DNA of 64,000 nucleotides from Thalassotalea agarivorans. Lineage in GTDB: Bacteria > Pseudomonadota > Gammaproteobacteria > Enterobacterales > Alteromonadaceae. Numbering within the stretch: the stretch's first letter is position 1; the number at the start of each line of letters is the position of its first letter. The DNA lies in assembly GCF_030295955.1 (NCBI RefSeq), contig NZ_AP027363.1:1116001-1180000 (forward strand), read 5' to 3'. The notes under the pieces were generated by a model, which was not told the origin of the DNA, searched no databases, and worked only from the letters and a program-made list of their open reading frames with translations. The position numbers and the translations under genes were made by a program. This document shows positions 1-64,000 of this stretch, in pieces.

Positions 1-466
1 TTGGCAAATCTTCATTCGTTGCCGCCACTAAGCGGGTGTCTGTTTTGATGGTACGAGAACCACCAACACGTTCAAATTCACCATATTCAACCACGCGCAA
101 TAGCTTTTCTTGAATTAAACCCGAGGTATTGGCGATTTCATCTAAAAACAAGGTTCCTTTATCTGCGCGTTCAAATCGTCCTTCATGTCGTTTGTTTGCG
201 CCAGTAAACGCACCGCTTTCATATCCAAACAGTTCGCTTTCGAGCAGGTTTTCATTTAAGGCAGCACAGTTAAGCTTTAAATAGTTTTGATCCCATCGTT
301 TCGACAGGTAGTGCAGGCGAGCTGCGACAAGCTCTTTACCTGTGCCTCGCTCGCCTATGATAAGCACGGGTTTACTCAATGGCGCTATCTGAGAAATTTG
401 CTCAAGCACCTCTAGAAAACTGTTTGATTGGCCAATTAAATTATCTTGTTGGTTAAAGCGCGCCAT
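1..466 (-). CDS. pspF: PspF, sigma-54 enhancer-binding activator of the psp operon (C-terminal part beyond window)
   Basis: This is the N-terminal 155 or so residues of a bacterial enhancer-binding protein; the rest lies left of the window. Translation from the ATG at 464-466 begins [20 protein letters not shown]. It shows a Walker A-type GERGTGKE, the sigma-54 contact loop GAFTGA and a Walker B-type GTLFLDEI. There is no N-terminal receiver or GAF domain, which is typical of PspF; the protein is instead held in check by PspA binding. It is divergent from pspA and its product should act at the sigma-54 promoter found between the two genes. Identification rests on both motifs and context. Confidence 0.93.
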
Positions 467-592
467 GCCTTACCTATTTATTAGTAAATTTGACTAATAA
501 ATAGTGTATTTCATAAATAACAAAGAGAGAAGTTTTTTTGAAAATTAATTATAAAATATTTAAAAACAACAACTTAAATGGAGTGGCTAAAG

Positions 593-610
593 TTGGCGCG
601 AAAAGTGTAT
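593..610 (+). promoter_or_regulatory. sigma-54 (-24/-12) promoter of the psp operon
   Basis: The sequence TTGGCGCG-AAAA-GTGTAT resembles the -24 (TTGGCACG) and -12 (TTGYA-like) elements of sigma-54 promoters. The known E. coli pspA promoter has a very similar -24 and an equally imperfect -12. It sits about 45 bp before the pspA start, in the pspF-pspA divergent gap. The upstream 480-590 stretch is very AT-rich, as expected for IHF and PspF binding, although no exact site was assigned. Confidence 0.7.
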
Positions 611-656
611 GTATGTTGGCATGACCTTAAATTGTTAAAAAGTAAAGGACGTTAAT

Positions 657-1328
657 ATGGGTATTTTTTCACGCTTTACAGATATTGTTAATTCTAACAT
701 CAACAGCCTACTTGATAAGGCTGAAGATCCAGAAAAAATGGTTCGTCTCATTATACAAGAGATGGAAGATACATTAGTAGAGGTTCGCTCTACATCAGCG
801 AAAACGATTGCTGACAAAAAAGAGTTAACTCGCCAAGTGCGTCGTTTAGAAGAAGATGCGTTGCAATGGGAACAAAAAGCTGAGTTAGCACTTAGTAAAG
901 AAAGGGATGATCTTGCGCGTTTAGCTTTAATTGAGAAGACAAAATGTTCGGACAATGCCGTAGTGGTTCGTGAAGAGCTTAATCAATTGGAAGACCATAT
1001 TGTTAAGTTGCAAGATGAAATCACACAGCTGCAAGAAAAACTTGCTGATGCTAAGGCTCGTCAAAAAGCGATCATCATGCGAGAAAAAACAGCAAGCTCT
1101 CGCTTGAAAGTGAAGCAAAACATTAATAGCGATAAAGTGAATGAAGCATTGAGCAAGTTTGATCGCTATGAACGTAAGATCGATGACATCGAATCGCAAG
1201 TAGAAGCATATGATTTAGGGACTAAATCTTTGTCAGATGAGATTGCTGAATTAGAATCAGCTGATAAAATCGATGATGAACTTGCTGAATTAAAAGCTAA
1301 AATGGGTAAAAGCAAAGCGAAAAAATAA
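657..1328 (+). CDS. pspA: Phage shock protein A (IM30/Vipp1/ESCRT-III family)
   Basis: This 223-residue protein is nearly all charged helix and is predicted to be coiled coil throughout, the hallmark of PspA/IM30. The start MGIFSRFTDIVNSNINSLLD is the family's amphipathic membrane-binding helix, followed by DPEKMVRLIIQEMEDTL. It is a peripheral inner-membrane protein that oligomerises on damaged membranes and also inhibits PspF. Length matches E. coli PspA (222). It is the first gene after the sigma-54 promoter, with an AAAGGA ribosome site before the ATG. It is followed by pspB, pspB-like and pspC. Confidence 0.97.
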   Translation: MGIFSRFTDIVNSNINSLLDKAEDPEKMVRLIIQEMEDTLVEVRSTSAKTIADKKELTRQVRRLEEDALQWEQKAELALSKERDDLARLALIEKTKCSDNAVVVREELNQLEDHIVKLQDEITQLQEKLADAKARQKAIIMREKTASSRLKVKQNINSDKVNEALSKFDRYERKIDDIESQVEAYDLGTKSLSDEIAELESADKIDDELAELKAKMGKSKAKK

Positions 1329-1364
1329 TTTAGCTTAATCATTAATCGATAGAAGGGAATGCTT

Positions 1365-1592
1365 GTGGAAGACGTAATCTTGGCGCCGATTGTTATATTT
1401 TTACTTGTCGTAGCGCCAATATGGTTAATTTTGCATTACCGCAGTAAACGTCAAATTAGCCAGGGATTAAGTGAAGAAGAATATATTCAGCTATCTGATT
1501 TAGCAGAACGTGCCGATAAGATGGCTGAGCGCATTCAAACGCTAGAAGCAATTCTAGACGAAGAAGCGCCAGACTGGAGAAAACGAGTATGA
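1365..1592 (+). CDS. pspB: Phage shock protein B (copy 1)
   Basis: A small inner-membrane protein of 75 residues with one N-terminal transmembrane helix (IVIFLLVVAPIWLILHY) followed by a cytosolic helical tail with the PspB signature SQGLSEEEY. PspB and PspC sense envelope stress and pull PspA off PspF. I place the start at the GTG at 1365 because AGAAGGG at 1351-1357 sits 7 nt before it. The ATG at 1359 is only 1 nt from that site. Its last codons overlap the next gene by 4 nt. Confidence 0.92.
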   Translation: MEDVILAPIVIFLLVVAPIWLILHYRSKRQISQGLSEEEYIQLSDLAERADKMAERIQTLEAILDEEAPDWRKRV

Positions 1593-1816
1593 TGCACATA
1601 ATAATGGTGCCAATTATCATTTTCTTGTTAATAGTTGCACCAATTTGGTTGATTCTACATTACAAAAGCCAACGCCAAATTAGCCAAGGCTTAAGTGAAG
1701 AAGAATATATGCAGATGTCTGAGCTTTCAGAACTTGCAGATAGAATGGCTGATAGAATTAAAACACTAGAAGCTATCCTAGATGAAGAAGCACCACAATG
1801 GAGAAAAGGTGTATGA
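1589..1816 (+). CDS. PspB paralogue (copy 2, tandem duplicate)
   Basis: A second PspB-like protein of about 75 residues sits immediately after the first and overlaps it by 4 nt (ATGA junction). It has the same architecture: one transmembrane helix (IIIFLLIVAPIWLILHY), then the shared SQGLSEEEY and LEAILDEEAP motifs. The two copies differ mainly at the extreme N-terminus and at scattered conservative positions, so this is a duplication rather than a frameshift remnant. Both remain intact. It overlaps pspC by 4 nt. Two adjacent ATGs (1589 and 1592) could start it. Confidence 0.88.
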   Translation: MMHIIMVPIIIFLLIVAPIWLILHYKSQRQISQGLSEEEYMQMSELSELADRMADRIKTLEAILDEEAPQWRKGV

Positions 1817-2253
1817 CACAGAAGCGTAAAGAACTATACAGAGACAAGGAAAACGGCAAAATCGCTGGCGTCTGCGCCGGTATAGCCGACTACTTTGGCT
1901 GGGAAACTTGGTTGATCCGTATCTTAGTTGTGTCATGTGTACTCTTTGGTATGGGCTTTCTGATCATTATGTATATTGCCGCTTGGTTTATTCTTGATAA
2001 AAAACCGGTGCAACATACCCGCTTTGTAAAAAGCAATGTAAAGGTTCAAACCTCAGCTCAGGATATAGAAGACCCAGTGGTAGAAGAGCATATTCGCGTA
2101 AAAGCGAGAATTTGGCAGTCAGGTGAACCACCGCGTCAGGCGTTTCATGACATCAAGCGTAAATTTTCGCATTTAGAAGGAAAGCTACAGGCAATGGAAA
2201 CATATGTAACGTCACCAGAGTTTACTGTCTCACGAGAAATAAACAGGTTGTAG
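1813..2253 (+). CDS. pspC: Phage shock protein C
   Basis: PspC is the inner-membrane partner of PspB in stress sensing. The 146-residue protein opens with a basic segment and the PspC motif GKIAGVCAGIADYFGWE, then one strong transmembrane helix (ILVVSCVLFGMGFLIIMYIA) and a cytosolic or periplasmic tail. I choose the ATG at 1813, which overlaps the preceding stop (ATGA) and has an AGAAAAGG site just upstream. An upstream in-frame ATG at 1798 would add five residues that lie inside that site. Translation is probably coupled to the pspB copies. Confidence 0.93.
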   Translation: MTQKRKELYRDKENGKIAGVCAGIADYFGWETWLIRILVVSCVLFGMGFLIIMYIAAWFILDKKPVQHTRFVKSNVKVQTSAQDIEDPVVEEHIRVKARIWQSGEPPRQAFHDIKRKFSHLEGKLQAMETYVTSPEFTVSREINRL

Positions 2254-2270
2254 CTGAGTTTAAGGTCATG

Positions 2271-2299
2271 AAAAAAGGCGGCGATGAGCCGCTTTTTTT
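2271..2299 (+). terminator. Rho-independent terminator after pspC
   Basis: GCGGC-gatga-GCCGC (2278-2292) forms a hairpin flanked by an A-run and followed by seven T. It closes the pspABC transcript before ycjX. Confidence 0.85.
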
Positions 2300-2364
2300 C
2301 TGCTTTAATTCCTCCAAATTTAAGCGTAATATCAAAAGGCTTATTCAGAATAATATGTTGATTT

Positions 2365-3795
2365 ATGGCGATTATTAGTAAAACGAAGCTTAAAAAATTG
2401 AAACACTCTGCCAGTGATTTATTGCAAAAATCACTTGATCAGCATGTTACTTTAGCGGTGACAGGACTTAGTCGCAGCGGCAAGACCGCCTTTATAACCT
2501 CGTTGGTAAATCAATTGCTCAATGAAGGCAATGGCAGTGAACTAAGCTTTTTCAATCCTGTGCATCAAGGCCGATACATCGCGGCAAAACGTGTCAATCA
2601 AAAACACTTTCATATTCCGCGCTTCGACTACGAAACGGCAATGCAAGCCTTTACGCAAGATCCAGTGCAGTGGCCACAGCCAACAAAGGGCATTAGTGAA
2701 TTACGTTTAGCGATAAAATATAGGCCAGCCAGCGGCCTCTTAAAGTATACCAGCGACACAGCTACGTTGACGTTAGACATTACTGATTACCCCGGTGAAT
2801 GGTTACTTGATTTGCCGATGTTAAAATTGACCTATGAAGAATGGTCAGAGCGCATGCTTGAGCTAATGAAATCTGAACCTCGCGCCGAGGTAAGCCAAGC
2901 ATTTATCGATGAAATCAAAGAAATCGATCCTCTTGCGCCTTGCAGTGAAGAGGTGTTAGCGCAGCTTGCTGAAAAGTATACTGCACTGCTGCATCAGTAT
3001 CGTGATGAACTTGGCTTATCCATTATTCAGCCAGGTCGATTTATTTTGCCTGGTGAATTAGAGAACGCGCCTATTTTACAGTTTTTCCCTTACACCTCGA
3101 TGGATGAACTCGATTACGATAGTTACATTGAAGCGAGTGGAGATAGCTTTATTGGCATGCTTAGAGCGCGCTATCTAGAGTATCGCGAGCGCGTCGTTAA
3201 AAAGTTTTATAAAGAACATTTTGTCCATTTCGATCGCCAAATTATTCTTGCAGACTGCCTGACGCCCCTTAATCAAGGTGAAGCGGCATTTCATGAGTTA
3301 TCTCAAGCAATTAGTTTAATTATGGAAAGCTTTGATTATGGAAAATCAGGTTTTTTACGTCGTTTGTTTTCGCCGAAAATAGATCGTTTATTGTTCGCAG
3401 CAACGAAAGCGGACCATGTCACTGTTGATCAACATGGTGCCTTGGTTTCCTTACTTAATCAGTTAGTACATAGCAGTAAACATGAGCTTGATTTTGAACA
3501 AATACAAATGAAAACCTTGGCGTTATCTTCGGTTAAAACAACTAAGAATGGCAAAAGTATGCACCAAGGAAAAACTGTACCGGTGATTCAAGGGCATCGT
3601 TTAGACGATGGCCAGCTAATTACCGTTTTCCCGGGCAGTGTGCCTAGCAAGCTACCGGAGCAACAATACTGGCAAAACAAAGCATTTAATTTTATTAGCT
3701 TTGCCCCGATAAAATCGCCATCGGCTCATACACCATTACCTCATATGCGTCTTGATCAGGCGTTACAGTTTTTGCTGGGAGACAAACTCGCATGA
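2365..3795 (+). CDS. ycjX: YcjX, P-loop NTPase of the psp regulon
   Basis: A 476-residue YcjX (DUF463) family protein. A Walker A loop GLSRSGKT is visible near residue 34, and LDITDYPGEWLLDLPML near residue 135 is the family's switch-like region. YcjX is described as a GTP-binding stress protein co-regulated with psp genes, although its exact cellular role is not settled. It is followed by ycjF with a 4-nt overlap (ATGA). No strong ribosome site is seen before the ATG. A terminator separates it from pspC, so it probably has its own promoter. Confidence 0.93.
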   Translation: MAIISKTKLKKLKHSASDLLQKSLDQHVTLAVTGLSRSGKTAFITSLVNQLLNEGNGSELSFFNPVHQGRYIAAKRVNQKHFHIPRFDYETAMQAFTQDPVQWPQPTKGISELRLAIKYRPASGLLKYTSDTATLTLDITDYPGEWLLDLPMLKLTYEEWSERMLELMKSEPRAEVSQAFIDEIKEIDPLAPCSEEVLAQLAEKYTALLHQYRDELGLSIIQPGRFILPGELENAPILQFFPYTSMDELDYDSYIEASGDSFIGMLRARYLEYRERVVKKFYKEHFVHFDRQIILADCLTPLNQGEAAFHELSQAISLIMESFDYGKSGFLRRLFSPKIDRLLFAATKADHVTVDQHGALVSLLNQLVHSSKHELDFEQIQMKTLALSSVKTTKNGKSMHQGKTVPVIQGHRLDDGQLITVFPGSVPSKLPEQQYWQNKAFNFISFAPIKSPSAHTPLPHMRLDQALQFLLGDKLA

Positions 3796-4820
3796 CCGAA
3801 CCCAAAGATGATTTTCAACAGCAAATACTGTTTGAAGAAAATATAACAGAGCAGCACGATAAGTCGCTTCCTGTCGATGCAGAGCAGGTTGTGTTTGACA
3901 ATAAAGATTGGCAGCCAGAACAACAAGAAGAGGAAGAACATTTTGAAGATGTTCAAAGCAAGCCTTCTTGGATCTTTAGAGGACTTGCTGTGCTTATTTC
4001 GGCAATAGTCGGTATTGAGCTCTATGATTTCTTTACTGTGGGCTTTACCGACGAGCCAATTTTAACCGGCATTTATGCACTGGTTTTTGCAATAGTGTTT
4101 ATTTTAGCCAGTAGCAGCCTGATCAAGGAGCTGCTTGGTTTAAGACAACTTAAAGCACAGCAGAATATTCAAAAACAAAGTGAACAGTTACTTAATGACA
4201 ACGCTGATATCGATGGACAATCGCTTTGCCAACAAATCAGTGAACAACTACCTTGTGACATACCTGCAGTATACGAACAAGCCTGGGCAGATGTAACGCA
4301 TGAAGATTATGACGACAAGGAACTACTAGAGCTATATCAAAAAATGGTGCTGGTAAAAGTTGATGAAAAAGCAATTGCAGAAGTTGCTAAGTTTTCAAGT
4401 GAAGCTACTGTACTCGTAGCATTAAGCCCCATTGCATTGCTCGATATGATGATTATGCTTTGGCGAAACCTTAAAATGATAGATAAAATCGCTGGTCTTT
4501 ACGGTCTTAAGCTGGGTTATTGGAGCCGCATTAAGTTGATTCGCCAGGTGTTTGTCAATATGGCATATGCAGGTGCAAGTGAGCTCATCGCCGATTTTGG
4601 TACTGAAATGATTGGTGCAGATTTACTAGGCAAATTGTCTGGCAGAATGGCGCAAGGGTTCGGCGCAGGCATGTTGACGGCTCGCTTAGGCATTCGCACG
4701 ATACTGATGTGCCGTCCTATTCCATACACGCACAATAAACCGAGACTTAGTGATGTGCGCAAGGCGGTGGGGCAACAAATTAAGGCGCTAATTAACAAGA
4801 AGCAAACGGGCGCGTCGTAA
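3792..4820 (+). CDS. ycjF: YcjF, DUF697 membrane protein of the psp regulon
   Basis: A 342-residue inner-membrane protein of the YcjF/TIGR01620 family. The N-terminal 65 residues are acidic and Gln/Glu-rich. Two hydrophobic helices follow (about residues 67-85 and 95-112), then a cytosolic DUF697 domain with a further hydrophobic segment (ATVLVALSPIALLDMMIMLW). It overlaps ycjX by 4 nt and is almost certainly co-translated and functionally paired with it. Molecular function is unknown; membership of the phage-shock regulon is established for homologues. Confidence 0.9.
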   Translation: MTEPKDDFQQQILFEENITEQHDKSLPVDAEQVVFDNKDWQPEQQEEEEHFEDVQSKPSWIFRGLAVLISAIVGIELYDFFTVGFTDEPILTGIYALVFAIVFILASSSLIKELLGLRQLKAQQNIQKQSEQLLNDNADIDGQSLCQQISEQLPCDIPAVYEQAWADVTHEDYDDKELLELYQKMVLVKVDEKAIAEVAKFSSEATVLVALSPIALLDMMIMLWRNLKMIDKIAGLYGLKLGYWSRIKLIRQVFVNMAYAGASELIADFGTEMIGADLLGKLSGRMAQGFGAGMLTARLGIRTILMCRPIPYTHNKPRLSDVRKAVGQQIKALINKKQTGAS

Positions 4821-4835
4821 CGTTGAAAACGCGTT

Positions 4836-4853
4836 TGTAAGCCTATATGTACA
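4836..4853 (+). promoter_or_regulatory. TyrR box upstream of phhA
   Basis: TGTAAG-CCTATA-TGTACA matches the TyrR operator consensus TGTAAA-N6-TTTACA at 10 of 12 fixed positions. It lies about 145 bp before phhA, a distance suited to activation, and tyrR itself is two genes downstream. Confidence 0.6.
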
Positions 4854-4995
4854 GTTTCATCACTATGTGCAATTTTTGTTCGTCGTCAAAAGCGTGATTA
4901 TTACCCCTATTTTTGCCTAATATAACGGCAGCTATCGCAGAATACTGCGCAATTGCTATAGCTATATTCAAGCTTTAGCGTAACAGGCTGTTTTT

Positions 4996-5796
4996 ATGGG
5001 GAAAGCAACAAAATACATTTCAAAAGTACCAAATGATAACGGTGTTATTGATTGGACTGATGAAGAAAACACGATATGGCATGAGCTCATTACGCGTCAA
5101 TTAGACTGTATAAAAGGTAAAGCGTGTGACGAGTATTGGTTAGGGTTAGATAAACTTGATTTGCCAAGAGATCGCGTACCACAACTTGACGAAGTCTCTG
5201 CTGTATTAACGAAAGAGACAGGGTGGCAATGCTACCCTGTGCCGGCATTAATTGGATTTGAAGAGTTTTTCAGGTTGCTGTCAGAACGTAAGTTTCCAGT
5301 AGCTACATTTATCCGCTCTCGTGAAGAATTCGATTACTTGCAAGAGCCAGATATTTTTCATGAAATCTTTGGCCATTGTCCATTACTTACCAACAAATCA
5401 TTTGCCGATTTTACACAGGCCTATGGTCAAATGGGATTAAACGCTTCGAAAGAGCAGCGTGTGTTTTTAGCACGACTATACTGGTTTACGGTTGAGTTCG
5501 GGCTGTTAAAAACAGATCAAGGGTACAAAATTTATGGTGGCGGTATTTTATCGTCTCCAGCGGAAACTGAATATGCGATCAATGGCATCGAAGCGCAGCG
5601 TGATGCCTTCGATATGCTAACAGTACTTCGTACGCCATATCGTATAGATATTATGCAACCTGTGTACTATTGTTTGTCTGAGTTAACTGATTTAGACAAA
5701 ATGCGTGAATACAGCGTTGAAGATGTTATGGACTTTATCAAGCAAGCTCAAACGATGGGCTTATTAGAAGCAAAATTTCAACAAAAAGCGAGTTAA
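4996..5796 (+). CDS. phhA: Phenylalanine-4-hydroxylase
   Basis: A 266-residue aromatic amino acid hydroxylase that converts phenylalanine to tyrosine using Fe(II), tetrahydropterin and O2. It is the bacterial single-domain form without a regulatory ACT domain, about the usual length. The iron site is visible as FHEIFGHCP (two His) with a downstream Glu in YWFTVEFGL. phhB follows after 1 nt, so the pair is an operon recycling the pterin cofactor. A TyrR-like box upstream suggests control by the tyrR product, as PhhR does in Pseudomonas. Confidence 0.97.
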
Positions 5797-5797
5797 C

Positions 5798-6148
5798 ATG
5801 ACAACAGAACAATTAACCAAGCAGCATTGCGAAGCGTGTCAAGCTGGAGCACCTCAGGTATCAGATGAAGAGTTGCCGACATTGTTGGCGCAAATCCCTG
5901 ATTGGGCTGCACCTGTGCGTGACGGTGTAATGATGTTAGAAAGAGAGTTTAAATTTAAAAACTACAAGCTTGCTTGGGCGTTTGCTAACAAAGTATCAAC
6001 GCTAGCAGAAGAAGAATTTCATCATCCGGCTATTCTGTTAGAGTGGGGCAAGGTGACAGTGACTTGGTGGACGCATGCGATTCGTGGCGTACACAAGAAT
6101 GACTTTATTTGTGCAGCTAAAACGGATGCCCTGCTAGACGCAGAATAA
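5798..6148 (+). CDS. phhB: Pterin-4a-carbinolamine dehydratase
   Basis: A 116-residue dehydratase that regenerates quinonoid dihydropterin from the 4a-hydroxy product of PhhA. The signature [23 protein letters not shown] (in part) contains the paired His residues of the active site. The N-terminal stretch [12 protein letters not shown] is typical of the gammaproteobacterial form. It starts 1 nt after phhA, so translation is likely coupled, and it is followed by a clear terminator. Confidence 0.96.
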
Positions 6149-6161
6149 TCCAAATTTTAGT

Positions 6162-6200
6162 AAAAAAGCTATGTAAGCCTATGCTTTCATAGCTTTTTTT
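6162..6200 (+). terminator. Rho-independent terminator after phhAB
   Basis: AAAAAAGCTATG (6162-6173) pairs perfectly with CATAGCTTTTTT (6188-6199), a 12-bp stem ending in a T-run. The A-run on the 5' side may make it bidirectional. Confidence 0.88.
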
Positions 6201-6207
6201 GTATCTA

Positions 6208-6236
6208 TTGGTTTGCGGTAAAGAATAGTTTACAAT
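6208..6236 (+). promoter_or_regulatory. sigma-70 promoter of tyrR overlapped by a TyrR box
   Basis: TTGGTT (6208-6213), a 17-bp spacer and TACAAT (6231-6236) form a plausible -35/-10 pair. Inside it, GGTAAA-GAATAG-TTTACA (6217-6234) matches the TyrR operator TGTAAA-N6-TTTACA at 11 of 12 fixed positions. A site covering the -10 and spacer implies autorepression of tyrR. Confidence 0.68.
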
Positions 6237-6273
6237 ACCCGCCCTTGAAAACTTTCACAATTGAGATCAGGTA

Positions 6274-7821
6274 ATGCGTTTAGAAATCGCTTGTCAGGAC
6301 CGTGTGGGCATCGCTCAGAAGGTTTTGGCTGTCTTTGTTGAGCATAACATCAATGTGCGTGGCATCGAATTTGAACAAGCTAGCAGAATATTTATCAGCT
6401 TTCATGATGTAGACTTTACTGAACTGCAAAACATTATGCCTAAGCTACGCCTTATTGACGGTGTAGAGGATGTAAAAACGGCTAACTTCATGCCGTTTGA
6501 AAGAGAGCGTAATGAATTAGAAACCTTAATCAAAACCTTTCCTGATCTGTTCATCTCTATTGATGGCAGAGGTAATATTCATGCCGTGAACAAAATTGCG
6601 GCGAGTGTTATCGGTCAAGACACACATGAACTAGCTGGCGAAAGCGTAGCGCAGTGGATTAAAGGTTTTTCTTTAACCAAATGGTTGGAACAAGATGAGG
6701 TGCTTGCGCAAACAACGCGTTTGAAATTCTTGGAAGACGATTATGTCGCTGATATGTTACCTATTTATGTAGAAGGCGATGGTAATAAAACACTAGCGGG
6801 CGCTGTGCTAATGCTTAAATCGGAAGCGCGCCTTGGTCAACAAATGACGGTGTTTAAACAAACCAAAGAAAACTCATTTGCAAGTGTCCATGCTTCGTCA
6901 GGTGTGATGCGCAAAGTCATCCGCGAAGCAAAACGCATGTCTAGTTTAGACAACTCTATACTGATTCAGGGAGAAACCGGTACCGGTAAAGAGTTGTTAG
7001 CACGTGCTTGTCATGGCGCGTCTACGCGTGGTGATCACCCGTTTATAGTGCTTAATTGCGCCGCGTTTCCTGATGAGTCTGCCGAATCAGAATTGTTTGG
7101 TATTGGTGACGAAAAAGATAATGATGCTAAACGCGGTATATTTGAATCTGCAGACGGTGGCACCATATTTTTGGATGAAGTCGGCGAAATGTCTGCAACC
7201 TTGCAAAACAAATTATTGCGCGTAATTGAAGATGGTAGCTTTAGACGAGTAAACAACGAAACCGAAATTAAGGTAAACGTCAGGTTTATTGCTGCAACCA
7301 ATAAAGACTTAGTAAAGCTTGTTGAAGAAGGGCAATTTAGAGAAGAGCTTTATTATCGATTAAACGTGCTAGGCCTAACGATTCCTTCATTAAGAGAAAG
7401 ACGCAGTGATATCATTCCACTGGCAGAATGGTTTATCGCTAAATTTGCGCAAGGGCAGGGCAAATACAGTGTGAGTTTATCGGACGATTGTCGCGACTTT
7501 ATCGAGCATTATCCGTGGCCAGGTAACGTTAGGCAATTAGAAAATGTGTTGCTTAGAGCCGTTAGTATTGTTGAAGGTAGCTCTATTGAAATAGAACATT
7601 TGCAGTTGCCATCATTTACCCGTGAACATGGTTATTTGGAACAAGAATTTACTGGTACATTAGAAGAAGCAGTAAAAGGGTTTGAAGCCGAGTTACTGAG
7701 AAAGCTTTATCCTGCTTACCCTAGCACTAGACAATTAGCGAAAAAGCTTAGTTTGAGTCATACCGCAATTGCCAATAAATTGCGTGAATACAACATCAAT
7801 AAGAAGACGGTAAAGATTTAG
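6274..7821 (+). CDS. tyrR: TyrR, aromatic amino acid-responsive regulator
   Basis: At 515 residues this matches E. coli TyrR (513). Domains in order: N-terminal ACT domain (1-75, starting MRLEIACQDRVGIAQKVLAV), PAS (about 80-190), AAA+ domain (about 205-430) with Walker A GETGTGKE and Walker B GGTIFLDEVGEM, and a C-terminal helix-turn-helix (STRQLAKKLSLSHTAIANKL). The sigma-54 GAFTGA loop is replaced by KRGIFESADG, as in TyrR proteins that work at sigma-70 promoters. It sits downstream of phhAB with its own promoter and a likely autoregulatory box. Confidence 0.96.
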   Translation: MRLEIACQDRVGIAQKVLAVFVEHNINVRGIEFEQASRIFISFHDVDFTELQNIMPKLRLIDGVEDVKTANFMPFERERNELETLIKTFPDLFISIDGRGNIHAVNKIAASVIGQDTHELAGESVAQWIKGFSLTKWLEQDEVLAQTTRLKFLEDDYVADMLPIYVEGDGNKTLAGAVLMLKSEARLGQQMTVFKQTKENSFASVHASSGVMRKVIREAKRMSSLDNSILIQGETGTGKELLARACHGASTRGDHPFIVLNCAAFPDESAESELFGIGDEKDNDAKRGIFESADGGTIFLDEVGEMSATLQNKLLRVIEDGSFRRVNNETEIKVNVRFIAATNKDLVKLVEEGQFREELYYRLNVLGLTIPSLRERRSDIIPLAEWFIAKFAQGQGKYSVSLSDDCRDFIEHYPWPGNVRQLENVLLRAVSIVEGSSIEIEHLQLPSFTREHGYLEQEFTGTLEEAVKGFEAELLRKLYPAYPSTRQLAKKLSLSHTAIANKLREYNINKKTVKI

Positions 7822-7890
7822 CTGCTGCGCTTAATTTGCGGTTAGATTTTTGACCGCAAAAATGGTGAAAAAGCATAATTAGGACTTGAT

Positions 7891-7946
7891 AAAAAACACG
7901 TATTTAAGCGAAGATAGAAGCATGTTTTCGCTGTACGTGTTTTTTT
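7891..7946 (+). terminator. Long hairpin with T-run directly abutting the next start codon
   Basis: AAAAAACACGTA (7891-7902) pairs with TACGTGTTTTTT (7934-7945), and an inner AAGCGAA/TTCGCT pairing extends the stem. The T-run ends at 7946 and the ATG of the DUF3014 gene is 7947-7949. It probably terminates tyrR transcripts, but its position means the downstream gene has no room for a Shine-Dalgarno site. See the finding on start codons after T-runs. Confidence 0.65.
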
Positions 7947-8798
7947 ATGGCCTCTTCTTCTGAAAATACTCCCTCTCTTGCCGTCTTTGTTATTGCTATT
8001 GTTGCCGTGCTATCAGTGATAGGTTTTATTTGGTATCAAAGTGAGCAAGTTCCGGAACAAACGGTTGAACCTATAGAACAACCTGTGCTTGCAGAACCTG
8101 AGCCACAAGCTGAGATAGTGACTGAGGTTGAAGAGGTAATTGTAGAAGAAGACGTTGTCGTGGTTGAAGAAGAGGTTGAACAACCTATTGCTGAGCCACT
8201 GCCACAATTGGAAGAAAGTGACGCGCGTTTTAATTCAGACATTGAGCAAGTTACATGGAAAACAGAGCTTTTGACGTTAATGTTGAAAGATGACGTTATT
8301 CGTCGACTTGTTGTTTTTACTGACAATTTTAATCGCGGTGAGCTTGCTTATGCGCACGCGCCATTTGTTAGACCTACCGAGCCTTTTTCTGTTGACGCTC
8401 AAACGATTGATTCAGGTGAGGTAAAACTCAACTGGGATCAAACTAGCCAATTGCGTTTTGTCCCTTACATAGAGCTTCTTAGAGCAAGTAATCCAGAGAA
8501 ACTTGTCGCCTTGTATCGTTATTACGAACCCTTATTTGATCAAGCATATCAAGAGTTGGGCTACCCAGATGAGCCTTTTTTACCGGTGTTGCTCGAAGCG
8601 ATGGATAAAGTGCTAGATCATCAAGTAGAACCCGCATCGCCTGAACTTATTCAACCTTCTGTAATGTATAAGTACGCAGATCCAGAGATTGAATCCTTAG
8701 ATGATGCTGAAAAATTGATGCTACGTATCGGCAAAGAAAATTTACTTATTCTTAAAGGCGTGATCTTAGACGTGCAGCAACACTTGGCTGTCGAGTAA
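7947..8798 (+). CDS. DUF3014 domain membrane-anchored protein
   Basis: A 283-residue protein with one N-terminal transmembrane helix (LAVFVIAIVAVLSVIGFIWY, residues 11-30). A Glu/Val/Pro-rich linker (about 32-90) follows, then a soluble domain starting near residue 95 that resembles DUF3014. Its function is unknown; topology suggests a periplasmic domain. The start fits the helix position, yet no ribosome site precedes the ATG because a terminator-like T-run abuts it. The next gene overlaps its stop by 1 nt (TAATG). Confidence 0.8.
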   Translation: MASSSENTPSLAVFVIAIVAVLSVIGFIWYQSEQVPEQTVEPIEQPVLAEPEPQAEIVTEVEEVIVEEDVVVVEEEVEQPIAEPLPQLEESDARFNSDIEQVTWKTELLTLMLKDDVIRRLVVFTDNFNRGELAYAHAPFVRPTEPFSVDAQTIDSGEVKLNWDQTSQLRFVPYIELLRASNPEKLVALYRYYEPLFDQAYQELGYPDEPFLPVLLEAMDKVLDHQVEPASPELIQPSVMYKYADPEIESLDDAEKLMLRIGKENLLILKGVILDVQQHLAVE

Positions 8799-9385
8799 TG
8801 AATAAAGTCCCAGAAAACATTCCGCGCAGGCGGGGCAAATGGATGGCGTCGTTTGCCTCTAAAATGCTCAATCTTACGGGCTGGAGCGTAACAGGTGACT
8901 TTCCTCAGCACAGAAAATTTATCATCGCCGTAGGCCCGCACACCTCTAATTGGGATTTTCTCGTAGGATGCGCTGTGATGCTAAAGTTTCGTGTCAAAAT
9001 TAAGATTTTAGCTAAAGACGGACTCTTCTTTTGGCCAATGTCCTCGTTAATGCATTACTTAGGAGCCATTCCTGTAGCACGAGGTCAAAAATCAGGGTTG
9101 GTAGAGCAAATAGTTGAGCGTTTTAATCAGGAAGAGCAAATGATTTTAGGGCTTGCACCTGAAGGCACTAGGACCTCAGGTAAAGCGCTTAAAACCGGTT
9201 TTTTGCATATTGCTCACCAAGCCAATATTCCTGTCATGCCGGTTAATTTGAACTTTAAGCTAAAGCAAGTAGAGCTATTACCTGCCGTAAGTATTTCATC
9301 TGATATTGATCGAGAGCTCGAGCAATTTATTCAGTATTTCGATTACCAGTGTGCAAAAAATCCGCAAATAAACAGCACAGGGTGA
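8798..9385 (+). CDS. Lysophospholipid/1-acylglycerol-3-phosphate acyltransferase family protein
   Basis: A 195-residue PlsC-like acyltransferase. The catalytic HX4D motif appears as HTSNWDF and the substrate motif as APEGTRTSGKALKTGFLHIA (block III, EGTR). Such enzymes acylate a lysophospholipid or related glycerol lipid at the inner membrane; the exact acceptor cannot be told. The YihG/YiiP-type HTSNWD variant is common in marine gammaproteobacteria. It overlaps the DUF3014 gene by 1 nt and is likely co-translated with it. Confidence 0.85.
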   Translation: MNKVPENIPRRRGKWMASFASKMLNLTGWSVTGDFPQHRKFIIAVGPHTSNWDFLVGCAVMLKFRVKIKILAKDGLFFWPMSSLMHYLGAIPVARGQKSGLVEQIVERFNQEEQMILGLAPEGTRTSGKALKTGFLHIAHQANIPVMPVNLNFKLKQVELLPAVSISSDIDRELEQFIQYFDYQCAKNPQINSTG

Positions 9386-9392
9386 AATTGGC

Positions 9393-9421
9393 TTGCAACA
9401 CATAGCGCAATTGGCGATAAT
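9393..9421 (+). promoter_or_regulatory. sigma-70 promoter of ffs
   Basis: TTGCAA (9393-9398), a 17-bp spacer and GATAAT (9416-9421) form a near-consensus promoter. It is followed by a GC-rich discriminator (GCGCGCCGC), typical of growth-rate-controlled stable RNA genes. Confidence 0.72.
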
Positions 9422-9461
9422 GCGCGCCGCTAAAGTAGATTTATGCGCTTTAGCTTATCTA

Positions 9462-9574
9462 TGGTGACCCTTTGGTCCCCTCGCAATGATACTCTGTGAA
9501 CTCGGCCAGGTCCGGAAGGAAGCAACCGCAGCAGACGACTCATGTGCCGGGGTGTGGCTGAAGGGTTACCACCC
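9462..9574 (+). ncRNA. ffs: Signal recognition particle RNA (4.5S RNA)
   Basis: This is the small bacterial SRP RNA. It contains the invariant Ffh-binding stretch tccggaaggaagca and the opposing ...gactcatgtgccgggg... arm. The terminal helix forms between TGGTGACCC (9462-9470) and GGGTTACCA (9563-9571). With Ffh it targets inner-membrane proteins co-translationally. A strong promoter lies upstream and a seven-T run follows near 9590. Mature ends were estimated from the pairing, so they may be off by a few bases. Confidence 0.95.
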
Positions 9575-9725
9575 AAATCCCCCACAAAATTTTTTTCCGT
9601 CTGATTAAACAAAATAAATTTGTTTAATTGAATTGGCTTGTTTACTATAGCAGTAATAACAATATTAAGTGGATGCGCTGAAGTACACGCATCGTATGGA
9701 TTTTGAAAGGGAAGCTGAGGGTAGT

Positions 9726-10400
9726 ATGTCCACCCAAGCATTAGCAAAAAAAACAAATATCTTCGAACTATTACCAGGCAAATTAATTGATATTCAGGTC
9801 AATCAAAACGATGCTGATCGATTAAAACTACCTCTGGTGGGATATGCTTTTGGTCGCTACATCATATTGAAGTATCCTGTCGGTACACGTGCAAAAGATT
9901 TTGCCGAAGCATTGATGCCAGGAAACTCACTGTTTGTACGATACATATTAGATGATGGCTCACGCGAATGTTTCTCGTTTGTCTCGCAAGTCAAAGATAT
10001 TATTGAATGCCCTGAAAAATGCATCATTATTGATTATCCAACGCGCATCAATAACAGACAATTGCGTCGTCATCAACGCACGCAAACTCATCTTCCTGCT
10101 ATCATGCGCTTTGTTGACCCGAAATCCGGAATGAGTGTATCGCAAGCCAACGGTATTATTGTCGATATCTCTCCTGAAGGGTGTGGTTTCACCTTTAAGC
10201 ACAGTGGCGACGTCACTAAACTCAACGAAACGGAAGTCCAACTTTGTGTGCAAAGTCCTATCGAAGGTGATATCGAAATACCGGCAATGGTTTGCAACGT
10301 AAGACAAACTAACGGTAAAGTCAGTATCGGTATTAAGTTCTTTGGCGATGGTAAGCAAGTAGAGCGCTTGTTAGTGCACTTGTTTATTGAGCTACTTTAG
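9726..10400 (+). CDS. PilZ domain c-di-GMP-binding protein (YcgR-like)
   Basis: A 224-residue protein with an N-terminal YcgR-like beta domain (about 10-105) and a C-terminal PilZ domain. The c-di-GMP ligands are visible: the arginine stretch RQLRRHQR near residue 119 and DISPEGCGF (D/NxSxxG) near residue 151. Such proteins link c-di-GMP to motility or surface behaviour; the target is not visible here. I choose the ATG at 9726 because GAGGGTA precedes it. A longer reading from 9669 adds 19 residues unlike the family. Confidence 0.85.
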   Translation: MSTQALAKKTNIFELLPGKLIDIQVNQNDADRLKLPLVGYAFGRYIILKYPVGTRAKDFAEALMPGNSLFVRYILDDGSRECFSFVSQVKDIIECPEKCIIIDYPTRINNRQLRRHQRTQTHLPAIMRFVDPKSGMSVSQANGIIVDISPEGCGFTFKHSGDVTKLNETEVQLCVQSPIEGDIEIPAMVCNVRQTNGKVSIGIKFFGDGKQVERLLVHLFIELL

Positions 10401-10432
10401 CGAAAAAAAGCATTCTGCTTTTTCTGGGAATA

Positions 10433-10653
10433 GGGTCGCGTTGCTTAAGGGAACATGCAGCGTAGCTGCTGGGTACAAGGAAGGGCCAGTCTTAACACTT
10501 ATCACTTAGTACTTAGCATCTAGCACTTATTTCTTAGCTCTTAGCTCTTAGTTTTTAGTATGTTCGCTTCGCTAAAGGGGACAAGGTCGCGTTGCTCAAG
10601 GGAACAAGGCACGTGGAGTCTTTTGCACACAGCACACAGCACACAGCACACAG
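10433..10653. repeat. Low-complexity intergenic repeat block between the PilZ gene and priC
   Basis: Three repeat types sit together. Two copies of a GTCGCGTTGCTTAAGGGAACA-like unit occur at 10436-10455 and 10586-10606. A degenerate CTTAG/ACTTA run spans 10495-10560. Four perfect tandem GCACACA heptamers lie at 10625-10652. The first unit recurs near 61.3 and 62.0 kb. No open reading frame or RNA family was recognised. Confidence 0.75.
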
Positions 10654-10660
10654 CCTAAAG

Positions 10661-11308
10661 CTACCGAGCACCTCTTCGGGGCGAGGTCTTTGTTTCCGAC
10701 ATTTCTATCTGCCGTTCGGTTTTAGCAATCGCTTGTCTGCAGCGTCCCAAACGTTGATGTAATGCCAATATCTCTTGCTCTGCTTTTTTGGAAATAGCGG
10801 CATTACCTGCCAATCTACTAGCTTCACGCTCGCTAATCATTGCCAATAAACGGCGTTCAAAGTCGTGATACTCAGCGAGTTGCTGATGCAGTTGGTGGCT
10901 ACTTGCCATGATTTGTGTTGCAGCTGATTTGTACTTAGCTTGCTTGGCGCGGCTGGCCTGTTTCGCAATTTGTTCACTTTTTTTCATACTGCCCAACGCA
11001 TTAAATGCGCTGATTAAGGCCGAAACTTGATGTTCAATACGCTCTAGCAAACTATATGCAATGGTATCTTGTCGTTTACTTAAAAGTAATTTGATTTGCT
11101 TAATATTAGCTGCAACCTCTTCGACAAAAGGGCTATATTTTGTGCCGTTTTGATGAAAGAGTGTTTGAGCAAACAAACTGGTTTGTTTGCTGTAGCGTGT
11201 GGTTGGCGCAAACTGTTCGCTGTTGTCAACATCCTTTGCTTGGGTGCGTAGCTCGTCAACGATGCTTTCGAGTTTGTTTATAGTTGTTTTGTGCAGTGTA
11301 TTTACCAA
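10661..11308 (-). CDS. priC: Primosomal replication protein PriC
   Basis: A 215-residue, mostly helical protein. The PriC family motifs are visible in the C-terminal half: YHDFERRLLAMISERE and LGRCRQAIAKTERQIE, close to DFERRLREMVAER and LARCRHALEKIENR in E. coli. PriC loads the replicative helicase at stalled forks, independently of PriA. It is about 40 residues longer than the E. coli protein, mainly at the N-terminus. It overlaps the upstream transporter gene by 7 nt on the same strand. Confidence 0.85.
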   Translation of the reverse strand: MVNTLHKTTINKLESIVDELRTQAKDVDNSEQFAPTTRYSKQTSLFAQTLFHQNGTKYSPFVEEVAANIKQIKLLLSKRQDTIAYSLLERIEHQVSALISAFNALGSMKKSEQIAKQASRAKQAKYKSAATQIMASSHQLHQQLAEYHDFERRLLAMISEREASRLAGNAAISKKAEQEILALHQRLGRCRQAIAKTERQIEMSETKTSPRRGAR

Positions 11309-12072
11309 GCTTGAATCGCCAAATTAATCGACATACCTAAGGCAATTATTATAAATACAGGACGAATAAATTTACCACCATATTTTATCGCCGAACGAGC
11401 ACCAAGCCATGAACCCATCATGATAAAGAGACCCATAGCTAACCCTAAAAGAAAGTTAACGTGCCCGAGATAAATAAAAGTCAACAAGCTAACAAAATTA
11501 CTGATGAAGTTTGTTGATCGCGCTAGTCCAGCACTCAACAATAGGTTCATACGATAAATGGCAGTTGACGTTGCGGTCCAAAACGCGCCTGTGCCAGGGC
11601 CAGCAAAGCCATCATAAGCACCTAAAGTGAAGCCCTGAACCGCTTGCTTTATTTTATTTTTACGGTCGTTAGTAGGTAGGCCGTGTTCGCTATCAATCGC
11701 CGTTTTAGAAAACAGCATGTATATTGCCGAGATGGAAATAACAACAGGGATGATCTTATCTAAAATTGCAGTATCTAGGCTGTCGATAACTAATGTGCCT
11801 ATACACGCACCGATTGCGGTAAACACTATGGCATGTCGCCAAAAGATAGGATCGAAAAGTCGCTGTCTGTAGAAGGTGACAGATGCAGTGAATGAGCCAA
11901 ATGAAGCGGCTAATTTATTTGTACCAAGGGCGATATGTGGCGGTAAACCTGAGGTAAGTAGCGCGGGTACGGTTAACATGCCTCCGCCTCCAGCAACGGC
12001 ATCTATATAGCCTGCGATAAAGCTTACAGCGAGTAAAACTAACCACAGCTGGCCATCGATTATTGGTTCCAT
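11302..12072 (-). CDS. TauE/SafE (TSUP) family transporter, YfcA-like
   Basis: A 256-residue integral membrane protein with about eight hydrophobic segments. It shows the TSUP N-terminal motif FIAGYIDAVAGGGGMLTVPAL and a second repeat motif GAYDGFAGPGTGAFW. The family exports organosulfur or sulfite-type anions; the YfcA subgroup has no firmly known substrate. It is followed on the same strand by priC with a 7-nt overlap, an arrangement that may simply be transcriptional. Confidence 0.87.
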   Translation of the reverse strand: MEPIIDGQLWLVLLAVSFIAGYIDAVAGGGGMLTVPALLTSGLPPHIALGTNKLAASFGSFTASVTFYRQRLFDPIFWRHAIVFTAIGACIGTLVIDSLDTAILDKIIPVVISISAIYMLFSKTAIDSEHGLPTNDRKNKIKQAVQGFTLGAYDGFAGPGTGAFWTATSTAIYRMNLLLSAGLARSTNFISNFVSLLTFIYLGHVNFLLGLAMGLFIMMGSWLGARSAIKYGGKFIRPVFIIIALGMSINLAIQAW

Positions 12073-12180
12073 ACTACTCCTAAAATTTAAGGCGCTAAGT
12101 GTAGCACAGGGTGAAAGTTTCCATCATGCTTATTTCAACTAAACCACAACGAAATTTTACTGGTTAAAAATTGACAGCTG

Positions 12181-12200
12181 TGGTATATTGCGCGCCGCTG
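12181..12200 (+). promoter_or_regulatory. rpsB promoter (extended -10)
   Basis: TGG-TATATT (12181-12189) is an extended -10, with only a weak -35 (TGGTTA region, 12161-12166). It is followed by GCGCGCC, a GC-rich discriminator expected for a stringently controlled ribosomal protein promoter. Confidence 0.6.
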
Positions 12201-12381
12201 ATAAAAGCATTGTTTTTAATCAGTAAAAATTAGTAGTACTGCTGTGTTGGTAGTACATGTTTATAAACTCACATACATCTTGCAAAGATATACCGGGGTG
12301 CCTCATTGTTTGCGCTAAGCAAAACAAGCTATAGGTCGTGTATATTGGGTGTATGGACGCTTAACCCCAAAAGGAAAAATT
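12195..12381 (+). promoter_or_regulatory. rpsB 5' leader, probable S2 autoregulatory RNA
   Basis: A leader of roughly 185 nt separates the promoter from rpsB. Gammaproteobacterial rpsB leaders are known to bind S2 and repress rpsB-tsf. Here gtagtact...agtacat pairing and an ACCGGGGTGCC stretch are visible, but I could not fold the whole element. The assignment is by position and family knowledge. The 12073-12180 part holds only promoter-like AT-rich sequence. Confidence 0.45.
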
Positions 12382-13113
12382 ATGCCAAACGTATCTATGC
12401 GCGATATGCTTAAGGCCGGTGTACACTTCGGTCACAAAACTCGTTACTGGAACCCAAAAATGAAATCTTACATTTTTGGTGCTCGTGACAAAGTTCATAT
12501 CATCAACCTTGAAAAAACTGTTCCTTTATTCAACGAAGCTTTAGCTTTCTTATCTGGCGTTTCTGCTAACAAAGGTAAAATCCTTTTTGTTGGTACTAAG
12601 CGTGCAGCATCAGAAGCAGTTCGTGAAGCAGCAGCTAAGTGTGACCAATTCTACGTTGATCACCGTTGGTTAGGTGGTATGTTGACTAACTGGAAAACAG
12701 TTCGTCAATCTATCAAGCGCTTAAAAGACTTAGAAACGCAAAGCACTGATGGTACTTTTGACGCTCTTACTAAGAAAGAAGCGTTAATGCGTACTCGTGA
12801 AATGGAAAAGCTTGAAAAGAGCTTAGGTGGTATCAAGAACATGGGTGGTCTTCCAGACGCAATCTTTGTTATCGATGCTGATCACGAGCACATTGCTATC
12901 AAAGAAGCTAACAACTTAGGTATTCCAGTTGTTGCTGTTGTTGATACTAACTCAAACCCAGATGGTGTTGATTACGTTATCCCTGGTAACGACGACGCAA
13001 TCCGTGCGGTTTCATTGTACTTAGACTCAGCAGCTAACGCTGTTGTTGAAGGTCGTGCTTCAGACGTTAAAGTACAAGCAGAAGAGAAAGACGGTTTCGT
13101 AGAAGCTGAATAA
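12382..13113 (+). CDS. rpsB: 30S ribosomal protein S2
   Basis: S2 (243 residues) binds the small subunit late in assembly and is needed for S1 attachment. The start [20 protein letters not shown] and the motif [13 protein letters not shown] are diagnostic. I use the ATG at 12382, preceded by AAGGAAAAA. An upstream in-frame start at 12349 would add 11 residues not found in S2. tsf follows after a hairpin in the gap. Codon use is strongly biased, as expected for a highly expressed gene. Confidence 0.98.
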
Positions 13114-13140
13114 TCTGCCCAACGATTAGTTGAAAATTAC

Positions 13141-13162
13141 GGAAGCAACGTCTGTTGCTTCC
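13141..13162 (+). terminator. rpsB-tsf intergenic attenuator hairpin
   Basis: GGAAGCAAC-gtct-GTTGCTTCC is a perfect 9-bp stem without a following T-run. It likely acts as a partial terminator or RNA-processing site that sets the S2:EF-Ts ratio, as in E. coli. Confidence 0.65.
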
Positions 13163-13197
13163 TATCTTACTATCTGAATTATTTGAGGAATTAACTC

Positions 13198-14049
13198 ATG
13201 GCAATTACTGCTGCACAAGTTAAAGAATTACGCGAGCGCACTGGCGCTGGTATGATGGATTGCAAAAAAGCACTTCAAGAAGCTAATGGCGACATGGAGC
13301 TTGCAATCGAAAACATGCGTAAATCTGGCCAAGCAAAAGCGGCTAAAAAAGCAGGTAACATTGCTGCTGAAGGTGCAATCATCATTAAAGAAAGCAATGG
13401 TGTTTCAGCTTTAGTAGAAATCAACTGTCAAACAGACTTCGTTGCTAAAGACGGTAACTTCTTAGAATTTGCTAACAAAGTTGCTGACGTTGCAATCGAA
13501 GCTAAGCCATCAATTGAAGAACTACAAGCTCAATTCGAAGAAACTCGTGTTGCTCTAGTAGCTAAAATTGGTGAAAACATCAACGTTCGTCGTGTTGAAT
13601 ATGTAGAAGGCGGTTCTCAAGCTTCTTACATCCACGGTGGTACTATTGGTGTTGTTGTTGCTGGTGAAGGCGACGCTGCTGTACTTAAGCAAGTTGCAAT
13701 GCACGTTGCTGCTTCTAAGCCAGAATACGTTAACCCAGAAGACGTTCCGGCTGACGTAGTTGAAAAAGAAAAAGCTATCCAGGTTGAAATCGCGATGAAC
13801 GAAGGCAAGCCTCAAGAAATCGCTGAGAAAATGGTAACTGGCCGTATGAAGAAATTCACTGGCGAGATCTCATTAACTGGTCAAGCATTCATCATGGAAC
13901 CTAAGCGTTCTGTAGGTGACGTTCTTAAAGAAGCTGGTGTTTCAATCACATCATTCACTCGTTTAGAAGTGGGTGAAGGTATTGATAAGAAAGAAGAAGA
14001 CTTCGCTGCTGAAGTAGAAGCGCAAATCGCTGCTGCTAAAGGCGAGTAA
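13198..14049 (+). CDS. tsf: Elongation factor Ts
   Basis: A 283-residue nucleotide-exchange factor for EF-Tu. The N-terminal UBA-like domain begins [20 protein letters not shown], and the EF-Tu-contacting TDFVA motif follows in [13 protein letters not shown]. Length equals E. coli EF-Ts. It is the second gene of the rpsB-tsf unit and has a GAGGAA ribosome site. A strong terminator closes the unit. Confidence 0.98.
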
Positions 14050-14067
14050 TCTTTTTTACAAGCTTTT

Positions 14068-14094
14068 GAAAAAGCGCCGAAAGGCGCTTTTTTT
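14068..14094 (+). terminator. Rho-independent terminator after tsf
   Basis: AAAAGCGCC-gaaa-GGCGCTTTT is a 9-bp stem with a GAAA tetraloop and a T-run (14070-14094). Confidence 0.92.
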
Positions 14095-14272
14095 ATGCCT
14101 GTCTTTTACTCGTAAAAGCTTATTGGCTTTTACCATTAGTGAAGAAAAATTACACAAAATGAGATTAATAGTCACTTTTTTCAGTTAAAACTTTCGATAG
14201 CAGTAAAAAACTTATAAAATAGCGACGGTCTGATTGTGACCTCAACAAATAAATTGACGGAATTTATATTAT

Positions 14273-15007
14273 ATGAGCACCAACCTTAAACCTACTTATC
14301 GTCGTATCCTCCTCAAACTTAGCGGTGAAGCCCTAATGGGAGACGAAGGATTCGGTATCGACCCAAAAATTCTTGATCGAATGGCACAAGAAATTAAAGA
14401 GCTTGTTGAAATGGGTATCCAAGTGGGCTTAGTTATTGGAGGTGGCAATTTATTCCGCGGTGCAGGTCTAGCAGAAGCTGGCATGAACCGTGTAGTTGGC
14501 GACCAGATGGGTATGTTAGCAACCGTTATGAACGGGCTTGCAATGCGAGACGCGCTACACAGAGCCTTTGTCAATGCACGCCTAATGTCAGCGATTGATT
14601 TAGCTGGTGTTTGCGACACATACAACTGGGCTGAAGCGATAAGCTTGCTTAAGTCGGGTCGTGTCGTAATTTTCAGTGCCGGTACTGGTAACCCATTTTT
14701 CACTACAGATTCAGCAGCGTGTCTTCGTGGCATTGAAATCGAAGCAGACGCGGTTCTTAAAGCGACTAAGGTTGATGGTATCTATTCTGAAGATCCAGTG
14801 AAAAACCCAAATGCAGAACTCTACAAACACCTAAACTATCATCAGGTGTTAGAGCAAGAATTAAAGGTGATGGACTTAGCGGCGTTTACGCTAGCCCGTG
14901 ACCACAATATGCCGATTCGCGTATTCAATATGAATAAACCAGGTGCACTAAAATCAGTGATCATGGGCGAAGACGAAGGCACTACAATCGACAACCTTAC
15001 AGAATAA
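14273..15007 (+). CDS. pyrH: UMP kinase
   Basis: A hexameric amino-acid-kinase-fold enzyme (244 residues) that phosphorylates UMP to UDP, the first committed step after UMP in pyrimidine nucleotide synthesis. Visible motifs are the phosphate-binding [11 protein letters not shown] near the start, IGGGNLFRG, and [13 protein letters not shown]. It lies between tsf and frr, the standard gammaproteobacterial order. frr follows after a 25-nt gap. The 223-nt stretch upstream has AT-rich promoter-like sequence. Confidence 0.98.
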
Positions 15008-15032
15008 AAAGTGATTTTTTAGGAAGACGAAC

Positions 15033-15590
15033 GTGATAGATGAAATTAAACAAGATGCTCAAGAAAGAATGGGCAAAAGTATTGAAGCGCTTAGATCTAA
15101 CTTAAACAAGGTACGCACTGGTCGTGCACACCCATCTTTGTTAGACAATATTACGGTTGAATACTACGGCATGGACACGCCTTTAAATCAAGTGGGTAAC
15201 GTTTCAGTACCAGATGCGCGTACGTTAGCAGTTACCGTATTTGATAAAAGCATGATTGGTGCTGTTGAAAAAGCTATCTTATCGTCTGATTTAGGTTTAA
15301 ACCCTGCATCACAAGGTACGCTTATTCGCATTCCCCTGCCACCGCTTACAGAAGAGCGTCGTAAAGACCTAGTGCGCGTAGTGCGAGGCGAAGCGGAGAA
15401 TGGTAAAATTGCTATTCGTAACATCCGTCGTGACGCAAACTCTGACGTAAAATCTTTATTAAAAGAAAAAGACATCAGCGAAGATGAAAGCCGTCAAGCA
15501 GAAGATGAGATTCAGAAAATTACAGACACTTTTGTTAAGCAAGTGGATGAAATTTTGTCTGAAAAAGAAGCAGAGTTAATGGAAATCTAG
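15033..15590 (+). CDS. frr: Ribosome recycling factor
   Basis: A 185-residue tRNA-mimicking factor that, with EF-G, splits post-termination ribosomes. Diagnostic segments are [15 protein letters not shown] and [20 protein letters not shown]. The start is a GTG preceded by AGGAAGA at 15021-15027. It follows pyrH by 25 nt and is separated from uppS by a terminator, so read-through or a separate promoter must serve uppS. Confidence 0.98.
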
Positions 15591-15610
15591 CCCTAAAGGC
15601 GACTCTTATT

Positions 15611-15640
15611 CGCCGTAGCAATTTGCTACGGCGTTTTTAT
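15611..15640 (+). terminator. Rho-independent terminator between frr and uppS
   Basis: CGCCGTAGCA-att-TGCTACGGCG is a perfect 10-bp stem followed by TTTTTAT. It lies 15 nt before the uppS GTG start, inside an otherwise continuous gene series. Confidence 0.87.
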
Positions 15641-15654
15641 ATTGCGGAGCAATC

Positions 15655-16416
15655 GTGACAGATTCACAATACGTTTTAGACAGTAACGCGAATTTACCCA
15701 AGCATATTGCCATTATTATGGATGGCAATGGTCGTTGGGCGCAGTTGCAAGGTAAAGCGCGGGTATTTGGCCATAAGAATGGCGTAGAAACTGTAAGAGA
15801 TATTGTTGGGTCGTGCAGTGAATTAGGTATAGAAGCGCTCACATTATTCGCTTTTAGTAGCGAAAATTGGAAACGCCCTGAGAAAGAAGTCAGTGTATTG
15901 ATGGACCTCTTTATGTATGTACTGACCAGAGAAGTCAAAAAAATGCACAAAGGTGGCCTACGTTTTCAGGTGATAGGTGACATTTCTAGATTCTCTAAAA
16001 AACTGCAAACTGAAATCCAAAAAGCACACGAGCTTACGCAAGATAATACTGGCATGACACTGTCTATTGCCGCGAACTATGGTGGACGTTGGGATATTGC
16101 ACAAGCTGCTCAAACGCTAGCACAACAAGTAGCCAATGGTGAGCGTTCAGTTGAGGATGTGACAGAAGACGCCATAGACAAGCATATTATGTTAAATACG
16201 TTGCCCCCTTTGGATTTGCTTATTCGTACAGGTGGTGATTACCGCATTAGTAATTTCCTACTATGGCAGGCAGCGTACGCAGAGCTGTATTTTACAGACG
16301 TATTATGGCCAGACTTTACGTTAGATACGTTAAAGGAAGCCTTATTAACATTTGACCGACGTGAACGAAGGTTTGGTCAAACGAGTGAACAAGTCGTTAA
16401 ACAACAGAATAATTAA
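15655..16416 (+). CDS. uppS: Undecaprenyl diphosphate synthase
   Basis: A cis-prenyltransferase of 253 residues that extends farnesyl diphosphate to the C55 carrier for peptidoglycan and O-antigen. The catalytic motif HIAIIMDGNGRWA and the C-terminal RTGGDYRISNFLLWQAAYAE are both clear. The start is GTG, preceded by GCGGAG. It is followed by cdsA with a 16-nt gap. Location next to cdsA and dxr is universal in this group. Confidence 0.97.
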   Translation: MTDSQYVLDSNANLPKHIAIIMDGNGRWAQLQGKARVFGHKNGVETVRDIVGSCSELGIEALTLFAFSSENWKRPEKEVSVLMDLFMYVLTREVKKMHKGGLRFQVIGDISRFSKKLQTEIQKAHELTQDNTGMTLSIAANYGGRWDIAQAAQTLAQQVANGERSVEDVTEDAIDKHIMLNTLPPLDLLIRTGGDYRISNFLLWQAAYAELYFTDVLWPDFTLDTLKEALLTFDRRERRFGQTSEQVVKQQNN

Positions 16417-16432
16417 TAGAAAGGATTACCAC

Positions 16433-17299
16433 TTGTTAAAGCAACGAATCATAACAGCATTAATTTTAGCCCCAGCGGCCATCGCGGCGATATTCTTTTT
16501 GCCATTGCAATGGTTTGCCGCAGTAATTATGGGTTTGATTGCCCTTGGCGCTTGGGAGTGGGGACCTTTGATGGGCTTTGCCAAGAAGCGTCGTCGTTTG
16601 GCGTTTGTATTGACAAACATCGCGTTAGTCGGCGCACTTTGGTTCTTTATTCCACCGGGTGATATTTGGTCACTAACTGGTGAGCTTTCTTGGCAGGTAG
16701 AAGCTATTTTTTGGCTAGCAGTTGCATGGTGGATAGTCTCAGCTTTGCTAACCATTCTATATCCTCGTTGTAGTAAGTTTTGGTCAAGCCATCGCAGTGT
16801 TAGAGGCTTGTTTGGCTGGTTAACGCTAATCCCAACATGGTTGGCATTTATGGCGTTGCGTGCCAGTGACTATACAATAGAGCCTTATCATGGTGCGCAG
16901 TTGCTTCTTGCCTTGTTTATTATGGTTTGGGCTGCTGACATCGGCGCTTATTTTGCTGGTAAGTCATTCGGTAAACATAAACTGATGCCAAATGTTAGCC
17001 CTGGTAAAACTATGGAAGGCATGATTGGTGGTATTGCCTTTGCTTGCCTAATCGTAGCTGCAGGCGGACTAATTTTAAGCTGGACAAGCACTCAATTTAT
17101 AACCGCTTTATGCGTTACAGCAGGTATTAGTATTGTTTCTGTGTTGGGTGATTTAAGCGAAAGCATGCTCAAGCGACAAGCGGGTGTGAAAGATAGTGGT
17201 ACTATACTGCCAGGCCATGGTGGTATTTTAGACAGAATCGATAGCCTAACGGCAACGGCGCCAGTATTTGCGCTTTGTTACGCATTGATAGGCTGGTAG
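16433..17299 (+). CDS. cdsA: Phosphatidate cytidylyltransferase (CDP-diglyceride synthase)
   Basis: An integral membrane enzyme of 288 residues making CDP-diacylglycerol from phosphatidate and CTP. The CdsA signature SVLGDLSESMLKR...KDSGTILPGHGGILDRID is visible near the C-terminus, with about eight transmembrane helices. I choose the TTG at 16433 (reading LLKQRIITALILAP), which has AAGGA 7 nt upstream and matches family N-termini. A longer frame starting at 16352 runs inside uppS and is unlikely. Confidence 0.95.
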   Translation: MLKQRIITALILAPAAIAAIFFLPLQWFAAVIMGLIALGAWEWGPLMGFAKKRRRLAFVLTNIALVGALWFFIPPGDIWSLTGELSWQVEAIFWLAVAWWIVSALLTILYPRCSKFWSSHRSVRGLFGWLTLIPTWLAFMALRASDYTIEPYHGAQLLLALFIMVWAADIGAYFAGKSFGKHKLMPNVSPGKTMEGMIGGIAFACLIVAAGGLILSWTSTQFITALCVTAGISIVSVLGDLSESMLKRQAGVKDSGTILPGHGGILDRIDSLTATAPVFALCYALIGW

Positions 17300-17303
17300 A
17301 TTT

Positions 17304-18518
17304 GTGAAACACGTTTGCGTATTGGGAGCAACAGGCTCTATCGGTTGTAGTACATTAGATGTAATAAGCCGACATCCACAACAATACGCTATTCATAGCC
17401 TCGCTGCGCATACTAATGTAGACACATTATTTGAGCAATGTGTAGCTTTTAAGCCGCAAATTGCTGTGTTAGTTTCTCGCCAACATGCTTTGCAGCTTTC
17501 AGATAAGTTAGCCGAAGCTGATCTCGATATAGAAGTGCGTCATGGCGAACAAGCCCTTATTGATATTGCTCGCGATCAGCAGGTTGACATAGTTATGGCT
17601 GCTATTGTCGGGGCATCTGGTCTATTGCCAACAATGGCGGCTGTTGAAGCTGGCAAAAAAGTATTGTTAGCAAATAAAGAATCCCTTGTTACCTCTGGCC
17701 AGCTATTTATCGACGCATTGGCAACATCCGAAGCAGAACTTATTCCTATTGATAGTGAACACAACGCTATCTATCAGTGTTTACCTCATACCCAACAAGA
17801 CAAAACAGGTCATTGCACACTGAAACAGCAGGGTATTAGCAAACTTATTTTAACGGGTTCAGGCGGACCCTTTAGAACCACTGATTTATCTACGTTTGAC
17901 GATATTACGCCGGAGCAAGCGATAGCTCACCCGAATTGGGATATGGGTAAAAAAATATCGGTAGACTCAGCAACCATGATGAACAAAGGATTAGAGTTTA
18001 TCGAAGCAAAATGGCTGTTTAATGTCGAACCTAACGACATTCAAGTTTTGCTGCACCCTCAAAGTACGATTCACTCTATGGTGCAATATGCCGATGGTAG
18101 CGTGCTTGCTCAGATGGGAAATCCAGACATGAGAACGCCTATTGCGCATGCCTTAGCGTTTCCCGAGCGTATTGATGCTGGAGTCGAGCCGTTAGACTTT
18201 CTAACTGTTAAAGATTTTACCTTTGAAGCACCTGATTTTGAACGTTACCCAAATCTTAAATTAGCTATTGAAGCGTGCGGTCTTGGACAGGCTGCTTGTA
18301 CTGCACTAAATGCAGCTAATGAAGTAGCAGTAGACGCTTTTTTACGTCATCGCATTAAATTTACAGATATTGCAAAAGTGAATGAACTTACCATGCGTGA
18401 GTTTGTCTCATATTCAATAACGCAAATAGAAGATGTACTTTCCGTGGATAAAGACGCTAGACAACATGCAACAACAGTTGTCGAATCACTTACCGTTTCA
18501 CTAGAGCAGACACAATAA
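17304..18518 (+). CDS. dxr: 1-deoxy-D-xylulose-5-phosphate reductoisomerase
   Basis: The second enzyme of the non-mevalonate isoprenoid pathway (404 residues), NADPH- and metal-dependent. The nucleotide-binding GATGSIGCSTLDVI is at the N-terminus. The metal/substrate region IDSEHNAIYQCL, the flexible loop HPNWDMGKKISVDSATMMNK (20 residues) and the GLEFIEAKWLF segment are present. The start is GTG, 4 nt after cdsA, and rseP starts 1 nt after the dxr stop. It supplies precursors for the neighbouring uppS. Confidence 0.97.
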   Translation: MKHVCVLGATGSIGCSTLDVISRHPQQYAIHSLAAHTNVDTLFEQCVAFKPQIAVLVSRQHALQLSDKLAEADLDIEVRHGEQALIDIARDQQVDIVMAAIVGASGLLPTMAAVEAGKKVLLANKESLVTSGQLFIDALATSEAELIPIDSEHNAIYQCLPHTQQDKTGHCTLKQQGISKLILTGSGGPFRTTDLSTFDDITPEQAIAHPNWDMGKKISVDSATMMNKGLEFIEAKWLFNVEPNDIQVLLHPQSTIHSMVQYADGSVLAQMGNPDMRTPIAHALAFPERIDAGVEPLDFLTVKDFTFEAPDFERYPNLKLAIEACGLGQAACTALNAANEVAVDAFLRHRIKFTDIAKVNELTMREFVSYSITQIEDVLSVDKDARQHATTVVESLTVSLEQTQ

Positions 18519-18519
18519 C

Positions 18520-19875
18520 ATGATAGAACTATTGTGGAATATCGGCTCATTTGTGGTGTGTTTAGGCATCCTAATTACTGTGCACGAGTATGGTCACTTT
18601 TGGGTAGCTCGTAAAAACGGTATTAAAGTGGAACGCTTTTCTATTGGCTTTGGTAAAGCCCTGTGGCGTAAAACTGACAAGCAGGGTACCGAATATGTCG
18701 TTGCAGCAATTCCGCTAGGTGGTTATGTCAAAATGCTCGACGAACGAGTGGATGACGTTGCAGAAGAAGATAAACCCCACGCGTTCAATAACAAATCGGT
18801 TTATCAACGCATAGCGGTTGTATCCGCAGGGCCAATAGCAAACTTTATTTTTGCGATTTTTGCTTTCTATTTGATGTTTTTAATCGGTGTACCCAGCGTA
18901 AAACCAGTGGTGCAGTCGACGCAGCCGAACAGCATTGCGGCAACAGCAAATATTCCAACCGACCTTGAGATAATTCAAGTAGGGAAGAAAAAGACAGAAA
19001 ATTGGCGAGCTGTGAACATGGCCTTGGTAAGTCACATTGGCGAACCTAGCATTGTAATACAAGGCATTGAGCCCGGTAATACCGTCGCTAAAGAGTATCG
19101 TTTAGATACTCGCAACTGGCAGTATTCTCCTGAAAAGGAGTCAGCAATCACTAGCTTAGGATTAAACCTCGTTGGTGTAACTGTGCTGGCAGAGCTTGCA
19201 ACTGTCGAGGCAGGTAGTCCTGCCGATAATGCTGGCCTACAAATTGGTGACAAATTGCTATCAATTAATGGTGAGTCAGTAGAGGGAGATTGGTATACTT
19301 TTTCGCAACGTTTAAGGGAATTCCCAAATACTGCGATAGATGTTGGCATTGAGCGGGCTGGAGAAACCTTGACTGTGTCGGTGGTACCAGCAGCATATGA
19401 CACCGGTGACAAAGTGGTGGGCTATTTAGGTGTTAGGCCTAAAGTGGAGCCAGTACCAGATGAATATCGCTATACCATGCGTTATTCAATCATAGATTCG
19501 GTTGGGAAAAGTATTGAACGAACTTGGGATTTAATTGTCCTTAGTTTGCAGATGATTGGTAAATTGATCACTGGCGATGTGTCAGTGAAAAATTTAAGTG
19601 GTCCTATCGCGATTGCACAAGGTGCAGGTGACAGTGCTGGTTACGGAATTGTCTATTTTTTAGGCTTTTTGGCGTTAATTAGCATTAATTTAGGAATAAT
19701 TAACCTTTTACCGCTTCCAGTACTTGATGGCGGGCACTTACTCTATTATCTTGTAGAGCTTTTAACAGGGAAGCCCGTTCCGGAACGTGTTCAGGAAGTT
19801 GGATTTAGGATTGGCGCCATAGTACTTTTAGCGCTAATGAGTATTGCATTGTTTAACGATTTATCGCGCTTGTAG
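18520..19875 (+). CDS. rseP: Site-2 zinc protease RseP
   Basis: A 451-residue intramembrane metalloprotease that cleaves anti-sigma factor RseA (sigma-E response) and signal peptide remnants. The HExxH zinc motif is in ITVHEYGHFWVAR (first transmembrane helix), the LDG motif in PLPVLDGGHLLYY. Periplasmic PDZ repeats lie between (about residues 125-310, including AGSPADNAGLQIGDKLLSIN). Four membrane segments are expected. bamA follows directly, linking envelope-stress proteolysis with outer-membrane assembly. Confidence 0.96.
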   Translation: MIELLWNIGSFVVCLGILITVHEYGHFWVARKNGIKVERFSIGFGKALWRKTDKQGTEYVVAAIPLGGYVKMLDERVDDVAEEDKPHAFNNKSVYQRIAVVSAGPIANFIFAIFAFYLMFLIGVPSVKPVVQSTQPNSIAATANIPTDLEIIQVGKKKTENWRAVNMALVSHIGEPSIVIQGIEPGNTVAKEYRLDTRNWQYSPEKESAITSLGLNLVGVTVLAELATVEAGSPADNAGLQIGDKLLSINGESVEGDWYTFSQRLREFPNTAIDVGIERAGETLTVSVVPAAYDTGDKVVGYLGVRPKVEPVPDEYRYTMRYSIIDSVGKSIERTWDLIVLSLQMIGKLITGDVSVKNLSGPIAIAQGAGDSAGYGIVYFLGFLALISINLGIINLLPLPVLDGGHLLYYLVELLTGKPVPERVQEVGFRIGAIVLLALMSIALFNDLSRL

Positions 19876-19896
19876 CAGTTAGTAAAGATTAGATTT

Positions 19897-22365
19897 ATGA
19901 TAAGAAAAATTGCCTTAGCCGTTCTATTGGCCGTATCGGGTACAGAAGTTAGAGCAGCGGACTCTTTTCAAGTAGAAGATATAGAGATTCGAGGGTTGCA
20001 ACGAGTAGCACTAGGTGCTGCGCTGACGCATATTCCTTTTAACGTTGGCGATACGTTAAATAAATTCCGTATTTCCCAATCGATCAAGTCATTGTATAAG
20101 TCAGGTCACTTCAACGATATCACAGTATATCGCGAAGGTAACCGCTTGGTTTATCGAGTCAGAGAACGTGAGACCATCAGTGAAATCATCTTTGATGGCA
20201 ACAAAGACTTAAAAGACGAACAATTAATTGAAAGCTTAGACGGAAATAATATCCGTGTAGGTGAAACGCTAGACCGCACTGTTATTTCAGGTATAGAAAT
20301 GGGTCTAGAGGACTTTTACCATAGTGTTGGTAAATACAACGCAGATGTAAAAACAGAAATCACCCATTTACCACGTAACCGTGTAAACATTAAGTTTGTA
20401 TTTAATGAAGGCGATGCTGCAGCAATAAAACAAATTAACATCGTTGGTAACGAACTATTTACTGACGCAGAGTTACTTGAAGACTTTGAATTAACCTCTG
20501 ACTCGCCGTGGTGGAACTTCATGGCGCAAGATCGCTACCAAAAGCAAACCTTGCAAGGGGACATGGAAAAAGTCGAAAGTTACTATCTTGATCGCGGTTA
20601 CTTGCGCTTTGCAGTAGACTCTACGCAAGTATCGATGACGCCAGACAAAGAAAAAGTCTATATCACCATGAATGTAACTGAAGGTGAGCAATACACCATC
20701 AGTGGCGTTGACTTTGTCGGTAACATGGCGGGTTTTGAAAGCACTATTCGTGCGTTAAACCCTATTCGTCCAGACAAACTGTACAATGGTGCGCTTGTTA
20801 CCTATACCGAAGAAATGATCAGTAAGTTCTTAGGTCGCTTCGGTTACGCTTATCCAAAAGTTACCACGATTCCTGAAATTAATGATGACGACAAAACCGT
20901 TAAGCTATCTATTTCAGTTGACCCTGGTAAACGTATCTACGTAGAACGTATCAACTTCCAAGGTAATGACGTTACCGCAGACCGCGTACTTCGTCGTGAA
21001 ATGCGTCAGTTAGAAGGTGCGTGGTTGTCAAACAGTCAGGTGGAAGGTTCTAAGCTCTGGTTACAGCGTCTTCCATATATCGAATCTGTTGAATTTGAAA
21101 CTAATCAAATACCAGGTGAAGACGACTTAGTTGAAGTAGATTTTACGGTTAAAGAACAACCATCTGGTTCATTTACTGCCGGTGTTGGTTATGGTTCAAC
21201 AACAAAGCTCAGCTTAAATGCTGGTATTCAACAAAATAACTTCTTGGGTACAGGTAATCAGTTAGGCTTAAGCGTAAATACAGTCAGTTATTCTCGCTCA
21301 GCTCAGATTTCTTATACCGACCCTTATTTTACCGTTGACGGCATCTCGCTTGGTGGTCAGATATTCTATAACCAGTTTGATGCGGGCTCAGCTAACCTTG
21401 TTCAATATAACAACAAAACCTATGGTGTAGGCTTAAACCTTGGTTTCCCAATCGACGAATATATTCGATTAAATTTTGGTGTAGGTTACAAACACAACGG
21501 TATTACGCAACTGCAAACCTATGAGCAAATTGCTAGGTTCTATGAAATTTACGCCGATCCGAACGATCCAGATGGCGGCTTAGAGTTTAAGAACTTCGAT
21601 TTAAATGCGGGCATTTCACGCGTTACGTTAAACCGTGGTACCTTCCCAACGGCTGGTTCATCACAACGTTTAAATGTGAAAATGACTACGCCAAACTCTG
21701 ACGTTCAGTATTTTAAAGTTAACCTTGATACTAAGTGGTATTTCCCATTATCGAACGACCAGAAGTGGACAGTATTGACGCGCTTTAGAGCGGGTTATGG
21801 TAACGGCTACGGTACTGTAGACGGTAACGACCAAATTTTACCTTTCTGGGAAAACTTCAGAGCGGGTGGTTCTGAAACCCTTCGTGGTTTCGAAACAAAC
21901 ATTGTTGGTCCTCGTGCCATCTTCCGTTACCCAGTATGTGTACCAGGCTCTCCAGATCCTGCCGCAGGTGGTAACGTTTGTTTGAGTCCAGATCAAGATA
22001 TCATCGATGTTTCACAACGAAGTGTTGGTGGTAATGCCATGATTCTAGGTGGTGTGGAGTTAATCGTTCCAACCCCATTCTTAGATGAAAGCTACGCAAG
22101 TAGTGTACGTACGAGTCTTTTTGTTGATGTAGGTAACGTTTGGGATACAGAGTTCAACATCGATGATTATGCAGATTTGCCGGAAGATCAGTTTGACTTA
22201 CTAGCTGATTTCTCGGATATTGGTCGCTTTAGAAGTTCAGCAGGTCTTTCTGTCCAGTGGATTTCACCAATGGGACCAATGATATTTAGTTTTGCTAAGG
22301 CGATTCGTGAAGAGCCAGGTGATGATACCTCATTCTTTAGTTTCAACATTGGTAAAACGTTCTAA
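19897..22365 (+). CDS. bamA: Outer membrane protein assembly factor BamA
   Basis: The 822-residue core of the BAM complex, which inserts beta-barrel proteins into the outer membrane. A signal peptide (about residues 1-20, ending VRA-ADS) precedes five POTRA domains (about 22-420). The 16-strand barrel follows, with the conserved loop-6 motif in the form SETLRGFETN. It ends with a C-terminal aromatic (NIGKTF). Upstream rseP and downstream skp are its usual neighbours. Expression is typically sigma-E linked; no sigma-E site was assigned. Confidence 0.97.
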   Translation: MIRKIALAVLLAVSGTEVRAADSFQVEDIEIRGLQRVALGAALTHIPFNVGDTLNKFRISQSIKSLYKSGHFNDITVYREGNRLVYRVRERETISEIIFDGNKDLKDEQLIESLDGNNIRVGETLDRTVISGIEMGLEDFYHSVGKYNADVKTEITHLPRNRVNIKFVFNEGDAAAIKQINIVGNELFTDAELLEDFELTSDSPWWNFMAQDRYQKQTLQGDMEKVESYYLDRGYLRFAVDSTQVSMTPDKEKVYITMNVTEGEQYTISGVDFVGNMAGFESTIRALNPIRPDKLYNGALVTYTEEMISKFLGRFGYAYPKVTTIPEINDDDKTVKLSISVDPGKRIYVERINFQGNDVTADRVLRREMRQLEGAWLSNSQVEGSKLWLQRLPYIESVEFETNQIPGEDDLVEVDFTVKEQPSGSFTAGVGYGSTTKLSLNAGIQQNNFLGTGNQLGLSVNTVSYSRSAQISYTDPYFTVDGISLGGQIFYNQFDAGSANLVQYNNKTYGVGLNLGFPIDEYIRLNFGVGYKHNGITQLQTYEQIARFYEIYADPNDPDGGLEFKNFDLNAGISRVTLNRGTFPTAGSSQRLNVKMTTPNSDVQYFKVNLDTKWYFPLSNDQKWTVLTRFRAGYGNGYGTVDGNDQILPFWENFRAGGSETLRGFETNIVGPRAIFRYPVCVPGSPDPAAGGNVCLSPDQDIIDVSQRSVGGNAMILGGVELIVPTPFLDESYASSVRTSLFVDVGNVWDTEFNIDDYADLPEDQFDLLADFSDIGRFRSSAGLSVQWISPMGPMIFSFAKAIREEPGDDTSFFSFNIGKTF

Positions 22366-22419
22366 CAATAAAAACAATGTAGACAATAAGTCGGAAAGTT
22401 AATTTTTTAGGAGAAAACA

Positions 22420-22962
22420 TTGAAAAAGTTTTATAAGTCAATTGCTTTAGTAGTAGCAGCTTCAGGATTATTGTTTGCTAACGCTGCTATGGCAGCAGAT
22501 AAAGTCGCTGTAGTTAATATGCAAAAAATTATGCAGCAAATTCCTCAAACAGCAGCGATGCAGCAAGCATTGCAAGTTGAGTTCAAAGACGAAACAGCTG
22601 AATTAGAGCAGTTGCAAAAAGATTTTGAATATCAAAGAACAAAGCTTGAAAAAGAAGGCTTCGACGAAAATGATAAGCAAAAAATGGCTACGCTTAACAA
22701 AGAGCAAACCGATGAGCTTAAAAAGAAGCTAGCTAAAATGTATCAAGAGCTTCAGCAAAAAAATGGTGCATTCCAACAAAAAGCACAAGCTCGTCAAAAC
22801 GAAGAGCTAAGCAAGCTTGGAGCATTAGTTAAGCAAGCTGTTGATCAAGTTGCAGCTAAAGAAAAAATCGACGTTGTACTGCAGCAACAAGCGGTTATGT
22901 ATGTTAACCCAGATTTAGATATCTCAGACAAAGTGGTCGAAGCAGTAAGTAAGCTAAACTAA
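22420..22962 (+). CDS. skp: Periplasmic chaperone Skp/OmpH
   Basis: A 180-residue periplasmic holdase that escorts unfolded outer-membrane proteins to BamA. A clear signal peptide (MKKFYKSIALVVAASGLLFA...AMAA) is followed by a small beta segment (KVAVVNMQKIMQQIP) and a long charged, Gln/Lys-rich coiled-coil arm, the Skp jellyfish tentacle. The start is TTG with TAGGAG upstream. A strong terminator follows, separating it from lpxD, which therefore may have its own promoter. Confidence 0.95.
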   Translation: MKKFYKSIALVVAASGLLFANAAMAADKVAVVNMQKIMQQIPQTAAMQQALQVEFKDETAELEQLQKDFEYQRTKLEKEGFDENDKQKMATLNKEQTDELKKKLAKMYQELQQKNGAFQQKAQARQNEELSKLGALVKQAVDQVAAKEKIDVVLQQQAVMYVNPDLDISDKVVEAVSKLN

Positions 22963-22984
22963 GATAAACTATTGTCGTTTCAGT

Positions 22985-23013
22985 AAAAAGCCCACTAAAA
23001 CGTGGGCTTTTTT
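22985..23013 (+). terminator. Rho-independent terminator after skp
   Basis: AAAAAGCCCAC-taaaac-GTGGGCTTTTTT is an 11-bp stem plus T-run. Confidence 0.92.
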
Positions 23014-23178
23014 GTAACTGTTACACCCTTATCGATGTCCGTTTGATAATACAGAAAGTGATCACTTTACGTGTTGGCAGCATACTTGTTGCGAAATAAT
23101 TCACGACATATTGGTATGCCAAGGCAAATTTTCTGTTAAAATATCAACATCATAAAAAATAAAGAGGTTAATAGTTGA

Positions 23179-24195
23179 ATGTCCTTTAGCTTAGCAGAGC
23201 TCGCTCAAAAAATAGGCGCAGATGTTCAAGGCGATGCATCAATCACGGTGCAGCGTTTAGCAACATTGGCGCACGCAGGTGAAGGCGACATTGCATTCCT
23301 TGCAAATACTAAGTATAAGTCTCAATTAGTCTCTACCCAGGCTTCAGCGGTAATTATTTCAGCCGATGTAGCACAAGATTGCCCCACCAATGCGTTAATT
23401 ATGAAAGATCCTTATTTAGGGTTTGCGCAAGTTGCACAGCTACTAGACGATACACCTGCTCCGGCAACTAATATTGCTGAATCAGCTGTTATCGATGCTA
23501 GCGCTACGTTAGGCAGTAATGTCGCTATTGGCGCCAACGCTGTTATTGAAGCGGGTGTTGTACTTGGTGATAATGTTGTTATCGGTGCAAATTGCTTTGT
23601 TGGTAAACAAGCAAAGATTGGTGATGGTACTAAACTATGGGCCAATGTTAGTATTTATCACAAAGTTGTTATGGGCAAAAACTGTCTTGTGCAAGCGAAT
23701 ACCGTGATAGGTTCTGATGGTTTTGGTTATGCCAACCACCAGGGTAACTGGGTCAAAATTCCACAGCTTGGCAGTGTGGTAATAGGTGATAACGTCGAAA
23801 TAGGCGCAGGTACGACAATTGATCGTGGCGCACTCGACGACACTCAAATTCATGATGGCGTGATTATCGATAATCAGGTTCAAATTGCTCACAATGTGGT
23901 GATTGGTCAAAACACCGCAGTGGCAGGCAGTACAGGTATAGCAGGTAGTACAGTTGTTGGTAAAAATTGTATTTTTGGTGGTAACGTTGGTGTAAATGGT
24001 CATATAGAAATTGCTGATGGTAGCGTATTTACTGGTATGGCTATGGTCACTAAATCGACTACTGCACCAGGTGTTTATTCGTCTGGAATGCCAGCAGCCC
24101 CAAGCCGCGAATGGAGCAAAATGAACGCACGTATTAGAAAATTACCAGATATTATGGCTAAACTTAAAGAGTTGGAAAAACAACTAAAAGATTAG
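23179..24195 (+). CDS. lpxD: UDP-3-O-acylglucosamine N-acyltransferase
   Basis: The third step of lipid A synthesis: N-acylation of UDP-3-O-acyl-glucosamine by acyl-ACP. The 338-residue protein has an N-terminal uridine-binding domain (1-100). A left-handed beta-helix of hexapeptide repeats (about 105-310) follows, with the catalytic-His region [12 protein letters not shown], and then a C-terminal helical ACP-binding tail ([20 protein letters not shown]). The preceding 216 nt includes the skp terminator and an AT-rich promoter-like region (TAAAAT near 23143). Confidence 0.97.
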
Positions 24196-24220
24196 CGGTC
24201 TAGTAAAAAGGGAGTTGAAT

Positions 24221-24673
24221 TTGGAAACGACAAATAACGTTATTGATATAGAAGAGATCCAAACACTAATACCACATCGTTATCCGATGTTATTGGTGGA
24301 TCGAGTTTTGGATTGGGAGTCAGGTAAGAGCTTACACGCGATTAAAAACATTACCTTCAATGAACCTGTGTTTCAGGGGCATTTCCCAAGTTTCTCGATT
24401 TTTCCTGGCGTCATGATTTTAGAAGCGTTAGCGCAAGCGACCGGTATTTTGGGTTTTAAAACGCATCAAGATCAAGCAGGCAAAGAATTGTATTTGTTTG
24501 CATCGATAGATAACGCTAGATTTAAAAAGCCAGTAGTGCCTGGCGATACCATGCATTTGCATGTCGAATTTATTAAAGAGCGCCGTGGTATGTGGAAGTT
24601 TTACGGTGAAGCAAAGGTTGACGGCAAGGTAGTATGTTCAGCCGATTTAATGTGTGCAAGAAGAGAACTATAA
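24221..24673 (+). CDS. fabZ: 3-hydroxyacyl-ACP dehydratase FabZ
   Basis: A hot-dog-fold dehydratase (150 residues) that removes water from beta-hydroxyacyl-ACP in fatty acid elongation. It competes with LpxA for the shared substrate. The motif [13 protein letters not shown] and the catalytic His/Glu region [21 protein letters not shown] (positions about 57-77) are clear. I place the start at the TTG at 24221, 6 nt after AAGGGAG. The TTG at 24215 touches that site. lpxA begins 4 nt after the stop. Confidence 0.96.
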
Positions 24674-24677
24674 CAAA

Positions 24678-25448
24678 GTGATACACCCGCAAGCGATAAT
24701 TGAACCAGGTGCCAAAGTAGGCAATAACGTTACCATAGGTCCTTGGACTTACATTGGTAATGATGTTGTCATTGGCGACGATTGTGTGATTCATTCACAT
24801 GTAGTCATTAAAGGCCCCACCGAAATAGGTAAGGGCAATCGTGTTTTTCAATTTGCGACGCTTGGCGAAGAATGCCAAGATTTAAAATACAACAACGAGC
24901 CGACCAAGCTGATTATCGGTGACAATAATACCTTCCGCGAATGTTGTACTGTACATCGCGGTACTATTCAAGATGAAGGTATCACGCGCATTGGTAGTAA
25001 TAACTTGTTCATGGCATATACACATGTTGCCCATGACTGTGTTGTCGGTGACAACTGTATTTTGGCTAACAATGCCTCTATTGCGGGTCATGTTCATGTT
25101 GGCAATCATGCCATTATCGGCGGCATGGCGGGTGTACATCAGTTTTGTAAGATCGGTGAGCATGCCTTTATTGCAGCAACATCTACCGTGCTACGAGATG
25201 TGCCACCTTATGTCATGGCGTCTGGCAACCCGGCGGGTCCCTTTGGCTTGAATAGTGAAGGGCTTAAACGTCGCGGTTTTGATAAAGACGCTATCACAGC
25301 AGTGAAACGTTCTTATCGACTGCTTTATCGCAAAGGGCTTACCCTAGACAACGCGGTAGAAGAGATTACCACACAATATGGTCAGTTCCCTGAAGTACAA
25401 AGATTCCTTGAGTTTATCAAACACTCTGACCGTGGATTAGCACGTTAA
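24678..25448 (+). CDS. lpxA: UDP-N-acetylglucosamine acyltransferase
   Basis: The first enzyme of lipid A synthesis, transferring a hydroxyacyl chain to UDP-GlcNAc. The beta-helix of hexapeptide repeats fills residues 1-190, with the catalytic His region AYTHVAHDCVVGDNC and GMAGVHQFCKIG. A C-terminal helical bundle follows. I use the GTG at 24678 (VIHPQAIIEPGAKVG), giving 256 residues against 262 in E. coli. A longer reading from 24654 would overlap the end of fabZ. lpxB starts 3 nt after its stop. Confidence 0.94.
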   Translation: MIHPQAIIEPGAKVGNNVTIGPWTYIGNDVVIGDDCVIHSHVVIKGPTEIGKGNRVFQFATLGEECQDLKYNNEPTKLIIGDNNTFRECCTVHRGTIQDEGITRIGSNNLFMAYTHVAHDCVVGDNCILANNASIAGHVHVGNHAIIGGMAGVHQFCKIGEHAFIAATSTVLRDVPPYVMASGNPAGPFGLNSEGLKRRGFDKDAITAVKRSYRLLYRKGLTLDNAVEEITTQYGQFPEVQRFLEFIKHSDRGLAR

Positions 25449-25451
25449 TCT

Positions 25452-26600
25452 ATGACTGAAACTGAACAAAGATCTCAGCCAGTGTTTGCCATGATTGTTG
25501 GTGAACACTCGGGTGATACCCTTGGTGTCGGCTTAATGAAAGCCCTAAAAGAGCACTACCCACAAGCAAGTTTTGTGGGCATTGGTGGCCCTAAAATGAT
25601 CGCTGAAGGTTTTGACAGCCTATTTGCGATGGAAGAGCTTGCTGTCATGGGGATTTTTGAAGTGCTCGGTCGTTTAAGGCGTTTACTTCATATCAGAAAG
25701 ACCGTGGTAAAGCATTTTAAGGCATTGCAGCCTGATGTGTTTATTGGCATAGATGCCCCCGATTTTAATATTCCGGTTGAATTAAAGCTCAAACAGTCAG
25801 GCATTAAGACAGTCCATTACGTCAGTCCTTCTGTGTGGGCGTGGCGAGAAAAACGCGTATTTAAAATAGCTGCTGCCACGGATATGGTGCTAGCGTTACT
25901 GCCGTTTGAAAAAGCCTTTTATGATAAACACGACGTACCTTGTACCTTTGTAGGTCACCCATTAGCCGATGACATTCCGCTAACATCAGATCAAGCGCAA
26001 GCGAGAAATCAGCTATCGTTAGAGCCATCAGGTAAACTATTAGCACTAATGCCAGGAAGTCGCTCAAGCGAATTAACCAAGTTAGTAGAGCCTTTTTTAC
26101 AAAGCGCGCAGCAATTATTTGAACAAGATAAGACCTTACAATTTGTTGTTCCCATGATTAGTGAGCAACGTGCAGAACAATTTGAAGCGCTCAAGCAAGA
26201 GATCGCGCCTGAGTTGCCAGTATCTGTTATTGTAGGGGAAACACAAAAAGTAATGGCTGCGAGTGATTGTTTGCTAACTGCCTCCGGTACCGTGACATTA
26301 GAGGCGGCATTGATAAAGCGCCCTATGGTTATTACTTACAAATTCAATTGGCTGACTTACCAAGTAGGTAAACGTTTAGTCAACGTTGAATGGTTTTCAT
26401 TGCCTAACTTATTGGCCAATAAAACCCTGGTGCCAGAGCTGTTGCAAGATGAAGTAACAGTAGACAACATTGTGCCTTTGTTAAAAGAAAGGCTGTATGA
26501 TAATCAAGAAGACTTAACCGCCGCATTTACCGAAATTCATCAGGTATTAAAGCAAGATGCGAGTAAACAAGCCGCTCAGGCTGTAGTAGATTTACTGTAA
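25452..26600 (+). CDS. lpxB: Lipid-A-disaccharide synthase
   Basis: A GT19 glycosyltransferase (382 residues) joining UDP-diacylglucosamine and lipid X into the lipid A disaccharide at the inner membrane. The N-terminal GEHSGDTLGVGLMKAL, the GIDAPDFNIPVE motif and the C-terminal donor-binding stretch LTASGTVTLEAAL are family hallmarks. It lies 3 nt after lpxA, with rnhB 3 nt after it, so the lpxD-fabZ-lpxA-lpxB-rnhB-dnaE series is tightly packed. Confidence 0.97.
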   Translation: MTETEQRSQPVFAMIVGEHSGDTLGVGLMKALKEHYPQASFVGIGGPKMIAEGFDSLFAMEELAVMGIFEVLGRLRRLLHIRKTVVKHFKALQPDVFIGIDAPDFNIPVELKLKQSGIKTVHYVSPSVWAWREKRVFKIAAATDMVLALLPFEKAFYDKHDVPCTFVGHPLADDIPLTSDQAQARNQLSLEPSGKLLALMPGSRSSELTKLVEPFLQSAQQLFEQDKTLQFVVPMISEQRAEQFEALKQEIAPELPVSVIVGETQKVMAASDCLLTASGTVTLEAALIKRPMVITYKFNWLTYQVGKRLVNVEWFSLPNLLANKTLVPELLQDEVTVDNIVPLLKERLYDNQEDLTAAFTEIHQVLKQDASKQAAQAVVDLL

Positions 26601-26603
26601 TTT

Positions 26604-27224
26604 ATGAGCAAACAACAAAAAGTATTGCCGCCTTTTAAATATCCTGTCGCTTACTGTATCGCTGGTGTAGACGAAGTAGGGCGTGGCCCACTCGTTGGTG
26701 ATGTGGTTACTGCTGCAGTGATACTTGATCCTGACAATCCCATCGATGGCTTGATGGACTCTAAAAAACTATCTGAAAAAAGACGCGCCGCGTTATCTGA
26801 AGAAATTCGTGAAAAAGCGCTAGCGTTTGCCATTGGTAGAGCAACACCAGAAGAAATCGATACCATTAATATCCTGCATGCCACCATGTTAGCCATGCAG
26901 CGCGCGGTGCAATCATTAAATGTTGAACCTGATTACGTGCTGGTCGATGGCAATAGAACGCCTGAATTTGGTATTCCCGCAGAGCCTGTTGTTAAAGGCG
27001 ATGCTAGGGTTGCAGAGATCAGTGCAGCCTCAATTTTGGCTAAAGTGGCTCGCGATGAAGAAATGATCGCGCTTGATAAACTGCACCCAGAATATGGCTT
27101 TGCTAGCCACAAAGGATATCCAACCAAAGCTCACCTTGAAAAAATAGTAGAACATGGCGTGCTGGATTGTTATCGTAAGAGTTTTAAGCCAGTCGCCCAA
27201 GTACTCGCGAGCAATAATAACTAA
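26604..27224 (+). CDS. rnhB: Ribonuclease HII
   Basis: A 206-residue enzyme that cuts RNA in RNA-DNA hybrids, including single misincorporated ribonucleotides. The catalytic DEDD residues are visible in [16 protein letters not shown] (Asp, Glu), [10 protein letters not shown] (Asp) and [21 protein letters not shown] (Asp). It is placed directly before dnaE, as in E. coli. dnaE begins 2 nt after its stop. Confidence 0.96.
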
Positions 27225-27226
27225 AC

Positions 27227-30200
27227 ATGTCAGATTCGCATTCTTTAGAGCCAAAACCCGCTTTTGAACCGCCAAAGTTCGTGCATCTTCGCGTGCATAG
27301 TGACTTTTCAATGTGCGACGGTCTTAATAAGGTTAAGCCTATTGTAGCTAAGGCGGCAGCGGAAAAAATGCCGGCCATTGCGCTCACTGACCAAATGAAC
27401 CTATGCGGTTTGGTAAAGTATTACCATGGTGCTCATGGCTTGGGTATTAAGCCCGTAATTGGCTGCGATTTTTGGGTAAAAAGTGATGCCATGGGCGAAG
27501 AAATATTTCGTTTAGTTGTCATTGCCAAAAATAATACGGGTTATAAAAACCTCACCGAACTTATCTCGAAAGCATACTTACGTGGTCATGTTCAAAATAA
27601 AGCTGTTATCGACCAAGCGTGGCTGGTGGAATATGCCGAGGGGCTGATTCTTTTATCTGGCGGTAGAGAAGGTGATTTAGGCAAGGCGTTAATCAAAGGT
27701 AATACCGCATTAGCCCATGAAATTGCCGCATTCTATCAACAGCATTTTAACGACCACTTTTATATCGAACTTATTCGCACCGGTCGCGAAAACGAAGAAC
27801 ATTATCTACACCTTGCCGTTGCCTTTGCCAGTGAACAACAAATGCCTGTTGTTGCTACTAATGAAGTGGTTTTCTTATCGCCTGAAGATTTTGATGCACA
27901 TGAAATACGTGTTGCCATTCACGATGGTTTTACCTTGGATGATAAGCGTAGACCTAAACGCTACTCCGCGCAGCAATACCTGCGTAGCGAAGCGGAAATG
28001 GTTGAGCTTTTTAGCGATATTCCAGAAGCACTTGTAAACAGTGTTGAAATAGCAAAACGCTGTAATGTAACGGTTCGCCTTGGTGAATACTTCTTACCAG
28101 ATTTCCCGACAGAAGGGATGACCATTGAAGACTATTTGGTCAAAGTATCAGAAGAAGGTCTGGAAGAGCGATTAAGCTTTTTGTTTGATGCTAACGACCC
28201 AGATTATGCACAAAAGCGAAAGCCTTACGATGAGCGTTTAAAGATAGAATTAGACGTTGTTAACAACATGGGCTTCCCGGGTTACTTCCTTATCGTCATG
28301 GAATTTATCCAGTGGAGTAAGGACAATAATATTCCTGTTGGCCCTGGTCGTGGTTCTGGTGCAGGGTCGTTGGTGGCTTATGCGCTGAAAATTACTGACT
28401 TAGATCCACTTGAATTCGATTTACTTTTCGAACGATTCTTGAACCCTGAACGTGTATCTATGCCAGATTTCGATATCGATTTTTGCATGGATCGTCGTGA
28501 CGAAGTGATTGATCACGTTGCTGAGCTCTATGGTAGAGACGCCGTTTCTCAAATTATTACCTTTGGAACCATGGCCGCGAAGGCGGTTATACGCGATGTT
28601 GGTCGTGTTCTTGGTCACCCCTATGGTTTTGTCGACAGAATTTCAAAACTGGTACCAGGCGATCCGGGTATGACGCTCGCTAAAGCATTTGAAGTTGAAC
28701 CTAAGCTACCTGAAGTATATGCACAGGATGAGGAAGTAAAATCGCTCATCGATATGTGCCGCATTCTTGAAGGTACCACGAGAAACGCCGGTAAGCATGC
28801 CGGTGGTGTTGTTATCTCACCAACAACCATTACTGATTTTGCGCCATTGTATTGTGATGATCTTGGTCAAAACCCTGTAACACAATTTGATAAAAATGAC
28901 GTTGAAGATGCAGGCCTTGTTAAGTTTGACTTCTTAGGTTTGCGTACGCTTACTATTTTACAGTGGGCGATTGAAATGGCGGACGTCAAGCTTAAACAGG
29001 CTGGTAAAGAGCCTATCGATATTGCTGCGATTCCACTAGATGATAAGCCGTCATTTGACGTGCTGCTGCGCGCAGAAACCACCGCGGTATTCCAGCTTGA
29101 ATCGCGCGGTATGAAGGATTTGATCAAACGTCTTAAACCGGATTGCTTCGAAGATATCATTGCACTTGTTGCGCTATTTAGGCCTGGTCCGCTGCAATCG
29201 GGCATGGTTGATAACTTTATTGAGCGTAAACATGGTCGTGAAGAAATCAGTTATCCCGACGAAAAATGGCAACATGAAACCCTACAGCCCATTCTAGAGC
29301 CGACTTATGGCATTATCTTATACCAAGAGCAGGTAATGCAGATCGCACAAGTCTTAGCCGGCTACTCGCTTGGTGGCGCTGATTTGTTGCGTCGTGCGAT
29401 GGGTAAGAAAAAACCCGAAGAAATGGCGAAACAACGTGCTGTTTTTGAAGAAGGCGCAATAAGCATTGGCGTTGATGGTGAACTTGCTATGAAAATCTTT
29501 GATTTAGTAGAAAAGTTTGCCGGTTATGGTTTTAACAAATCCCACTCTGCCGCGTATGCGTTGGTGTCTTATCAGACGTTATGGATGAAAGCCCATTTCC
29601 CCGCACCGTTTATGGCGGCGGTAATGTCTGCCGATATGGACAACACAGATAAAATAGTGACCTTGGTGGACGAATGCGAAAATATGGGGCTAACCCTACT
29701 GCCGCCAGATGTTAATGCCGGTTCATATAAATTTACGGTTAATGATGACGATGAAATAGTTTATGGTATCGGCGCCGTTAAAGGTGTTGGTGAAGGGCCT
29801 ATTGAAGCTATCATCAAAGCGCGCACAGAAGGCGGTCCATTTGTTGACTTGTTCGACTTTTGTGCACGTTTAGATTTAAAGAAAACCAATAAAAGGGTAC
29901 TTGAACGCCTTATTAAATCCGGTGCTATGGACAATCTAGGGCCGCATCGAGCTGCCTTATTTGAAACGTTACCAGAAGCGATTAAAGCAGCTGAGCAGCA
30001 TGCAAAGGCGCAGGCGCTTGGTCAAAATGATCTGTTTGGATTAATTAATGAAGAACCAGACGATACACGCCAGTCGTTCAAAGACGTGCACCCTTGGCCA
30101 GAAGAAGTTTGGCTTGATGCTGAAAAAGAAACGTTAGGGCTTTATCTAACAGGCCATCCGATTAATCGCTACTTAAAAGAAATAAAACATTATGCCAGTG

Positions 30201-30748
30201 GCCGTTTGGTGGCAATGCAACCAACAGGTAAAGATAAGTCTTCGACAGCCGTGGGTTTAGTGCTCGGGGTTCGTGTTATGACAAATAAACGCGGCCGCCG
30301 CTGGGCAATTGTGACATTAGATGATAAAAGTGCCAGAATGGATGTTCGGCTGTTTCCTGATGATTACGAACAATATCAGGATATCTTAACAACTGACGCA
30401 ATTTTAGTCTGTAAAGGACAGGTCAGCTTTGATGATTATTCAGGTGGTATTACAATGACCGCCCGAGAAGTAACGACAATTGCAGAAAGTCGCGCTAACT
30501 TTGTTAAATCATTGGATTTAAAACTGAGTCAATCGTCGTTACCAGCAGGATTTTTTGATAAGTTTGCTGAAACAATTTCGCCATTTACCGAAGAGGGGAG
30601 CTGTCCGTTGCGGGTGTTTTACGATAATGAACAAGCGCAAGCACGGCTAGACTTAGGTAAAGATTGGCGGGTACAGCCAGCAGACTTACTAATACATGAA
30701 TTAAAAATGTTGTTAGGTGAAGACAACATTAGACTACAATTTGATTAA
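27227..30748 (+). CDS. dnaE: DNA polymerase III alpha subunit
   Basis: The replicative polymerase catalytic subunit, 1173 residues (E. coli 1160). Domains in order: PHP (about 15-290, starting [16 protein letters not shown]), palm with catalytic aspartates in [16 protein letters not shown], thumb and fingers ([14 protein letters not shown], then [12 protein letters not shown]). Tandem helix-hairpin-helix, an OB fold near residues 1000-1080 and the tau-binding C-terminus follow. It carries no fused exonuclease, as expected for DnaE. The start lacks a strong ribosome site and probably relies on coupling to rnhB. Confidence 0.97.
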
Positions 30749-30785
30749 CGCTAAAGATTAGCGACGTTAAAGGTATAGAAAAAGT

Positions 30786-31742
30786 ATGTCATTGAACTTT
30801 TTAGACTTTGAACAACCGATTGCAGAACTAGAAGCAAAAATAGAAGAGTTGCAATTGGTCAACAACGGTCAAGAACTGAATCTTGACTTGGAAGAGCAAA
30901 TCACGCAATTACGTGGCAAAAGCAAAGAGTTAACCAAGAAAATCTTTTCTGATTTAGATCCTTGGCAAACGGCACGTGTTGCTCGTCATCCACAGCGCCC
31001 ATACACATTAGACTATTTGTCAGAAATCTTTACTGATTTTGATGAGTTAGCAGGTGATCGCGCTTATGCCGACGACAGTGCTATTGTCGGTGGTACGGCA
31101 AGAATCGATGGTCGCCCTGTGGTGGTTATTGGTCATCAAAAAGGTCGCTCTACAGCCGAGAAAGTAAAGCGTAACTTCGGTATGCCTCGTCCAGAAGGAT
31201 ATCGTAAAGCATTGCGTTTGATGGAAATGGCAGAACGTTTCAATATGCCAATTATTACGTTTATTGACACACCAGGTGCTTATCCAGGTATTGGTGCTGA
31301 AGAGCGTGGCCAAAGTGAAGCGATTGCTAAAAACCTTAAAGTTATGGCACGTCTTAATGTACCAATTATTTGTACTGTTATCGGTGAAGGTGGTTCTGGT
31401 GGCGCATTAGCTATCGGTGTTGGCGATAAAGTGAATATGCTGCAGTATTCTACATACTCGGTTATTTCACCAGAAGGTTGTGCGTCGATTCTTTGGAAGA
31501 CAGCGGAAAAAGCTTCAACTGCTGCCGAAGCAATGGGCATAACAGCACAACGTATTAAAGAACTAGAACTCATTGATACTGTGGTTGAAGAGCCACTTGG
31601 TGGCGCTCATCGTGATATCCCTCTGATGTCAGCGCAGCTAAAACAAACGATTAAATCCGAATTAGCAGAACTTGATAAACTTTCTAAAGAAGAGTTATTA
31701 GAATCACGCTATAATCGACTGATGTCATTTGGATATTGTTAA
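30786..31742 (+). CDS. accA: Acetyl-CoA carboxylase carboxyltransferase subunit alpha
   Basis: With AccD it transfers the carboxyl from biotin to acetyl-CoA, the first committed step of fatty acid synthesis. The 318-residue protein has a coiled-coil N-terminus ([18 protein letters not shown]) and the crotonase-like core with [39 protein letters not shown] and [16 protein letters not shown]. It follows dnaE by 37 nt and is closed by a terminator whose T-run touches tilS. Confidence 0.98.
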
Positions 31743-31750
31743 CGAGTAAG

Positions 31751-31775
31751 CGGTGGCATTAGCCACCGTTTTTTT
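31751..31775 (+). terminator. Rho-independent terminator after accA, abutting tilS start
   Basis: CGGTGGC-atta-GCCACCG followed by seven T (31769-31775). The next base is the A of the tilS ATG at 31776. Confidence 0.88.
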
Positions 31776-33128
31776 ATGTCAATAGAACAACATTTACTGT
31801 CACATTTTAAACCTTTCGCTGGGCGGGATGTACTTGTCGCTCATAGCGGTGGCGTGGATTCACAAGTGTTGCTTCATGCCCTTTATCAAACCAATCAGCA
31901 ATCAGGGTTAAATCTGCATATTCGGGTGTGTCATATTAACCATGGGTTATCGCCACAAGCGACTCAATGGCAAGCATTTGCCCAGTCGCAAGCATCCGCA
32001 CTCAATGTGCCTTTTGCAACGGAGTCGGTCAAACTTGAACGTCGCAATCGCGAAAGCTTAGAAGCAGTTGCGCGCGAAGCAAGATACAAGGCTATAGCGC
32101 AGCATTGCAACGAACAAACCATCGTAGTGACAGCTCATCATCAAGACGATCAGTTAGAAACGGTATTGCTTGCATTAAAGCGCGGCTCAGGCGTTAGAGG
32201 GTTGTCTGCCATGGCAACACATTCTTCCCTTTATGGTTTGCAGGTGTTTAGACCTTTACTGCTTATTGATCGAAGTAGTATTGAAAACTATGCAAATGAA
32301 AAACAACTGTCGTGGGTTGAGGATGAGTCAAATCAAGACGAAGCCTTTGATCGTAACTTTATTCGTCATCAAGTTGTTCCAATCTTAAAATCACGCTGGC
32401 CAAGCATACTAAATACAGTAAGTCGCAGTGCGCATTTATGTCATGAAGCTGACACTCTATTGGCGGAGGTGGCCGAGGAAGATATGCGTTTCTGTCGCGG
32501 CGAGCAGGTCAATGCTCTGTCGATATCAGCATTGAAAGGACTAACTCATGTGCGCTTTAATAACCTTGTTAGGCGCTTTTTATCTTCGCAAACAGGTGCG
32601 TTTCCAAGTGCAGCTCAATTAAGCCAGATTTATTTTCAAGCGATAAAAGGGCAGAGCAAACAGTTAGAAATAGGTCTTGGTGAATACAGTGTTCGCGTTG
32701 ATAAAGATGATTTAATCGTTACTCAGTGTTTTCAAGATGTGAGCGACAATGTGATAAACGTTGCTGAGCCACAAAAGAGCCAACAAATCGTGTTACCTGA
32801 CTATCTAGGTTTGCTAAAGCTCAATGAAGCGAGCAGGGGCAGTGATGCCAACGGCGGTAAAACATTGGATCTGCTGCCGCCTAAAGATGATGAGGTAATG
32901 TCTATTAGGTTCGCACACGATAACCCAAAATGTTTACCCGATTATCGCCAGCGTAGCAGAGATCTTAAAAAAGTATTGCAAGAGCTCGAAATACCCAGCT
33001 GGAAGCGAAAAAGAATTCCATTCATCTATTATAATAACCAATTGGTTGCGGTAGCAGGCTATTTCGTTTGTCAGCCCTTTATGGCAAAAACAGACGATCG
33101 TATTACGCTATCGTGGATCAAACAATAA
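31776..33128 (+). CDS. tilS: tRNA(Ile)-lysidine synthase
   Basis: TilS modifies the wobble C34 of the AUA-decoding tRNA-Ile to lysidine, switching its identity from Met to Ile. The 450-residue protein has the PP-loop ATP motif AHSGGVDSQVLLHAL at residues 22-36 and HINHGLSPQATQWQ. Linker and C-terminal tRNA-binding domains end with PSWKRKRIPFIYY. No other start is available without losing the beta strand before the PP-loop. The ATG nevertheless directly follows a terminator T-run, with no ribosome site. Confidence 0.95.
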   Translation: MSIEQHLLSHFKPFAGRDVLVAHSGGVDSQVLLHALYQTNQQSGLNLHIRVCHINHGLSPQATQWQAFAQSQASALNVPFATESVKLERRNRESLEAVAREARYKAIAQHCNEQTIVVTAHHQDDQLETVLLALKRGSGVRGLSAMATHSSLYGLQVFRPLLLIDRSSIENYANEKQLSWVEDESNQDEAFDRNFIRHQVVPILKSRWPSILNTVSRSAHLCHEADTLLAEVAEEDMRFCRGEQVNALSISALKGLTHVRFNNLVRRFLSSQTGAFPSAAQLSQIYFQAIKGQSKQLEIGLGEYSVRVDKDDLIVTQCFQDVSDNVINVAEPQKSQQIVLPDYLGLLKLNEASRGSDANGGKTLDLLPPKDDEVMSIRFAHDNPKCLPDYRQRSRDLKKVLQELEIPSWKRKRIPFIYYNNQLVAVAGYFVCQPFMAKTDDRITLSWIKQ

Positions 33129-33149
33129 TTACAAAAAACCGGAGAGCAC

Positions 33150-34313
33150 ATGAATCTCATATTAAAACTTATCATTGGTATCGTTGCAGGTATCTTAATT
33201 GGCGAATTTGCGCCAGATTTTCTTGTTCGTTTAATGTTGACGATACAAACCTTAGTGGGTCAACTTATTAAGTTTACTATTCCACTGATTATTCTATTTT
33301 ATATCGCCAGCGGCATAGCAACTCTGCCGCAAGGTTCTGGTAAATTGTTAGGTAAAACAGTCGGTGTTGCTTATGGCTCTACCATTATTGCTGGAACACT
33401 TGCTTTTTTAATTGCCGCTGTCGTATTGCCTATGATGGTAAGTGGTACTGCCGGTGAAATCGTTAATGATGCAGGTGCATTAAAAGGCTTTATCGACCTT
33501 AAAATTCCACCACTATTTGATGTAATGACGGCACTTGCCTTAGCGTTTGTCTTTGGTATTGGCATTAGCGCAATTAATGCCAATTCACTGCGCACAGTAT
33601 TGACCGAAAGCCGCGATATTATCGAGCTGTTATTGTCTAAAGTGATAATCCCTGCATTGCCTTTTTATATTGCAGGTGTGTTCACCGATATGGCTCATCA
33701 AGGCACCGTGTGGGATACGTTACAAACCTTCGGCGTGGTATTGATCATGGCGGTCGTAATGCACTGGTTGTGGATTTCTGTGCTTTACGTAGGAACAGGC
33801 CTTGCATTGGGTCGCTCGCCAATTACCTTGCTTAAGAATATGTTACCTGCTTACTTTACCGCGCTAGGTACAATGTCGAGTGCGGCAACTATACCTGTGT
33901 CGTTAAAAGCAACGAAAAACAATAAAGTATCGGAGCATATTGCAGACTTTACTGTGCCGCTTTGCGCTTCTATTCACTTAAGTGGTTCAACAATCACGAT
34001 TGTTACGTGTGCTACTGCGGTAATGTTATTAACCCCAGAATTAAGTATTCCTGGTTTAGGTGCAATGATACCGTTTATTCTGATGCTAGGCGTGACCATG
34101 ATAGCAGCGCCGGGAGCACCTGGCGGCGCAGTTATGGCAGCATTAGGCTTGTTAGGTAGTATGCTGGGCTTTTCTGATGCGGCGCTTGGTTTAATGATTG
34201 CATTGTACTTAGCACAGGATAGTTTTGGCACAGCATGTAATGTTACTGGAGACGGCGCGATTGCCCTATGGGTTGATCATTTTGCCAGTCAAGAAGAAAA
34301 GGCCGCCAGTTAA
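33150..34313 (+). CDS. Dicarboxylate/amino acid:cation symporter (DAACS family)
   Basis: A 387-residue integral membrane protein of the GltP/DctA superfamily with about eight transmembrane helices plus two re-entrant hairpins. The second hairpin and last helix are visible as GAPGGAVMAALGLLGSMLGF and AQDSFGTACNVTGDGAIALW. Family members import dicarboxylates, glutamate or serine with Na+ or H+; the substrate here cannot be told. A GGAG site precedes the ATG. It is followed by a terminator. Confidence 0.85.
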   Translation: MNLILKLIIGIVAGILIGEFAPDFLVRLMLTIQTLVGQLIKFTIPLIILFYIASGIATLPQGSGKLLGKTVGVAYGSTIIAGTLAFLIAAVVLPMMVSGTAGEIVNDAGALKGFIDLKIPPLFDVMTALALAFVFGIGISAINANSLRTVLTESRDIIELLLSKVIIPALPFYIAGVFTDMAHQGTVWDTLQTFGVVLIMAVVMHWLWISVLYVGTGLALGRSPITLLKNMLPAYFTALGTMSSAATIPVSLKATKNNKVSEHIADFTVPLCASIHLSGSTITIVTCATAVMLLTPELSIPGLGAMIPFILMLGVTMIAAPGAPGGAVMAALGLLGSMLGFSDAALGLMIALYLAQDSFGTACNVTGDGAIALWVDHFASQEEKAAS

Positions 34314-34328
34314 CTGTGAAGACAAATG

Positions 34329-34356
34329 AAAAAGCAGCCAGTAGGCTGCTTTTTTT
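34329..34356 (+). terminator. Rho-independent terminator after the DAACS symporter
   Basis: AAAAGCAGCC-agta-GGCTGCTTTT is a 10-bp stem followed by further T. Confidence 0.92.
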
Positions 34357-34402
34357 ATGCCTAGGCTTATGTATCAACATCTGCCTTAGGAGAGAAAAAG
34401 AG

Positions 34403-34490
34403 TTGCACAGCGCGTAGCAGATAAACCTTGTTGGTTTGGGAGCAAAAAGGTTTAGAAGGAAGTCTTTATTTCAATCTGCTACGGCTGCAC
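34403..34490. repeat. Nested imperfect inverted repeat (structured intergenic element)
   Basis: An outer arm TTGCACAGCGCGTAGCAGAT (34403-34422) faces ATCTGCTACGGCTGCA (34474-34489). An inner arm AAACCTT (34423-34429) faces AAGGTTT (34448-34454). The result is a nearly 90-bp nested palindrome without a coding sequence. It could be a small miniature element or a long RNA hairpin; no family was recognised. Confidence 0.55.
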
Positions 34491-34528
34491 ATTAATACCA
34501 ATTAAGGTATTGGTCTCAGGGGATTTTG

Positions 34529-34999
34529 TTATATCCAACGTCTAACCGACGCAGAATAATCGATGTAAGGTTGTCCAAATCTGTCTGCCAACGCTTTTTC
34601 CTTTGGTAATACTTTAAAGTAATGAACGCAAGCAAAATACGCGACAAGCCACAAAATATTAGCGAAGTTGGCTAACCACAATGCACTGCCAACGACAGAT
34701 AGTAGTAAGGCTAAATATTTAGGGTTTCTACTGATAGCGAACATACCTGATTGCAATAAAAATTTAGAACCTAAACGGCGGTTGTTTTGGTCAACCGAGG
34801 TATATTGATTTAACTGTACAGTGGTGGCGATTAAAATAACCACAGCGGTAAGCCAAAGGGCCATGCTGCCAATCACCGTCAGTGGACTAAAAGAAACGTT
34901 TTTCGCAGTAATTAAATCGGTCAGGATCATCATAATGATGGTGCATACTGTTAAAAACGCAGGAGACATGCTAGATATGGTCTTATTTATTTTATTCAT
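34529..34999 (-). CDS. Membrane methyltransferase-like protein, ICMT/PEMT family (copy A)
   Basis: A 156-residue protein with four or five hydrophobic segments. The motif FAISRNPKYLALLLSVVG followed by a second helix, and a C-terminal FGQPYIDYSASVRRW segment, resemble the isoprenylcysteine carboxyl methyltransferase / phospholipid methyltransferase family. In that family the RNPxY stretch and the C-terminal E/DY segment contact S-adenosylmethionine. The bacterial substrate is unknown. It is followed upstream by a paralogue 126 nt away on the same strand. Confidence 0.75.
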   Translation of the reverse strand: MNKINKTISSMSPAFLTVCTIIMMILTDLITAKNVSFSPLTVIGSMALWLTAVVILIATTVQLNQYTSVDQNNRRLGSKFLLQSGMFAISRNPKYLALLLSVVGSALWLANFANILWLVAYFACVHYFKVLPKEKALADRFGQPYIDYSASVRRWI

Positions 35000-35125
35000 A
35001 ATGATACTTCAAAATAATTAAGGTTAACTACGACTAAATTCGTAACTTAATGTATAACGAAGTTATCAGCCTGTAAAGTGTTTTCTATTAAAAGTTTCGT
35101 AGTTTAGTTAGGGGCCGTTTATTAT

Positions 35126-35587
35126 TTATAGCCAGCGGCGCACATTTGCCTTGTACTCTAGGTAGGGATTGCCAAATTTTTCGGCTAAAATACGCTCTTC
35201 TGGCACAATTTGAAATCGCGTAATATAGGCGAAAAAACACAGCACCCAAACTATATTGACGATATTTTCTAACCAAATGGCAAAACCTAATACAGCAATC
35301 AACATAGCGAGATACATAGGATTTCGAGAGTAGGCATACAAACCTGAAGATACCACTGTTTGAGCGTCTGCAAGTTTTTGCGGGTGTACTGTCGTTTGAT
35401 GACGTTTAAACTGCCATAGCGCAACAATAGCGACTGTAATTGCCACTATCCAAAGTATCATGCCTGTCATTAAAAAGAATGGATTATTAAAGCCAAAAAA
35501 GGGCACAAGGGCATCTGTCAGTAGCATCAAGGCAATAATAATGACAACTTGCAGTAGAGGGACAATTTTTAATTCAAGTGCATGCAT
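35126..35587 (-). CDS. Membrane methyltransferase-like protein, ICMT/PEMT family (copy B)
   Basis: A 153-residue paralogue of the gene at 34529-34999 with the same layout: helices, YAYSRNPMYLAMLIAVLG, then FGNPYLEYKANVRRW at the C-terminus. Both copies are intact and on the same strand. The pair looks like a diverged tandem duplication. Function is not established; a SAM-dependent membrane methyltransferase is the best guess. The start is ATG at 35585-35587. Confidence 0.75.
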   Translation of the reverse strand: MHALELKIVPLLQVVIIIALMLLTDALVPFFGFNNPFFLMTGMILWIVAITVAIVALWQFKRHQTTVHPQKLADAQTVVSSGLYAYSRNPMYLAMLIAVLGFAIWLENIVNIVWVLCFFAYITRFQIVPEERILAEKFGNPYLEYKANVRRWL

Positions 35588-35689
35588 TTTTTTGTTGACT
35601 TAGTGTGATATTCACGTGACTATGTTTACCTTATTTTTACAAATAACGTATTTAATGAAAAGCAACTTTTGTCTTACAGAGCATAACAG

Positions 35690-35851
35690 TATAATCCGCG
35701 GCGCTGATAAATGCGTACGTGCGATTTGGCTCGTGCGTAAACGATAGTTGCGGTAAATGCCGCAGAAATTTTCGCTGCGGTATCTGTTTTTATCCCTTCT
35801 TAAATTTCTGCATTTTTTAATCATTGCTGATGCAATCACTGTTTTTATGGA
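35690..35851 (+). promoter_or_regulatory. Leader of the EamA gene with alternative hairpins
   Basis: A TATAAT box (35690-35695) suggests a transcript start near 35702 and a leader of about 150 nt. Within it TGCGG (35749-35753) can pair with CCGCA (35760-35764). The overlapping CCGCAG (35760-35765) can instead pair with CTGCGG (35775-35780), which is followed by a T-rich stretch. Mutually exclusive hairpins of this kind can form an attenuator, but no ligand-binding fold was recognised. Confidence 0.4.
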
Positions 35852-36751
35852 ATGCTTAACATGTTAGTGATAGTCGCCTATTTGGTGGTGCTTATTGTCT
35901 GGTCAACGACCCCTTTGGGGATTGCGTGGAGTGCTGAATCTGTTCATCCGACGATGGCTGTACTCTCTCGCATGGCTATTGCTTGGGTGTTGGGTTTAGT
36001 TATCATCTTATGTACGCCGATAAAGCTGCCTTTTTCAAAACCGGCTAAGCGGCTTTACTTATATTCCGGTATAGGTATCTTTTGCGGTATGACGTTAGGC
36101 TATTTTGCTTCTCGCCATATTAGCTCTGGACTTATGTCGCTTGTTTTTGGGCTAGCGCCAATTATCTCTGGTGTGCTGGCGCCCAAAGTACTAAAAGCAA
36201 AACCGCTTTCAAGAACGCAATTAGTGGCTATGTGCATCGCTGCGTTCGGTTTAACGCTTGTTTGCATTGACGGTGTGAGCTTTGGTGAAAAGGCTCTGCT
36301 TGGTATTGGCTATGTTTTAATGGCGGTAACCTTTTTCAGCGTGAGTGGCCTGCTGGTGAAAAGTGTGGATATAGAAATACATCCAATTGCGACTACCGTT
36401 GGCGCGTTGACTTATACCATGCCATTGTTTTTTATCGCCTGGTTAGTATCTGATGGCTCATTTGATGTGGCTAGTTGGTCGCAACGTTCGATCGCCGCTA
36501 TTTTATATTTGGCGATTGTGGGGTCGTTACTAGGTTTTGTTGCTTACTACTATATTTTACAAAAATTAGATGCGACAACTGTCGCCTTTGTAACCATGCT
36601 TACGCCTATAGCAGCGGTAACGTTAGGCGCCTATTTAAACCATGAACCGATCACCTTTGATCTCGTGTTTGGTGGCAGCTTAATTATGGTGGGGCTTGCA
36701 CTCTATAATTTTGGTGATAAATGGATACATAGAAAAAGAGTGGCTCAGTAG
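35852..36751 (+). CDS. EamA/DMT-family transporter
   Basis: A 299-residue, ten-helix drug/metabolite transporter with two EamA repeats (about 5-135 and 150-290). The first begins VIVAYLVVLIVWSTTPLGIAW and the second ends with YFVAYYYILQKLDATTVAF-like sequence. Family members export amino acids or metabolites; substrate unknown. The start is the ATG at 35852, or the one at 35861. Its 5' leader can form alternative hairpins. It converges with gloA across a shared terminator that overlaps its stop. Confidence 0.85.
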   Translation: MLNMLVIVAYLVVLIVWSTTPLGIAWSAESVHPTMAVLSRMAIAWVLGLVIILCTPIKLPFSKPAKRLYLYSGIGIFCGMTLGYFASRHISSGLMSLVFGLAPIISGVLAPKVLKAKPLSRTQLVAMCIAAFGLTLVCIDGVSFGEKALLGIGYVLMAVTFFSVSGLLVKSVDIEIHPIATTVGALTYTMPLFFIAWLVSDGSFDVASWSQRSIAAILYLAIVGSLLGFVAYYYILQKLDATTVAFVTMLTPIAAVTLGAYLNHEPITFDLVFGGSLIMVGLALYNFGDKWIHRKRVAQ

Positions 36752-36762
36752 CCACTCTTTGC
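36733..36762. terminator. Bidirectional terminator between the EamA gene and gloA
   Basis: AAAGAGTGGCT-cagt-AGCCACTCTTT (36735-36760) is a perfect 11-bp stem with A-rich and T-rich flanks. It serves the convergent genes and overlaps the EamA stop codon. Confidence 0.85.
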
Positions 36763-36769
36763 TAATAGA

Positions 36770-37189
36770 TTACCAGCTACCGCTATTTTCCATACTTGCC
36801 CAAGGTTCTTGAGGCGGCAGTGATTCTCCCGCTTGCAATAATTCGATAGAAACACCATCAGGCGATTTAACAAATGCCATGTGCCCATCTCTAGGTGGAC
36901 GATTAATTTCAACACCTGCGTCCATTAAACGTTGGCATGTGTCATAGATATTGTCGACGTGGTAGGCAAGATGGCCAAAATGGCGACCAACAGAATAAGG
37001 CTCAGTTTCGCCCCAATTGTAGGTCAGCTCTATTTCAGGCGCACCTTCTTCGGTCGCCAAAAACACGAGTGTAAATTTGCCCGCGGGGACTTCTTTTCGC
37101 CTAATTTCTTTTAAACCGAGTTTATTAACATAAAAATCAAGCGAAGCGTCTAGGTCAAGCACGCGAACCATGGTGTGTAAAAATTTCAT
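36770..37189 (-). CDS. gloA: Lactoylglutathione lyase (glyoxalase I)
   Basis: A 139-residue metalloenzyme converting the methylglyoxal-glutathione adduct to S-lactoylglutathione. Metal ligands are visible as His in KFLHTMVRV, Glu in PEIELTYNW, His in GHLAYHVDN and Glu in VSIELLQAG. Motifs such as FYVNKLGL and the [10 protein letters not shown] stretch match bacterial GloA. Length is normal (E. coli 135). It has no obvious operon partner. Confidence 0.94.
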
Positions 37190-37230
37190 TTCACTATCCT
37201 GTCTTTTGTAGATGCCCAGAGGATAACATA

Positions 37231-37681
37231 TTAAGCATTAGCTTCGCTCAATTGTTGTTGCGAATGGATGACTGCAAACAAGGCTAAGCCCAAACAGAGC
37301 AACAATATTTTTTGCGACGATATCTCCAGTGTGTAAGACGCTTCACTGAGGTGACTGTATAGCTCGGATGACATAAACACCTCTGTGATACTTTGAATAA
37401 ATGGGTACAGAATTAACGACCATGCCGCTAGCTTGCCGAGCATGTAATTTGTTGGGCTGGGCGATGAACTGGGCAAGGAAGAATAATAATGCTGCAACAA
37501 TGATTTGGCTAAAATAGCTGATCAACACGGCTAACCTTACCTGTGAATCGCTGGCACCGGTCGCGCTTGGAAACATTTCAATGAGTTCTGGTAAGTACGA
37601 TTGAGGATCAGCAATGCCTCTTAAAGGGTAAATTATTGTGATTAATGCGGCGAGATATAAAATCCATTTTATTACGGTCAT
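37231..37681 (-). pseudogene. Frameshifted small membrane protein
   Basis: Two overlapping reading frames form one broken gene. The N-terminal part (37681 down to about 37447) encodes two helices (WILYLAALITIIYPL and LISYFSQIIVAALLFFLAQF). The C-terminal part continues one frame over with YMLGKLAAWSLILYPFIQ and a last helix ILLLCLGLALFAVIH. One extra base around 37446-37447 (AAATTAC where AAATAC would restore NKYMLGK) explains the shift. The restored protein would have about 149 residues and four helices. It resembles DUF2975-like membrane proteins only loosely. Real mutation and sequencing error cannot be told apart here. Confidence 0.7.
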
Positions 37682-37733
37682 GTTTAAAACTCACTCTTTA
37701 ACAAGGTGGTTAGTTAACAGACTATTAACATAG

Positions 37734-37775
37734 GAAAAATGAGGTCAATTCGTCAAGCGATTGTATTGACCTCAG
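37734..37775 (-). terminator. Terminator downstream of the SnoaL-hydrolase gene
   Basis: On the minus strand GAGGTCAAT and ATTGACCTC (37765-37773 and 37741-37749) form a 9-bp stem followed by ATTTTT. Confidence 0.7.
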
Positions 37776-37788
37776 CAACTTTTTTTTA

Positions 37789-39213
37789 CTATAGCTGTTT
37801 GTTAAACCAAAGCGTCGCTTGTGTTATAGCAGTATCTACTTCTTCTTGTTGATCGTAAAAATTAAACTGATGAAATGGCGACTCTAATGATGTTTCCATC
37901 CAAAACAGTTGTTTGTTGCTTGTCGCAATATTGTCAAAGTAAGTCTTGGTGTACTCAGGCAATACAGCGCCATCAGAATGAATCATTAACGTTGGCGTAT
38001 GCAATTGTTTTGCACTAGGCATAGGATCAAGTGTTAACCAATCTTCCCATGATGCAACCGCAAATTTATCTGCACTCCATTGCGGCACTGCGCCGCGCTT
38101 AGGGTTTAAATAGTAGTCGTATTCACCGAACATAGCTGCACTTTCATCAGTGGTTGAAATACTTGGGATATACTCCATAGCGCCCGTGTCTCGGTAAAGT
38201 TGCTTTGCTTGCTTTGCTGCCGCAATTTTTTGAGCAACTCCATCTTCACCGCCATAAAACAACTTCACGGCCTCACTGTCATGTAGCCAAGACGCTGTGG
38301 TAACGACTGATTTAATGCGAGTATCAGTTGCGGCTGCTTGCAGGGTATACATTGCTCCTGCACAGATACCCAATGCCCCTATTTTATCCTTTGAAACGTA
38401 AGGCAGTGTTTGCAAGTAGTCGATAGCAAAGTGAATGTCCTCTACTTTTTGCGCTGGATTCTCGTGAAAGCGCATGGCACCATCACTTTCTCCAAAGTTT
38501 CTAAAATCAAAAGCTAAGGCCACGAAACCTTGTTCAGCGAGTTTTTCTGCGTAAAGGCCTGACATTTGCTCTTTTACCGTAGTCCAGCTGCCAGAAACAA
38601 TCACTGCAGGGTATTGCTGCTGCTCGTCGAAATTACTGGGTAAATAAACATTTCCAACGACGGTTTCACCGCTTGCCTTGAATGTTACTTTCCTCATGCT
38701 AACGTTTTTCATTTCACTCGCCTCTTTTAAAAATGCTTTGTTTCCTTTTTGACCATGCACAATTAAGGTCATATCTGTAATTTTCCAGCCCGACTTAACT
38801 TTAGTTAACTTATGATGATACCGCCCAAAAATATCCCAATACTCGATGTTTTCTGCAATATGGGTGGCGTAAACATGAGAATAAACTTCTGCAGTTTCGC
38901 CATTTACGCGGACATCAAAGTTGCTCAATTGATGCAATGTACTGACATGCTCTAACAACGACTGCCAGCCCGAGACAAGATCTTTAGCTGCAACGTTACT
39001 TCCTGCTTGCCCAGACATGCTTGAGTAGTCAACAAACACTGAATCCGAAAAGTAAGATTCTGCTGTTGTCCATGATTTACTGTCGATGGCATTTACCATG
39101 TTAATGATGGTGTCTTGAACCTGTATTTTGGTGGCTAACTCGTTTGCATTGGCAGTGGCGCCAGAGATTAGCATACCGATTGAATAGATAACTGCTGGTA
39201 TAGATGCTTTCAT
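37789..39213 (-). CDS. Secreted SnoaL-like / dienelactone hydrolase-type fusion protein
   Basis: A 474-residue protein with a signal peptide (MKASIPAVIYSIGMLISGATANA). An N-terminal SnoaL/NTF2-like domain (about 28-150; SWTTAESYFSDSVFVDYSS) precedes an alpha/beta hydrolase domain (about 170-470). The nucleophile elbow reads GALGICAGAMY, with Cys in place of Ser as in dienelactone hydrolases. Candidate partners are the Asp in MIHSDGAVLPEY and the His in SPFHQFNFYD. Substrate unknown. The AraC regulator gene lies 140 nt upstream on the same strand and may control it. Confidence 0.82.
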   Translation of the reverse strand: MKASIPAVIYSIGMLISGATANANELATKIQVQDTIINMVNAIDSKSWTTAESYFSDSVFVDYSSMSGQAGSNVAAKDLVSGWQSLLEHVSTLHQLSNFDVRVNGETAEVYSHVYATHIAENIEYWDIFGRYHHKLTKVKSGWKITDMTLIVHGQKGNKAFLKEASEMKNVSMRKVTFKASGETVVGNVYLPSNFDEQQQYPAVIVSGSWTTVKEQMSGLYAEKLAEQGFVALAFDFRNFGESDGAMRFHENPAQKVEDIHFAIDYLQTLPYVSKDKIGALGICAGAMYTLQAAATDTRIKSVVTTASWLHDSEAVKLFYGGEDGVAQKIAAAKQAKQLYRDTGAMEYIPSISTTDESAAMFGEYDYYLNPKRGAVPQWSADKFAVASWEDWLTLDPMPSAKQLHTPTLMIHSDGAVLPEYTKTYFDNIATSNKQLFWMETSLESPFHQFNFYDQQEEVDTAITQATLWFNKQL

Positions 39214-39353
39214 ATGTTGCTCCCGATAGGTGACTAAACCAAACCTTCAACTGAGTTTGTATAGCCATTTTACGAAGCGAGTATGTTTTGCGATTGTAAA
39301 AAAGTGCGCAATGTTTTGTACATTATTGCGCATTAATTTATTAGGGATAGGGA

Positions 39354-40253
39354 CTAAAGTTGTTTTAGGTATTGACCTGGTGTTTGTTCGAATTGGGTTT
39401 TAAAGGCGCGCGTAAAGTGTGCTTGATCATTAAAGCCTGTTGCATGAGCAACTTCTGCGATATTGGTTGTACCGTTTGTCATCATTGTTTTGGCGGCCTC
39501 TAGCCGTTTTGATATTAAGTACTGGTAAGGCGTAACCGACATCAGTTTTTTAAATTCCCTTAGGAAATGAAATTTACTGCAATGCACCTGCTGCGCAAGT
39601 TCGTCAATACTCACATTTGTGCCTAAATTGTTTTCAATATAATTGTCGATCTTTTGAATGTGTGAAGCATCAAACTTCGATACTGTCGTTTTAGACTCGG
39701 CTAAATCTAAATAATTTGAGTAATGTTTGATGTAATGGCTAGCCAACAAAGACAATAAGTTTGAAACAAAAGCACTACCGTTTTGTCCTCCTGCTTTTGC
39801 GTCTAGGAAAAACAATTCGATGATCCCTTTTATGGTGTCATCTTCGACATTGTAGTTGTTTAGAAACTGCAGTGATTTTCCTGTTAAATTAAAAGGGCTT
39901 TGCGCAAGCAAAGTGTCTTCTTCGATTGCTAAGATAATGAAGTAGCAGGGTTCAGCTATATCATGTGTAAATGGCGTAGCAGGGGGGTTAATCCATATAT
40001 TTCCTGGCGCTGATTTTAGTGCTTGCATACCGCCTGGCGTTTCTACTTGCCAACTTAATTCCTGATCTAAAGCCAGTGCAAAATAAAAATATGGGGTGTA
40101 AACGTTGTTTGGATAAAAGTGCGGTGAACATCCTTTTTCTAAAATCACGCCTTGCCAATTGAGCCCCGCACTAGAAACCTCAATTTCTAAAACCTCACCA
40201 CAATCGGATAGCTTATTGGATTCATGGTCAAAAAATTGTAATTGCGATTTCAT
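39354..40253 (-). CDS. AraC-family transcriptional regulator
   Basis: A 299-residue regulator with an N-terminal cupin-like sensing domain (about 1-150). The C-terminal double helix-turn-helix (about 200-299) includes VSIDELAQQVHCSKFHFLRE and the second motif NIAEVAHATGFNDQAHFTRA. The effector is unknown. It sits between the SnoaL-hydrolase gene (same strand, downstream) and a divergent second hydrolase gene. It could therefore regulate either or both through the 275-nt shared gap. Confidence 0.9.
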   Translation of the reverse strand: MKSQLQFFDHESNKLSDCGEVLEIEVSSAGLNWQGVILEKGCSPHFYPNNVYTPYFYFALALDQELSWQVETPGGMQALKSAPGNIWINPPATPFTHDIAEPCYFIILAIEEDTLLAQSPFNLTGKSLQFLNNYNVEDDTIKGIIELFFLDAKAGGQNGSAFVSNLLSLLASHYIKHYSNYLDLAESKTTVSKFDASHIQKIDNYIENNLGTNVSIDELAQQVHCSKFHFLREFKKLMSVTPYQYLISKRLEAAKTMMTNGTTNIAEVAHATGFNDQAHFTRAFKTQFEQTPGQYLKQL

Positions 40254-40528
40254 TAACTCACCCGAATTCTGATTAATGTGCTTCCAAAGGTTTTACGTTA
40301 TTAAACCGCATTCGCGTTTTGTCTGTCTATTTATAAAAGAGGGGTACGCCGTTTTTTGAATTTATTTAATCTGCAACCTGCAAGTTCGATAACTTAACTT
40401 AGTGCTAAAACATTACCCGGGTACCACTTACATAGAATATCTGCCGTTTGTCATGTTTCTCATTTTTCGCCTGATACATCCATTAAATTGGCTTCAACGC
40501 AACAAGATAATGTAGATAGGAGAACAAC

Positions 40529-41884
40529 ATGTTAAACACTAAACTGATAAAATTTGCCTCAGGGATATTGCTAATGGTGGCGTCGACATTAACCTTTGCA
40601 GGGCAAGATTTGACGGGCAGTTGGAAAGGCTCAATAGAGCTTTCTGAAAATAGTGCAATCAAGCTTGTCTTTAATTTTAAAAAGGAAGAAGGGCAGTACG
40701 TTGCATCAATTGACGTACCACAACAAAATCAATTTGGCCTTCCATTTAGCTCAGTGATAGTTGATGGAGACAAGCTAGAATTGACCCTTGAAGCCGCTAA
40801 AATGATGTACAAAGGCACCATTAAACAGGGGGGCATAGAAGGACAGTATAGCCAAGGGAATTTTGTTGCCCCTCTATCGCTAACTCCAGCAAAAACGGTA
40901 GCCAAACGCGCCATCAAGCCTCAAGAGCCTAAAGGAGATTTGCCCTATACAGTTGAGTCGGTATTGATAGAAAACAAGGCATCAGGTGTTACACTTTCAG
41001 GCACATTGACTTTGCCCAACCAAAACCCGCTTGCTGTGGCGATATTAATATCAGGCTCAGGCCCTACAAACCGAGATGCAGATATTGCAGGGCACAAATA
41101 CTTCTTGGTGCTTGCTGATAAGTTAACGCGCCAGGGTATTGCAGTACTTCGGTATGATGACAGGGGCGTCGGTAAATCAACGGGAAACTTTGAATTAGCG
41201 ACGAGCGAAGACTTCGCAGAAGATGCACATGCGGCATTAACTTTCGTTAAAACACACGCAACGCTTAAACATTCAAAAGTTGGATATGTCGGGCACAGTG
41301 AAGGTGGTCTCATCGGCGCAATTGCAGGCGCAAAATATAAAGATGCGGACTTTTTCGTGAGCATGGCAGGGGTTGGTACTTCTGGTGCTCAAATACTTAT
41401 CGACCAGTCTTATCATATTCAAAAGTTGATGGGCATGAATGACGTTGCGCTAGAGATAGACGACAACAACCAACGAGAAATCATGAAAGCGATTGAAGCT
41501 GATATTGACGCTAATTCACTCGAAGCGTTACTCGTTGAGCAAGGTGCAGATAGACGCGCAGCAAAAGCAAAAACGGCATTGTTCCTGAGCCCTTGGTTTT
41601 CTTACTTCGTCAAAGCGCAGCCCAAAGAGTATTTACAACAACTAACCATGCCAGTATTCGCCATTAATGGTGAGCTTGATAGCCAAGTATTAGCGCCACA
41701 GAACATTGAAGGCTTTAAAAAATCAGTTAATGACGAACAACTGACGACTAAGGTGTATGCTCAGCTCAATCACTTATTTCAACCAGCCAAAACTGGTCTA
41801 CCTAATGAATACGGTGAGATTGATATTACCATTGAAGAGAGTGTTGTATTAGATATCAGCAGTTGGATAAAAGCGTCAATATAA
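40529..41884 (+). CDS. Secreted alpha/beta hydrolase
   Basis: A 451-residue exported serine hydrolase. The signal peptide (about 1-24, ending LTFA-GQD) leads into a beta-rich N-terminal domain (25-125) and an alpha/beta hydrolase core. Visible are the oxyanion region LISGSGPTNRDAD, the nucleophile GHSEGG, a candidate Asp in INGELDSQV and His in LNHLFQP. This pattern is common in peptidase/esterase-like proteins of marine gammaproteobacteria; the substrate is unknown. A GGAGAA site precedes the ATG. The LytS/LytTR pair follows. Confidence 0.87.
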   Translation: MLNTKLIKFASGILLMVASTLTFAGQDLTGSWKGSIELSENSAIKLVFNFKKEEGQYVASIDVPQQNQFGLPFSSVIVDGDKLELTLEAAKMMYKGTIKQGGIEGQYSQGNFVAPLSLTPAKTVAKRAIKPQEPKGDLPYTVESVLIENKASGVTLSGTLTLPNQNPLAVAILISGSGPTNRDADIAGHKYFLVLADKLTRQGIAVLRYDDRGVGKSTGNFELATSEDFAEDAHAALTFVKTHATLKHSKVGYVGHSEGGLIGAIAGAKYKDADFFVSMAGVGTSGAQILIDQSYHIQKLMGMNDVALEIDDNNQREIMKAIEADIDANSLEALLVEQGADRRAAKAKTALFLSPWFSYFVKAQPKEYLQQLTMPVFAINGELDSQVLAPQNIEGFKKSVNDEQLTTKVYAQLNHLFQPAKTGLPNEYGEIDITIEESVVLDISSWIKASI

Positions 41885-42003
41885 TCTAACAGCCTCTCTA
41901 GGAGATCGCTCTAGTAGAGGCTGTTAATTACCTGAAGTATTTAGTATAAATACCTCACTTACAATAATAATTTCAACATCTTGCATCTCAAGTGAAGAGA
42001 ACT

Positions 42004-43056
42004 ATGAGCAAAACAAATAAAAGCGCTAAAACGTTTTATATTGCCCAGTTGATTGGCTGGCTGTTGTTTGCAGTATTCAACCTTTTTGCGCGCCAGTACT
42101 TTGTCCATTTTAATACCGCAGAATTAGTGAACTCTTTGGTATTAGCTGCAAATTTGTTCGTCATAACATCACTACTGAGAGTCTACTACAAAAAGGTCTT
42201 TAACTTAGCTAAGTTGTTAAAGTGCTTTGGTCACCTAATCATTGGCTCTATCCTTGGCTGCATAGCAAGTTTATTAATGTATGCCGCTATTGTTTACCCG
42301 AATCTTTCATTGCTTTTTGACGTTGAAATAAACAATTTTTTCCAGCAGTTACTGATGAGTAGCCCAGTTATTTTTATGCTCATATTGATGTGGTCGATTA
42401 TCTATTTGGTATTTAAGAAGCAGTTTGCGTTAAATCGCGCGCAAGCGAAGCAAAAAGCACTTAAAACATCACTAAATGAGGCAAAGCTAGATATATTATT
42501 AAGTCAGCTCAATCCTCACTTTTTGTTTAACGCAATTAATAATATTCGAGCGCTGACATTAGAAGATAGCCATAAAGCAAGGGATATGCTGACGACCTTG
42601 TCTGAGGTTATGCGCTACACAATGCAAATAGATAAAGCTCCTTTAATTTCGCTTGAAGAAGAGATTGAAGTGGTCAAGCATTATGTCGCACTAAATCAAT
42701 TGCAGTTCGATAACAAGCTTGACGTCCAGTATCACATTGACGCCGAAACAACGGGATTTTCGTTGCCGCCGATGATACTTCAGCTATTAGTGGAAAATGC
42801 GATAAAACATGGTATCGGGCGAATAAAAGAGGGTGGTCAGGTTGTTATTTCGACGTCTATCACAGACGACGGATGGCAATTGGTCGTAGACAACAGTGGC
42901 CAACTAAAGCCGGCTGATGGAAAAGGCATAGGGTTGAAAAACATTAGACAAAGACTAGCCCATGTTTATGGCAGTGCAGCTACATTTAGCATAGAAAACA
43001 GCCAAGTAGGCGTCACAGCAACAGTAAACTTACCTATTGGAAACAATAATGATTAG
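42004..43056 (+). CDS. LytS-type sensor histidine kinase
   Basis: A 350-residue membrane sensor with four hydrophobic segments in the first 145 residues. The His-kinase domain (PF06580 type) has the phospho-acceptor in SQLNPHFLFNAINNIRAL. The ATPase domain has N-box LVENAIKHGI and G-box DGKGIGLKNIRQRL. I choose the ATG at 42004 with AGAGA upstream; an in-frame GTG at 41992 is possible. It overlaps the response regulator gene by 8 nt, so the two are co-translated. The signal is unknown. Confidence 0.9.
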   Translation: MSKTNKSAKTFYIAQLIGWLLFAVFNLFARQYFVHFNTAELVNSLVLAANLFVITSLLRVYYKKVFNLAKLLKCFGHLIIGSILGCIASLLMYAAIVYPNLSLLFDVEINNFFQQLLMSSPVIFMLILMWSIIYLVFKKQFALNRAQAKQKALKTSLNEAKLDILLSQLNPHFLFNAINNIRALTLEDSHKARDMLTTLSEVMRYTMQIDKAPLISLEEEIEVVKHYVALNQLQFDNKLDVQYHIDAETTGFSLPPMILQLLVENAIKHGIGRIKEGGQVVISTSITDDGWQLVVDNSGQLKPADGKGIGLKNIRQRLAHVYGSAATFSIENSQVGVTATVNLPIGNNND

Positions 43057-43771
43057 TGCAATGATTGTCGAAGATTCTCGATTGGCTCGGTTAGAGCTGA
43101 AGGAACAATTAAAATCGATACCTTGGATAAGCCTGGTCGCAGAAGCTGATAATATCTCAGACGCCGCCATGCGATTCGCTCAATATAAACCTGATCTTAT
43201 TTTTCTCGATATTGATCTGCCTGACGGCACAGGATTCGACTTTTTAACGCAGCTGGAAGTAGCACCCAAAGTTATTTTCACCACGGCATACCAAGAGTTT
43301 GCATTACAGGCATTTGAAAAGAATGCTGTTGATTACCTACTAAAACCTTATACCTCAGCGCGGTTGCTAGAAGCGTGTGAAAGACTCGATTTAGCAAAAT
43401 TAAATGGAACACAATCGCTGGAGCCAAGTGATACATTGACTGCACAAAGTCAGTTTTTCGTTAAAGATGGGACTAAATGTTGGTTGATCAAGTTAAGCCA
43501 AGTAGAGCGCTTTGAATCCATGGGTAATTATACTCGTGTGCACTTTGAAGGAAATCACCCTATGGTTTATCGCAGCCTATCTCAAATAGAGAAGAAACTA
43601 CCAAGTGATAAGTTTTTTCGCGTAAACAGGCAGAATATTGTGCAATTAAGTTACGTCGAAAACGTAGAACAATGCAGTTCGGGAGCTTTAGAAATTACTT
43701 TAGTATCAGGTGAAAAAGTTGAAATTTCGAGAAGACAAGCCAGTATTTTTAGAGAGCTCTATTCTCTTTAG
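43049..43771 (+). CDS. LytTR-family response regulator
   Basis: A 240-residue response regulator with a receiver domain (1-120; phospho-Asp in IFLDIDLPDGTGF, conserved Lys in YLLKPYTS). The C-terminal LytTR DNA-binding domain (about 140-240) contains FESMGNYTRVHFEG and FFRVNRQNIVQL. It is partnered with the overlapping LytS kinase gene. I place the start at the ATG at 43049; an upstream TTG at 43037 lies within the kinase gene. Likely targets include the adjacent hydrolase or peptidase genes, but this is not shown by sequence. Confidence 0.92.
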   Translation: MISAMIVEDSRLARLELKEQLKSIPWISLVAEADNISDAAMRFAQYKPDLIFLDIDLPDGTGFDFLTQLEVAPKVIFTTAYQEFALQAFEKNAVDYLLKPYTSARLLEACERLDLAKLNGTQSLEPSDTLTAQSQFFVKDGTKCWLIKLSQVERFESMGNYTRVHFEGNHPMVYRSLSQIEKKLPSDKFFRVNRQNIVQLSYVENVEQCSSGALEITLVSGEKVEISRRQASIFRELYSL

Positions 43772-43957
43772 TAAGTCAATTCACAGAGGGCTAACCTGCT
43801 GTCAAGTGGACCTATCTATTTATAATTCATTATTCATCAGTTAGAACAACGATGTTACGCGTTAAAAAATTGGCGTAATGAAGTTGAAACTATTAGAATT
43901 TGCTCTCTTAATATACAAAGTCACACACCTGTTAAAGTTTCATCTTGTGGAGTAAAA

Positions 43958-45364
43958 ATGAAATTACTAGTTAATGCGACATTAGGCGCTTTATTATCGG
44001 TAATGAGCATGCCGTCAATTGCTGCCGACTCGCCGATTTCAAAACAACAAAAAGAAACGGCTCAGCAGTTAATGGAAACCGCACTTAAAAGTGATTTGGC
44101 GTATGATATCGTTGAATCGTTAACCACTGAGATTGGTCCACGATTAGGTGGTTCAGAAGCTGAAAAACGTGCAAGAGATTGGGGCGCGAACTTAGGAAAA
44201 GAGTTAGGCTTTGATAAAGTGGCGATCGAAGAGTTTACGATGCCGTTTTGGGATAGAGGTCATTTACATATTGCATTGACGTCTCCATATAATCAAGAGC
44301 TTTACGGCTCGGCGCTTGGTGGCGCAGCGCCAAGTGAAAAAGAAATCAATGCACCTATCGTCTATTTCAGAGACATTCACGCGCTAACCGCGATAAAAGA
44401 CGGTTCGTTAAAAGGTAAAGTAGCCTTTGTAGATGGCGAGCCAATGGTGAAGAGCCAAACAGGCGCAGGCTATGGCCCATCAAATCAAAAACGTCGAATT
44501 GGTTGGCAACATGCACAGCGCGGTGGTGCTAGTGCGCTTGTCATTCGCTCGGTAGGTTCTGATTCTCATCGTTTTCCGCATACGGGTATGATGAGTAAAA
44601 AAGATGACAAATGGACAACTATTCCGGTAATCGCTATATCTAACCCAGACGCTGATCATTTGCGCCGTTTACACAACTTAGGTAAGCCATTGTCTATATC
44701 GCTTCATTCAGGCTCTGATTGGCAAGGTGAAGTGACTAGCGGTAACGTTGTATTAGACATTATTGGTAGTGAAAAGCCTGAAGAAATTGTACTTATTGGT
44801 GGTCACTTAGATAGCTGGGATTTAGGTACAGGTGCCGTTGACGATGGTGCAGGAATTGCAATTACCACAGCAGCAGCAAAGTTAATTGCCAACTTACCTA
44901 AACGTCCAAAACGTACTATTCGAGTGGTGATGTTTGGCGCGGAAGAAGTCGGTTTATTAGGTGCGTATGCATATGCTGAAAAACACGAAGCGAACCTTCA
45001 TAACCACGTTGTTGCAACAGAGTCAGACTTTGGAGCACGAAACGTATGGCGTCTTACATCTGACGTTAACCCAGAAGCGACTGTGTTAGTTGACGAGATT
45101 GCTAAAATTATTGCGCCGTTGGGTATCATTCGCGGTGGTTCAGATGTAAAAGGTGGTGGTCCTGATATCATCCCAATGGCGAATAAAGGTGTGCCGACAA
45201 TTCGCTTGCAGCAAGAGGGTACAGATTACTTTGACTTGCATCACACACCTGATGACACGCTGGATAAGATTGACCCTGAAGAGTTGAAGCAGAATGTAGC
45301 GGCTTATGCAGCGACAATATTCTTGTTTGCAGATACGCATATCGATTTGAAAAAGAAAAACTAA
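43958..45364 (+). CDS. Secreted M28-family metallopeptidase (carboxypeptidase Q-like)
   Basis: A 468-residue exported zinc peptidase. After a signal peptide (MKLLVNATLGALLSVMSMPS...IAA), a PA-like insert (about 115-245) interrupts the start of the peptidase domain. Zinc ligands and catalytic residues are visible: His and Asp in GGHLDSWDLGTGAVDDGAG, Glu-Glu in FGAEEVGLLGAY, Asp in ATESDFGA and His in DLHHTPDDTLD. It should cleave dipeptides or N-terminal residues in the periplasm or outside the cell. It stands alone, with a strong terminator after it. Confidence 0.93.
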   Translation: MKLLVNATLGALLSVMSMPSIAADSPISKQQKETAQQLMETALKSDLAYDIVESLTTEIGPRLGGSEAEKRARDWGANLGKELGFDKVAIEEFTMPFWDRGHLHIALTSPYNQELYGSALGGAAPSEKEINAPIVYFRDIHALTAIKDGSLKGKVAFVDGEPMVKSQTGAGYGPSNQKRRIGWQHAQRGGASALVIRSVGSDSHRFPHTGMMSKKDDKWTTIPVIAISNPDADHLRRLHNLGKPLSISLHSGSDWQGEVTSGNVVLDIIGSEKPEEIVLIGGHLDSWDLGTGAVDDGAGIAITTAAAKLIANLPKRPKRTIRVVMFGAEEVGLLGAYAYAEKHEANLHNHVVATESDFGARNVWRLTSDVNPEATVLVDEIAKIIAPLGIIRGGSDVKGGGPDIIPMANKGVPTIRLQQEGTDYFDLHHTPDDTLDKIDPEELKQNVAAYAATIFLFADTHIDLKKKN

Positions 45365-45385
45365 CCTTTAACGAATCAAACAAAT

Positions 45386-45416
45386 AAAAAGGAGACATAT
45401 ATTGTCTCCTTTTTTT
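45386..45416 (+). terminator. Rho-independent terminator after the M28 peptidase gene
   Basis: AAAAAGGAGACA-tatat-TGTCTCCTTTTT is a 12-bp stem followed by T. Confidence 0.92.
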
Positions 45417-45467
45417 AATGCTTAGTTTATCCTTGCCGTGGCAACCGCCCCTCAGGTGTTAACTATT

Positions 45468-46106
45468 TTATGCAACCTCAGTCTTATCTTTAAACTCGCA
45501 TAAATCTTCAATAATACAGCTGCCACAGCGAGGCTTACGGGCTACACAAGTATATCTGCCATGTAATATCAGCCAGTGGTGCACATCTACTTTGAATTCC
45601 TTAGGTACAACTTTAAGCAGCTTTTGCTCAACAAGGTCGACGTTTTTACCCATGGCAAATTTAGTGCGGTTTGATACGCGATAGATATGAGTATCTACCG
45701 CAATCGTTGGCCACCCAAAGGCAGTGTTTAAAACAACATTCGCTGTTTTTCTACCAACACCAGGCAAAGCCTCCAACGCCGCTCTGTCTTCTGGTACTTC
45801 GCCGCCGTGTTTGTCCACCAAGATTTGGCAGGTTTTCATGGTATTGACGGCTTTAGTATTAAACAGGCCAATGGTCTTGATATAGTCTTTAAGTTTATCT
45901 AAACCTAAATCTAAAATTGCTTGCGGCGTATTGGCAACCGGGAATAGTTTATCTGTCGCTTTGTTTACGCCAACATCTGTTGCTTGCGCTGACAGCAATA
46001 CCGCAATGAGTAATTCAAACGGTGAAGAAAAATTAAGCTCAGTGGTTGGGTGAGGGTTGTCGTCTCGAAGACGAGTCAAAATCTCAAGTCGTTTTTCTTT
46101 GTTCAT
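45468..46106 (-). CDS. nth: Endonuclease III
   Basis: A 212-residue base-excision repair glycosylase/AP lyase for oxidised pyrimidines. The helix-hairpin-helix with catalytic Lys is LPGVGRKTANVVLN and the catalytic Asp is in VDTHIYRVSNR. The four-cysteine [4Fe-4S] site C-x6-C-x2-C-x5-C is at the C-terminus (CVARKPRCGSCIIEDLC). It is the last gene of the rsx operon, as in E. coli. Confidence 0.97.
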   Translation of the reverse strand: MNKEKRLEILTRLRDDNPHPTTELNFSSPFELLIAVLLSAQATDVGVNKATDKLFPVANTPQAILDLGLDKLKDYIKTIGLFNTKAVNTMKTCQILVDKHGGEVPEDRAALEALPGVGRKTANVVLNTAFGWPTIAVDTHIYRVSNRTKFAMGKNVDLVEQKLLKVVPKEFKVDVHHWLILHGRYTCVARKPRCGSCIIEDLCEFKDKTEVA

Positions 46107-46122
46107 AGGTCTTTATGCCCAT

Positions 46123-46827
46123 TTAATTAGCGTCAAAATTTACACGTACGCGTTCAATATTTGATTGTTTTTCCGGTTTAGCTTCTGCTAACTTGTCATC
46201 AATCATGTTCTTAATTGCAATGAGAAAACCCATGGCAAAGAAAGCGCCCGGTGGCAGTATTGCTAATAGAAATTGATTATCTAAATTCATCACTTCTATG
46301 CGTAATTGACTTGCCCATTCTCCTAGCAATAATTCAGCGCCATCAAACAAGGTACCTTGTCCTAATATTTCGCGGGCAGCGCCAAGAATCATAAGCACGG
46401 CTAAAAAGCCTAAACCCATCATTAAACCGTCAAAGGCAGATTCTTTTACACCATTTTTCGACGCGTAAGCTTCAGCGCGCCCAATAATGGCACAGTTGGT
46501 GACAATCAGCGGCAAAAATATACCTAACGATTGATACAAACCGAAGGTATATGCATTCATCAGCAATTGCACACAGGTCACAAAGCTGGCAATGATCAAA
46601 ACAAAAATCGGAATGCGCACTTCTTTTGGCACCCACTGGCGAATAGCTGATACCGTGGCATTGGAACCAATTAATACCAGCAAGGTCGCTAAACCAAGGC
46701 CAATCGCATTGGTAAGTGTTGAGGTCACAGCTAACAATGGACATAGGCCAAGTAGCTGTACTATACCAGGGTTATTTTTCCACAAGCCTTGAATAGCAAG
46801 GTTTTTATATTCATCAGAGCGATTCAT
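46123..46827 (-). CDS. rsxE: Rsx/Rnf electron transport complex subunit E
   Basis: An integral membrane subunit (234 residues, about six helices) homologous to RsxA. The motifs [19 protein letters not shown] and [18 protein letters not shown] are conserved in RnfE. I choose [20 protein letters not shown] (ATG ending at 46827), the usual RsxE start. An upstream in-frame codon at 46881 would add 18 residues overlapping rsxG. The operon reads rsxA-B-C-D-G-E-nth on the minus strand. Confidence 0.95.
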
Positions 46828-47452
46828 TACGATCTCTACATGCTGGGAATTGAGTAAACATGGCGTCTTTGTTGCGCTCAAAGTAAAGCGCCGTATCTTT
46901 TACCGCTTTTACAACGGCACGAGGTGTTATGGTGGCACCGGTAAATTGATCAAATACACCACCGTCTTTTTGCACTTGCCAGCGAGGGTCATCATTTTGC
47001 GACACACTGCGCCCGTTAAAGCTTAAAATCCAATCGCTACGCTTTTCTTCAATTTTATCGCCAAGGCCGGGTGTTTCATTATGCTTTAATACACGAACAC
47101 CACTTACGCTACCGTCATAGTTCATCGCTACCAGTAATTCTATATTGCCATTATAGCCATCAGGTGCGCGGGTTGTGATCGCCGCAGCGCTTGGCTGACC
47201 TTCTAGTGTTGCTAGGTAGGCAAGTTCGACAAAGTCATTACTTTGGCTGCCAATAAGCCTGACACAGTCTTGGTACAAATCATTATCATGCTGAGCGGGG
47301 GGTATTACTTGGTTTAACGTATTGAGTAAATACTGCTGCTCTTGAAGTTTTATCGTGTCTTTCGTCAGCAAATGAACACCACCTACTAGCGCGGTACAAG
47401 CAATCGCAAAGGCAGATAGAATAAGCGCATTTTTTTGAATGGCTTGGCGCAT
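46814..47452 (-). CDS. rsxG: Rsx/Rnf electron transport complex subunit G
   Basis: A 212-residue flavoprotein with one N-terminal transmembrane helix ([20 protein letters not shown]) and a periplasmic FMN-binding domain. The covalent FMN site is the Thr in [13 protein letters not shown]. It overlaps rsxD by 1 nt (TAATG) and rsxE by 14 nt, so translation is coupled through the operon. Rsx in E. coli also keeps SoxR reduced; whether soxR is present here is unknown. Confidence 0.95.
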
Positions 47453-48513
47453 TATTTACCTCCTTTTGCGTGACCATAGGTGCGTGGTCGTGTGTATTGA
47501 TCGATGAGTGGCGTTGCCATGTTACACAACAATACAGCGAAAGCCACGGCATCAGGATAACCGCCATATTTGCGTATAATAAACACTAAAAATCCACAAA
47601 GCGCACCAAACACAAGGCGTCCCTTAACACTTGTCGCGCCTGAAACAGGGTCGGTTAATATAAAGAATGCTCCGAACATCGTTGCACCGCTTAACCAATG
47701 GAACATGGTGCTGGCGTTGTGATCAGGGCTCGCAATATAAGCGATTAAAGAACATACGAATAAACTTGTTAAAAAGCTTACCGGCATACTCCAGTGAATG
47801 GCTTTTTTGTACAATAAAAATAAACCACCGAGTAAGAAACCGGCGTTAATCCACTCCCAACCCAAACTGAAGTGTTGGCCAAACACAGGGCTGTTATAAC
47901 TTTCACCTATCGTTAAGCCTAACGTTAAATTAGTTTTTAAGGTATCCAGTGGCGTCGCCATGGTATAACCATCAATATGCGTTTTTAACTGTTCAACTGA
48001 ATAGCCCGAATGAGTAAATCCCGTAAATATCGCACTGATACTATCAATCAGAGTGACATCATGTTGCAGTAGCTGCAAAGGTGGTTGCCAAGCGGTCATT
48101 TGGACTGGAAATGAGATCAGTAGCATGACATACGCAGCCATTGCCGGGTTGAAGATGTTGTGCCCAAGTCCACCGTATAGATGTTTTACAATACTAATGG
48201 AGAAAACCATGCCAAGTGCAACAATCCACCACGGCGCTAATGCAGGTACCGAAATACCTAGCAGTACCGCAGTTAAGATGGCACTGCCATCAAAAAGTTG
48301 TTCACGTACTGGTTGTTTTCTCAGCCCTAAACACACAAATTCAGTGATTAATGCAAACGCAATAGCTATCCCGATTTGGATAAGGTTACCCCAACCAAAA
48401 AAGTACCATTGCGCTAAGACACCAGGGATGGTGGCATAAATAACGAGGCGCATTAAGGCAGACGTTGAATCCTTAACGTGATTATGAGGTGAACTTGCAA
48501 TCCAATAGGCCAT
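47452..48513 (-). CDS. rsxD: Rsx/Rnf electron transport complex subunit D
   Basis: A 353-residue integral membrane flavoprotein, about ten helices. A likely covalent FMN-threonine lies in YTMATPLDTLK (family form (S/G)ATPL), and the conserved GLGHNIFNPAMAAYVMLLIS and FFILTDPVSGATSVKGR stretches are clear. It lies 1 nt after rsxC and overlaps rsxG by 1 nt. Length is typical (E. coli 352). Confidence 0.95.
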   Translation of the reverse strand: MAYWIASSPHNHVKDSTSALMRLVIYATIPGVLAQWYFFGWGNLIQIGIAIAFALITEFVCLGLRKQPVREQLFDGSAILTAVLLGISVPALAPWWIVALGMVFSISIVKHLYGGLGHNIFNPAMAAYVMLLISFPVQMTAWQPPLQLLQHDVTLIDSISAIFTGFTHSGYSVEQLKTHIDGYTMATPLDTLKTNLTLGLTIGESYNSPVFGQHFSLGWEWINAGFLLGGLFLLYKKAIHWSMPVSFLTSLFVCSLIAYIASPDHNASTMFHWLSGATMFGAFFILTDPVSGATSVKGRLVFGALCGFLVFIIRKYGGYPDAVAFAVLLCNMATPLIDQYTRPRTYGHAKGGK

Positions 48514-48514
48514 G

Positions 48515-50920
48515 TTATTCAGCTTCTCTTTGTTCTTTCTTTGCTTTTGCCTTTGCTACTGCGGCAGCAATACGTTGCTTCTTAGCATCTGCGTTATTTT
48601 CCGCTGCTTCATCTAGCGGTAAATCAATTTGTGCTGCTTTTTGCTTGGCTTTAGCTTTTGCAACAGCTGCAGAAACTTTCGCCTTTTTCTCAGCAGCAGA
48701 AGGTGTTGCTGTTTCTGCAACTTTACTTGTTTTTTTAGCTTTGCTAGCAGTTGTTTTACGCGTAGTTGCCTTTTTAGTGGTCTTTTTGGCAGATGTTGAT
48801 TTAGCCGGCGCTTTTTTATCAACACTTTCGCCATCCGCTTTTTGTTTTTCTGCTTTTTTCGCTTTAGCTTTTGCAACAGCACTCGCTACTGCTTTAGTGG
48901 TCTTTTTCTTGGTTTCTGAGGTTTTGTCTGACTCAGTCGTTGTTTTGTCACTAAGCGCGGCCTTTTTTGCTTTAGCTTTGGCAACGGCAGCGCTCACCGC
49001 GGCAGACTTTTTCTTAGCAGTAGCGTCCGTCGGAGTTTTGTCTTCAGCGGCGTTAGTTGCAGAAGCTGCTTCGGCTTCCTTGGCGACTTTTTTTGCTTTT
49101 GCTTTGGCTACCGCTGCAGACACTGCTTTAGCTTTCGGTTTTTCTGCTACTTGCTCAAGTTGTGTATCTTGCGTTTCAGTGTCATTACCTTGCTGCTCAG
49201 CCTGCGCCGCTTTTTTGGCCTTAGCTCGTGCAACAGCAGCTGCTACTGCAGATGACTTATCTGCTGATTTTGGTTGCTCTTGTGTAGCTGCTTGCGCTGC
49301 CTTTTTCGCTTTTGCGCGCGCAACCGCTGCTGCAACTGGTGATGTGTCACTATTCGTTTCTGTGGTTTGCTCTGCCTTTTTCGCTTTAACACGAGCAAGT
49401 GCAGCTGCAACTGCTGATTTTTCCTTGTTGCCTTCTTCCGTGCCTGCATTCATACGCGCTTTGCGCGCCTCTGCAGCGAGTCGATGTTTTTCTTCACGCG
49501 CAAGTTTGTCGCGCTCTAGTCTAGCCTTACGTGCTTCAAAGCGTGCTTTTGCCTTTTCAGCTTTTACTTCTGCGAAATCTAATTGTCTGATTTCCGCTTT
49601 AGCAACACGATAATAATGCACCAAGGGTATTTGACTTGGGCAAACATAGGCGCAAGCGCCACATTCAATGCAATCAAATAGATTAAGCTTACGCAGCTGA
49701 TCGTAGTCTTGTGCTTTTGCGCTCCATTGCATTTCTTGCGGCAATAACACCGCTGGGCACACTTCTGCACATTGACCACAACGAATACATTCTTGTTCTT
49801 GTTGGTCTAAATTGAGCTCGTCCGGCGAGGGCGCCAAGATACAGTTGGTGATTTTTACAACAGGCACATCGGCAGATGGCAAGCTAAAGCCCATCATTGG
49901 GCCGCCCATAATAATATGGCGTCTACCATCGTTATTGTATGCCGCTTGTTCAAGCAAGAAGGATACTGGTGTACCTAACAAAGCACGCATATTTTGCGGC
50001 TTGTCTAATGCTTGCCCGGTCACAGTGACTACCCGTGATATTAACGGCGTGTCATGTAATATGGCGTCTGCGATTGCTTGGCAGGTACCAACGTTGTGCA
50101 TCACAATACCGATTTGGCTTGGTAACGTACCAGAGGGAACTTCTTTACCCGTTAAGATTTTGATCAGCTGTTTTTCGCCACCAGACGGATACAGAGAAGG
50201 AATGACGCACACTCTAATGTTGCTATGTTGTTCACAAAGCTTTTGTAAAATGGCGATAGCCTTAGGTTTGTTGTCTTCGATGCCAATTAAAATTTGTTTG
50301 GGTGAAAGCAGCCCATCAAGAATCTTAATACCTTCAAGAATTTCACTGGCTTGTTCTTGAATCAACAAATCGTCCGCAGTGATGTACGGTTCACATTCAG
50401 CCGCATTGATAATCAGGAAATCTACTTCAGCGCTAGTATTTACTTTGATTAACGTAGGAAAACCCGCACCACCCATACCAGCGATACCAGCATTAGCAAT
50501 CTTATTCAATACGGTTTGCTTGTCTAATTGACTTGGGTCGTTGCACGCTTCGCGCGGGCGCCACTTATCCTGTCCATCAGGTGTTAATATCAAACAGAGT
50601 TCCTTCATCGCTGAAGGATGGGCAATAGTATGCTTCTCAATAGCAGAGACAATACCACTTGTTGGTGCATGCACAGGGACTTGCATTGGGTTGCCACTTT
50701 GGGTGAGTGGCTGCCCTTTTAGTACCTTGTCGCCAACTTGGACTAATAATTTGCCAGCACTGCCAATATGTTGCTGCAATGGAATAATCAGTTTATCCGG
50801 CAGCGGAAGTTGGCGAATAGGCTTATTTTCAGTGAGAAATTTTTGCTCCGGTGGATGAACACCACCGTGAAATTGCCAATAATGCTTTTTGTCGAGTCTT
50901 GCTAAAATATTTTCCATCAC
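48515..50920 (-). CDS. rsxC: Rsx/Rnf electron transport complex subunit C with long Ala/Lys repeat tail
   Basis: RsxC accepts electrons from NADH for the membrane ion pump. In 801 residues it has an N-terminal Rnf domain and a flavin/NADH-binding core (GMGGAGFPTLIKV). Two [4Fe-4S] motifs (CIRCGQCAEVCP, CIECGACAYVCP) end near residue 435. Beyond about residue 470 lies a 330-residue tail with eight repeats of a VAAAVARAKAKKA-type unit and a Lys/Thr/Ser-rich H1-like stretch between the sixth and seventh. The start is either the GTG at 50920 or the ATG at 50917, within reach of the GGAGG inside the end of rsxB. Confidence 0.95.
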   Translation of the reverse strand: MMENILARLDKKHYWQFHGGVHPPEQKFLTENKPIRQLPLPDKLIIPLQQHIGSAGKLLVQVGDKVLKGQPLTQSGNPMQVPVHAPTSGIVSAIEKHTIAHPSAMKELCLILTPDGQDKWRPREACNDPSQLDKQTVLNKIANAGIAGMGGAGFPTLIKVNTSAEVDFLIINAAECEPYITADDLLIQEQASEILEGIKILDGLLSPKQILIGIEDNKPKAIAILQKLCEQHSNIRVCVIPSLYPSGGEKQLIKILTGKEVPSGTLPSQIGIVMHNVGTCQAIADAILHDTPLISRVVTVTGQALDKPQNMRALLGTPVSFLLEQAAYNNDGRRHIIMGGPMMGFSLPSADVPVVKITNCILAPSPDELNLDQQEQECIRCGQCAEVCPAVLLPQEMQWSAKAQDYDQLRKLNLFDCIECGACAYVCPSQIPLVHYYRVAKAEIRQLDFAEVKAEKAKARFEARKARLERDKLAREEKHRLAAEARKARMNAGTEEGNKEKSAVAAALARVKAKKAEQTTETNSDTSPVAAAVARAKAKKAAQAATQEQPKSADKSSAVAAAVARAKAKKAAQAEQQGNDTETQDTQLEQVAEKPKAKAVSAAVAKAKAKKVAKEAEAASATNAAEDKTPTDATAKKKSAAVSAAVAKAKAKKAALSDKTTTESDKTSETKKKTTKAVASAVAKAKAKKAEKQKADGESVDKKAPAKSTSAKKTTKKATTRKTTASKAKKTSKVAETATPSAAEKKAKVSAAVAKAKAKQKAAQIDLPLDEAAENNADAKKQRIAAAVAKAKAKKEQREAE

Positions 50921-50923
50921 AGC

Positions 50924-51478
50924 TTACTTCACCTCCGTGATAGGAATACTTTCTAAATCCCACTGCCACGTTTGAGGCGTTTGCTGGACAGGGCGCATCT
51001 CAATACAATCAACAGGGCATGGCGCAACACATAAGTCACAACCGGTACATTCGTCAGCAATAATCGTATGCATCTGTTTAGAAGCACCAATAATGGCATC
51101 TACCGGACAGGCTTGAATACACTTAGTACAGCCAATGCAGTCTTCTTCGATAATAAAAGCTACTTTTGGTGTATTGTCTGCTTCATGGCTTTCATCCATG
51201 GGGATCGCTTCGACGCCCATTAAGTCCGCAATTTTCTTTATTGTGTCTTCACCACCGGGTGCGCACTTGTTAATCGCGTCACCATTGGCAACTGCTTCGG
51301 CATAGGGTTTACAGCCGGGGTAACCACATTGGCCGCATTGTGTTTGAGGTAAGATAGCGTCGATTTGCTCGACGATTGGGTCGCCCTCTACTTTGTATTT
51401 TTCAGAGGCAAAACCTAATAACGCACCAAAGGCAGCAGCAAGCAGACCTAATACGGCAATAGCAATGAGTGCTTCCAT
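50924..51478 (-). CDS. rsxB: Rsx/Rnf electron transport complex subunit B
   Basis: A 184-residue iron-sulfur protein with an N-terminal membrane anchor ([20 protein letters not shown]). [10 protein letters not shown]-type cluster motif follows, then two ferredoxin motifs ([24 protein letters not shown]). It relays electrons between RsxC and the membrane subunits. It overlaps rsxA by 1 nt and is followed by rsxC after 3 nt. Confidence 0.96.
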
Positions 51479-52059
51479 TACACTTTCACCAAGCCAGTAA
51501 AGCCCATAAAGGCAAGCGCCATAAGTCCTGCGGTTACCATAGCAATTGCTGAACCTCTAAAGGCTTTTGGCACATTTGCGTTTGCAATTTTTTCACGCAT
51601 GGCAGAAAACAAAATAAGCACGAGAGAAAAACCGGCGGCAGCGCCAAAGCCGTAAAAAATTGATTGAAGGAAATTGTGTTGTTCATAAATGTTCAAAAGA
51701 GCGACACCAAGTACAGCGCAGTTGGTGGTGATAAGAGGTAAAAATATTCCTAAAACACGGTAAAGATTTGCACTGGTTTTATGCACAACCATTTCGGTAA
51801 ATTGCACGACTACGGCAATGACCAGGATGAAAGACATGGTTGTTAAAAATTCAAGATCTAGCGGCTGAAGAATATAGGTATTGACGATGTAGCTAAGTAG
51901 CGACGCCAATGTCATCACGAATGTCGTAGCTAACGACATACCAATAGCCGTGTCAGTTTTAGACGATACCCCCATGAAAGGGCATAGACCTAAAAACTTA
52001 ACCAGGACAAAGTTGTTTACTAGCACTGTGCCAACCAGCAACAGTAAATAGTCTGTCAT
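51478..52059 (-). CDS. rsxA: Rsx/Rnf electron transport complex subunit A
   Basis: The first gene of the rsx operon: a 193-residue, six-helix membrane protein, exactly the E. coli RsxA length when started at the ATG ending at 52059 ([17 protein letters not shown]). An upstream in-frame ATG at 52080 would add seven residues. The motifs [16 protein letters not shown] and [15 protein letters not shown] are diagnostic. A perfect 11-bp inverted repeat lies 40-70 nt upstream. Confidence 0.96.
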
Positions 52060-52098
52060 AATGAAAACATTTGATTGCAAGTGGTTGTTATTATCCTT

Positions 52099-52129
52099 GT
52101 TTCTGTCGGAATTAACAACCGACAGAAAC
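52099..52129 (-). promoter_or_regulatory. Perfect inverted repeat upstream of rsxA
   Basis: GTTTCTGTCGG (52099-52109) and CCGACAGAAAC (52119-52129) form an 11-bp perfect inverted repeat with a 9-nt spacer, and no T-run follows in the direction of rsxA. It could be an operator or an RNA stem in the rsxA leader. It could also end upstream transcripts weakly. No known regulator motif was matched. Confidence 0.5.
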
Positions 52130-52169
52130 TAGGGTTTTTCATATTTAGGTGGGATAGGGGAGGTAGTGC

Positions 52170-54059
52170 CTAAAGATTCTGCGGTTTACCGATGTAAAAG
52201 CCTTGGCACCCGTCCACAAACAATCGTTCTAAGGTGTGTTTCTCTTCCTGTGTTTCAACGCTTTCAGCGAGGACATAAATACTTAATCTATGCGCCAAAT
52301 CTACCATCAAGCGAAGGAAATACTGATTATTCTTATCTTCGTCAATATCACGCGTATAGGTAGCGTCCATTTTGATAAAGTCCGGCTTAAGATCTCTAAA
52401 GAATTTAAATGAGGTTAAACCAACACCAAAGCGCTCAACGGTAATACGAGAACCGACGCGATGTAACATATCGATGAATCGCTTACTGGTTCTAATGTTT
52501 TGTTGTAAGCCATATTCGGTAATCTCAAATACAAGCTTAGGTGCAACTTTAGGTTCTCTAAGTAGGCGACGCTCTAACCAAACCAAGAACTGCTCGTCAT
52601 GGATGGTACGTGCACTAATATTGATGCCGTAACTTTGATCGTACAAATTCTTGTTATTAATTTCAGCAATCGCTGTTTCAATCACAAGTTTGTCGACAGC
52701 GACGATGCGATCAAGTTTTTCCGCCATGGCGATAAATGACGCTGTCGGCAACATTTCTTCGTTGCTATTTAAAAAGCGCGCAAGGATTTCGCCGTAAGCA
52801 CGTGTGTTTCGATTACTTGGCTTGATATGTTGAACAAGCAAAATAATACGCTCGTTTTCAAGTACACCATCAATTTCTTGGCGCCAATTTTGGTTACCAT
52901 AGTTCGCACTAGTGCTTTTTAATATGTCAGTATCACGTTGCGAATGATATGAATTAACTTGTTGCGTTTGAGCAACACTAATACCCGTATCGGCAAGTGC
53001 TAACAATTCACCTAAAGGCTTTTGTTTGTCAAAATAGACCAAACCAGTATTGGCTACAGAATCTAATTCAGAAGAGGTCTGGAAGTCGTCAAATTGTCGT
53101 GACAAATCTTTTGCATACTCTTCAGCGTCTTGCAGTTTGGTATTAGGAATGATGGTGGCAAAGTCAGAGCTATTAATTCTGAACAATTCAGCGCCTTGAT
53201 ATTTTTGCGCTGACTTTTTCATAATTTCCGCAACGGCAAGTATGTATTTATCGCCTTCGTGGTAACCATGAATTTGGTTGATGGTTTGTAATTCTGAACA
53301 ACGCGTAATTAATAGCACACCAAATTCTATTTCATCGTTTTGGTTGATCTTGTTTTCATAGAACTGAACAAACGCATTACGGTTATAAAAACCGGTTAGC
53401 TTTTCGTAATAGGCTTCTTTTTCAAGTGCAGATGAGTTCTCTACTTGAGATTCAATCAATTGATGAATTTCACTTAAGCCCTTTTTCAGCTCAGGGATTT
53501 CAACAATATCAGGATCAGCACCGCGCGCTACATCGGGCTTCATGACGTGATCAATTTCTTGCTTAATTTGGCGGTTGAAACCGTCAAAGATACGCTTGTA
53601 CTTAGTGGTACTTAGGTACGCTGACAAGGTCAAAAATAGCGCAGTTGCAGCGATCATGATCAAAATTATTGTAGAGACAAGTGATACTTGTTTTGAAAAG
53701 TCCAGCAAATAACTGATTTTAACTTGATGATCTTTAATGATGATTTGTTTCGGTTGCGGCGAGACTAAATTAACCAAAAAGTTAGTTTTACTATTTTTAT
53801 AGTTAGTCAGCTTGTCACCCGAAATAATATCGATGTTCAATTGCTGAAAGGTAAAGCTTCGTTGCAAAGTTTTGCTAAGAAGGTTAGCTTCTGTGTTGTT
53901 CAACGTTTGTGTAGCAAGACTACGTATCGTCTGCTGAGAGTCTTGCTGAACTTGTTCTAAGTAGCTCGACAAAACCGTTAAACTTAATACTGCCATGGTG
54001 ATGCTAAACAACACACCTAAAACAGTATTTCGAATCAGAAGTTGAGAAAACGTGTACAT
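52170..54059 (-). CDS. csrD: CsrD-like protein with degenerate GGDEF and EAL domains
   Basis: A 629-residue inner-membrane protein. Two transmembrane helices flank a periplasmic segment (about 20-135). Then come a GGDEF domain whose active site reads NSSDF and an EAL domain whose signature reads GEILARF. Both catalytic motifs are lost, as in E. coli CsrD (646 residues), which makes CsrB/C RNAs sensitive to RNase E without making or cutting c-di-GMP. I choose the ATG ending at 54059; an upstream TTG start at 54071 is possible. It could instead be another inactive GGDEF-EAL protein. Confidence 0.75.
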   Translation of the reverse strand: MYTFSQLLIRNTVLGVLFSITMAVLSLTVLSSYLEQVQQDSQQTIRSLATQTLNNTEANLLSKTLQRSFTFQQLNIDIISGDKLTNYKNSKTNFLVNLVSPQPKQIIIKDHQVKISYLLDFSKQVSLVSTIILIMIAATALFLTLSAYLSTTKYKRIFDGFNRQIKQEIDHVMKPDVARGADPDIVEIPELKKGLSEIHQLIESQVENSSALEKEAYYEKLTGFYNRNAFVQFYENKINQNDEIEFGVLLITRCSELQTINQIHGYHEGDKYILAVAEIMKKSAQKYQGAELFRINSSDFATIIPNTKLQDAEEYAKDLSRQFDDFQTSSELDSVANTGLVYFDKQKPLGELLALADTGISVAQTQQVNSYHSQRDTDILKSTSANYGNQNWRQEIDGVLENERIILLVQHIKPSNRNTRAYGEILARFLNSNEEMLPTASFIAMAEKLDRIVAVDKLVIETAIAEINNKNLYDQSYGINISARTIHDEQFLVWLERRLLREPKVAPKLVFEITEYGLQQNIRTSKRFIDMLHRVGSRITVERFGVGLTSFKFFRDLKPDFIKMDATYTRDIDEDKNNQYFLRLMVDLAHRLSIYVLAESVETQEEKHTLERLFVDGCQGFYIGKPQNL

Positions 54060-54071
54060 ATTCGCGTCCAA

Positions 54072-54440
54072 TGCCTCAATAAATTAAGCAAATCATCATT
54101 AGCCAGCTCATGCGACTTTGCACGAGTTGTTGCTAATTTTAGGATATTTCAATGTTAAATGGCGCTTGAAGTTTGATTTTTATTATTTTCAAACGTTGTT
54201 GCGGTTGGCTTTTTATACAAAAATCGCTCGCAACGGGCGCAAGTATATAATTTTATACCATGAAACGAGGCTATAAACTAGCGTAAAAATCGACAACTAT
54301 TGTATATTTTGTGTTCTGTTTTTCTCAAATACTTCAATAAATTACAGTTTTTTGCTTTTGATGATTCGAAAAAAAAGTAAATTTTATCAAAACGCAGAAA
54401 ATGCATCAGAAAAAAACTATGTGATTAAAAGTAAATCAAC
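54072..54440. other. AT-rich gene-free stretch
   Basis: Between the CsrD-like gene and the next promoter there is about 370 bp of AT-rich sequence. It should hold the CsrD-like gene's promoter on the minus strand, but no convincing box pair, RNA or reading frame was seen. Confidence 0.5.
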
Positions 54441-54469
54441 TTGTATTACTAGTGTTGTGGCTATATAAT
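54441..54469 (+). promoter_or_regulatory. Strong sigma-70 promoter for the candidate small RNA / nus operon leader
   Basis: TTGTAT (54441-54446), a 17-bp spacer and a perfect TATAAT (54464-54469) make one of the best sigma-70 promoters in the window. Predicted start is about 54476. Confidence 0.75.
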
Positions 54470-54475
54470 TCGTGC

Positions 54476-54610
54476 AGTTTTTAATTATTGTATGCACCAC
54501 TGAGTAGTTTTGCGTTTTTAACTCAAAACTATTGCATAGAATAATTCGACGGGATAGCCCGTCACACAAAGGGTTCAGTGAAATAAAGCCCCGCGTGCAG
54601 GGGCTTTTTT
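54476..54610 (+). ncRNA. Candidate small RNA (about 135 nt), or attenuated leader of rimP-nusA-infB
   Basis: The interval runs from a strong promoter to a strong terminator and encodes no protein. Three stems are visible. Stem I has TATGCA/TGCATA (54491-54496 with 54533-54538) enclosing TAGTTTTG/CAAAACTA (54505-54512 with 54524-54531). Stem II is GACGGG-atag-CCCGTC (54548-54563). Stem III is the terminator. A 21-nt single-stranded linker (54564-54584) could be a pairing region. I recognise no Rfam family, and it is not a tRNA. Transcripts reading through would enter rimP. Confidence 0.55.
54585..54610 (+). terminator. Rho-independent terminator of the candidate small RNA
   Basis: AAAGCCCC-gcgtgca-GGGGCTTT is an 8-bp stem followed by more T. 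Confidence 0.9.
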
Positions 54611-54656
54611 GTTTCTGAAAGTGAACATTTTAACCTTTTGATTAGGTTTATTCGCT

Positions 54657-54677
54657 GGGCTATACGCCCTTTTTTTG
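54657..54677 (+). terminator. Second, short terminator-like hairpin before rimP
   Basis: GGGC-tatac-GCCC followed by seven T, about 17 nt before the rimP start. The 4-bp stem is weak, so it would act at most as a partial terminator or attenuator for rimP-nusA-infB. Confidence 0.5.
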
Positions 54678-54693
54678 TTTCTGGAGAACACAT

Positions 54694-55155
54694 TTGGCTA
54701 AATTTGAACAAAAATTGACTGAGATTTTGCGTCCGGCTGTCGAAGAGACAGGCAAGGAATTATTAGGTGTTGAATTTATCAGCGCAGGCAACAATTCAGT
54801 TTTACGTTTGTTTATCGATCACCCAGACGGCATTAACGTCGACGACTGTGCGGAAGTTAGTCATCAAGTTGGTGCAATTTTGGATGTCGAGGACCCTATT
54901 AGTACAGAATACAATTTAGAGGTGTCTTCACCTGGTTTAGACCGACCTCTATTTGAAAAAGCCCACTTTGAAGCCGTTGTGGGTGAAATTATTAATGTCA
55001 AAACGTCAATGCCTATTGATGGTCGTCGCAAATTCAAAGGGACGTTAGAAGCGATAGAAAATGACACTTTGATTGTAATCGTTGATGGTCAAGATTATGA
55101 ACTGACTATCGGTAATGTAGATAAAGCAAATCTTGTCCATCAATTCGACAAGTAA
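54694..55155 (+). CDS. rimP: Ribosome maturation factor RimP
   Basis: RimP (153 residues) helps assemble the 30S subunit. The N-terminal domain contains GKELLGVEFISAGNNSVLRL and the conserved FIDHPDGINVDDCAEVS; the C-terminal domain is an SH3-like barrel. The start is TTG with CTGGAGAA upstream. It opens the rimP-nusA-infB cluster; in E. coli a tRNA gene precedes it, but here there is a small RNA-like leader instead. Confidence 0.95.
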   Translation: MAKFEQKLTEILRPAVEETGKELLGVEFISAGNNSVLRLFIDHPDGINVDDCAEVSHQVGAILDVEDPISTEYNLEVSSPGLDRPLFEKAHFEAVVGEIINVKTSMPIDGRRKFKGTLEAIENDTLIVIVDGQDYELTIGNVDKANLVHQFDK

Positions 55156-55172
55156 TTTAAAAGGCGAAAAGC

Positions 55173-56672
55173 ATGACTAAGGAAGTATTACTAGTAGTTG
55201 ATACCGTTTCGAATGAAAAAGCTGTATCGAGAGAGAGTATATTCCAAGCATTAGAAACTGCATTGGAAACAGCGACAAAGAAAAAGTACGAAGGTGATAT
55301 TGCCGTTCGCGTTGAAATTGATCGTGAAACAGGTGAGTTTGATACATTTCGTCGTTGGTTAGTTGTTGATGATGCTGAGCAACCATTAGAAAATCCATAT
55401 GCCGAAATTTCTCTTGCGGCAGCACAGTATGATGACAGCACAAAGGAAGTTGGCGATTACGTTGAAGAACAAATTGAATCAGTAAAGTTTGACCGTATTA
55501 CGACACAAACAGCTAAGCAAGTTATCGTACAGAAAGTTCGAGAAGCAGAGCGCGCTTTGATTGTTGATGCATATCAAGATCAAGTAGGTGAGCTAATCAC
55601 CGGTGTTGTTAAGAAAGCAAGCCGTGACAACGTTATTTTAGATTTAGGCAATAACGCAGAAGCAATTATCTATCGCGATGACATGTTGCCACGCGAAGTA
55701 TTCCGTCCGGGCGATCGAGTACGCGGTTTGTTGTATGCGATTAAGCCTGAAGCACGTGGTGCGCAGTTATTTGTGAGCCGCACTAAGCCAGAAATGCTGG
55801 TTGAGTTATTCCGTGTTGAAGTACCAGAAATTGGTGAAGAAATGCTTGAGATCAAGGGCGCCGCTCGTGATCCAGGTTCTCGTGCCAAAATCGCAGTTAA
55901 AAGTAACGATAAGCGTATCGACCCAGTTGGTGCGTGTGTTGGTATGCGTGGTTCTCGTGTGCAAGCTGTATCTGGCGAATTGGGCGGTGAGCGCGTTGAT
56001 ATCGTATTGTTTGACGACAATCCAGCACAATTTGTTATCAATGCGATGGCGCCTGCTGAAGTAGCATCTATTATTGTTGATGAAGACAGACGCACAATGG
56101 ACATCGCAGTTGAAGAAGACAACCTAGCAATGGCGATTGGTCGTAGTGGTCAAAACGTTCGTTTAGCAAGCCAATTAACGGCTTGGGAACTGAACGTAAT
56201 GACAACAGCTGATATGCAAGAGAAGCATCAAGCTGAAAATGACAAAGTATTAGGTCTATTCACTGAGAAGTTAGATATTGACGAAGACTTTGCAACGATT
56301 CTTGCTGACGAAGGTTTCACGTCTTTAGAAGAAATTGCTTACGTACCAGTACAAGAGTTATTGGAAATCGATGGTATGGATGAAGATATCGTCGAAGAAC
56401 TGCGTAACCGTGCAAAAGCAGCGTTAACTACACAAGCGTTAGCTGACGAAGAATCATTAGAAGGTGCAGAACCAGCTGAAGATTTATTAAACCTTGAAGG
56501 TTTAGACAAGCACCTAGCATACGTATTAGCGAGTAAAGGCGTTGTAACGTTAGAAGACCTGGCGGAGCAGGGCGTAGACGACCTAGTAGATATTGAAGAG
56601 CTAAATGAAGAGCAAGCAGGTGAATTAATAATGGCTGCTCGTAACATTTGTTGGTTTAGCGAAGAAGAGTAA
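55173..56672 (+). CDS. nusA: Transcription termination/antitermination protein NusA
   Basis: NusA (499 residues, E. coli 495) binds RNA polymerase and modulates pausing, termination and antitermination. Domains: N-terminal RNAP-binding (1-125), S1 (about 135-200), KH1 and KH2 (about 205-345, with [20 protein letters not shown] and [16 protein letters not shown]). Two acidic C-terminal helix-hairpin-helix repeats follow (about 365-495). It lies 17 nt after rimP and 19 nt before infB. Confidence 0.97.
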
Positions 56673-56691
56673 TCCCAGGAGAAAAAATTAG

Positions 56692-59376
56692 ATGGCAGAA
56701 GTAACAGTTGAACAACTTGCCGAAGAAATTGGTGCTACCGTTGATAAATTGGTAAGCCAATTTGAAGAAACTGGGGTGAAGAAAGTTGCCACAGATGTCG
56801 TTTCGGAAGAAGAAAAAGAAGCACTATTAGAGCATCTTAAAAAACAACATGGCGATGATTCAGCGGCTAAACCAAACAAAATGACGTTAAGCCGTAAGAA
56901 AAAATCAACGCTTGTATTGGGCTCAGGTAGCAAGGCTAAATCTGTGCAAGTAGAAGTACGTAAAAAACGTACTTACGTAAAACGCAGTGAGCTAGAAGAG
57001 CAGCAAATTAAAGAAGCTGAAGAAAAAGCGGCAGCAGAAGCTAAGGCGCAAGCTGAAGCAAACGCGAAAGCAGCAGCGGAAGCAGCAGCGAAGGAAAAAA
57101 TTGCAGCCGAAGCGGCAGCAAAAGCGCGTGCAGAAGCAGCGGCTGAAGAAAAAGCGAAAGCAAAAGCTGAAGCAGATGCTAAAGCGAAAGAAGCAGCAAA
57201 AGCTAAAGCGAAAGAAATAGAAGCTAAGCCACAACCAGATCCGCAAGAATCTGAAGAAGCTAAGAAGCTAAGAGAAGCGCAAGAAGCTGAAGCTCGTGCT
57301 AAGGCAGAAGCTGAAGCAGCGGCAGCAGCAGAAGCGGCTCGTAAATTAGCGGAAGAAAATGAAGCTCGTTGGAAAGCGCAAGAAGAAGAGCGTAAAGCAC
57401 ATGAAAATGATGTTGTGCATTTAACCTCTTCTAAATATGCCCAAGAAGCTGAAGACGCAGTAGACAAAGAAGAAGAAGGTGGCGGTCGCCGTCGCAAGAA
57501 GAAAAAAGCAGGCAAGCAGCAAGATGCTCAAGTAGCCTTCAAAGGCAAAGGGAAGAAAGGCAAGAAAACGCTTTCTGCTCCGCAAAGCTTACAGCACGGT
57601 TTCCAAAAGCCTGTTGAAAAGAAAACCAAAGAAATTCGCATTGGTGAAACAATTTCAGTCGCTGAACTAGCTAACAAAATGGCGGTTAAAGGTGCTGAAG
57701 TTGTAAAAGAAATGTTCAAAATGGGGGCAATGGCAACCATTAACCAAGTGATTGACCAAGAAACAGCGGCGCTAGTTGCTGAAGAAATGGGTCACAATGT
57801 TGTACTAGTGAAAGAAAATGCCCTTGAAGAAGCGGTGCTATCAGATCGTGGTGATGCAGGTGATGCGGTTACACGTGCACCGGTTGTTACTATCATGGGT
57901 CACGTTGACCACGGTAAAACATCATTACTTGATTACATTCGCGAAGCTAAGGTAGCTGCCGGCGAAGCAGGTGGTATTACACAGCACATTGGTGCATACC
58001 ACGTAGAAACTGAAGGTGGCATGGTAACCTTCTTAGATACACCAGGTCACGCGGCGTTTACATCAATGCGTTCACGTGGTGCGAAAGCAACAGATATCGT
58101 TATTATCGTTGTTGCTGCAGATGACGGCGTGATGCCGCAAACAATTGAAGCAATTCAGCATGCTAAGGCAGCTGAGGTGCCAATTATTATCGCAGTTAAC
58201 AAAATGGATAAAGAAACAGCTGATCCTGATCGCGTTAAGAATGAGTTGTCGCAGCACGATATTATCCCAGAAGATTGGGGTGGTGATACGCAATTTGTTC
58301 ACGTTTCTGCGAAAACCGGTTTGGGTATTGATGAGTTACTTGAGTCAGTATTACTACAATCAGAAGTACTTGAATTAACCGCTATTGTCGACAAGATGGC
58401 AAATGGTGTCGTAATTGAATCTAAGCTTGATAAAGGCCGCGGTCCAGTTGCAACAATTCTTGTACAAGAAGGTACATTGAATCAAGGCGACATCGTGTTA
58501 TGTGGTTTAGAATATGGCCGTGTTCGTGCGATGCGCGACGAGTTGGGTAAAACCATCACGTCAGCAGGTCCATCAATTCCAGTAGAAATTATTGGTTTAA
58601 GTGGTGTGCCTCAGTCAGGTGACGAAGCGACAGTTGTTAAAGACGAGAAGAAAGCACGTGAAGTTGCGTTGTACCGTCAAGGTAAGTTCAGAGACGTTAA
58701 ATTAGCACGTCAGCAAAAAGCGAAACTTGAGAACATGTTCTCAGATATGGCTGAAGGTGATGTGTCTGAAGTCAACGTAGTATTGAAGTCAGACGTACAA
58801 GGTTCACTAGAAGCGATTTCAGATGCGCTTGTTAAGCTATCAACAGAAGAAGTTAAGGTGAAAATCATCGGCTCTGGTGTTGGTGGTATTACTGAAACAG
58901 ACGCATCCTTAGCCGCGGCATCAAATGCTATCGTTGTTGGTTTTAACGTTCGTGCCGATGCATCTGCGCGTCGTGTCATTGAATCAGAAGGTGTCGATTT
59001 ACGTTACTACAGCGTTATCTACGACCTAATCGACGAAGTGAAGCAAGCAATGAGCGGTTTACTTGCACCAGAATTCAAGCAAGAAATCATTGGTCTTGCT
59101 GAAGTACGTGACGTATTTAAGTCACCAAAAATTGGTGCTATCGCAGGTTGTATGGTAACTGAGGGTATCATCAAGCGTAACAACCCAATTCGTGTACTTC
59201 GCGAAAATGTTGTTATCTACGAAGGTGAACTTGAGTCGCTACGCCGCTTTAAAGACGACGTACAAGAAGTTCGTAACGGTACTGAGTGTGGTATCGGTGT
59301 TAAGAACTACAACGACGTAAAAGTGGGCGACCAAATCGAAGTATTTGAAACAGTAGAAGTGAAGCGTTCGCTTTAA
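56692..59376 (+). CDS. infB: Translation initiation factor IF-2
   Basis: The initiator-tRNA-binding GTPase, 894 residues. It starts with an IF2N motif ([20 protein letters not shown]). A long Ala/Glu/Lys-rich helical linker (about 100-230), a second IF2N region (about 315-370) and the G domain follow, with [25 protein letters not shown] and [10 protein letters not shown]. Domains II-IV complete it. The linker is the size-variable part of IF-2 and lies on the same strand as a spurious complementary reading frame. A terminator follows. Confidence 0.97.
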
Positions 59377-59396
59377 TAGCCACGTTTAGCTTATGC

Positions 59397-59423
59397 AAAA
59401 CGGGAGCTTAGCTCCCGTTTTTT
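59397..59423 (+). terminator. Rho-independent terminator after infB
   Basis: AAAACGGGAGC-tta-GCTCCCGTTTT is an 11-bp stem with a T-run; rbfA starts 40 nt later. Confidence 0.9.
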
Positions 59424-59462
59424 AACCCTGCCATTTGATGGCAACAGATAGGAGTTTTACCT

Positions 59463-59858
59463 ATGGCGAGAGACTTTTCTCGTACTGACAGAGTGGGTCA
59501 GCAAATTCAAAAAGAAGTCGCTATGATAATTCAACGTGAAGTTAAAGACCCACGTTTAGGCATGGTGACAGTGAACGCTGTTGAGGTGTCACGCGATTTA
59601 GCTTACGCAAAGGTGTTTGTAACCTTTCTTGTTATTGAAGAACAAGATTACGCACAAGCCGTAAGTATATTAAATGAAGCCGCTGGTTTTATTCGTACTT
59701 TATTAGCTAAGCGCATTAAAGCACGTATTATGCCTGAGCTACGTTTTGAATATGATGCATCACTTGCAGAAGGTGTACGTATGACAAACTTAGTGAATCA
59801 AGCTGTCGATACTGATAAGCGTAAAGCTCAAACGGATAGTGACGACGAAGGCGCTTAA
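59463..59858 (+). CDS. rbfA: Ribosome-binding factor A
   Basis: A 131-residue KH-fold factor for 16S rRNA 5'-end maturation and cold adaptation. The N-terminus RTDRVGQQIQKEVAMIIQRE and the motif DPRLGMVTVNAVEVSRDLAYAKVFV (positions about 33-57) are family hallmarks. TAGGAG precedes the ATG. truB begins 3 nt after its stop, so the two are co-translated. Confidence 0.96.
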   Translation: MARDFSRTDRVGQQIQKEVAMIIQREVKDPRLGMVTVNAVEVSRDLAYAKVFVTFLVIEEQDYAQAVSILNEAAGFIRTLLAKRIKARIMPELRFEYDASLAEGVRMTNLVNQAVDTDKRKAQTDSDDEGA

Positions 59859-59861
59859 TCA

Positions 59862-60809
59862 ATGGCAAAACGAAGAAAGGGACGCCCCGTCCATGGCATC
59901 GTTCTGCTAGACAAGGGCTATGACATTTCGTCAAATCATGCACTGCAACAAGTAAAGCGCCTTTACTTTGCGCAAAAAGCAGGTCATACCGGTGCGTTAG
60001 ATCCATTGGCAACCGGCATGCTGCCTATATGTTTAGGCGAAGCAACTAAGTTTTCACAGTTTTTGTTAGATACGGATAAAACCTATCAAGTAACGGCGAA
60101 GCTTGGTGTGCGTACCACCACAAGTGATGTTGACGGTGAAGTTGTGTCGACTAAACCTGTGGCGGTTAGTGACGAACAACTAGCACAGGCGCTAGATAGT
60201 TTTCGCGGCACGACGCAACAAGTGCCATCGATGTATTCAGCATTGAAATATCAAGGCAAACCTTTATATCACTACGCCCGTGAAGGTATTGAAGTGCCAA
60301 GAGAAGCGCGTGATATCACCGTGTTTCGACTTGATCTTTTGCGTTTTGAAGGCGATGAAGTTGACCTTGAAATTCACGTGTCTAAAGGCACATACATTCG
60401 TACGATCGTTGACGACCTGGGTGAGAAACTAGGCTGTGGCGCACACGTTTCTGCCTTAAGGCGAATTGCTGTTAGCAACTACCCTGTAGACCAAATGGTT
60501 ACCATGGAAGAATTACAGCAATTGTTAGATAAAGCGCGCGATGAGGACAAAGCACCATCTACTTATTTAGATCAATTGCTTTTGCCTATGGAAACCGCTT
60601 GTGTCGATATGCCAAAGGTACTAGTAGACGATATGTCTGCGAATTATCTACGTCACGGTAACCCTGTTCAAGGCTATCAAGCACCGAGTGAAGGCTTAGT
60701 TCAAGTGTTCGCTGGCGATAGCTTTGAAAGTGCTGAATTTATTGGCGTAGGGCAAATTGATGACGACGGTTTAGTGGCACCTAAACGTATTACCGTATTA
60801 GACAATTAA
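59862..60809 (+). CDS. truB: tRNA pseudouridine(55) synthase
   Basis: TruB (315 residues) makes pseudouridine 55 in the T loop of tRNAs. The catalytic Asp is in [20 protein letters not shown], and the start [20 protein letters not shown] is typical. A C-terminal PUA domain follows (about 250-315, with APKRITVL). It sits between rbfA and rpsO, the usual order. The rpsO promoter begins just after its stop. Confidence 0.97.
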
Positions 60810-60827
60810 ATCATCTGATAAAGTACT

Positions 60828-60855
60828 TGCAATATTAGCGCGTACTGTTAGAATA
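60828..60855 (+). promoter_or_regulatory. sigma-70 promoter of rpsO
   Basis: TTGCAA (60828-60833), a 16-bp spacer and TAGAAT (60850-60855), followed by a GC-containing discriminator (ACGCGC). Confidence 0.68.
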
Positions 60856-60861
60856 CGCGCT

Positions 60862-60930
60862 CTTTGATTCCTGCGCTGAATTAGTGTTTGGCCAGGACGA
60901 TGTAACACTTTAAACACTAAGGTAATTATT
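60862..60930 (+). promoter_or_regulatory. rpsO leader, probable S15 autoregulatory site
   Basis: A roughly 65-nt leader precedes rpsO. It has a GTGTTTGGCC...TGTAACAC arm pair and a TAAACACTAAGG ribosome-site region that could form the alternating hairpin/pseudoknot known to bind S15 in E. coli. I could not fold it in full. Confidence 0.45.
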
Positions 60931-61200
60931 ATGTCTTTAAATGCAGCAGAAAAAGCAGCAGTAGTTGCAGAATACGCAACTAAAGAAGGTGACACTGGTT
61001 CTCCAGAGGTTCAAGTAGCTTTATTAACTACTCAAATTAACCACTTACAAGGTCACTTCAAAGCACACATCCACGATCATCACTCACGTCGTGGTCTATT
61101 ACGCATGGTAAGCCAACGTCGTAAGCTTCTTGACTACTTGAAGCGTAAAGATGTAGAGCGTTACACTGCGTTAATCGGTAAGTTAGGTCTACGTCGTTAA
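60931..61200 (+). CDS. rpsO: 30S ribosomal protein S15
   Basis: An 89-residue primary 16S rRNA-binding protein. The sequence has [20 protein letters not shown] and [20 protein letters not shown], both diagnostic. CTAAGG lies before the ATG. It has its own promoter and leader and is closed by a strong terminator. S15 represses its own translation in relatives. In relatives pnp usually follows rpsO, but it is not adjacent here. Confidence 0.98.
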
Positions 61201-61226
61201 TAGTAGATTTAAACGAAAGATTATTG

Positions 61227-61252
61227 AAAAGGAGCCTTATGGCTCCTTTTTT
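61227..61252 (+). terminator. Rho-independent terminator after rpsO
   Basis: AAAAGGAGCC-ttat-GGCTCCTTTT plus T-run. Confidence 0.92.
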
Positions 61253-61274
61253 GTTTTCGGCGATTCGCTAATGG

Positions 61275-61323
61275 GGCGAGGGCGCTTCGCTATAGGGGCG
61301 CGTTGCTTAAGGGGACAGGGAAC
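61275..61323 (+). repeat. 49-bp direct repeat, copy 1
   Basis: This unit begins GGCGAGGGCGCTTCGCTATA and ends ACAGGGAAC. It matches the copy at 61996-62044 at 46 of 49 positions in the same orientation. A shorter related unit (GGCGCGTTGCTTAAAGGAAC, 61335-61354) follows. The two full copies bracket the orphan gene at 61492-61902. Confidence 0.85.
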
Positions 61324-61404
61324 AGGGAACAAGGGGCGCGTTGCTTAAAGGAACAAGGGGCAAGGAACACGTAGCACCAAGCCCGTAGCTCGCAGCATCA
61401 GAAT

Positions 61405-61483
61405 TTCGTCATCCCGCACATGCCTACAAGGATGTAGGTACTTAGGTTTTGTCTGGAACTGAAAACCTGTGATGTGGGATCTC
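61405..61483. repeat. REP/MITE-like structured element
   Basis: CGTCATCCCGCACATG at the left and GATGTGGGATCT at the right form imperfect inverted ends. Inside are two hairpins, CCTACA-agga-TGTAGG (61422-61437) and AGGTTTT-N11-AAAACCT (61444-61468). CGTCATCCC-type ends are common in dispersed short repeats of gammaproteobacteria. No transposase is nearby. Confidence 0.6.
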
Positions 61484-61491
61484 TTTAATTC

Positions 61492-61902
61492 TTATTTCTT
61501 ACGCTGCTTTGCTATCTCTCTCACCTGCAACAAAGCAACCCACAACGTATAGACCGCTAGCGTAAAAAACAAAACAGATAGTTTGCTTTGTTTTATATCT
61601 TCAGACAGCAATATCGGAATCGCTTTATAGAAAGACGGTACAGAAACCGCGCTACAAATGGCTATGATGATATATCTAAAACCATTCCACTTTTTAGCAA
61701 GAAAATTAATAATTAGAAGAAAACTGACAAACAAGCATATCGAGCCAGCACCGTAACTCCCAGATGGTTGATAACCTCGCCCCATTGTTAAAACAGTAAC
61801 TAAACCTAGTGCTATGCCACCACCTACAATTAACGTTGCACATCTGTCATAACTGGCAATTGCTCGTGGAAAGCCTGTCTTTACTCTGTAGAATGTTCTC
61901 AT
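61492..61902 (-). CDS. Orphan small membrane protein
   Basis: I do not recognise this 136-residue protein. It has four hydrophobic segments (ATLIVGGGIALGLVTVLTMG, ICLFVSFLLIINFLA, YIIIAICSAVSVPSFY, LSVLFFTLAVYTLWVALLQV) and basic ends (KQRKK at the C-terminus). It is probably an inner-membrane protein. It sits alone between short dispersed repeats, which suggests it was inserted between rpsO and the catabolic genes. The 62-residue frame on the other side is made of repeat sequence and is not a gene. Confidence 0.65.
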   Translation of the reverse strand: MRTFYRVKTGFPRAIASYDRCATLIVGGGIALGLVTVLTMGRGYQPSGSYGAGSICLFVSFLLIINFLAKKWNGFRYIIIAICSAVSVPSFYKAIPILLSEDIKQSKLSVLFFTLAVYTLWVALLQVREIAKQRKK

Positions 61903-61995
61903 TTTTTCATGATTAACAGCCTGTTTGAAGACTATTTATTCATACTTGAGACGCTTGTTCAATGCTTTTTATTGGATAGGAATCATAACTTATGT

Positions 61996-62044
61996 GGCGA
62001 GGGTGCTTCGCTATAGGGGCGCGTTGCTTAAAGGAACAGGGAAC
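61996..62044 (+). repeat. 49-bp direct repeat, copy 2
   Basis: This copy matches 61275-61323 with three mismatches and keeps the same orientation. It continues into a run of short degenerate units (GGAACAAGGAACGTG, then GTAGCACGAAGCTCGCAGC) up to about 62086. Confidence 0.85.
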
Positions 62045-62123
62045 AAGGAACGTGAATACGTAGCACGAAGCTCGCAGCTCGAAGCTATAAAAAGGGACAT
62101 GGTCTTCTTTTAAAACGCAGCCA

Positions 62124-62156
62124 TAAAAAAAGCCCCGTAAAAACAGGGCTTTTTTG
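62124..62156. terminator. Terminator-like hairpin downstream of the DapA-family gene
   Basis: AAAAAAAGCCC-N11-GGGCTTTTTT (stem arms 62124-62134 and about 62146-62155) has an A-run on one side and a T-run on the other, so it can act in both directions. It most likely ends the minus-strand DapA-family transcript. Confidence 0.8.
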
Positions 62157-62175
62157 TTTTCAAATCTTGCTAGGG

Positions 62176-63144
62176 TTATTCAGCTAAACCAAGCTCAGAA
62201 AGTCTTTCTTTCGCCAGTATGTACCTTGCGCGAACATCATCAATTTGTTGTTGCGTTAATGCTTTACCCAAGGTGCGAAGTCCGCCTTCAACATCGTTGT
62301 GATGAATGCCAAACGCAAATTTAAGGTATTCTAAAAGCAACGGCTGAGCATCAAGATATGAGATAGAGTTCATTGCTTGAGAGATTTTGTTTGCCTCAGC
62401 CCAATTTCCCTCATTCACATACTCCTGCATAGTGACACTCGCCTTTGGGAATATGCAGCCAACACCAGTAATACCACCGCATGCACCGGCAAGTCCGGCA
62501 TGTACTGTAACCGTGTCTACTCCTGCAAGAATTTTTGCTTCTTTATTTTCTAGCATCAGGGTTTCAATCACTGAAACATCGGTAGTAGATATTTTCAGCG
62601 CAGTGACTTCTGGCAGAGCAGCAAGTTTGTTTAATAGTTCTGTTGAAAGTGCATGGTAGCCAGCCGCATCAGGATTGTTATAAGGCATAATTGTTACACC
62701 TACTTCTTTTGCTACAGCGGCTGAAAGTGCGTAGTAGTCATACATTTCTTCATCAGAGGGTGTCTGTTGAGTTTTTGGTGGCATTACCATTACGGTATCC
62801 ACACCTACCGCAGCTAGTTCTTTAACGATGGTAGCAAGCTCTTCTTTTGTTTCGGCTGCTGCGCCACTGATTAATGGTACATTGTATTCTTTGGCAACTT
62901 CAGAAAGCGCACTTAGCAAGGAAAGACGTTGCTGGTTGCTTAAGTAGCTATTCTCGCCAAGCGTACCTGACCCAACAAGGCCACCCATTCTGGTGCCACC
63001 CTTTCCTTGTACTTTAAGAATACCCGCTGCGTAATCTTTGGTTGCATCAAAATCAATTTCAAGTGCGCCAGATGCCGACGCTTTAAGCCATGTAAACACA
63101 GCTGGCATAACGGTATATCGCCAATCTGCACTGTTTGTTCCCAT
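62176..63144 (-). CDS. Dihydrodipicolinate synthase (DapA)-family aldolase/lyase
   Basis: A 322-residue TIM-barrel class I aldolase-fold enzyme. The family motif GTLGENSYLS (GTTGE in DapA) binds the carboxylate. The Schiff-base Lys is in VTALKISTTD, and the catalytic Tyr in MPYNNPDA. The context is a GntR-type palindrome upstream and a class V aminotransferase next on the same strand. This favours a catabolic member (for example a hydroxyproline- or sugar-acid-type lyase) over lysine synthesis. The exact substrate cannot be read from sequence. Confidence 0.85.
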   Translation of the reverse strand: MGTNSADWRYTVMPAVFTWLKASASGALEIDFDATKDYAAGILKVQGKGGTRMGGLVGSGTLGENSYLSNQQRLSLLSALSEVAKEYNVPLISGAAAETKEELATIVKELAAVGVDTVMVMPPKTQQTPSDEEMYDYYALSAAVAKEVGVTIMPYNNPDAAGYHALSTELLNKLAALPEVTALKISTTDVSVIETLMLENKEAKILAGVDTVTVHAGLAGACGGITGVGCIFPKASVTMQEYVNEGNWAEANKISQAMNSISYLDAQPLLLEYLKFAFGIHHNDVEGGLRTLGKALTQQQIDDVRARYILAKERLSELGLAE

Positions 63145-63168
63145 TAGAATTCCTCATACTTAAACTGG

Positions 63169-63187
63169 ATTGTATACAGTATACCAA
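63169..63187 (-). promoter_or_regulatory. GntR-type operator palindrome upstream of the DapA-family gene
   Basis: GTATAC-A-GTATAC (63172-63184), set in ATT...CAA flanks, is a perfect palindrome of the TNGTATACNA style bound by FadR/FCD-type GntR repressors. It lies 25-43 bp before the start of the minus-strand gene. No GntR gene is in the window. Confidence 0.6.
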
Positions 63188-63318
63188 ACAAGTTAAGTCA
63201 AATAAATTGGATAATTAAAATACTTTTCCTTCAGTAAAGAATTAACAGGTCCATTATTATTCTGTGGTTGTTAACAATACCCACTTTTTTATAAGCAAGC
63301 TCAGTAACGAGCGTCATA

Positions 63319-64000
63319 TTATCCGAGCCGCTTGATCTCCGCTAGTGCTTGTTCAATTTCCTGTTCGTTGTTAAGCAGTGAGGGGGCAAAGCGCGCGTAA
63401 CTTTCTCGATACGGTGTACTGCTCATTATCACACCACGCTGATGTAAAGCTTTCACCACTTGTTCTGGCGTCATGCCATTAACATCAAAGCAAACCAATC
63501 CGGATGAAATAGATGGAGACTTTGGCGTATACAGTTTAACGTGCGACATTTTAGCTAGTCCCTGTTTTGTCTGTGTATTAAGCTGATGAATGCGCTTTTG
63601 AATATTGTCTTTACCTAATTGCTGATGCAACGCAAAAGCTTCAGGTAACGCCCAACGGTGTTCAAATGAATGGAAACCGCCCGGTGACATATGCTCTCCA
63701 ATAGCGACTTTATCTTGTGTTAACTGGCCAAGCCATACCATGTATGACGCGCTAAAACTTGGGATAACCGGCTCAATCATTTGCCAGGCTCTATCTGTCC
63801 CCCAAACCACGCCGGTGCCGCGGGGACCAAATATCCACTTGTGGGTACCTGCGATAAAGATATCGCACCCTAACTGGCTAACATCTTGATCTTCAATGCC
63901 AAAACCATGTACGCCATCGACACAAAATAAGATGTCAGGATTAACACTGCGTATCGCTTTTGAAATAGCTTTAATCGGCAGTTTTACACCTGTACATGAA
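63319..64000 (-). CDS. Class V aminotransferase (5' end beyond window)
   Basis: The C-terminal 226 residues or so of a fold-type I PLP enzyme; the frame stays open to the right edge, so the start is outside. The PLP-binding Lys is in IFIAGTHKWIFGPRGTG, preceded by CVDGVHGFGIEDQDVSQLG, where the Asp contacts the pyridine nitrogen. C-terminal motifs include HMSPGGFHSFEHRW and SGLVCFDVNG. This matches isopenicillin-N-epimerase-like / cysteine desulfurase-like aminotransferases. Substrate unknown. It is the probable upstream partner of the DapA-family gene. Confidence 0.85.
   Translation of the reverse strand, partial: SCTGVKLPIKAISKAIRSVNPDILFCVDGVHGFGIEDQDVSQLGCDIFIAGTHKWIFGPRGTGVVWGTDRAWQMIEPVIPSFSASYMVWLGQLTQDKVAIGEHMSPGGFHSFEHRWALPEAFALHQQLGKDNIQKRIHQLNTQTKQGLAKMSHVKLYTPKSPSISSGLVCFDVNGMTPEQVVKALHQRGVIMSSTPYRESYARFAPSLLNNEQEIEQALAEIKRLG

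Follow-up and report, generated by a model that had tools for sequence, protein, structure and literature searches.

A lineage-specific 5′ domain with a conserved potential pseudoknot precedes the known rimP leader in Colwellia-type bacteria

The 64,000-nucleotide stretch of Thalassotalea agarivorans DNA analysed here (the window) carries, directly upstream of rimP-nusA-infB, a structured leader that we judge, with a probability of about 0.6, to be a transcription attenuator in which a member of the known family RF01770 is fused to a lineage-specific 5′ domain. By its alignment to the Rfam model, the 3′ half of this leader is the ordinary, known rimP leader; the 5′ domain is apparently an undescribed, well-supported, lineage-specific structural addition to this attenuator family, and the open-licence literature yielded no paper that mentions a pseudoknot or a 5′ domain for the rimP leader. 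A sequence-only reading of the same DNA had offered either a free-standing small RNA or a leader through which NusA tunes its own operon by termination; the second agrees best with our results, and NusA autoregulation through the Gammaproteobacterial rimP leader was already proposed in 2010, together with a description of the tandem terminators (PMC2965389). The features are given below in window coordinates.

54441–54469, plus strand: promoter TTGTAT-17-TATAAT, from sequence; kept in Colwellia-type leaders
54476–54610, plus: Colwellia-type leader up to terminator 1 (t1), matched by covariance models (CMs) R1 and R2
54483–54546, plus: stem I, made of P1 and its capping hairpin P2 (minimum free energy (MFE) fold, covariation)
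54483–54489/54540–54546 and 54491–54496/54533–54538, plus: P1 pairs (MFE fold)
54504–54512/54524–54532, plus: hairpin P2, capping P1 (MFE fold)
54497–54504, plus: 5′ bulge of stem I, CCACUGA plus G, the putative pseudoknot 5′ strand (MFE fold, complementarity)
54548–54563, plus: stem II, GACGGG-AUAG-CCCGUC (fold, covariation)
54552–54676, plus: Rfam RF01770 rimP leader match, 57.6 bits (gathering cut-off 47)
54571–54580, plus: GGGUUCAGUG, conserved GGG and putative pseudoknot 3′ strand (54574–54580), a possible switch strand (alignments A3/A4)
54585–54610, plus: t1, GCCCC...GGGGC plus U-tract, CCCg...cGGG type (fold, terminator scan, RF01770 alignment)
54651–54660, plus: UUCGCUGGGC, 5′ arm of terminator 2 (t2), from computed complementarity; function inferred
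54657–54676, plus: t2, GGGC-UAUAC-GCCC-U7, GGGc...gCCC type (RF01770 alignment, published motif)
54694–55155, plus: rimP, TTG start (NCBIfam NF000927, 211.6 bits, cut-off 162)
55173–56672, plus: nusA (TIGR01953, 410 bits, cut-off 253.4)
56692–59376, plus: infB, IF-2 (TIGR00487, 930.7 bits, cut-off 424.4)

The leader begins with a −10 hexamer (54464–54469) that lies 17 nt downstream of TTGTAT (54441–54446), as the sequence-only reading had it. The upstream hexamer agrees with TTGACA at three of six positions and was not listed in a consensus promoter scan; the promoter is nevertheless very likely real, because TTG-17-TATAAT is present in 45 of 46 related Colwellia-type leaders, a count in which TATAAT served as the anchor while the TTG and its spacing were left unanchored. 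Termination at t1 would yield a predicted RNA of ~135 nt, its start being placed by the position of the −10 hexamer. The corresponding interval, previously described as having three stems of which the last is a strong terminator, folds as such at −45 kcal/mol, compared with −27.2 ± 3.6 in dinucleotide shuffles (z = −4.95; 0 of 200 shuffles as good), and terminator-like sites in the scanned region, both strands included, number 4 against 0.6 expected. This extent captured the stems and t1 correctly but ended too early, missing a second terminator (GGGCUAUACGCCC-U7); the element continues to 54676. The earlier reading also overlooked the 7-nt 5′ bulge of stem I and its complementarity to the strand in front of t1.

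The earlier reading recognised no family for the element; this does not hold for its 3′ half, which Rfam assigns to RF01770. The tandem terminators characteristic of that family are both there, t1 followed by t2, each with a U-tract; GGGUUCAGUG before t1 is the counterpart of AGGGUCCAG in the Rfam consensus; and the element sits immediately upstream of the expected operon. RF01770 was detected in all 52 genera searched within the family. No other Rfam family scored above threshold in the leader, with no riboswitch or r-protein leader matching the 5′ domain, and the leaders of ten relatives matched no other family at E ≤ 0.05; asX2, rseX, Phe leader and other weak matches fell below their cut-offs, reflect the terminator and were rejected. 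Elsewhere in the window, 4.5S (small SRP) RNA at 9470–9566 and an S15 (rpsO) leader at 60868–60987 both exceed their Rfam cut-offs and are ordinary, and the minus strand at 52170–54071 encodes a divergent GGDEF/EAL protein whose similarity to CsrD (197 bits) and LapD (215 bits) stays under the curated cut-off in each case.

Upstream of the part modelled by Rfam, relatives share a common architecture consisting of P1, a CACUGA bulge, P2, stem II, GGG-UCAGUG and t1, and the window leader presents the same succession from P1 to t1. Its 7-nt bulge CCACUGA (54497–54503) is unpaired in an MFE fold that was computed without knowledge of the relatives' architecture. A MAFFT alignment of diverse leaders (A1) misaligned the stems and was dropped; cmsearch was then used to extend a model that started from a single genus group. 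R1, built on alignment A2 (nine leaders of one genus group, the window leader excluded), detects the window leader over its full length at 62 bits (E = 2.5e-10). R2, built from 45 leaders including that of the window, has a single confident match in the window's genome (91.5 bits, E 9.4e-14); within the family, 89 of 397 genomes, from 17 of 52 genera, yield one match each. Among the carriers are Colwellia sp. MB02u-6 (L034), Colwellia sp. D2M02 (L033), Thalassomonas sp. RHCl1 (L032) and L015, and at every locus examined within the family the 5′ domain sits at rimP. An order-wide sample gave no convincing R2 match outside the family; four weak matches there, three to plain rimP leaders and one at a locus without rimP, were set aside, and CACUGA occurs in none of them. 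Across the related leaders, comparison shows a conserved order of predicted elements: promoter, stem I with its bulge, stem II, UCAGUG, t1, t2 and rimP.

Covariation among relatives bears out stems I and II. In alignment A3, both-side changes occur at every model pair of these stems (13/13 in P1, 7/7 in P2 and 7/7 in stem II) and at 32 of 41 pairs in all, and 93% of cells are paired compared with 32–46% when partners are slid. These observations speak against the possibility that the window holds an ordinary rimP leader and nothing more, its upstream stems being incidental and the pseudoknot complementarity due to chance. Rfam models the terminator part only and Naville and Gautheret did not find a larger conserved element (PMC2965389), both as would be expected of a plain leader; with covariation at 27 of 27 pairs of P1, P2 and stem II, however, and CM matches in 17 genera, we regard this explanation as very improbable.

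CACUGAG of the bulge is complementary to UUCAGUG at 54574–54580, just before t1. The alignments show that the CACUGA bulge and the UCAGUG strand can form a conserved pseudoknot: 96.3% of cells are paired, compared with 20–43% when the strands are slid, in an alignment (A3) whose fitting used P1, P2 and stem II but no pseudoknot, a feature that a CM cannot represent. Both-side changes number nine cells at three of seven pairs, counts that ignore kinship and include some genera represented by several genomes; the core CACUG/CAGUG is nearly invariant, so the covariation is limited and comes from few genera. Compensated variants are CACUAA:UUAGUG (L019) and UUCACUAAA:UUUAGUGAA (L159), and the pairing also occurs as CACUGAC:GUCAGUG (L147, L026, L031) and as CACUGAG:CUCAGUG (L005, L027, L029). 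In L167 (CACUGAAG:CUUCGGUG) a U-A pair has become U-G, the corresponding bulge of L170 has a wholly different pairing, UUAGAU:AUCUAA, and a few leaders (L033, L238, L156) carry one mismatched pair.

The position occupied by the 5′ domain is elsewhere that of a tRNA gene. ARAGORN found no tRNA in the window, so this is not a metY tRNA leader; the genome has two initiator tRNA genes elsewhere, at 1626372–1626735. No tRNA lies at rimP in Colwellia-type loci, and tRNA-Met is found there in Vibrio, Aeromonadaceae, Kangiella, Enterobacteriaceae and several Alteromonadaceae genera. Judged from these gene arrangements, an extra 5′ domain with the predicted pseudoknot is in place of metY in Colwellia-type genomes. 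The earlier suggestion that the leader replaces the tRNA thus holds as far as the missing tRNA goes, but not for the leader as a whole, since E. coli-type genomes (L110, L044) keep the same rimP leader downstream of metY.

Further elements occur upstream of rimP. Alteromonas-type genera (L037–L040, L164–L166, L169, L172) have a different one in the metY slot, a GGCUCCCU...AGUAACG hairpin directly after the promoter, which had no Rfam match in the four leaders tested (L037–L040); L125, L129 and L133 carry a related stretch whose end resembles a tRNA 3′ end (...CACAACCA). Genus g2 (L022, L028, L035, which is Thalassomonas sp. M1454, and L142–L146) has another 5′ hairpin with a loop, ACUCU, complementary to AGGGU(U) before t1, extending in L028 to ACAACUC with GGGUUGU; this may represent the same long-range interaction shifted in register. 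In genus g10 (L170, L226), far-5′ UUGGGGU/UGGGG is complementary to the t1 5′ arm GCCCCAA, a possible distal antiterminator, and in L168 the sequence upstream of rimP holds an initiator tRNA and, after it, a tandem duplicate of the tRNA's 3′ half plus downstream flank.

How the 5′ domain might act is suggested by a second complementarity. UUCGCUGGGC can pair with GUUCAGUGAA (54573–54582) through 10 contiguous pairs, 7 of them Watson-Crick. GUUCAGUGAA therefore has two mutually exclusive candidate partners: the 5′ bulge, which is made first, and the t2 arm, which is made last. Most leaders have a comparable t2-arm pairing, 6 pairs or longer, which is missing in L019, L030, L159 and L170; the first three belong to one genus that has lost it. 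Conservation of both strands has other causes, so this pairing displays little independent covariation. A candidate t1 antiterminator, GGG:CCC, is paired in 95.5% of cases, with covariation no greater than in controls, and is weak at −3.3 compared with −13 kcal/mol for t1.

From these complementarities we infer a strand switch and its possible effector, perhaps NusA. The pseudoknot would form first and hold the UCAGUG strand, in which case t1 and t2 would form, transcription would stop and an RNA of ~135 or ~200 nt would be released. Were the 5′ domain unformed or unstabilised, GUUCAGUGAA would pair with UUCGCUGGGC and t2 would be prevented, and the short GGG:CCC pairing could likewise weaken t1; release of the switch strand from the 5′ domain would in this way protect rimP transcription. 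The balance may be set by a factor binding the 5′ domain, for which NusA is the favoured and most likely candidate because nusA lies in the operon and because of published grounds. A bolder proposal, which we put forward tentatively, is that the 5′ domain is an undescribed pseudoknotted RNA switch. It would sense NusA, IF2, a signal from ribosome assembly or a small ligand, would have taken the place of the initiator tRNA gene in Colwellia-type bacteria, and would gate rimP-nusA-infB by passing one strand between itself and the t2 arm.

One may postulate that t1 instead stops nearly all transcripts and that a pseudoknotted RNA of ~135 nt acts in trans, for example with ProQ or Hfq, the operon being driven mostly by read-through or by another promoter. 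The strength of t1 and the compact conserved fold would suit such a free-standing small RNA, and an enterobacterial rimP-leader RNA has been listed with attenuator-derived ProQ-associated sRNAs (PMC5391140); the element is found once per genome, however, at rimP in every family locus examined, relatives without the 5′ domain have a cis-acting rimP leader with the same t1/t2 context, and the element has no long conserved unpaired seed besides the pseudoknot strands, all of which make a role in trans distinctly unlikely. Somewhat easier to entertain, and still unlikely, is a passive 5′ domain, a stabiliser of the mRNA 5′ end or an RNase III site, that replaced metY while constitutive terminators fix a low level of expression: E. 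coli RNase III cuts between metY and rimP (PMC5371410, PMC6511841), and the long helices of P1/P2 and stem II vary freely in sequence, yet a stabiliser needs no conserved bulge complementary to a distant terminator-adjacent strand. For the attenuator, the covarying 5′ domain and pseudoknot define individual pairs that can be disrupted and then rescued, so that the proposed mechanism is testable. The Gammaproteobacterial rimP leader had previously been described without any sensor, and the slot upstream of rimP is evolutionarily fluid (metY tRNA, pseudoknot domain and others), the AGGGUYCAG strand by the terminator being retained.

In pseudoknotted attenuators and riboswitches, such as those of the preQ1 type, the long-range pairing of a 5′ fold controls a terminator-adjacent strand; unlike riboswitches, the leader described here has no Rfam riboswitch match and is associated with a single gene in a single lineage. 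The first report of NusA controlling its own operon dates from 1985 (cited in PMC2965389). In Bacillus subtilis, NusA autoregulates by attenuation, and its ylxS(rimP)-nusA operon likewise has a long leader with an intrinsic terminator (PMC12288461), although in another phylum and with another terminator arrangement. The E. coli metY-rimP-nusA-infB leader also carries two terminators (t1, t2), which follow metY and precede rimP, and NusA-dependent control has been reported for it (PMC6511841); it differs in that the metY initiator tRNA occupies the slot, where no tRNA is found here. In Shewanella WP3, 'cis5' was annotated as rimP by Rfam, with no mechanism added (PMC5471319). In many relatives (e.g., L112 and L042), GGGUCCAG has a local UGGAC hairpin as its partner, whereas here the partner would be the distant CACUGA bulge. 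The closest comparison is with RF01770 as described by Naville and Gautheret in 2010, which shares the same gene, the tandem terminators CCCg..cGGG then GGGc..gCCC, and AGGGUYCAG before t1; unlike RF01770, which has no structure 5′ of t1, the leader of the window has a conserved promoter-proximal domain and a predicted long-range pseudoknot to AGGGUYCAG.
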